A model generated the notes under the pieces. That model saw nothing but the letters and a program-made list of their open reading frames with translations, ran no database searches and was not told where the DNA came from. This document shows positions 1 to 28,771 of a stretch of 28,771 bases of DNA, piece by piece; within the stretch, counting starts at the first letter, position 1, and the number at the start of each line of letters is the position of its first letter. Source of the DNA: Chloroflexota bacterium (lineage in GTDB: Bacteria > Chloroflexota > Dehalococcoidia > Lucifugimonadales > UBA826); the NCBI GenBank assembly GCA_002718095.1, contig PBDP01000005.1, positions 335,759-364,529 on the forward strand, written 5' to 3'. A program made the position numbers and the translations under genes.

Positions 1-1009
1 CTATAACACTTTCAAAAGACCTTTTTTTAAATTTGTTGAAATGATATGCGATATCTGTTGCATAATATGTAGGTGTCCCGTTACTTCTTATCAACACATT
101 ATCTTTTTCTTCACCTAATTTGGTTGTATTTAGCCAAATTGCTCCATCTTTTTTCTTTGTATACCCAGAATTCTCGATTACAGATATGCAATGCTGAAAC
201 TCCCCATTGTCTAGTAAACTTTTTTCACTAAACCATGTATCGAAATTAATTCCTAATAAATGCAATTCAGATTCTATTTGTGAAAGTATTATTTTTTTAC
301 CTAATAATCCTAATGTTGATTCTAGGTCTGCGGCATCTAATTCTAGATATTTTGATCCTTCTAAATCTTTAATTTTTTTAGCAATCGATATAATGTCTTC
401 TCCTGGATAAAGTCCTTCAGGGAATTCAATATTATTATCAAATAGTTGCTTATATCTGAGTGCAAGAGACTTATTGAAATTTTCAATTTGATTTCCTGCG
501 TCGTTAATATAATATTCTTGCTGAACCTCATAGCCAGTTGCTTCTAAAATGTTTGCTAAAGTGCTTCCAATGACTGCTCCTCTTATATGAGCTACATGCA
601 GTTGCCCAGTTGGATTAGCACTTACATATTCAACTTGAATTTTTTTATTATTGCCAAGGTTTGATTGCGTAAATTTGTTAGGAGTGTCAATTATTAAACT
701 GACTTGATTTGATAACCAATTTGAATCTAGGGTTAAATTTATAAATCCAGGAGGGACGATATGTGTATTAGATATAATTCCATCAGAATCAAAATTAGAT
801 ACAATGATATTGGCTATATCTATTGGATTCATATTTAGAATCTTGGATAATTTTAATGAAATAGTACAAGCAAAATCTCCATGCTCTTTTTTTTGAGGGC
901 GCTCTATCAAAATATCAGGGATAGCAGATTGTGGTAACTGCTTGTTATCCATAGATACGCTTATCGCTTTCCAAACTTGCTTTGTGACTAATTCAGATAC
1001 TGTACTCAC
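1..1009 (-). CDS. argS: Arginyl-tRNA synthetase, N-terminal part (cut by window edge)
   Basis: Class I synthetase that charges tRNA-Arg with arginine in the cytoplasm. The reading frame is open from a GTG at 1009 to the window edge, giving 336 residues. The first about 110 residues fit the ArgRS N-terminal tRNA-binding domain. The ATP-binding signature follows at residues 132-141 (NPTGQLHVAH) and continues as IRGAVIG. The first HIGH-type motif is therefore HVAH rather than the usual HVGH. The KMSKS region lies outside the window. The codon just before the GTG is an in-frame stop, so the start is this GTG or a later codon. A GGTGA sequence 5 bases upstream can serve as ribosome binding site. 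It lies 18 bases after the selD stop, so it is probably co-transcribed with selD. The ORF has no stop inside the window, so it is a real partial gene and not a fragment. Confidence 0.95.
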   Translation of the reverse strand, partial: MSTVSELVTKQVWKAISVSMDNKQLPQSAIPDILIERPQKKEHGDFACTISLKLSKILNMNPIDIANIIVSNFDSDGIISNTHIVPPGFINLTLDSNWLSNQVSLIIDTPNKFTQSNLGNNKKIQVEYVSANPTGQLHVAHIRGAVIGSTLANILEATGYEVQQEYYINDAGNQIENFNKSLALRYKQLFDNNIEFPEGLYPGEDIISIAKKIKDLEGSKYLELDAADLESTLGLLGKKIILSQIESELHLLGINFDTWFSEKSLLDNGEFQHCISVIENSGYTKKKDGAIWLNTTKLGEEKDNVLIRSNGTPTYYATDIAYHFNKFKKRSFESVI

Positions 1010-1027
1010 TCAATTCACCAAGTTTAT

Positions 1028-2086
1028 TTATAAAGATACTTCAATACTAACTGAAGAAGATTCTTTATCCCTTACATTCCCTATGACACTTGCCTCATAA
1101 ATATTATTTTTATTTATTGATTTTAATAATTCGGGGAGTTTTGTTGTATCGACGGATATGATTAATCCTCCAGAGGTTTGGGCGTCTGCCATTAATATCT
1201 TTTGATAATCATCTACATTACTGTCAAAAAGTATATTTTTAGATATAGAGTTCAAATTTTTAAATGTTCCTCCGGGGACCATTTCGTTTTTGATTAGAGG
1301 TATCACTCCTTCTAATATAGGTATACGACTGTAATTTATGGATGCTATTTTATTGGACGCATCCATCATTTCTTTTAAGTGACCAAGTAATCCAAATCCA
1401 GTTACGTCTGTACATGAGTTTACTCCTATGTCTACCATAGATTCTGATGCATATCTATTTAAGGTTCTCATAGTGTCAATTGCTAATTCAAGCACTGAAT
1501 CTTTAACCTTTCCATGTTTTCCTGCAGTTGTTATTATACCTGTCCCAATTGGCTTTGTTAGAACTAATGTATCGTTTGTCTTGGAATTATTGTTTGTGAT
1601 TTGTGAACCAGGATTTATAATTCCTGTTACACTAAGGCCGTATTTTGGTTCTTGATCGACAACTGTATGCCCTCCAGCAATAGCTATACTTGCCTCTTTT
1701 GATTTTGATGCTCCTCCCTTAAGTATTTGAGTTAGAATATTTAAATCTAAATCGTCTGGGAATCCAACTATATTTAGAGCAGTTATTGGCTTTGCCCCCA
1801 TAGCATAAATATCAGATAGTGAATTAGCGGCGGCTATTTCTCCAAAGGTAAATGGGTCATCAACGATAGGTGGGAAAAAGTCTACTGTGTTTACCACTGC
1901 TATATCATCTGAAATTTTATAAACAGAGGCATCGTCACTTGTTGAATTTCCAACAAGTAACTTTTTGTCTAGCATATTGGGTATTTGAAGCAAAACTTGC
2001 CCCAGTTCGCTAGAACTTAATTTTGATGCTCAACCAGCGCAAGCTGCTAGCTCTGTTAACCTGACTTCTTGGTCATGAGTATGCAT
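1028..2086 (-). CDS. selD: Selenophosphate synthetase SelD, probable selenoprotein with in-frame TGA at codon 19
   Basis: Makes selenophosphate from selenide and ATP, the selenium donor for selenocysteine and 2-selenouridine tRNA. From ATG 2086 the frame gives 352 residues, the usual family length, if TGA 2032-2030 is read as selenocysteine. The N-terminus then contains C16-A-G-U19-A-S-K22-L, which matches the SelD catalytic motif CxGCxxKL. The position of U19 is that of the essential Cys/Sec, three before the essential Lys. The rest is typical of the family: GNSTSDDASVY, TVDFFPPIVDDP, AAANSLSDIYAMG, and the C-terminal GGLI region. A conventional ORF caller would begin at TTG 1993 and lose the active site. 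A GGGA 8 bases before ATG 2086 is a weak ribosome binding site. An in-frame stop further upstream at 2116-2114 limits the start. The gene sits between the EVE gene and argS. Confidence 0.9.
1991..2032 (-). promoter_or_regulatory. Candidate bacterial SECIS hairpin after the selD UGA
   Basis: Directly after the TGA at 2032-2030 the minus strand can fold a 5-bp stem AGTTC (2017-2013) with GAACT (2008-2004) around the loop TAGC. The loop lies 18-21 nucleotides after the UGA. An outer 5-bp pairing, CAAAA (2025-2021) with TTTTG (1995-1991), may extend it. Bacterial SECIS elements lie within the coding sequence just 3' of the UGA, with an apical loop roughly 16-37 nucleotides downstream. The position fits; the loop sequence is not diagnostic. 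SelB binding cannot be judged from sequence alone. Confidence 0.5.
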
Positions 2087-2118
2087 TTCTGTAATCCCAT
2101 TTTTTATGATGTATCAAT

Positions 2119-2127
2119 ATAATATCA
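2119..2127 (-). promoter_or_regulatory. Candidate extended -10 promoter for selD
   Basis: On the minus strand the sequence TGATATTAT (TG-n-TATTAT) sits in the 99-base gap between the EVE gene and selD. It would start transcripts near 2112, about 26 bases before ATG 2086. No convincing -35 element is seen at 17 bases, so this rests on the extended -10 only. The rest of the gap shows a short AAATGCATTT palindrome and nothing else recognisable. Confidence 0.3.
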
Positions 2128-2185
2128 GCAGTAGAGTGCTATAACTATGACAAAAGATTTCAAATGCATTTAAATTTTCGGGTAA

Positions 2186-2647
2186 TCACGATGTTATTTT
2201 TACTGAAGGATATTTTTTTATTACATCTTCAAGTAATTTGAAATCTTTTTGAGGTAGTAAGTGCAAGGTGTCCCAAAAAGCTAGATGCCAATCTTCAGGG
2301 ATCCATTTTTTTACATATTCCAATCTGAATCCTATTTTAGATGCGTTTAAATAATTATCTTCCTTTAGAATATGGTTTGGCTTTAGAGATACTCTGTATT
2401 TGAAATCGTCAATATTATCTTTGGGCTCCCATACAGGAGATAAATCTTCAAAACATTCTTCAGTGATAGTTGCTGTTGCTGTCCATGATTTTATTGTTCG
2501 ATTGTAAAAAATAACTCTGTCATTTTTTTTCATTCTTTGAGCTCGTCTTTTATATCTTGTTCCTACCCCAAACATACTGTAATCTAATTTTCTAGTTATT
2601 TCAGAATTTTGTTTGCTTTCCACAAACATCCAATAATTTATTCCCAT
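2186..2647 (-). CDS. EVE-domain (PUA-like) protein, possible modified-base binding
   Basis: A 153-residue protein that appears to consist of a single EVE domain. EVE domains are PUA-like folds that bind modified nucleic-acid bases. The visible signs are the N-terminal YWMFVES strand, the basic segment RYKRRAQRMKKNDRVIFYN typical of the family, and the aromatic WHLAFWDTLHLLP segment near the C-terminus. The open frame extends four codons further to GTG 2659. I choose ATG 2647 because GGAGAGAGC lies immediately upstream at 2657-2649 and would be inside the longer version. It lies 99 bases upstream of selD on the same strand. No partner nuclease or restriction domain is fused or adjacent, so its target (DNA, tRNA or rRNA modification) is unknown. 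Family assignment is fairly secure; function is inferred. Confidence 0.8.
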   Translation of the reverse strand: MGINYWMFVESKQNSEITRKLDYSMFGVGTRYKRRAQRMKKNDRVIFYNRTIKSWTATATITEECFEDLSPVWEPKDNIDDFKYRVSLKPNHILKEDNYLNASKIGFRLEYVKKWIPEDWHLAFWDTLHLLPQKDFKLLEDVIKKYPSVKITS

Positions 2648-2651
2648 TGCT

Positions 2652-2657
2652 CTCTCC
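2652..2657 (-). promoter_or_regulatory. Ribosome binding site deciding the EVE gene start
   Basis: The minus strand reads GGAGAG followed by AGCA and then ATG 2647. This strong Shine-Dalgarno match favours ATG 2647 over the upstream in-frame GTG 2659. Confidence 0.7.
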
Positions 2658-2664
2658 ACATAGT

Positions 2665-2696
2665 AAAGTATGTATAAAGATCATAGATCATACTTT
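2665..2696 (-). promoter_or_regulatory. Inverted repeat in the EVE gene 5' leader
   Basis: A perfect 8-bp inverted repeat, AAAGTATG (2665-2672) and CATACTTT (2689-2696), has a 16-base spacer that itself contains GATC-ATA-GATC. It lies 17 to 49 bases upstream of the EVE start, downstream of the candidate -10 at 2710-2715. It would therefore be transcribed as a leader hairpin, or could act as a protein-binding site. It is not followed by a T run on the minus strand, and no plus-strand gene lies upstream, so a terminator role is unlikely. Confidence 0.4.
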
Positions 2697-2709
2697 TTTA
2701 ATTACTATC

Positions 2710-2715
2710 ATTATA
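2710..2715 (-). promoter_or_regulatory. Candidate -10 element (TATAAT) for the EVE gene
   Basis: A perfect TATAAT on the minus strand, directly preceded by TTG, lies in the divergent gap between the EVE gene and ispD. It predicts a start near 2703 and a leader of about 56 bases. No good -35 match is present at 16-18 bases. Confidence 0.35.
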
Positions 2716-2780
2716 CAATTCTCATTTTATAAATATGATAGATTTTACCTTTAATTTAAGAGATAAAATAGGACATGTAT

Positions 2781-3446
2781 ATGACTATAAGCGCAGTAAT
2801 AGTAGCGGCAGGAAAAAGTAGCCGTATGAATGGGGCAAACAAAATATTTTCTGAATTAAATGGAGAACCTGTTTTGTCGTATAGTTTGAAAGTTTTTACT
2901 CAAGGGAATATTTTTCAAGAAATTGCACTAGTAGTATCTGAATTTGATTATGATAAAACATGTGAATATTTGAAACGATTTGAAGAACACAATATTTTAT
3001 TAGTAACAGGAGGTCCCAGAAGACAAGATTCTGTTAAAAAGGGACTGGATTCTCTGACAAAAACATCTTTTGTTGCCATTCATGATGCTGCTAGACCATG
3101 TGTGAGTAAAGAAATAATTGATCAAGGGATTAAAGTTGTTTCTGAATATGGGTCAGCTATTCCAGTTATTCCTATAACTTCAACAGTTAAACTTGTTGAT
3201 GAATCAGGATTCATTTTAAATACATTAGATAGAAATAATTTGTTTGAAGCCCAAACTCCACAATTTTTTAATTACGAGATGATTATGAAGATACATAGAG
3301 GCATTGTTGATTCTTGTACTGATGATGCTAATATGGCTGAATTATCAGGTAAGGATATCAAGACATTTGATGGACATCCTTCTAATATAAAAATAACTTC
3401 TAACTCAGATTTGATATTAGCTGAAAGGTTTTTAGAGGGACAATAA
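2781..3446 (+). CDS. ispD: 2-C-methyl-D-erythritol 4-phosphate cytidylyltransferase
   Basis: Third step of the MEP isoprenoid pathway: transfers CMP from CTP to methylerythritol phosphate. The protein has 221 residues, normal for a single-domain IspD. The N-terminal nucleotide-binding loop AVIVAAGKSSRM is present, as are the conserved HDAARPCVS, the QTPQFF segment and a late DDANMAE segment that matches the family's acidic DDA motif. The frame also opens at ATG 2775. I prefer ATG 2781 because the only Shine-Dalgarno (AGGA, 2770-2773) is 7 bases from 2781 but only 1 base from 2775. It is followed 4 bases later by ispF and then by overlapping cysS, so the three are almost certainly one operon. 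The ispD-ispF-cysS grouping is also known in Gram-positive bacteria. Confidence 0.95.
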   Translation: MTISAVIVAAGKSSRMNGANKIFSELNGEPVLSYSLKVFTQGNIFQEIALVVSEFDYDKTCEYLKRFEEHNILLVTGGPRRQDSVKKGLDSLTKTSFVAIHDAARPCVSKEIIDQGIKVVSEYGSAIPVIPITSTVKLVDESGFILNTLDRNNLFEAQTPQFFNYEMIMKIHRGIVDSCTDDANMAELSGKDIKTFDGHPSNIKITSNSDLILAERFLEGQ

Positions 3447-3450
3447 TTTA

Positions 3451-3927
3451 ATGCGATCAAGTATAGGGATTGATGTACATAAATTTTCTAAAGATATTCC
3501 ATTGGTTATTGGAGGTGTAAAAATAGACTTTGGTAGAGGACTGGAAGGCCATAGTGATGGCGATGTTCTAGTTCATGCTGTTATTGATAGTCTATTAGGT
3601 GGTGCCGCTATGGGGGATATTGGGACTAAATTTCCTTCTGATGATGATGACTTCAAGGATATAGATAGTTTACTTTTACTTGAGACAACAATGAAGTTAA
3701 TTAAAGAAAGAGGTTGGGTCCCTACATATTTGGATGCTACAATAGTTGCTCAAATTCCTAGCTTATCTCCGTACATACAAGAAATGAAAAATAATTTATC
3801 AAATTATTTGAAAATATCTCCTGACCAAGTGAATGTAAAAGCGACTACTACAGATGGATTAGGGTTTTTAGGTGATTCTCAAGGGATAGCAAGTATAGCT
3901 ATTGCAACTATGGAAAATATAATATGA
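3451..3927 (+). CDS. ispF: 2-C-methyl-D-erythritol 2,4-cyclodiphosphate synthase
   Basis: Fifth step of the MEP pathway: cyclises CDP-methylerythritol 2-phosphate to the cyclodiphosphate with loss of CMP. The 158 residues are the normal length for this trimeric, metal-dependent enzyme. Metal ligands are visible as D8 and H10 (IGIDVHKF) and H42 (DVLVHAVIDSLLG). The conserved GHSDGDV (34 onward), GDIGTKFP and the C-terminal VKATTTDGLGF segment are all present. The start ATG is 4 bases after the ispD stop, and the stop overlaps the cysS start by 4 bases (ATGA), which points to translational coupling. The order ispD-ispF is a frequent pair and in some bacteria a fusion; here the two are separate. 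Confidence 0.97.
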   Translation: MRSSIGIDVHKFSKDIPLVIGGVKIDFGRGLEGHSDGDVLVHAVIDSLLGGAAMGDIGTKFPSDDDDFKDIDSLLLLETTMKLIKERGWVPTYLDATIVAQIPSLSPYIQEMKNNLSNYLKISPDQVNVKATTTDGLGFLGDSQGIASIAIATMENII

Positions 3928-5285
3928 AAATTTACAACACATTGACTAAGCAATTAGAAGAATTTGAAGTTACAGATAACATTGTTAATATGTACGTTTG
4001 TGGTATTACTCCATATTCGTCTTCTCATTTAGGTCACGCAATGTGTGCGATTGTATTTGATGTAATCCGTAGATATATGGAGTATAAAGGTTTTAAAGTA
4101 AATCATATCCAAAACTTTACAGATATAGATGACAAGATGATTAGCGCAGCTAATGAGAAAGGGATTGAAGTATCTGAGCTAGCCGAACGCAACATCCAAT
4201 CATACTTTGATGAATTGAAATCTTTAAATGTATTACCGGCAACTGAATATCCACGTGCAACTCAAGAGATTTCAGAAATTATTAAGATTGTGAACACATT
4301 AGTTGAAAGAGATGATGCGTATGTCATTGAAGGCGATGTCTATTTCAGGGTTAAAAATAAGTCAGATTACGGTAAATTAAGTAATAGGAAAGTTTCAGAT
4401 TTAGAAGCAGGGGCTCGACTGGAACTTGATGATTCTAAAGAACACCCTGAGGATTTTGCTCTTTGGAAAGCAACTAAACCTGGAGAACCTAATTGGGAAA
4501 GTCCATGGGGTAAAGGTAGGCCGGGCTGGCATATTGAATGTACAGCGATGGCTATTCGATATTTAGGTCAAACAATTGATATACATGGTGGTGGAGTTGA
4601 TCTTGTATTCCCCCATCATGAAAATGAAATAGCACAATCTGAATCATTTACTAAAGTGAAACCTTTTGCAAGAGTATGGATTCATAACGGGACATTGCAA
4701 TATGGGTCAGATAAAATGAGTAAATCTGTAGGGAATATTTTTTCTGTTTCCCAAGCTTTAGAAACTTATTCACCAGATTCTTTAAGAATGTTTTTTCTTA
4801 CTTCTCATTATAGAAGTCCACTTGTATTTGATGAAAAAACTATTAAAGCTCAAGATAAAGCTATTTCTAGGTTACGTTCTGCTTTAAAAATCGTTTCTGG
4901 GGATTCTAATCCTTTACCAACGAATAAGTTCAAGCAGGATTTTATTGATGCTATGGATGAAGATTTCAATACTCCAAAAGCTTTAGCGGCTATCTTCGAT
5001 CTAGCAAGAGATATTAACCGTGAAGGTTCAAATGGAAGAGATGTTTCTTCAGCGCAAGAACTCTTAAATGAATTGACACAAATATTAGGAATAAATATTG
5101 AAGATCAGAATTTATCTTCTAACCTAGATGTGGCACCATTTGTGGAATTACTATTAGAAATTCGCAATGAATTAAGGGAATCTAAACAATTTAATATCGC
5201 TGATTCAATAAGAGATAGACTAGAATCTATGAATATATCAATAGAAGATTCTCAAAAAAACACTACTTGGAAAATTAATTATTAG
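3924..5285 (+). CDS. cysS: Cysteinyl-tRNA synthetase
   Basis: Class I synthetase charging tRNA-Cys. The 453 residues are typical. Zinc-binding and cysteine-selecting residues are visible at C26 (MYVCGITPY), in WHIECTAMA, and in HHENEIAQSE. The HIGH motif is HLGH at 35-38 and the KMSKS motif is intact (SDKMSKSVGN). The C-terminal part contains the helical DALR-type region with the DEDFNTPKAL motif. The start overlaps the ispF stop by 4 bases. The last 11 bases overlap the 3' end of the convergent secG, so no terminator fits between them. Confidence 0.97.
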   Translation: MKIYNTLTKQLEEFEVTDNIVNMYVCGITPYSSSHLGHAMCAIVFDVIRRYMEYKGFKVNHIQNFTDIDDKMISAANEKGIEVSELAERNIQSYFDELKSLNVLPATEYPRATQEISEIIKIVNTLVERDDAYVIEGDVYFRVKNKSDYGKLSNRKVSDLEAGARLELDDSKEHPEDFALWKATKPGEPNWESPWGKGRPGWHIECTAMAIRYLGQTIDIHGGGVDLVFPHHENEIAQSESFTKVKPFARVWIHNGTLQYGSDKMSKSVGNIFSVSQALETYSPDSLRMFFLTSHYRSPLVFDEKTIKAQDKAISRLRSALKIVSGDSNPLPTNKFKQDFIDAMDEDFNTPKALAAIFDLARDINREGSNGRDVSSAQELLNELTQILGINIEDQNLSSNLDVAPFVELLLEIRNELRESKQFNIADSIRDRLESMNISIEDSQKNTTWKINY

Positions 5286-5499
5286 TAACTACCCAAGCGC
5301 TTATTATAGCAACTATTACAAATACGATTGATAGAAAAATAGTTAGTCGAAATAGCGCTAATTCTAATCCTCTTCTAGTGCGATAAGATGACTCAGCAGC
5401 TCCGAATAAAGCGCTTCCTTGACCTCTAACCTGTATCAATATTATTGCTATCAACAATATTGATATTATTATCATTGCTATGTTAAATATTGTTCCCAT
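5275..5499 (-). CDS. secG: Preprotein translocase subunit SecG
   Basis: A small inner-membrane subunit that assists SecYEG-mediated export. The protein has 74 residues with two hydrophobic helices at about 4-24 and 50-71. The conserved cytoplasmic loop lies between them with QVRGQGSALFGAAESSYRTRRG, close to the family pattern (Q-x-x-x-G-x-G-x-x-x-FG). AGGG lies about 7 bases before the ATG. The gene follows yvcK on the same strand after a 61-base AT-rich gap in which I find no clear promoter, so it may be the last gene of gatB-yvcK-secG. Its 3' end overlaps cysS tail to tail. Confidence 0.92.
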   Translation of the reverse strand: MGTIFNIAMIIISILLIAIILIQVRGQGSALFGAAESSYRTRRGLELALFRLTIFLSIVFVIVAIISAWVVTNN

Positions 5500-5560
5500 G
5501 CAAAACCCTAATGTTTATATTGATAATATAGTATAAATCATAATACTGATTGATGATATA

Positions 5561-6784
5561 TTAACTTTGGTTGATTATTTTTAATAAAGAGTTAGCTAAT
5601 TTATCAGAATCATGCCGTACTACATGGCTTGAGTCTATTAAATCGTCATATATTACGGGTATGTTTTTAATAGTGGAATTGTTTATGTAAACTGCTTCTC
5701 CGGCAAATTGGTCCCCTGTTTCTGTAATATTGTTGTTAGCGATGACACAGTCCAATATTTTTTCATTAGTGTGTGATTGCAAAACTTCTACATGATCAGA
5801 TACGTCAAAACCTTGAGTCTCACCAATTTCAGTTGCTACGTTGCAAACGTATATTTTTTTGCCAGTAGCTTTCAATATAGCCTTTTGAATTCCAGGAACC
5901 ATTAGATTAGGCAATATACTTGTGTATAAACTTCCGGGTCCTAAAATAATTAAGTCAGCATTTGTTATTGCTTCTACAGCTGGTTGATATGCTTCGGCAT
6001 TTTCAGGATGAATGTATAGTTCACTTACAATACCTTTTTCTGAAGTGATATTGGATTCACCTTCTATAATTCGCCCATCTGATAATTTTGCTGATAATTT
6101 AAGATTATCTGTTGTTGCAGGTGCAATTTGTCCTTGAACAGCTAAAACTTTGCTTGATTCGGACAAAGCTTCAACAAAATTACCGGTTAAATTGGACATT
6201 GCAACTATAAAAAGATTCCCGAAACTGTGATCTTTTAACCCTGTCCCTTCTGAGAATCTATATTGAAATAATTCTGGTAGTCTAGAATCTTCATCTGCTA
6301 GGGCAACGATGCAGTTTCTAAAATCACCTGGAGGGATTATTCCTAATTCTCTTCGAAGCCTTCCAGAGCTGCCGCCATCATCAGATACACCAATGATGGC
6401 GGTAAGATTGTTGGTATGTTTTTTTAGTCCTTTTAAAAGTACAGATAATCCGGTGCCACCACCAATGGCTACAATTCTAGGGCCTCTATCTCTAGCAAGA
6501 CGGTCATACAAAGTTTCCCCTATTGTCCCAATAGTTACATCTTCTGCAAATAATGGAGATAGTGTGTTAAACAATCCTTTTAATGCTAATAATATTATTA
6601 ATATTCCAATTACTAATATTAATATTCCTTCTGAATACCATGGCAAAAAATCCGGAAATTGAATTAAGAAAATTTTTCTTATGAAATATGCTATTCCAAT
6701 TGCACATATGCCTATACCTATAGAGCCTAACAAAAGCCATCGTTTAATTTTAATTCCAGGGTATAGTAATCTAAGTATTATCAT
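5561..6784 (-). CDS. YvcK/CofD-like UDP-sugar-binding protein with N-terminal membrane anchor
   Basis: Member of the YvcK (gluconeogenesis factor) family, related to the CofD 2-phospho-L-lactate transferase fold. In Firmicutes and Actinobacteria YvcK-type proteins bind UDP-GlcNAc and affect cell wall synthesis and growth on gluconeogenic carbon. The 407 residues exceed the usual soluble form of about 320 because of an N-terminal extension with two membrane helices at about 16-36 and 52-71. The family core starts at about residue 104 with IVAIGGGTG (GGGTG 108-112). It is followed by GVSDDGGSSGRLRRELG, PPGDFRNCIVAL and the LGPGSLYTSILPNL segment. No Shine-Dalgarno is evident at the ATG. The gene begins 21 bases after the gatB stop. 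Whether it affects wall precursor use here is inference. Confidence 0.88.
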   Translation of the reverse strand: MIILRLLYPGIKIKRWLLLGSIGIGICAIGIAYFIRKIFLIQFPDFLPWYSEGILILVIGILIILLALKGLFNTLSPLFAEDVTIGTIGETLYDRLARDRGPRIVAIGGGTGLSVLLKGLKKHTNNLTAIIGVSDDGGSSGRLRRELGIIPPGDFRNCIVALADEDSRLPELFQYRFSEGTGLKDHSFGNLFIVAMSNLTGNFVEALSESSKVLAVQGQIAPATTDNLKLSAKLSDGRIIEGESNITSEKGIVSELYIHPENAEAYQPAVEAITNADLIILGPGSLYTSILPNLMVPGIQKAILKATGKKIYVCNVATEIGETQGFDVSDHVEVLQSHTNEKILDCVIANNNITETGDQFAGEAVYINNSTIKNIPVIYDDLIDSSHVVRHDSDKLANSLLKIINQS

Positions 6785-6805
6785 ATATAAGTATTAGAAA
6801 TAAAT

Positions 6806-8275
6806 TTATTTAAATTTCTCCAATTTTTCTTTGATGCTTGGAATAGCCATTTTGGGATTAGCTTTACCTTTAGTTTCTTTCATGACTTGTCCCATTAAGA
6901 ATTGTATTACACTCTCTTTTCCTTGGAGATAGTCTGTGATAGCTTCAGGGTTATTGTTTAAAACTACATCAATTGCTGATTCTATCGTTTCAGAATCAGT
7001 TATTTGTATCAATCCCATTTCTTGAGCTATTTCAGCAGGATCACCTCCAGAGGTATAAATACTATCGAAAATAGTTTTTGCTGTATTACTGTTTAACTCA
7101 TTTCTTTCTAACATAGTTATAAGTTTTACTAGTGATGCAGGAGTTAATCGAGATTTCTCTACATCGATATTTTTTTCATTTAGTAGCCTTCCGCCTTCTA
7201 CATTTATCCAGTTCGCAATACTTTTACTGGTTTTTTCTGTGATATTTCCGAATTGTTTGATAGTGCTTTCAAAGAAATTGGAACTTGAGATATTGTTAAC
7301 TAATATGTTGGCATCATATTCAGGCAATTTGTATGTGTTAATAAATCTTTCTTTCTTTTCTAAAGGTAATTCTGGAATTTCAGACTTAATTTCTTTGATC
7401 CATTGTTGAGAAATAATTACAGGAGGCAAGTCGGGCTCAGGGAAATATCTATAATCAGACGCATATTCTTTGGTTCTTTGAGATATAGTGGTTCCTCTTT
7501 CATCAGACCAACCTCTAGTCTCTTGTGTTATTTTTTCACCTTTTGTGAGCAGTTTTTGTTGTCGTATCTCCTCATATTTTATAGCCCTAAAAACTGATCG
7601 GAAGCTATTGATGTTTTTAATCTCTACTTTTTTCCCTAAATTAGATTCGCCTTTAATTCTAGTACTTATATTGGCATCACATCTAAAGCTACCGTCTTCC
7701 ATGTTTGCAGTACTCGCACCTATAGATCTAACAATTGCATGTAATGAATTAAGATATTGGTCAGCTTCCTCTGCGCTGTTCATATCAGGATGAGTGACAA
7801 TTTCCATTAGGGCTATTCCGGCTCTGTTAATGTCTAATAAACTATATTTAGATCCATTAGGATCATTTCTATGTAATAATTTTGCTACATCTTCTTCTAG
7901 ATGTATCCTTTCTACTCTTATTGTTTTTGTTTTATTTTCATTGGTTAAAACTTCTAGTTCTCCATTTTTGGCTATTGGCATATCATATTGGGAGATTTGA
8001 TATCCTTTCATAAGGTCAGGGTAGGGGTAATTTTTTCTATCAAACTTTGTTCTTTCTGATATAGAACAATTAAGCGCAAGCCCTGTCTTAATCACCAATT
8101 CAATTGCCTTTCTGTTTATTACGGGTAGTACACCAGGCATTCCCATACATACCGGACAAGTTCTAGTATTTGGGGAAGAATTTTGATAGTCAGATTTGCA
8201 TGAACAAAACATTTTACTCTGTGTAAGAAGTTGTGAATGGACTTCGAGTCCAATTACTGTTTCAAATTCAGGCAC
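6806..8275 (-). CDS. gatB: Aspartyl/glutamyl-tRNA(Asn/Gln) amidotransferase subunit B
   Basis: Subunit of the GatCAB complex, which converts Glu-tRNA-Gln and/or Asp-tRNA-Asn to the amidated form. GatB carries the kinase and tRNA-recognising part. The 489 residues are typical. Visible features are the N-terminal GLEVHSQLLTQSKMFCSC, a zinc-knuckle set C24, C26, C40 and C43, the PDLMKGYQISQYD segment, and the C-terminal GatB/YqeY tail domain (roughly from 340 on) ending in GKANPKMAIPSIKEKL. The start is GTG 8275 with AGGA upstream. gatA and gatC are not in the window. The gene heads a minus-strand group with yvcK and secG and is divergent from the prenyl-reductase-like gene. Confidence 0.95.
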   Translation of the reverse strand: MPEFETVIGLEVHSQLLTQSKMFCSCKSDYQNSSPNTRTCPVCMGMPGVLPVINRKAIELVIKTGLALNCSISERTKFDRKNYPYPDLMKGYQISQYDMPIAKNGELEVLTNENKTKTIRVERIHLEEDVAKLLHRNDPNGSKYSLLDINRAGIALMEIVTHPDMNSAEEADQYLNSLHAIVRSIGASTANMEDGSFRCDANISTRIKGESNLGKKVEIKNINSFRSVFRAIKYEEIRQQKLLTKGEKITQETRGWSDERGTTISQRTKEYASDYRYFPEPDLPPVIISQQWIKEIKSEIPELPLEKKERFINTYKLPEYDANILVNNISSSNFFESTIKQFGNITEKTSKSIANWINVEGGRLLNEKNIDVEKSRLTPASLVKLITMLERNELNSNTAKTIFDSIYTSGGDPAEIAQEMGLIQITDSETIESAIDVVLNNNPEAITDYLQGKESVIQFLMGQVMKETKGKANPKMAIPSIKEKLEKFK

Positions 8276-8316
8276 TCTACTTTCCTTTAAAAATATAATA
8301 AATTACTAATACAGAA

Positions 8317-8345
8317 TTGACTCAATAAGTATAAACTATTATCAC
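8317..8345 (+). promoter_or_regulatory. Candidate sigma-70-type promoter for the prenyl reductase gene
   Basis: TTGACT (8317-8322) and TATCAC (8340-8345) are separated by 17 bases in the 103-base divergent gap between gatB and the flavoprotein gene. The -35 matches the consensus at 5 of 6 positions and the -10 at 4 of 6. The predicted start near 8352 leaves a leader of about 27 bases. Confidence 0.35.
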
Positions 8346-8378
8346 TTGTTTATTTTTTTATGATCAATTTGGTGATTA

Positions 8379-9608
8379 ATGGAATATTTTGATGTAATAA
8401 TAATAGGTGCTGGCCCTTCAGGAAATACAGCTGCTAAAGATCTTGCCAATTTTGGTGTTAACACATTAGTTGTTGATTGGAGAGAGACACCTGGAGACAA
8501 ACTATGTACAGGAATTATAGGGATTGAGTGTTCTAGAGAACTTCCTCCAGACCCCGAAATAGTATATGGAGAAGCCCTCGAAGTAACAGTACATTCTCCT
8601 AATGGGGATAAATATTCTTTATCTGATTCTTTTGCACATGCATTAATAATTGACAGAGTGAAATATGTTCAGAAAATGGCTGATGAAGCTCAAACTGCCG
8701 GTGCATCATATCTTCTTAACTCAAGAGTTACAGATATAAAATTGACTTCTGATTTTGTCGAATTATCTGTTATGACTCATTCTGAAACAAAGAAATACAA
8801 ATCTAAAATGATAATTATTGCTACTGGATTCAGTAATAATCTTCTTAATCAAGTTGGTCTTGATAAATCTAAAAAATCTGATTATCTGGTTGGTACTCAA
8901 GTTGGGGTAAGGGTCAAAGATATTAATAATATACAACTATATACAGGTAAAAATATGATTAAAGGATCCTTTGCATGGTTAGTGCCCACTTTTAATTCTA
9001 ATGCTTTATTTGGTGCTATATATAGAGATGCTAAATCCGTTGATATAAGAGGAGCGTTATCTCATTTAATAGAATCAGGAATTATAGAACCAGATAACTA
9101 TAATATTGAAAATTGGGGAATACCAATTAAGCCAATCTCTAAGACATTCTCTGATAAAGTATTGGTTGTTGGTGATGCTGCTGGATTTACTAAGCCTACT
9201 ACAGGAGGGGGCATATATTATTCAATATTATCTGGTAAATATGCGGCTAAAACTATTTGTGGAGCATTTTATGAAGGAGATTTTTCACAAAACTATTTAG
9301 AATCATATGAGTTAATGTGGAAAGACAAGTTCTTTTCTGAACTTAAATCAGGTTACTATGCCAGATTACTATATGAATCTTTGGACGATAAAACGCTAAA
9401 TATTTTATTAGAGAAATTTGCTAATAGATCTTTTCAAGACAAATTGTTATCAAATGGAGGATTTTCATTTGATTGGCATAGCTCAGTTATTTCTAAAACG
9501 TTGAAACATAAGGAAGTTTATTCAATATTAAAGTCTTTGGGACCACAATCAACAAAAATATTGGCTAAATTATTTACAAGTGTTGTAAGGGATAAAGTGA
9601 CTTGGTGA
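8379..9608 (+). CDS. Geranylgeranyl reductase family FAD-dependent oxidoreductase
   Basis: A flavoprotein of the family that includes ChlP and archaeal digeranylgeranylglycerophospholipid reductases, which saturate double bonds of prenyl chains. The 409 residues start with the FAD-binding Rossmann motif IIIGAGPSG (7-15). The active-site region is KLCTGIIG (41-48). The second FAD motif and family signature VLVVGDAAGFTKPTTGGG precedes IYYSILSGKYAAK. Known members act on chlorophyll phytyl tails, archaeal lipids or quinone side chains. No chlorophyll or archaeal lipid gene is seen here, so the substrate is unknown. A menaquinone side chain or another polyprenyl compound is possible. It stands alone on the plus strand and ends 2 bases before the convergent ABC ATPase gene. 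Family assignment is strong; substrate is not. Confidence 0.85.
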   Translation: MEYFDVIIIGAGPSGNTAAKDLANFGVNTLVVDWRETPGDKLCTGIIGIECSRELPPDPEIVYGEALEVTVHSPNGDKYSLSDSFAHALIIDRVKYVQKMADEAQTAGASYLLNSRVTDIKLTSDFVELSVMTHSETKKYKSKMIIIATGFSNNLLNQVGLDKSKKSDYLVGTQVGVRVKDINNIQLYTGKNMIKGSFAWLVPTFNSNALFGAIYRDAKSVDIRGALSHLIESGIIEPDNYNIENWGIPIKPISKTFSDKVLVVGDAAGFTKPTTGGGIYYSILSGKYAAKTICGAFYEGDFSQNYLESYELMWKDKFFSELKSGYYARLLYESLDDKTLNILLEKFANRSFQDKLLSNGGFSFDWHSSVISKTLKHKEVYSILKSLGPQSTKILAKLFTSVVRDKVTW

Positions 9609-9610
9609 AT

Positions 9611-10654
9611 TTATTTGAAAGCATTAAATTTCACATGTTGATCCGCATTTAGATTTACCTTTAACCCTTCAAAAAGTGTCGTATATTTTTTATGTTTACA
9701 AGGAATTATTTCGCCTGAAGGTATTTTTACCCAGAATAAGGTTTCGTCACCCCTGAATTCTTTTTTTATAACTTCACAGTCACCGTCTTGGGCAACAGTC
9801 ATTAAAAGATCATTAGGTCTTACCAATACTTCAATTTCATCATTTTTGTTATATTTGTATTCTTCGCGTAACGGCAAATTGCCAATTGAAGTAATAGCAG
9901 TTCCGTTTTGAATTCTACCTTTAATAAAGCTACAATTTCCTGTTATTAATCCTACGTCCTTATTGTTAGGCCAAAAATATACTTTATCAGGAGAATCAAT
10001 TTGTAGGATTTCCCCATCTAACATGACTCCTATTTTATCTGATAATACGAAAGCTTCATCTCTATCATGGGTTACAAATATAGTCGTCGTATTTGTTTGA
10101 CGCAAAATATCATATACTTGATTTCTAAGTTCTAATCTTAATTGAGTATCTAAATTTGAAAATGGTTCATCCATTAAGATCAAGGAAGGACTTGTTGCTA
10201 GGGTACGTGCTAAAGCAACTCTTTGCTGTTGCCCACCTGATAATTGATGAGGATACTTGGTTTCTTGCCCCTTTAGCCTTGTGATTTCTAAGCAATTATT
10301 AACTATTTCTTTTTGATCTTTTGATTTAAGTTGAGATATGCCAAAGGATATGTTGTCTTTAACATTTAAATGACTGAATAAAGCGTAATCTTGAAATATC
10401 ATGCCTACATTGCGTTTGTTAGGCGGTATGTTTATGTTGCCATTGTAGATAGTATTATTTAATAAAGTTATATTTCCTGCAGTAGGTTCCTCTAACCCAG
10501 CTATTATTCTTAATAAAGTTGTCTTGCCACATCCACTAGGTCCTAATATGGATAATATATCGCCTTGGTATAAATCAAAGCTTAGCTCTGAAACCGCTTT
10601 GGTTGCTCCAAATGATTTAGATATATTTTTACAAGATAATATAGGAGTATTCAT
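9611..10654 (-). CDS. ABC transporter ATPase, ferric-iron (FbpC/AfuC) type
   Basis: ATP-hydrolysing subunit of an importer, acting at the inner face of the membrane. The 347 residues show Walker A GPSGCGKTT at 38-46, Q-loop around FQDY (87-90), signature LSGGQQQ at 138-144, Walker B LILMDEP at 158-164 and H-loop H196 (FVTHDRDEA). A C-terminal TOBE-like domain (about 240-347) with LVRPNDLL follows. This layout is shared by the FbpC, PotA and CysA groups. The two-domain permease directly upstream points to the FbpC ferric-iron (or thiamine/ThiQ-like) branch rather than to polyamines, which use two separate permeases. It begins 2 bases after the permease stop, so the two genes form one operon. 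No binding protein is adjacent. Confidence 0.85.
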   Translation of the reverse strand: MNTPILSCKNISKSFGATKAVSELSFDLYQGDILSILGPSGCGKTTLLRIIAGLEEPTAGNITLLNNTIYNGNINIPPNKRNVGMIFQDYALFSHLNVKDNISFGISQLKSKDQKEIVNNCLEITRLKGQETKYPHQLSGGQQQRVALARTLATSPSLILMDEPFSNLDTQLRLELRNQVYDILRQTNTTTIFVTHDRDEAFVLSDKIGVMLDGEILQIDSPDKVYFWPNNKDVGLITGNCSFIKGRIQNGTAITSIGNLPLREEYKYNKNDEIEVLVRPNDLLMTVAQDGDCEVIKKEFRGDETLFWVKIPSGEIIPCKHKKYTTLFEGLKVNLNADQHVKFNAFK

Positions 10655-10656
10655 AT

Positions 10657-12243
10657 TTATTTATATACACTGCTTTTAATCAAAACTAAGGTTAAGGGTA
10701 ATGAAGATAGTAAAATTAATAATAATGCAGGGGCAGCTGCTTCTGCAAAGAATGCTTCTGTGGAGTAAGACCAAACCATCGTTGATAGTGTTTTAAAGTC
10801 TAATGGAGATAGTATTAAAACAGCAGGTAATTCTTTCATAGTTACTAGAAATACTATTACTGCTCCCATAAATATTCCTGACCTTAACATTGGGATTGTT
10901 ATCTTAAATATAGTAGTAAATTTACCTTTCCCGAGTGTTCTGGATGATTCTTCTGGCCTTGGACTTAATAGTTCTATGGAAGATTTGATGGGTCCTATTC
11001 CTGTTGGCATGTATAGTATTGCACAAGCTATGACCAAAAGTGCCATTGACTGGTATAAAGGACTTCCTATTCTTGACCCTATAAATACTAGTGCAATTGA
11101 TATCGCAATACTGGGTAAAGAAAATCCTGCATAACATATTTTTTCTATAAACATACTAATAAATCTAGGATACCGAACTGAAAGATACGAAATTGGAGTG
11201 GCTAGAACAATTACTAAAATTGCAGTCATAAATCCTAAGGAGAGGGAGCTGATAGAAGCCTCTAGCATCCCAGGAATTGTCTCACTATGGAGTAAGCCTC
11301 GTATTATCCAAAATATTAACATCGATACTGGCATTATTAAGGACAAAAAAACTATTGACCCACAAAATATGATTGCGGGTATTTGCCATATGCCTAATTT
11401 GTGTACTTTGTGTCTTTTTGCTACTCCGGGAGAAGCTCTATATTGTTTTCTTTTTGTCCTAAATGTTGATTCAAAATAAACGAATATTATAGCTAACATA
11501 CATAAGGATAATGCAAGTAAAGCTGTGGCGTTTCGATCTATAGAACCACTGTATTGATTGAATATTGCCCAGGTTAATGTCTTGTATCTGAGTAATGAAA
11601 CTGCACCAAAATCACTTAATGTATATAAACTAACTAATAGGCCACCAGATAATATTGATGGCATTAATTGAGGTAATGTTACTTTTCTGAATATATTGTA
11701 ATTTCCTAAACCTAAGATTCGAGCTGATTCTTCTTCGGAATTGTCAGTGCTATTTATTGTTGCGTTTAAAGTTAATAATATATACGGATAACTTAAAAGA
11801 GATATTATTATCAATGATCCTGTGAATCCATATAGGTTTGGAATGCTATTAATATTAAATAATGTATTTAATATTTGGTATAAAATCCCTTTAGGTCCTA
11901 AAACGGATACAAATAAATATGCTCCTATATAACTAGGAATGACTAATGGCAATATGGCAGATATTTTCCATAGTTGCTTGAATTTAATATCTGTTTTATT
12001 CGTCAGGAATGATATTGGCAATGAAATTGAAATACAAACTATCGTTACAGATGTTGCTAAGATCATCGAACGCCAGACAATCTCTAGAGTTCTCCATCTG
12101 AGAAACCATAGCCAAGTGCTCTCATCTGCCCCTAATGATCTAATTGTAAGATGAATTACAGGACTTATAGCTACTAATGCTATTAGTAAACACGGTATTA
12201 ACAGCCCTAAAGGCATGCCACGTAAAAATTTAATGTTAAGCAT
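10657..12243 (-). CDS. ABC transporter permease, ferric-iron (FbpB) type, two fused permease domains
   Basis: Integral membrane permease of an importer, 528 residues with about 12 hydrophobic segments. It contains two MetI-like domains in tandem. Each has an EAA loop: EESARILGLGNYNIFRKVTL followed by P in the first half, and EESSRTLGKGKFTTIFKITI followed by P in the second. One polypeptide carrying both halves is characteristic of FbpB/AfuB ferric importers and of ThiP thiamine permeases. The ATPase gene follows after 2 bases. No clear Shine-Dalgarno precedes the ATG at 12243. ATG 12216 (residue 10) is an alternative start. The upstream divergent gap holds a dyad at 12276-12300 that overlaps candidate -10 sequences for this gene. 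Iron as substrate is inferred from architecture only. Confidence 0.82.
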   Translation of the reverse strand: MLNIKFLRGMPLGLLIPCLLIALVAISPVIHLTIRSLGADESTWLWFLRWRTLEIVWRSMILATSVTIVCISISLPISFLTNKTDIKFKQLWKISAILPLVIPSYIGAYLFVSVLGPKGILYQILNTLFNINSIPNLYGFTGSLIIISLLSYPYILLTLNATINSTDNSEEESARILGLGNYNIFRKVTLPQLMPSILSGGLLVSLYTLSDFGAVSLLRYKTLTWAIFNQYSGSIDRNATALLALSLCMLAIIFVYFESTFRTKRKQYRASPGVAKRHKVHKLGIWQIPAIIFCGSIVFLSLIMPVSMLIFWIIRGLLHSETIPGMLEASISSLSLGFMTAILVIVLATPISYLSVRYPRFISMFIEKICYAGFSLPSIAISIALVFIGSRIGSPLYQSMALLVIACAILYMPTGIGPIKSSIELLSPRPEESSRTLGKGKFTTIFKITIPMLRSGIFMGAVIVFLVTMKELPAVLILSPLDFKTLSTMVWSYSTEAFFAEAAAPALLLILLSSLPLTLVLIKSSVYK

Positions 12244-12271
12244 ATTTGTAAGGGGATTTTTATATTTGTAA

Positions 12272-12277
12272 AGTATA
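12272..12277 (-). promoter_or_regulatory. Candidate -10 element (TATACT) for the importer operon
   Basis: TATACT on the minus strand, 28 bases from the permease ATG, lies at the edge of the 12276-12300 dyad. A second TATACT lies inside the dyad at 12300-12295. No good -35 is visible, so the exact promoter is uncertain. Either one would be covered by a protein bound to the dyad. Confidence 0.3.
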
Positions 12278-12300
12278 TACTGACTTTATTAGTTAGTATA
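12276..12300. promoter_or_regulatory. 25-bp dyad, candidate operator between iron importer and Ldh-family gene
   Basis: TATACTGACT (12276-12285) and AGTTAGTATA (12291-12300) are inverted repeats with a 5-base centre, matching at 9 of 10 positions. The single mismatch would be a G-U pair if transcribed from the plus strand. It sits in the 120-base divergent gap and overlaps both TATACT candidates for the importer operon. It ends 30 bases before the TATAAT of the plus-strand gene. The symmetry and position suggest a repressor or activator site. It does not match the Fur or IdeR/DtxR consensus that I know, so the regulator is unidentified. Confidence 0.5.
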
Positions 12301-12326
12301 CCCTAATTAGAGTTAATTTTTTGAAT

Positions 12327-12335
12327 TGCTATAAT
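12327..12335 (+). promoter_or_regulatory. Extended -10 promoter for the Ldh-family gene
   Basis: The plus strand reads TGCTATAAT, a perfect extended -10 (TG-n-TATAAT). The predicted start near 12342 is 5 bases before the GTG at 12347 but leaves a 23-base leader before TTG 12365, which favours the TTG start. No strong -35 is present, as expected for an extended -10 promoter. Confidence 0.55.
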
Positions 12336-12353
12336 TGTGTTTTTAAGTGTTAA

Positions 12354-12358
12354 GGGAG
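12354..12358 (+). promoter_or_regulatory. Ribosome binding site deciding the Ldh-family start
   Basis: GGGAG lies 6 bases before TTG 12365. The alternative GTG 12347 would place this sequence inside the gene and has no ribosome binding site of its own. Confidence 0.6.
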
Positions 12359-12364
12359 ATAAAG

Positions 12365-13480
12365 TTGTTAGAACAGTTTAAAGTACAAATTAATGATGAG
12401 GTAAGGGTTGATGAATCTAAATTGAGAGATTTAGTGTCATCTTTATTTGTGAAAGCAGGATTGTCTAAGGATGATGCTGATTTGGGAGCAGATGTTTTAG
12501 TTACAGCTGATATTAGGGGAGTTGATACTCATGGTGTCTCTAATATGCTAAGAACTTATATGGATTATTTTTCAAAGGGAATTATTAATCCAGATCCTAA
12601 AACTGTTATTACTAGAGAAACACCTTCAACTGCTAATATTGATGGTGATAGAGGTTTGGGAATAATCACGACTCCTAAAGCTATGGAACTTGCAATTGAG
12701 AAAGCAAAAAATGTTGGCATGGGAGTTGTGACTATTCATAATTCTAGACATTATGGAATGGCTTCTTATTATACTTTGATGGCTGTTGAACATAATATGA
12801 TTGGGATGTCTATGACTTCTTGCCCACCTCAAGTTTTACCCACATTTGGATCAGAACCATTACTTGGGACAAATCCTATTGCACTTGCAGCTCCTGCGGC
12901 AACTGAAGCTCCATTCGTTTTTGATGCTGCTATGAGTGCAGTAGCAGCTAACAAATTAGGTTTAGCTAGACGTAATGGTACAAAGCTTTTAGGAGGGTGG
13001 GTAGCCGATAAAAATGGTGTGCCCATTATGAACGAAGTTGATCCCCCTGTTCCAGAATACGAGCACTATAATGCTCAAGGTGGTGCAACATCACATTTAC
13101 TACCACTTGGTGGTACACGTGAGATTGGATCACACAAAGGATATGGAATGATGTGTGTTGTCGATATTCTGAGTGGAATATTGACGGGTGGAGGATATGG
13201 AATGAATCCAGGACGTCCAAATTTTGGTCATTATGTTGCCGCATATAACATTGAAGCATTTATGGATACTAATGAATTCAAGGAAACTATGGATGAATGG
13301 ATCAATATGCTTAAAACATCTAAGCCCGCTAAAGGACACTCTAGAGTATTATATCCAGGGCAAGCTGAAGCTGAAGTGGCTGAAGACAGGCTTAATAACG
13401 GCATACCTCTTCATAATGAAGTCGTTGAATGGTTTGAAAGTGCTTGTAAAGAACACGGGATCCCATTTGAATTAGTCTAA
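12365..13480 (+). CDS. Ldh family (malate/L-lactate/ureidoglycolate dehydrogenase-like) NAD(P)-dependent oxidoreductase
   Basis: An oxidoreductase of the type-2 malate/L-lactate dehydrogenase family, unrelated to classical MDH/LDH. Known members oxidise 2-hydroxy acids such as malate, L-lactate, sulfolactate or ureidoglycolate with NAD(P). From TTG 12365 it has 371 residues, typical of the family. The N-terminal helical domain ends with the conserved DIRGVDTHGVSN, with its catalytic His at 56. The central part holds the conserved NSRHYGMASYY, followed by GTNPIALAAPA and the late GSHKGYGMMCVVDILSG. The frame opens at GTG 12347, but a promoter and a ribosome binding site favour TTG 12365. It ends 4 bases before the convergent thiamine-diphosphate enzyme. 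The substrate cannot be read from the sequence. Confidence 0.85.
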   Translation: MLEQFKVQINDEVRVDESKLRDLVSSLFVKAGLSKDDADLGADVLVTADIRGVDTHGVSNMLRTYMDYFSKGIINPDPKTVITRETPSTANIDGDRGLGIITTPKAMELAIEKAKNVGMGVVTIHNSRHYGMASYYTLMAVEHNMIGMSMTSCPPQVLPTFGSEPLLGTNPIALAAPAATEAPFVFDAAMSAVAANKLGLARRNGTKLLGGWVADKNGVPIMNEVDPPVPEYEHYNAQGGATSHLLPLGGTREIGSHKGYGMMCVVDILSGILTGGGYGMNPGRPNFGHYVAAYNIEAFMDTNEFKETMDEWINMLKTSKPAKGHSRVLYPGQAEAEVAEDRLNNGIPLHNEVVEWFESACKEHGIPFELV

Positions 13481-13484
13481 TAAC

Positions 13485-15131
13485 TTATTTAGCAGTTTTT
13501 TTAATATAAGAAAATATGCCAGCGCCGAAAGGATTAGGCATTTCGCTTACGGGAACTTCAATTAATACAGGAGTATCCAAATCTATGGCCGATTTTAGAC
13601 ATTTTTCAAGTTCATTGGGATCTCCAGATTCTACTCGCATGCCATGAACTCCAAATGCGTCTGCCAATTTCATGAAATCTGGGTTTGTAACGTCTGCTCC
13701 ATATTCTCTGCCATCAAATAAATTAATTTGATCACGCTTTACATTTCCGTATGCATTGTCATTGAACACAACAGCGACAGCATTGATTTTATGTCGTACA
13801 GCAGTAGAAAGTTCTTGTACATTAAACATAAACCCACCGTCTCCAGAGATAGCTACAACCGCCTTATCTGGTTGAGCGACTTTTGCCCCCAATGCGGTTG
13901 GGTAGGCATAACCTAAATTGCCATAATAAGATGAGGTAATGTATGTCCTAGGGTTGTATACATCATACTTGTTACGACTGTAATACCCTATCTGATTCAT
14001 TCCTGAGATAAGTATTCCATCATCAGGTATAGCTGATCTTATAGCTTTCACATAGGATTCCTGAGGTTCTAGTATAGTAGATGGGTTATAACGATCTTGC
14101 CTCAAAGATTTAATTGCTGCCGTGTCATCATCTCTAGGTTCGGATTGGGTTTTTAACATTTCCAATATTCCTGAGATGGTTTTTTTTGCATCTCCTACGA
14201 CACCTTCAGTGTTTTTGTAATTCCGTCCCAATTCTTCTTGATCTATATCTATTTGCAATACCTTTCTACCTTGGAGATATTCAGGGTATTGTATTCGTGA
14301 CCCTATTGCAATTACAAGGTCGTACTCTGGCATATTTTTTTCAAAAAAAGTGTCATTTTTAAATCGGTAAGATCCAATTGATAAAGGGTTTCTATCGGAT
14401 ATGGAACCTTTGCCTTCAGCTGTACATAGTACAGGAGATTGAATATATTCTGCTAGAGCCGTTAATTCAGTTGATGCGTTAGATGAAATAACACCGCCTC
14501 CAGCCCATATGATAGGCTTTTTTGAATCCATTATGAGTTCGACGCATTTTACTAAATCACTTTTACTTGCTCCTGGGCGAGTATGTATTGCAGGTTCTAA
14601 TAAATTTATGTCGGATACTTCAGCTAATGTCTCAGGAGGGATTTCAATTTCTACAGGCCTAGGCCTTCCTGTGTTAAGTTCAGCAAATGCTTTGTGTAGT
14701 GCTTGTGGTATACGTTTTGGATCTAATATAAGTTCATTATGTTTAGTAACAGAAGATATTGTTGAAGATAGGTCTTTGATTTCATGCAACTTTCCACCCT
14801 CTTTGCCTATATGATCTCTCTCTATTTGTCCCGATACTACTAGTATTGGAGATGATGCAGCGTAAGCTGTTCCTATTCCAGCGCTAGCGTTTTGAAGGCC
14901 TGGACCAGGAACTACAAGGGCTGTCCCAATACCCCCACCAGATCTAGAATACCCGTCTGCCATATAAGTTGTCGCTTGCTCATGCCTAGTATTAATAAAA
15001 CGGATTCCAGGTTCTTTCGCTAAACCATCTAATAGTTGATATAGTTGAACTCCAGGTAACCCAAAGATAACCCGAACCCCTTCTCTATATAGAGATTTTG
15101 CTAATGCTTCACCACCTGTCATTTGTGCCAT
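13485..15131 (-). CDS. Thiamine-diphosphate-dependent enzyme, acetolactate synthase-like large subunit
   Basis: Member of the large ThDP superfamily that includes acetolactate synthase, 2-oxo acid decarboxylases and oxalyl-CoA decarboxylase. It has 548 residues with the usual three domains: N-terminal Pyr domain, central DHS-like domain (about 190-330) and C-terminal PP domain. The proton-relay glutamate is present as E51 (RHEQATTYMADGYSR). The ThDP-Mg motif runs from GDG at 430-432 to N457 and N459 (VVFNDNAYGN). The usual acetolactate synthase regulatory subunit (ilvN) is absent, and so are other branched-chain genes, so a catabolic decarboxylase or carboligase is at least as likely. E51 argues against glyoxylate carboligase, which lacks it. 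GAGGA lies 7 bases before the ATG. It is 29 bases downstream of the flavin monooxygenase gene. Confidence 0.82.
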   Translation of the reverse strand: MAQMTGGEALAKSLYREGVRVIFGLPGVQLYQLLDGLAKEPGIRFINTRHEQATTYMADGYSRSGGGIGTALVVPGPGLQNASAGIGTAYAASSPILVVSGQIERDHIGKEGGKLHEIKDLSSTISSVTKHNELILDPKRIPQALHKAFAELNTGRPRPVEIEIPPETLAEVSDINLLEPAIHTRPGASKSDLVKCVELIMDSKKPIIWAGGGVISSNASTELTALAEYIQSPVLCTAEGKGSISDRNPLSIGSYRFKNDTFFEKNMPEYDLVIAIGSRIQYPEYLQGRKVLQIDIDQEELGRNYKNTEGVVGDAKKTISGILEMLKTQSEPRDDDTAAIKSLRQDRYNPSTILEPQESYVKAIRSAIPDDGILISGMNQIGYYSRNKYDVYNPRTYITSSYYGNLGYAYPTALGAKVAQPDKAVVAISGDGGFMFNVQELSTAVRHKINAVAVVFNDNAYGNVKRDQINLFDGREYGADVTNPDFMKLADAFGVHGMRVESGDPNELEKCLKSAIDLDTPVLIEVPVSEMPNPFGAGIFSYIKKTAK

Positions 15132-15160
15132 TTTAGAATCCTCATTTTTGAAGTTTAAGG

Positions 15161-16324
15161 TTATTTGTTCTCATATTCAGAAATAGCTTTATTAATAGCT
15201 CCTTGCCTTCGTGACATTATTTCTTCGCTATTTTTAACTGCCCAGTCATATGATGTGTTAATATTTTGAAGTGAATTTTGGAAATGAGGCATGACATATC
15301 GGGCTATTAATTCATAACTTTTCATTACTTGTTCCCTTGTAGCCCATTCGGTTGTTTGAATCATAAATCCTCCAAACCCTCCAGTCAGCTCATCTAACAT
15401 TTTAATGTATTCAATTAAATCATCTGGAGTCCCTACTACCCATGTTCCATTATTAACATGATGATCTACAATTTTATCTCTTGGACCATCAAAATCCCAT
15501 GGCCTACCTAATGCTTTATGAAAATAATCGTAGTCATATTCTGCAGATTTTTCTCTTACTTGATTCATTGCTTCTTTCTTGCTTTCAGCAAGATGTACAG
15601 GAACTACTATATTCCATTTTGATCTATCCATTTTGTTCCCATGTTCTTTAGCTGATTCCTCTCCAACTTTCCAGAACTCTTTCAAGTTTGTTTGCTCTTG
15701 GCTACCTTGTCTAGGTACGGTAAGTGATAGTACTCCCAATCCATATTTTCCTGCTGCGAGCATTCCAGTAGGAGATTGAACTGACGCAACATACATAGGC
15801 ATATGAGGTTTTGTGTAAGGTCTCAGCTGTGACATAGCCTCGTTCAGTTCGAACCACTCAGATTTATAAGTTATAGGTTTAGTTTCTGTGAATAATCTTT
15901 TAATTATTCCAAGCGACTCATTCATTCTAGGTCTTTGTTTATCAGGATCTATTCCGAGTTGATGCGCGTCAGTTTGCAAAGCTCCTGGCCCAACTCCTAA
16001 TAAGACCCTTCCTTTTGTTAAGTGATCTAGTAAAATCATTCTATTTGCAACCATTAAAGGGTGATGGTAGGGCAAACTAACGACTCCTGTCCCTAGTTTT
16101 ATATGTTTTGTCCTTTCTGCTGCAACACCTATAAATATTTCTGGAGAGGCTATAGTTTCCCATCCAACACTATGATGTTCTCCTATCCATGCCTGATCAA
16201 ATCCTAAGTGATCTAGCCATTGAATGATTTCTAAGTCTCTTTCAATTGCTAAAGTTGGATTATCATTCATATGATGGAAAGGGGCCATGAAAATACCGAA
16301 ATTCATTCTCTCTGGTAATGGCAT
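15161..16324 (-). CDS. LLM-class (luciferase-like) flavin-dependent monooxygenase
   Basis: A two-component FMN-dependent oxygenase of the bacterial luciferase family, 387 residues. The visible family features are the N-terminal strand MNFGIFMAPFHH, LGFDQAWIGEHHSVGW, IKLGTGVVSLPYHHPLMVA, RVLLGVGPGA, and the C-terminal GGFGGFMIQTTEWA followed by SYELIARYVMPHFQ. Length and the C-terminal pattern resemble the limonene 1,2-monooxygenase-like (LimB) branch, but the substrate is unknown. Such enzymes are expanded in SAR202 bacteria, where oxidation of resistant dissolved organic matter has been proposed. AGGAG lies 5 bases before the ATG. Neighbours are a polysaccharide-deacetylase-family hydrolase upstream (33-base gap) and a ThDP enzyme downstream (29-base gap). 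No flavin reductase is adjacent. Confidence 0.87.
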   Translation of the reverse strand: MPLPERMNFGIFMAPFHHMNDNPTLAIERDLEIIQWLDHLGFDQAWIGEHHSVGWETIASPEIFIGVAAERTKHIKLGTGVVSLPYHHPLMVANRMILLDHLTKGRVLLGVGPGALQTDAHQLGIDPDKQRPRMNESLGIIKRLFTETKPITYKSEWFELNEAMSQLRPYTKPHMPMYVASVQSPTGMLAAGKYGLGVLSLTVPRQGSQEQTNLKEFWKVGEESAKEHGNKMDRSKWNIVVPVHLAESKKEAMNQVREKSAEYDYDYFHKALGRPWDFDGPRDKIVDHHVNNGTWVVGTPDDLIEYIKMLDELTGGFGGFMIQTTEWATREQVMKSYELIARYVMPHFQNSLQNINTSYDWAVKNSEEIMSRRQGAINKAISEYENK

Positions 16325-16357
16325 GTCAACTCCTAAAGGTTAGTTTCAAAAATGATA

Positions 16358-17170
16358 TTAATTTGAAACTATTTGAGAGTCAAATAGTTTAGCAAGATTT
16401 AGAGCAGTAATAAATTCTGCTCCGTCGAATTTTTTTATATATAAAATCAATTTTTCTAGCATTTTAAGTCTCCCAGGGCGTCCAATAATCCAAGGATGTA
16501 AAGTTAGTATGAATGATCCTTGATATTCAAATATTCCTTCAAAAGCTAATTGCCAAGATTCAAGAACACTCATCGGATTAGATATTACATTTCTTTGATT
16601 TAGATACGGAGTGTGATTAAAATAAGGATGATCATCTAGTTCCCAATGTATTGGTATTTCAATTAATTTATTTTTTCCTGATTGTATGTAGTAAGGCCTG
16701 TCGTCACCCATTAAACTAGAATCATATACGAATCCCTTATTGACTAATATATCAATAGAATATTTGCTAAGTTCCCAACTAGGTGAACGATACCCTAAAG
16801 GTATTTGAGATGTAATTCTTTCTATACTTTCTATTCCTTTATCAATGACATCTATTTCTTCTTGTTTAGTTAATGTTGCTGGAGGTTCATGCATATATCC
16901 ATGATGACCTATTTCGTGACCTTCATAAAAAATGTTTTTTACTAGTTCTGGATGAGTGTCTGCTATAAATCCTGGTATGTAGAATGAAGATTTTATATCA
17001 TGCTTTTTAAGAATTTTTAAAATTCTAGGCATTGCGATGTTAGGACCATATTCTCTCATTGACATTAGACTGGGGAAATTTTTTGTACGTGGATCCATAT
17101 TTATTAATCCACTAGTACCATCTATATCAAAACTGAGAACAACTGGGCATTTAATGTTTTTTGAATTCAT
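16358..17170 (-). CDS. Polysaccharide deacetylase family (NodB-like) hydrolase, PgdA/imidase-like branch
   Basis: A metal-dependent carbohydrate esterase 4 fold hydrolase, 270 residues, without signal peptide. Motif 1 is FDIDG with D15 and D17. Motif 2 is H90-G-Y-M-H94 within HEIGHHGYMHEPP, which gives the D-H-H metal site. Motif 3 is YRSPSWEL. A late LHPWIIGRPGR supplies the final His. The GHHGYMHE form and the cytoplasmic location resemble the Helicobacter PgdA / cyclic imide hydrolase / PuuE allantoinase group rather than secreted chitin or peptidoglycan deacetylases. The substrate may therefore be a small cyclic amide and not a wall polymer. The start is 1 base after the proS stop without a separate ribosome binding site, which suggests translational coupling. 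Confidence 0.8.
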   Translation of the reverse strand: MNSKNIKCPVVLSFDIDGTSGLINMDPRTKNFPSLMSMREYGPNIAMPRILKILKKHDIKSSFYIPGFIADTHPELVKNIFYEGHEIGHHGYMHEPPATLTKQEEIDVIDKGIESIERITSQIPLGYRSPSWELSKYSIDILVNKGFVYDSSLMGDDRPYYIQSGKNKLIEIPIHWELDDHPYFNHTPYLNQRNVISNPMSVLESWQLAFEGIFEYQGSFILTLHPWIIGRPGRLKMLEKLILYIKKFDGAEFITALNLAKLFDSQIVSN

Positions 17171-17171
17171 A

Positions 17172-18881
17172 TTAATCTATACTTGCTATAATTTTCATTG
17201 TTTCAGATATTATTTCTGATGTTTTTACTATTGTACTTTCGCTCCGATTATTGATTTTAATTTCAAAAGAGTCATTTTTAAGATTTCTAGAACTTACAAT
17301 AATTTGAATTGGTATTCCCATTAATTCGGCATCATGAAATTTAACCCCAGGAGTTTCATCTCGATCATCGTATGCAACATCAATATCATTGCCTAATAAA
17401 ATTTCATATAAGTCATTGGCTGCAGTACGTACATCATTATTGTCTGAATTTAATCCTAATATTAGTACTTCATAAGGAGCAATATTTTTAGGTAAAACCA
17501 TTTGGGTATCATTAGATTTTTGTTCAATGGCTCCTGCTAATATTCTGCCGATTCCAATACCATAACATCCCATAACTAATAGGTTTGGCTTGCCAGTAGA
17601 GTCTGAATATGTAGCTTTTAGAGATTCAGAGTAGCTTGTGCCTAATTTAAAAACATGTCCAATTTCAATCCCTTTTTGAGTTTGAAGAGTCCCTGTGCAT
17701 TTAGTACAAGCAAATCCTTCTTTGGCCATTGCTACATCTACCTCGCTGTTACCTGTAAAGTCTCTTATGTACCGAACATTTTTGAAGTGATAATCATTTT
17801 CATTAGCTCCGGCAATCAAATCGTTTGTAAATTTTAAGGAGTCATCACATATAACTTGTATTTTTTTCGATCCGATATTAATAGGAGAAGCAAATCCTGG
17901 AATGAATCCTTTAGATGTAACTTCATCCGAATTTGCTATTCTTAATTCATTACACTTGAGATAATTTTTAAGCTTAACCTCACTTATATCTAAATCTCCT
18001 CTTGTAGCCACAAGTATTAATTCATTATCAGACATGTAAAATACCGTTTTTAGTATTTCAGATTTTTTAGTATCAAGGTTTGATGATAAAGATTCTATGG
18101 TCTTCATATTAGGTGTTTTAATCTTTTCCAAACTCAATGAAGTTTCTACTACTTTGGCATATTTGTTAAAAGTTGCTTTTTCATCGTTGGCTGCATAGTC
18201 ACAATTGTCGCATAATATAATTGTGTCTTCGCCTGACGGAGATACTAGTATGAATTCTTTTGAATCCTTTCCACCTATAGCCCCACTGTCGGCATCTACT
18301 AAAACGGTATCTAGTCCACATCTATCAAAAGAATTTTGAAAGGCATTTATCATTAGATTATAATTTTGATCTAATCCCTCTTCATCTATGTCAAATGTAT
18401 AAGCATCCATCATATCGAACTCTCTGACTCGAATTAATCCTGCTCGCGGCCTTGGCTCATCCCTAAATTTAGTTTGAATCTGATATATAGATATTGGCAT
18501 ATCTCTATAACTTTGGACTATGTTTTTAACAGTTAAAGTGACTAATTCTTCATTTGTTGGAGGTAGAACTAGGTCACGTTCTTTCCGATCTCTTAGTCTA
18601 AGCATATCAGGACCATAGACTTCATCTCTTCCAGATTGTTGCCATAAATCTCTAGGTTGCAAAATCCCAAGTTTGATTTCTTGAGAATTAGCTTTATCCA
18701 TTTCATCTCTAATAATAGTTTCTATCTTTTTTAAAGATTTCCATCCTAATGGTAGATAGCTATATACTCCAGATGATACTTGCTGAATCATTCCTGATTG
18801 TAGCAATAATTTATGACTGATTGTTTCAGCTTCCCCTGGAGGGTTTCTGAGTGTTCCGTTGAATAGTCTGGAAATTCTCAT
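17172..18881 (-). CDS. proS: Prolyl-tRNA synthetase, bacterial type with editing insertion
   Basis: Class II synthetase charging tRNA-Pro. The 569 residues match the bacterial form, which carries a YbaK-like editing domain (INS) inserted between motifs 2 and 3, about 220-400. Motif 2 is FRDEPRPRAGLIRVREFDMM. Motif 3 is GCYGIGIGRILAGAIEQ. The anticodon-binding domain follows, with YDDRDETPGVKFHDAELMG. The ATG overlaps the ispG stop by 4 bases (ATGA), and a GGAG inside ispG 10 bases upstream can act as ribosome binding site. The stop is followed after 1 base by the deacetylase-family gene. The position after ispG, rseP and dxr is a known bacterial arrangement. Confidence 0.96.
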   Translation of the reverse strand: MRISRLFNGTLRNPPGEAETISHKLLLQSGMIQQVSSGVYSYLPLGWKSLKKIETIIRDEMDKANSQEIKLGILQPRDLWQQSGRDEVYGPDMLRLRDRKERDLVLPPTNEELVTLTVKNIVQSYRDMPISIYQIQTKFRDEPRPRAGLIRVREFDMMDAYTFDIDEEGLDQNYNLMINAFQNSFDRCGLDTVLVDADSGAIGGKDSKEFILVSPSGEDTIILCDNCDYAANDEKATFNKYAKVVETSLSLEKIKTPNMKTIESLSSNLDTKKSEILKTVFYMSDNELILVATRGDLDISEVKLKNYLKCNELRIANSDEVTSKGFIPGFASPINIGSKKIQVICDDSLKFTNDLIAGANENDYHFKNVRYIRDFTGNSEVDVAMAKEGFACTKCTGTLQTQKGIEIGHVFKLGTSYSESLKATYSDSTGKPNLLVMGCYGIGIGRILAGAIEQKSNDTQMVLPKNIAPYEVLILGLNSDNNDVRTAANDLYEILLGNDIDVAYDDRDETPGVKFHDAELMGIPIQIIVSSRNLKNDSFEIKINNRSESTIVKTSEIISETMKIIASID

Positions 18882-20032
18882 GTAATTTCATCTCCAACAA
18901 CGATACTTTCGGTTTCAAATTGTTTTATTTCATTCATTAATTCTTGAAGCATGTCATTTTCATTAACTATCTTAGTTTTTTTCCCTTTGCGAAATATAAT
19001 CGCTTTACCTACTCCGGCAGCTATTCCTATATCAGCATCCTTTGCTTCTCCAGGACCATTTACTTCACATCCCATAACAGCAATTTTTATGGGAGTTTTG
19101 ATTTTTCTAATTAAATCATCTACGTCATTTGCTAATTTCCTTACATCTACATCTGCTCTCCCACAACTAGGACATGCAATTAATGTAGGGCCAGAAACCT
19201 TCAAGTTAAGAGATTTTAAAATTTCTATTCCCGTCTCAACTTCCTTTATCGGATTATCACTTAAACTTACTCGGATTGTGTCGCCAATACCGTCATATAA
19301 TAGTGATCCTATTCCAATTGAACTTCTAATACTACCGGATTTTGCAGTACCTGCCTCTGTTATTCCTAAGTGAAGAGGATAAGGAACTAGTTTTGCCATC
19401 TTTCTGTATGCTTCAATCGTAGTATCAAGATCAAAGGCTTTGAGAGAAATTTTGATCATATCAAAATCAAGATCTTCAAGTATTCTTATTTCCCACAATC
19501 CTGTTGCTACCATATGATCAACTACAGAATAATCTTTTTCTTCTTGTCCTAATCCTTTCTCTAGTAAATTAACTCCGTCATTATGCCTTGATATACCTCT
19601 CGTTACACCTATTTTACCTACAGGGGGCAAACTCCCAAAATTAACTCCAATTCTGATTGGAACCTTCAATTTTTTTGCCTCATTTACTATTTCAGATACT
19701 TTTTCTTTATCTCTTATATTACCTGGATTTAATCTTAGACAGTCTACGCCACTTTTTAAAGCTTCAAGAGCTAATTGATAATGGAAATGTATATCTGCAA
19801 TCAGAGGGATTTTAATCTTAGATTTAATATCTTTTAATGCTATAGCAGCTTCTTTGTCAGGGACAGCACATCTGATGATGTCACAACCCGCTTCCTCTAA
19901 TTCTTTTATCTGTTTTACAGTAGATTTCACGTCTCTAGTATCTGTTTTTGTCATAGATTGAATTGAGATTGGGGAATTTCCTCCAATCTGAACATCTCCT
20001 ACATATACTGGTTGAGTGATTCTACGCTTCAT
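18878..20032 (-). CDS. ispG: 4-hydroxy-3-methylbut-2-en-1-yl diphosphate synthase
   Basis: The sixth MEP-pathway enzyme: reductively opens methylerythritol cyclodiphosphate to HMBPP using a [4Fe-4S] cluster. The 384 residues correspond to the short bacterial two-domain form. The TIM-barrel part begins with PVYVGDVQIGGNSPISIQSM. The cluster ligands are C-x2-C in ACPSCGRADVD and the third Cys in VMGCEVNGPGEA. AGGA lies 5 bases before the ATG. It begins 8 bases after rseP and overlaps proS by 4. Together with dxr in this operon and ispD/ispF at 2781-3927, most of the pathway is found in this window. Confidence 0.97.
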   Translation of the reverse strand: MKRRITQPVYVGDVQIGGNSPISIQSMTKTDTRDVKSTVKQIKELEEAGCDIIRCAVPDKEAAIALKDIKSKIKIPLIADIHFHYQLALEALKSGVDCLRLNPGNIRDKEKVSEIVNEAKKLKVPIRIGVNFGSLPPVGKIGVTRGISRHNDGVNLLEKGLGQEEKDYSVVDHMVATGLWEIRILEDLDFDMIKISLKAFDLDTTIEAYRKMAKLVPYPLHLGITEAGTAKSGSIRSSIGIGSLLYDGIGDTIRVSLSDNPIKEVETGIEILKSLNLKVSGPTLIACPSCGRADVDVRKLANDVDDLIRKIKTPIKIAVMGCEVNGPGEAKDADIGIAAGVGKAIIFRKGKKTKIVNENDMLQELMNEIKQFETESIVVGDEIT

Positions 20033-20040
20033 TACAGTCC

Positions 20041-21234
20041 TTAGTTAATGATACTTTCCCCTGTTAGTATTCTTGCTAAATCAAAATAACTCATCAACAC
20101 AATTAATGATATCAATATTATGAATCCTGCCATATGTATAATCCCTTCAATTCGCGGAGATACTCTTTTCCCTCCACGTACAGCCTCAATAGCGATGAAT
20201 GCTAGCCTACCTCCATCTAATGCAGGGATTGGGAGTAAATTCAATATGCCTAAACTTATACTTATTAGAGCGGTTAGTTGAAATAAAGGACTTAATCCAA
20301 TTTCTGCCACTTCGCCAGTTATTTGTGCTATTCCTATGGGTCCTGTGAATCCAGGATCGTCACCGTTTTGAGACCAATTTGTTAGTCCAGAATAAGTTAA
20401 GGTTAAGACATTAAAGAGCTGATTGAAAGACTCTGGTATCGCCTCAATTATATTTAACTTTTTCTCTACTATCCTCGGATTACTTAGTCCAATTATTATC
20501 CCCATAGATCCCTGTGTCATAGTATCGCCAATCTCTAAGTTAGAATTATAGGATTTAGCATCTGTTAAGCTTATTTCATTATTTGGATCATATACCTGCT
20601 CCACCACTTTTAATTTTGGAGGGTTAGATCTGGGTGTAAGAGTTACAGTTGTATTATGAGAAAATTCAGGAGAAGCTTTTACATTGCCAATCATTAAATT
20701 TCTTTGAATGTTGAGTGTGGTTTCCTGAGATTTGTTTTTTTGTATCTGCTCAATTAATTCTTCTGTAGTACCTATAGAATTGTTATTTATTGCAATTATG
20801 TTGTCTCCAGGTTGTAACCCGGCGCTCATTGCAGGAGAATTTGGAGCTACATTTGTTATCGTTATTGTTCCTTCATATTCTTGATGTGGAGTTATCAATA
20901 ATATGAAAAATATTGCTATTGCTGTTAGTAAATTCATTAATGGTCCAGCAGCTAATACAATTAATCTTTTGGGTATACTTTGCGCGGCAAAACTCCTTGA
21001 GTCTGTTGGGTCTTCTTCCCCAACCATTTTTACGAATCCTCCAATAGGGATTAGGTTCAAGGTATATTCTGTTTCACCTTTTTTGTATCCCCATATTTTA
21101 GGAGGGAATCCAAATCCGAATTCTGTGACTTTAATATTAAAAAGTTTCGCTGTTAGGAAATGACCAAGTTCGTGAACTAGTACTAAAGATGCCAGTATCG
21201 GTATTACAAATAGCCAACTTGGTAGACTTAACAT
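20041..21234 (-). CDS. rseP: Site-2 membrane metalloprotease RseP family
   Basis: An intramembrane zinc protease (M50) that cleaves membrane-anchored regulators such as anti-sigma factors. The 397 residues start with a membrane helix containing HELGH (21-25). Further helices are seen at about 92-112 and in the C-terminal part. A PDZ domain lies near 125-185 (NVAPNSPAMSAGLQPGDNII). The third zinc ligand motif is LNLLPIPALDGGR. E. coli RseP has two PDZ domains; here one PDZ is recognisable, followed by a divergent segment of about 190-250. AAAGG is 6 bases before the ATG. The position between dxr and ispG is a common bacterial order. The substrate is not known from this sequence. Confidence 0.93.
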   Translation of the reverse strand: MLSLPSWLFVIPILASLVLVHELGHFLTAKLFNIKVTEFGFGFPPKIWGYKKGETEYTLNLIPIGGFVKMVGEEDPTDSRSFAAQSIPKRLIVLAAGPLMNLLTAIAIFFILLITPHQEYEGTITITNVAPNSPAMSAGLQPGDNIIAINNNSIGTTEELIEQIQKNKSQETTLNIQRNLMIGNVKASPEFSHNTTVTLTPRSNPPKLKVVEQVYDPNNEISLTDAKSYNSNLEIGDTMTQGSMGIIIGLSNPRIVEKKLNIIEAIPESFNQLFNVLTLTYSGLTNWSQNGDDPGFTGPIGIAQITGEVAEIGLSPLFQLTALISISLGILNLLPIPALDGGRLAFIAIEAVRGGKRVSPRIEGIIHMAGFIILISLIVLMSYFDLARILTGESIIN

Positions 21235-21243
21235 GATTTGCCT

Positions 21244-22386
21244 TTATAAAGATTTTTCAACTTGCTTTTGTCCCCATTCATAAGATTCTATAAGATCTTT
21301 TATATCCGGTAGTTCAATATTCTTGTGAGAACTTATTGATTGTTCAATAAGTTCTGATATTTCCACAAATTTTATTTTACCTGATAGGAAAGCATCCACT
21401 GCTCCTTCATCTGCTCCACATAATGCGGATGGCCATGTGCCACCCTTTTTTGCATAAGATAGTGCCATATCAAAACAAGGGTATCTGGTTTTATCAATCT
21501 CTTCGAAAGTAATATTTTTAAATTTTGTTGGATCAAACCTTTTGAGGTTATGATTTTGTATTCTTTGTGGATGCAATAAAGCATATTGTATAGGCAATCT
21601 CATATCAGGAGGGCTTATTTGAGCTTTAGTTGATCCGTCAGAAAATTCTACTAATGAGTGGATTAAACTTTCTGGATGTAATATTACTTCGATTGAGTCC
21701 CAGTCAATTCCAAAAAGCCACTTGGCTTCTATAACTTCAAAAGCTTTATTCATCATCGTTGCTGAATCAACTGTAATTTTTGCGCCCATTTTCCATGTTG
21801 GATGATTTAATGACTCTTGAGCTGTCACATTAGGAAGTTTTTCAATTGGAATATCTCGAAATGAACCCCCTGATGCTGTAATGATTATTTTATTGATTGA
21901 TAAATGATTTTCTCCTACTAAACATTGCCATATTGCACTTGGTTCACTATCTAAAGGCATGAGTTCTACATTATTCGAATGTGCATGAGATATTAATTTT
22001 TCTCCAGCCATGATAATTATTTCTTTGTTTGCTACCGCAATATCTTTACCTAAGCTTATTGCTTTGAATGTTGGCTCTAAGGCAATAGACCCTGTTGTTG
22101 CAACCACTAATAAATCAGTTTCATGAGATTCAGATATTTCAGAGAAATTTTTGCGGTTAACTTGATTGTCTTTGCAGATCGTTTCTAATTGATTAGATAT
22201 TCCGGAATAAGAAACATATTTAGGGGAATATTTTCTTATTTGACTTAACAATTCAGAATGATTTTTATTTGCTGAAAGCCCTATGATTTGAAATTTTTCA
22301 GAGTGTGTTTCTATGACATCGAGTGTTTGAGTCCCGACAGATCCAGTAGAACCTAGAATAGATATACCTTTCAAATAGCTGTCCAT
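21244..22386 (-). CDS. dxr: 1-deoxy-D-xylulose 5-phosphate reductoisomerase
   Basis: The first committed MEP-pathway step: converts DXP to methylerythritol phosphate with NADPH. The 380 residues are the normal length. The nucleotide-binding loop is ILGSTGSVGTQTLDVIE (10 onward). The catalytic and metal site is LMPLDSEPSAIWQC, followed by the flexible loop with ITASGGSFRD. The substrate-binding segments HPTWKMGAKITVDSATMMNK and GIDWDSIEVILHPES are intact. Its start lies inside the cdsA gene, overlapping the cdsA end by 16 bases in another frame. It is followed after 9 bases by rseP. The uppS-cdsA-dxr-rseP order is widespread in bacteria. Confidence 0.97.
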   Translation of the reverse strand: MDSYLKGISILGSTGSVGTQTLDVIETHSEKFQIIGLSANKNHSELLSQIRKYSPKYVSYSGISNQLETICKDNQVNRKNFSEISESHETDLLVVATTGSIALEPTFKAISLGKDIAVANKEIIIMAGEKLISHAHSNNVELMPLDSEPSAIWQCLVGENHLSINKIIITASGGSFRDIPIEKLPNVTAQESLNHPTWKMGAKITVDSATMMNKAFEVIEAKWLFGIDWDSIEVILHPESLIHSLVEFSDGSTKAQISPPDMRLPIQYALLHPQRIQNHNLKRFDPTKFKNITFEEIDKTRYPCFDMALSYAKKGGTWPSALCGADEGAVDAFLSGKIKFVEISELIEQSISSHKNIELPDIKDLIESYEWGQKQVEKSL

Positions 22387-23186
22387 TGTATAAAATAATA
22401 CAAGACTGGAATAGTGAAAACAAATGAATCTATTCTGTCCATTACTCCCCCATGACCAGGTATTATATTCCCAGAATCTTTAATTCCAGACACACGCTTA
22501 ATTCCAGACTCAAATAAGTCCCCCATTTGACCAAATACTGTCATAAAAATTGTCAATGATAATGTCATCACTATAGTTATATCTGGTTCTTCTGTTATAA
22601 ATCTGTAAGTTAACCCTCCTAGAACACCTAAAAATACTCCAGACAGAGATCCTTCAAGTGTTTTATTAGGACTTATTTTAGGAAAGAAAGGGATCTTACC
22701 TATGAGTTTTCCAAAGGCAAAAGCGGCACTATCATTCATGGAAATTATTACAATTAAAATTAGAATCCAATTTAACCCATTCGTGTCATTTCGAATAAAT
22801 ATTGCATGACTGAGTAAACCTGCTGTGAACATAGGAGGTGTTATTAAGCATAATATTTTTTCAATAAGCGGAATATATATCCGATGCGACACTATTAAAT
22901 ATGATCCACTAAATATACCTATGGATATTAATGCACCGCTAATGAGTATAGAGACATTCCCTTCAGTTGATAATATGTATGGATAACACATGAAGGCTAT
23001 AGATAATATTCCAGATATTAAAGGGTAAGCTGGTAATTGTCGAGCCTTTAGCATTTTGGACAATTCATATGCAGCTATTGCAGATGATATTCCAATTAAT
23101 AAAGCAAAATATATTCCTCCAATCCACGTAATAAGAATCACGGATGGTAGTACGAATATGGAACTTATTACCCTAGCGATAATCAT
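22371..23186 (-). CDS. cdsA: Phosphatidate cytidylyltransferase
   Basis: A membrane enzyme making CDP-diacylglycerol from phosphatidate and CTP, the branch point for phospholipid synthesis. The 271 residues carry several (about 7-8) hydrophobic helices. The family signature is fully present near the C-terminus: SGIKRVSGIKDSGNIIPGHG followed by GVMDRID. The conserved SPNKTLEGSLSG lies before it. No Shine-Dalgarno is visible at the ATG at 23186. A TATAAA on the minus strand at 23203-23198 lies only 11 bases upstream, so a short-leader or leaderless internal transcript is possible. It follows uppS after 67 bases, the widest gap inside the operon, and overlaps dxr by 16 bases. Confidence 0.94.
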   Translation of the reverse strand: MIIARVISSIFVLPSVILITWIGGIYFALLIGISSAIAAYELSKMLKARQLPAYPLISGILSIAFMCYPYILSTEGNVSILISGALISIGIFSGSYLIVSHRIYIPLIEKILCLITPPMFTAGLLSHAIFIRNDTNGLNWILILIVIISMNDSAAFAFGKLIGKIPFFPKISPNKTLEGSLSGVFLGVLGGLTYRFITEEPDITIVMTLSLTIFMTVFGQMGDLFESGIKRVSGIKDSGNIIPGHGGVMDRIDSFVFTIPVLYYFIQWTAI

Positions 23187-23253
23187 ATGATGACAATTTT
23201 ATACCTAACTTATTTATATTGTCCTTGATAATACATCTTTAGCACTTGTCTTG

Positions 23254-23946
23254 TTAAGATGAGCCGTATTTCCTACGTCTTTTTGAATATTCTTCCAAAG
23301 CTTCGGCGATGTGTTCTTTATTAAAATCTGGCCATAATACGTCAGTGAAATAGTATTCAGAGTAGGCTGATTGCCATATTAGAAAATTGCTTGTTCTTAT
23401 TTCTCCTGCTGTTCTTATTACCAAATCAGGATCAGGAATGCTTTTCGAATATAATCTTTCAGATATTACTTGCTCATTTATATTATCGGGTTCAATATTT
23501 TCCTTAATAATTTGTTTGATAACGCCTATTAATTCGTTCCGTCCTCCATAATTGAATGCTATTGATAAAGTTAAATCGGTATTATTTTTTGTGATTTTTT
23601 CGGCTTTTGCAATTGCTTTTTGAATTTTTACTGATAATCCAACCTTGTCACCTAGATGGATTATTTTGATATTATTTTTATGAAGATGCTCTAATTGTGA
23701 CCCTATAGATTCCAAGAGTAGATTCATTAATGCTGAAACTTCTCTTTGAGGGCGAGTCCAATTTTCTGTAGAAAATGCGTACAACGTCAAATATCTGACA
23801 CCCGATTCTTTAAAACTTTCCACTATTTTCGGAAGGTTTTCTGTACCTTTTTTATGACCTTCACTTCTTTCAAGATCACGCATACTGGCCCATCGGCCAT
23901 TTCCGTCCATTATTATAGCTACATGATTAGGTATATTTGAGTTCAT
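23254..23946 (-). CDS. uppS: Undecaprenyl diphosphate synthase (cis-prenyltransferase)
   Basis: Elongates farnesyl diphosphate with cis-isoprene units to form the C55 lipid carrier for cell wall synthesis. The 230 residues are slightly short but complete. The catalytic Asp is D14 in AIIMDGNGRWA. The conserved LYAFSTENWTRP, the SIAFNYGGR motif and the C-terminal RTAGEIRTSNFLIWQSAYSE are present. In the last one an Ala replaces the common Ser of RTSGE. No strong Shine-Dalgarno precedes the ATG. It lies 27 bases after frr and upstream of cdsA. It uses the MEP-derived precursors made by dxr and ispG in the same operon. Confidence 0.96.
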   Translation of the reverse strand: MNSNIPNHVAIIMDGNGRWASMRDLERSEGHKKGTENLPKIVESFKESGVRYLTLYAFSTENWTRPQREVSALMNLLLESIGSQLEHLHKNNIKIIHLGDKVGLSVKIQKAIAKAEKITKNNTDLTLSIAFNYGGRNELIGVIKQIIKENIEPDNINEQVISERLYSKSIPDPDLVIRTAGEIRTSNFLIWQSAYSEYYFTDVLWPDFNKEHIAEALEEYSKRRRKYGSS

Positions 23947-23973
23947 GACTAGTAATATAACTCATAATTCAGA

Positions 23974-24537
23974 TTATATTTCCATGACATCTGTTTCTTT
24001 TTGTACTTTTATATCATCTATTGATTTAGATTTATACTCTGTAAGTTTTTGCAACTCTTCTTGAGCTTTTCTACTTTCATCTTGAGAAATTTCCTTCTTT
24101 TTTTCTAAAGTTCTAAAAGTTTCCAGACTGTCTCTACGTATATTCCGTATAGCAACATAGGATTGTTCAACTATATTCCCTACAAGTTTAACCATTTCTT
24201 TTCGCCGTTCTTCAGTTAATGGGGGGATGTTTATTCGAATTAAGGTTCCATCATTAGTTGGGTTTAAACCTATATCTGATTTGAGAATACTTTTTTCAAT
24301 GTCTTCTAATATACTTTTGTCCCAAGGCTCTATCAATATAGTTCTAGCTTCGGGAATATTAATAGATGATAGTTGGTTTAGAGGAGTTGTAGTGCCGTAG
24401 CACTCTACTTTAATATTCTCGACAAGTCCTGATGAGGCTCTACCTGTTCTGACGCTACTTAGTTCTCTTTTTAATGCATCAACGCTTTTGTCCATTCTAT
24501 TCGTAGTGCTTTTTAAAGTTTCATCTATTGATGTCAT
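23974..24537 (-). CDS. frr: Ribosome recycling factor
   Basis: Splits the post-termination ribosome together with EF-G so that subunits can be reused. The 187 residues match the family (about 185). Conserved segments are RTGRASSGLVENIKVECYG, the PWDKSILEDIEKSI helix start, DIGLNPTNDGTLIRINIPPL followed by TEERRKEMVK, and RRDSLETFRTLEK. GGAG lies 6 bases before the ATG. It follows pyrH after 26 bases, in the classical rpsB-tsf-pyrH-frr order. Confidence 0.97.
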   Translation of the reverse strand: MTSIDETLKSTTNRMDKSVDALKRELSSVRTGRASSGLVENIKVECYGTTTPLNQLSSINIPEARTILIEPWDKSILEDIEKSILKSDIGLNPTNDGTLIRINIPPLTEERRKEMVKLVGNIVEQSYVAIRNIRRDSLETFRTLEKKKEISQDESRKAQEELQKLTEYKSKSIDDIKVQKETDVMEI

Positions 24538-24563
24538 GTCTCACTCCAAAGTTTTATGAATAT

Positions 24564-25298
24564 CTAAATTATGTCTTTTTCCGAAACCAGAGTTCCTATA
24601 TTTTCTCCTCTGACTATTTTAGAAAGATTCCCTGATTTGAATAAATCAAATACTACAATAGGGATGCTATGCTCCATACACAATGACAATGCGGTACTGT
24701 CCATTACTCGGAGTCTTTTTTCTATAGCATGTAAGTAAGTTATATGCTCATATTTTGAAGCTTCGGGATTGTTGTTTGGATCTTTATCATAAACACCATC
24801 AACATCGTTTTTTGCCATTAATAATATTTCGGAATCTGTTTCTAATGCTCGAAGTGCTGCTCCTGTATCTGTTGTTACAAATGGATTTCCTGTACCAGCA
24901 GCAAATAAAACTACTCTTTTCTTTTCTAAATGTCTTATTGCTCTTCTGCGAATATAAGGTTCTGCAACAGCTTGGATGTTCATTGAACTCATAGTTCGAG
25001 TATCTAATTTATGTTTACTTTCTAAAGATTCTTGTAAGGCTACTGCACTAATAACTGTTGCTAGCATACCGGCGTAGTCAGCTGTTGCGCGATCCATTCC
25101 TTCTAATTCAGCCTCTGAACCTCTCCATATATTGCCACCGCCTACAACGATGCCAAGTTCTACACCTAATTCTGTAATAGATTTTATTTCTTGAGCCATA
25201 TAATCTAAAGCTTTTGGATCTACACCATGACTCTTATCACCTTTTAATGATTCACCACTAAGTTTTAAAAGTACCCTTTTGTATCGTACTTCTTTCAT
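24564..25298 (-). CDS. pyrH: UMP kinase
   Basis: Phosphorylates UMP to UDP in pyrimidine nucleotide synthesis; bacterial hexameric amino-acid-kinase fold. The 244 residues are typical. Visible elements are KRVLLKLSGESL at the N-terminus, GIVVGGGNIWRG, MDRATADYAGMLATVISAVA, and FAAGTGNPFVTTDTGAALRA. The DVDGVYDKDPNNNP segment near the middle-to-late part binds nucleotide. It starts 6 bases after the tsf stop with only a weak ribosome binding site, so translational coupling is likely. Confidence 0.97.
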   Translation of the reverse strand: MKEVRYKRVLLKLSGESLKGDKSHGVDPKALDYMAQEIKSITELGVELGIVVGGGNIWRGSEAELEGMDRATADYAGMLATVISAVALQESLESKHKLDTRTMSSMNIQAVAEPYIRRRAIRHLEKKRVVLFAAGTGNPFVTTDTGAALRALETDSEILLMAKNDVDGVYDKDPNNNPEASKYEHITYLHAIEKRLRVMDSTALSLCMEHSIPIVVFDLFKSGNLSKIVRGENIGTLVSEKDII

Positions 25299-25304
25299 GA
25301 TGGT

Positions 25305-25802
25305 TTATTCGCCTAATGAAAATCTTTCAAAACGACGAATTTTAATATTTTCCCCGAGTTTTCCAACATTTTCATTAATTAAGTCTTGGATTGTTTTTGA
25401 AGGATCTTTTATGAATGGTTGATTAAGTAAGAATTCATCTTTATTCAAGTTTGCTTCCTGATCAATTTCAGGACTTACAGCTTTAGGGGCCATAGCAGCT
25501 ATTTGCATAGCAATATCATGGGATAGATTTTTGAATTCATCCGTCCTTGCAACGAAATCTGTTTCGCAATTAATCTCTACTATCGATCCTATTCTTCCAC
25601 CGCTATGGATATATGTTTCTATAATCCCTTGATTGGTATCTCTTCCTATTTTTTTGGATGCTGATGCTATACCTTTTTCTAATAACAGATTCTCAGCTTT
25701 GTCGATATCATCGTTACATTCTTCTAATGCATTTTTACAATCCATAACTCCTGCACTAGTTCTTTCTCTTAGTTGTTTTATTAATTCTGTATTTGATGCC
25801 AC
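25305..25802 (-). CDS. tsf: Elongation factor Ts, short form
   Basis: Nucleotide exchange factor for EF-Tu. The N-terminal UBA-like domain has the signature LRERTSAGVMDCKNALEECN and the core has VEINCETDFVARTDEF. The protein has only 165 residues against about 280 in E. coli and about 196 in Thermus, so one of the two core subdomains and the coiled coil are missing. A similarly short form is known in Dehalococcoides, which supports a Chloroflexota origin. It starts at GTG 25802 with AGGA 7 bases upstream. The 51-base gap to rpsB shows no clear terminator. Confidence 0.96.
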   Translation of the reverse strand: MASNTELIKQLRERTSAGVMDCKNALEECNDDIDKAENLLLEKGIASASKKIGRDTNQGIIETYIHSGGRIGSIVEINCETDFVARTDEFKNLSHDIAMQIAAMAPKAVSPEIDQEANLNKDEFLLNQPFIKDPSKTIQDLINENVGKLGENIKIRRFERFSLGE

Positions 25803-25853
25803 TTCATCATCCTATTTATTTTTTACTTGTTATACAATCAATTATTAATAAGT

Positions 25854-26756
25854 CTATTCTTTTGACTCTTCAGGTTCAGTATTTTCCTCTACTGCATCAG
25901 CTTTTGTGTCTTCAGTTTTCTTTACTGAATCAGCTTCTGATTCATCCATGCTTACAGTTGAGTAAGTTACCATTCGGGTTGGAGAACTTTCAGATTCATC
26001 TTCGGGTTCTCCTTGACTAGAAGTTCTTTTGAGATGACCTTTTATAATAGAGTCTGACATATATCTTGATATAAGTTTTATGCCTCTTATTGCATCATCA
26101 TTTCCTGGGATTGGATAGTCTATTAGTTGTGGATTACAGTTTGTGTCAACTAAAGCGATAACTGGAATGCCAACTCTCTGAGCTTCAGCTATAGCTATTT
26201 CTTCTTTTCCAATATCAATAACAAATAAAGCACCTGGGATTTCTGTCATATTTTTAATACCGACAAGATTTTTATTAAGACGATCTATTTCTTCATCATA
26301 TTTTAAGGATTCTTTTTTACTAAGTGATTCAAATTCACCGGCATCGCGTTTGTTTTCTAATTCTATTAAATGCTCTATTCTGGATTGAATAGTTTGGAAA
26401 TTAGTTAGGGTTCCCCCTAGCCATCTATTTGATATATACGGGGAATTGCATCTTTCAGCTTCTTCTATTATGGTACTTTGGGCTTGTTTTTTGGTACCTA
26501 CAAATAATATTTTTTTATTTTTGAAAGATATGTCTGATATTATTTCTGCAGCTTCTTTTACCCTATCTAAGGTTTGTTCAAGATCAATAATATGAATGCC
26601 ATTTCTGTGAGCAAATATGAATTCATCCATTTTAGGGTTCCACATTCTTTTCTGGTGACCAAAATGAACTCCTGCCTCTAATAGAGACCTGATATTTATT
26701 TCATAATTTTCTTTTAAATCATCTTCTGATGAAGATTTGACGGTTTCCTGAACCAT
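25854..26756 (-). CDS. rpsB: Small ribosomal subunit protein uS2 with acidic C-terminal tail
   Basis: A 30S ribosomal protein needed for S1 docking in many bacteria. From ATG 26756 it has 300 residues. The core is unmistakable: [42 protein letters not shown], and [20 protein letters not shown] followed by DAIRGIKLI. The last about 60 residues form a low-complexity tail rich in Glu, Asp and Ser, making it longer than the usual 230-260 residues. The frame also opens at TTG 26783, but AGGAAGG (26772-26766) lies within that extension and 9 bases before ATG 26756, so I choose the ATG. It heads the long operon; a promoter is visible upstream. Confidence 0.96.
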
Positions 26757-26765
26757 ATAATCTCG

Positions 26766-26772
26766 CCTTCCT
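26766..26772 (-). promoter_or_regulatory. Ribosome binding site deciding the rpsB start
   Basis: The minus strand reads AGGAAGG 9 bases before ATG 26756. It excludes the upstream in-frame TTG 26783 as the main start. Confidence 0.6.
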
Positions 26773-26845
26773 GTCTTATTCAAAACTAATTTAAAATATT
26801 CGCTCTAATAAATTTACACAACAAAAAACTCAAAAAAGCTAAAGA

Positions 26846-26875
26846 ATTGTATCATGTACACGGAAATTGAAGCAA
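26846..26875 (-). promoter_or_regulatory. Promoter of the rpsB operon
   Basis: On the minus strand TTGCTT (26875-26870) and TACAAT (26851-26846) are 18 bases apart. The -10 is preceded by TGA, forming an extended -10 (TG-n-TACAAT). The predicted start near 26839 leaves a leader of about 83 bases before rpsB. That leader contains two T-rich runs after CTTTAGC and no stem strong enough to call an attenuator. Confidence 0.5.
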
Positions 26876-26901
26876 AGATTTTGCGTTGTTCTTGACTGTC
26901 A

Positions 26902-27525
26902 TTAATCTAAAAATAAAGAATTTGATTTTGATTCAATTGTTTTTTGGATTTCTTTAATTTTATATTTGTACTCTTCAGATAGGATAGGAGATAAAGACAT
27001 AATTAATGCATTTTCGTGATTGTCTGGGTAGAATTTTTTTCTTTCACCAACTATTTCAAATCCAAAATTTGTATACAAACCTATAGCTGGGATATTTGAC
27101 TTTCTGACTTCTAGAGTTATTTTGTTGAAGGATTTCTTAATGATTTTATTAATGCATTCGGTCAGTAACAAACTTGCTATCTTGAGCTTTGTATATTCTC
27201 GTCTGACTCCAATTGCCATAATGTGTATTTCGTCAAATAATTCCCAGTAAGTTAAAAAACCAGTCAGAAAATCATCTCCTTTTTTCCACCCAGTTTTACC
27301 TTGTTTATAATATAGATTTTTTGAAGAGGGCATCAATTTGCTCGATTTAGAGTTTAATTCATTTAGTTTACTTACTAAAATTGTAGATTGGCTTCTTTGT
27401 AATTCTTTTTCAAATTGTGTTTGAGGAAATAATTCAGGAAATGCATCCTCTTCAATTATTGATACCTGTTCAATGTCACTTTTCTTAAGCTCTCGACATA
27501 TAAATAATAGATTTGTATTTGTCAT
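26902..27525 (-). CDS. GNAT acetyltransferase, RimI-like, with insertion and altered acetyl-CoA loop
   Basis: A GNAT-family N-acetyltransferase of 207 residues. The best family match is RimI, which acetylates the N-terminus of ribosomal protein S18. The signs are RELKKSDIEQVSIIEEDAFP at the N-terminus and the C-terminal RKSNIPAIGLYTNFGFEIVG followed by ERKKFYP and ALIMSL, which is RimI-like. Two points are odd. Residues about 55-83 form a Lys/Ser-rich insertion not seen in the usual about 150-residue RimI. The acetyl-CoA loop, normally R/Q-x-x-G-x-G/A, reads YTKLKIASLL at 111-120 and lacks the central glycine. It could be an active variant or a different GNAT. It lies 118 bases upstream of the rpsB operon on the same strand and is divergent from the ABC transporter gene. 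Confidence 0.7.
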   Translation of the reverse strand: MTNTNLLFICRELKKSDIEQVSIIEEDAFPELFPQTQFEKELQRSQSTILVSKLNELNSKSSKLMPSSKNLYYKQGKTGWKKGDDFLTGFLTYWELFDEIHIMAIGVRREYTKLKIASLLLTECINKIIKKSFNKITLEVRKSNIPAIGLYTNFGFEIVGERKKFYPDNHENALIMSLSPILSEEYKYKIKEIQKTIESKSNSLFLD

Positions 27526-27550
27526 GTTATTTTTTTTAAATGATTAAGTT

Positions 27551-27562
27551 ATTATTAAAGCA
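27551..27562 (-). promoter_or_regulatory. Candidate extended -10 for the rimI-like gene
   Basis: The minus strand reads TGCTTTAAT across 27562-27554, a TG-n-TTTAAT element about 28 bases upstream of ATG 27525. It lies in the 40-base divergent gap to the ABC transporter gene. No clear -35 is seen. Confidence 0.25.
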
Positions 27563-27565
27563 TAA

Positions 27566-28771
27566 ATGATTTATATATTTCGCATAATAAAAATTGCACT
27601 TGTTCATAAAGAAAGATTGATTTTGGCATATTTGTGCACTGCCGGAGCAGTTGCTTCTTATGTAGTTCTTCCAATGATATTCGGTAATGTTATAGATAAA
27701 GTTGTAGATAATTTAGTATCCGATTCTTCAGACTATGGATATATATATATATCCGCTGGAATAATATTAGGACTGAGTATTATAAGAGGAATATCATCAT
27801 TTTTCCAAACCTACATGGCTGAAGCCCTTTCCCAGGATGTATCCTACGATTTAAGGAATCAATTTTATGATCACATCCAGTATCAAGGTTTTGATTTCCA
27901 CGATAGATACCATACGGGTAATTTGATGTCTCGAGCCATAACCGATATTGAAAATATTAGGATGTTTATAAATATGGGACTAGTTAGGTCAGCCTATTTT
28001 GTTTCTCTATTTATTATTGTGGCGATTATATTAATAAATCTTAATTGGCAATTAGGTTTAATAGGTGCAACCTTTATGCCAGTTGTTGCTATTTATACAG
28101 CTAAAATTAGATTAAAAATGCGAAGTCTATATTTGATTGTTCAAGAAAAAATGGCAGATTTAAGCATTGTCATGAATGAGAATTTTTCTGGTATTAGAGT
28201 TGTTAAAGCTTTTGGAGCTCAAAATTATGAAGAAAATAAATTTGACTCAAAGAGTTTAGATGTTGCAAAAGTTTTTGTTAGAGCTGAACAGTTAAGGTCA
28301 TCCAGTTTATCATTTATGTTATTTACATTTCTTATAGCTATTTCACTAGTATTGTTTTTTGGAGGAAGACTAGCTATTCAAGGTGATTTAACTCCGGGAG
28401 AATTAGCACAATTCATTTTCTATTTACAAATACTTGCTATGCCTGTCAGAATGGCTGGCTGGGTTGTTAATTCTTATGCAAGAGCCGCTTCAGCAGGAGA
28501 GAGGTTGTTTGAAATATTGGATTCCAAATCTAATGTTCAAGACACTTTAAGCCCTGTTATTATGTCCAAGGTAAAAGGGGATGTATATTTTGAAAATATT
28601 TCGTTTGCATATCAAAAAGGAAATAATGTTTTAGAAAATTTCACTCTTAATGTGAAGCATGGAGAGACGATAGCGTTATTAGGATCTCCTGGCAGCGGTA
28701 AATCTACATTGATGAATCTTTTGCCTAGATTTTATGATGTAAATTCGGGCAGGATCCTAATCGACAATACA
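27566..28771 (+). CDS. ABC half-transporter, MsbA/multidrug exporter type (cut by window edge)
   Basis: N-terminal 402 residues of an exporter-type ABC protein with fused membrane and ATPase domains. The reading frame is open from ATG 27566 to the window edge. The six-helix membrane domain shows hydrophobic segments near 17-40, 58-85, 137-172 (two helices), 248-272 and a last one near 285-310. The intracellular-loop pattern YHTGNLMSRAITDIENIR is typical of the family. The ATPase domain begins at about 335 (VYFENISFAYQKG) and the Walker A is GSPGSGKST at 373-381. The signature and Walker B motifs lie outside the window. The codon before the ATG is a stop, so the start is here or later; the ribosome binding site is weak. 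Such proteins act as homo- or heterodimers; the substrate is unknown. Confidence 0.92.
   Translation, partial: MIYIFRIIKIALVHKERLILAYLCTAGAVASYVVLPMIFGNVIDKVVDNLVSDSSDYGYIYISAGIILGLSIIRGISSFFQTYMAEALSQDVSYDLRNQFYDHIQYQGFDFHDRYHTGNLMSRAITDIENIRMFINMGLVRSAYFVSLFIIVAIILINLNWQLGLIGATFMPVVAIYTAKIRLKMRSLYLIVQEKMADLSIVMNENFSGIRVVKAFGAQNYEENKFDSKSLDVAKVFVRAEQLRSSSLSFMLFTFLIAISLVLFFGGRLAIQGDLTPGELAQFIFYLQILAMPVRMAGWVVNSYARAASAGERLFEILDSKSNVQDTLSPVIMSKVKGDVYFENISFAYQKGNNVLENFTLNVKHGETIALLGSPGSGKSTLMNLLPRFYDVNSGRILIDNT

Follow-up and report, generated by a model that had tools for sequence, protein, structure and literature searches.

Selenophosphate synthetase with a predicted UGA-encoded selenocysteine at its active site in the Dehalococcoidia order Lucifugimonadales

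The stretch of DNA analyzed here (28,771 nucleotides; hereafter the window) is part of contig C5 in a Chloroflexota genome of 1.44 Mb and 94.6% completeness. Its minus strand carries a selD gene whose frame, between ATG 2086 and the stop codon at 1028, encodes 352 residues when a TGA at residue 19 is read through (Table 1). This is the single in-frame TGA between the ATG and the selD stop; the next one precedes the ATG and hence lies outside the gene. The read-through product is MHTHDQEVRLTELAACAG-U-ASKLSSSELGQVLLQIPN..., with the motif LAACAG-U-ASKL around the TGA and C16 and K22 on either side of U19. Under translation table 11, the frame instead yields a product of 321 residues with TTG as its mechanical start. 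A sequence-only reading of the window had proposed the extension through the TGA to ATG 2086, the active-site motif formed by C16, the TGA and K22, and the loss of the active site in a standard gene call; frame reading and ORF calling agree with it on all three. Visual inspection ahead of ATG 2086 showed no clear ribosome-binding site. The gene directly upstream (window 2186-2659), on the minus strand like selD, encodes a small EVE-domain protein (PF01878).

Table 1. Features of the selD locus (window positions) and further TGA-containing genes of the genome (contig positions).
Feature	Position	Strand	Basis
selD, selenide water dikinase (selenophosphate synthetase), 352 aa, Sec19	1028..2086	minus	TIGR00476 (369 bits); 3u0o, 2yye/2zod
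ATG, start of full-length SelD	2084..2086	minus	Starts of relatives at or a few codons from here
UGA read as selenocysteine (predicted), residue 19	2030..2032	minus	Frame reading; codon in relatives
321-aa ORF of the standard reading, without active-site Sec and Lys	1028..1993	minus	ORF calling
bSECIS-like stem-loop CTGGGGCAA-gtt-TTGCTTCAA	1985..2005	minus	Compensatory changes; pairing above the synonymous-codon null in UGA-type but not Cys-type genes
Peroxiredoxin, TGGU (FTGGU)	C1:25429-25806		One in-frame TGA at redox position
Peroxiredoxin-like protein, probably lipoprotein, UGIC (FUGIC)	C5:233712-234077		One in-frame TGA
UGSC-family protein (DUGSC)	C2:113803-114240		One in-frame TGA; ~1 kb from tRNA-Sec gene
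551-residue protein, N-terminal UGSC-like domain, UGTC (DUGTC)	C3:44243-44671 plus downstream		One in-frame TGA

Assignment of the product to SelD is supported by profiles and by solved structures. The NCBIfam equivalog TIGR00476 (selD) covers residues 9-315 with a score well above its curated cut-off of 125 bits, NF002098 matches residues 5-350, and both AIRS domains are detected with Pfam. The best solved relatives are themselves SelDs (3u0o and 2yye/2zod). Alignment pairs their active-site Cys with residue 19 and their Lys with residue 22, placing U19, and K22 three residues on, in the N-terminal loop of known SelD chains. The structures 2yye, 2zod and 2zau are those of Aquifex aeolicus SelD, whose catalytic Sec is Sec13. 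The Aquifex protein is of the Sec type and resembles the window SelD in its fold family, in its UGA-encoded Sec and in the position of this residue three before the catalytic Lys, but it lacks the second Cys that the window SelD holds at -3 (CxxU; SSGCAAK in the Aquifex chain). Cys-type SelDs, such as those of E. coli and of Bacteroidales and Anaerolineae loci, share the enzyme and the G-C-x-x-K motif; unlike the window gene, they have a TGT or TGC codon, usually a Cys at +2 and a Gly at -3, and no stem-loop at the corresponding place. The nearest named record is the SelD of SAR202 cluster bacterium OSU_BB09 (locus L046), which is 60% identical, has TGA at the codon within CAGUASK, and differs from the window SelD in sequence divergence only; the two likely come from the same clade. 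No description of selenocysteine in SAR202 was found by title or abstract among open-licence papers.

The TGA is a shared feature of the order. SelD was found near full length in 39 of 40 genomes (the window's own included), each time with exactly one in-frame TGA, and a Cys-type SelD in none of the 40. The remaining genome (G031) contains only remote paralogues of SelD and is also without SelB above the cut-off, which 36 of the 40 genomes exceed; of the other three genomes without a SelB above it, two are of low completeness (78% and 55%). The third (G035, 91% complete) has a UGA-type SelD but likewise no SelB above the cut-off, perhaps owing to an assembly gap. Among 103 SelD hits that include distant homologs and count the window twice (once as locus L016), the active-site codon is TGA in 60, TGT in 28 and TGC in 15; Ser, Thr and Gly, which the search pattern allowed at this position, occur in none of them. 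An even draw of 151 genomes of the phylum gave 123 with SelD, mostly with one TGA and in a minority without. Near relatives keep TGA at the codon and more distant SelDs hold TGA, TGT or TGC. Since the TGA is kept through the order and among wider relatives, the codon is old and selected.

The second Cys of the motif is a small distinguishing feature of this marine clade. It stands at -3 in all 28 readable SelDs of the order, none of which has a Cys at +2, while Cys-type SelDs mostly show the reverse (Cys at +2, not -3, in 40 of 44). Across the SelD loci examined (L016-L125), the second Cys is found at -3, at +2 or at neither position, and in no locus at both. In an ocean survey, CxxU accounted for only ~5.6% of single-domain Sec-containing SelDs (PMC2398784). 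The Cys at -3 might replace the +2 Cys in this clade and form a selenenylsulfide with Sec19, acting either as a redox switch or as a site where selenium is handed over, though we regard this as rather unlikely.

Downstream of the codon, a potential nine-position stem is common to the UGA-type genes of the order, its three-base loop beginning 33 nt past the UGA. The window's copy, CTGGGGCAA-gtt-TTGCTTCAA, pairs at eight of nine positions and has a loop opening with G; including two G-U pairs, it is weaker than most. In an alignment of 29 sequences (28 distinct), 87.3% of cells are paired, six of the nine pairs vary on both sides, and the covariation score was reached by none of 500 shuffles; sliding the partner strand by 1-3 columns lowers pairing to 18-43%. 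Because the region is coding, pairing was also compared with a null in which codons were swapped for synonymous ones from the same gene. It averaged 7.86 of nine positions in the order's UGA genes (null 5.62 ± 0.21; z 10.9) and 7.17 in UGA genes from elsewhere (null 5.79 ± 0.17; z 8.0), with z 13.2 for all UGA genes, whereas the hairpin is absent at this position from Cys-type SelD genes (3.91 against 3.71 ± 0.14; z 1.5). The loop offset of 36 was the best of those scanned, which gives these z-scores a mild selection effect; the Cys-type genes, together with the 35 UGA genes from elsewhere, provide the controls for it. The loop opens with G in 62 of 64 UGA genes, a valine codon there making G likely in any case. 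When the window segment is folded alone, minimum energy favors two small hairpins. The conserved element is the downstream of the two; the upstream hairpin, AGTTC-tagc-GAACT, was rejected as such, not being kept in relatives. Bacterial SECIS (bSECIS) elements have a published spacing of 16-37 nt after the UGA. In its 33-nt spacing, GTT loop and covariation, the selD hairpin conforms to expectation for a bacterial SECIS. The bSECIS of Sec-containing SelD has already been modeled (PMC4561486).

The genome encodes the machinery for selenocysteine that the sequence-only reading had expected to find outside the window. A tRNA-Sec was detected by covariance model (69.5 bits against a cut-off of 47) with anticodon tca by ARAGORN, and both SelB (314.6 bits; curated cut-off 242.25) and SelA (541.9 bits; curated cut-off 267.9) are present, selA lying on the same contig ~8.4 kb past the end of the window. 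No second SelD of comparable score occurs in the genome. Selenouridine synthase (TIGR03167) was not found at the threshold used, leaving Sec as the sole selenium use found there.

Four further genes, from a search of some selenoprotein families that gives a partial list, carry one TGA at a redox position: two peroxiredoxin-like and two of the UGSC family (Table 1). Prx (TxxU), Prx-like (UxxC) and UGSC proteins are entries of the ocean survey table, with which the motifs agree (PMC2398784). Additional selenoproteins had been anticipated, and the four genes bear this out; formate dehydrogenase alpha does not, two molybdopterin-domain (formate dehydrogenase-like) genes being free of in-frame TGA over the region matched. 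The SelW-like (Rdx) and AhpD-like (CMD) genes checked also have no internal TGA. Within C2:113803-115318, which holds the UGSC and tRNA-Sec genes, the UGSC gene is next to what by eye appears to be a thioredoxin gene. In the 551-residue UGTC protein, ~370 residues follow the UGSC domain in one frame with no Pfam or NCBIfam match, and it is possibly an uncharacterized two-domain selenoprotein.

Other readings of the TGA were rejected on the evidence of relatives, machinery and hairpin. A sequencing or assembly error for TGC or TGT, which would make the SelD a Cys-type enzyme, might be suspected given that the window comes from a single genome assembly. The order's SelD-bearing genomes are, however, separate assemblies that all repeat the one TGA, the active-site codon was read directly as TGA in 28 loci plus the window, and the window gene has the hairpin that characterizes UGA genes, making such an error exceedingly improbable. 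A true stop, leaving either a broken gene or a SelD begun downstream without its active site, accords with mechanical ORF calling, which returns just that 321-residue product. The conserved codons just upstream of the TGA across the order and the covarying stem-loop speak against it, as does the lack of a second comparable SelD, since the Sec machinery would then be without a donor enzyme; a true stop is very unlikely. Nor is the extension a product of chance, as the residues flanking the TGA are kept in all relatives examined, where unrelated upstream sequence had been named as grounds for doubt.

An in-frame TGA could also arise if UGA were generally a codon for an ordinary amino acid (Trp or Gly) in this organism. 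Against this, the tRNA with anticodon tca is a tRNA-Sec by covariance model, SelA and SelB are encoded, none of the window's other long genes has an internal TGA with coding sequence on both sides, and Trp or Gly would displace the catalytic residue; general reassignment is scarcely credible.

The window gene is almost certainly a normal selenophosphate synthetase with selenocysteine as its catalytic nucleophile, its UGA recoded via the hairpin. As in other bacterial selenoproteins, the UGA stands where homologs hold Cys or UGA, in a genome with tRNA-Sec, SelA and SelB. SelB carrying Sec-tRNA-Sec would bind the hairpin downstream of codon 19 and insert Sec; SelD would then make selenophosphate from selenide and ATP, using Sec19 and Lys22 in a mobile N-terminal loop, and SelA would use the selenophosphate to form Sec-tRNA-Sec. 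Sec-containing SelD, as the sequence-only reading had noted, is well known from other prokaryotes: among prokaryotic selenoprotein families it ranks second in size (PMC13188914), and in the ocean survey it was one of the two most widespread selenoproteins (PMC2398784). The window gene is therefore a further instance of a described family and leaves the understanding of selenocysteine use unchanged. Its value lies in restoring the active site to a gene that plain ORF calling cuts short there, and in the indication that UGA is decoded as selenocysteine in the SelD of nearly the whole order.
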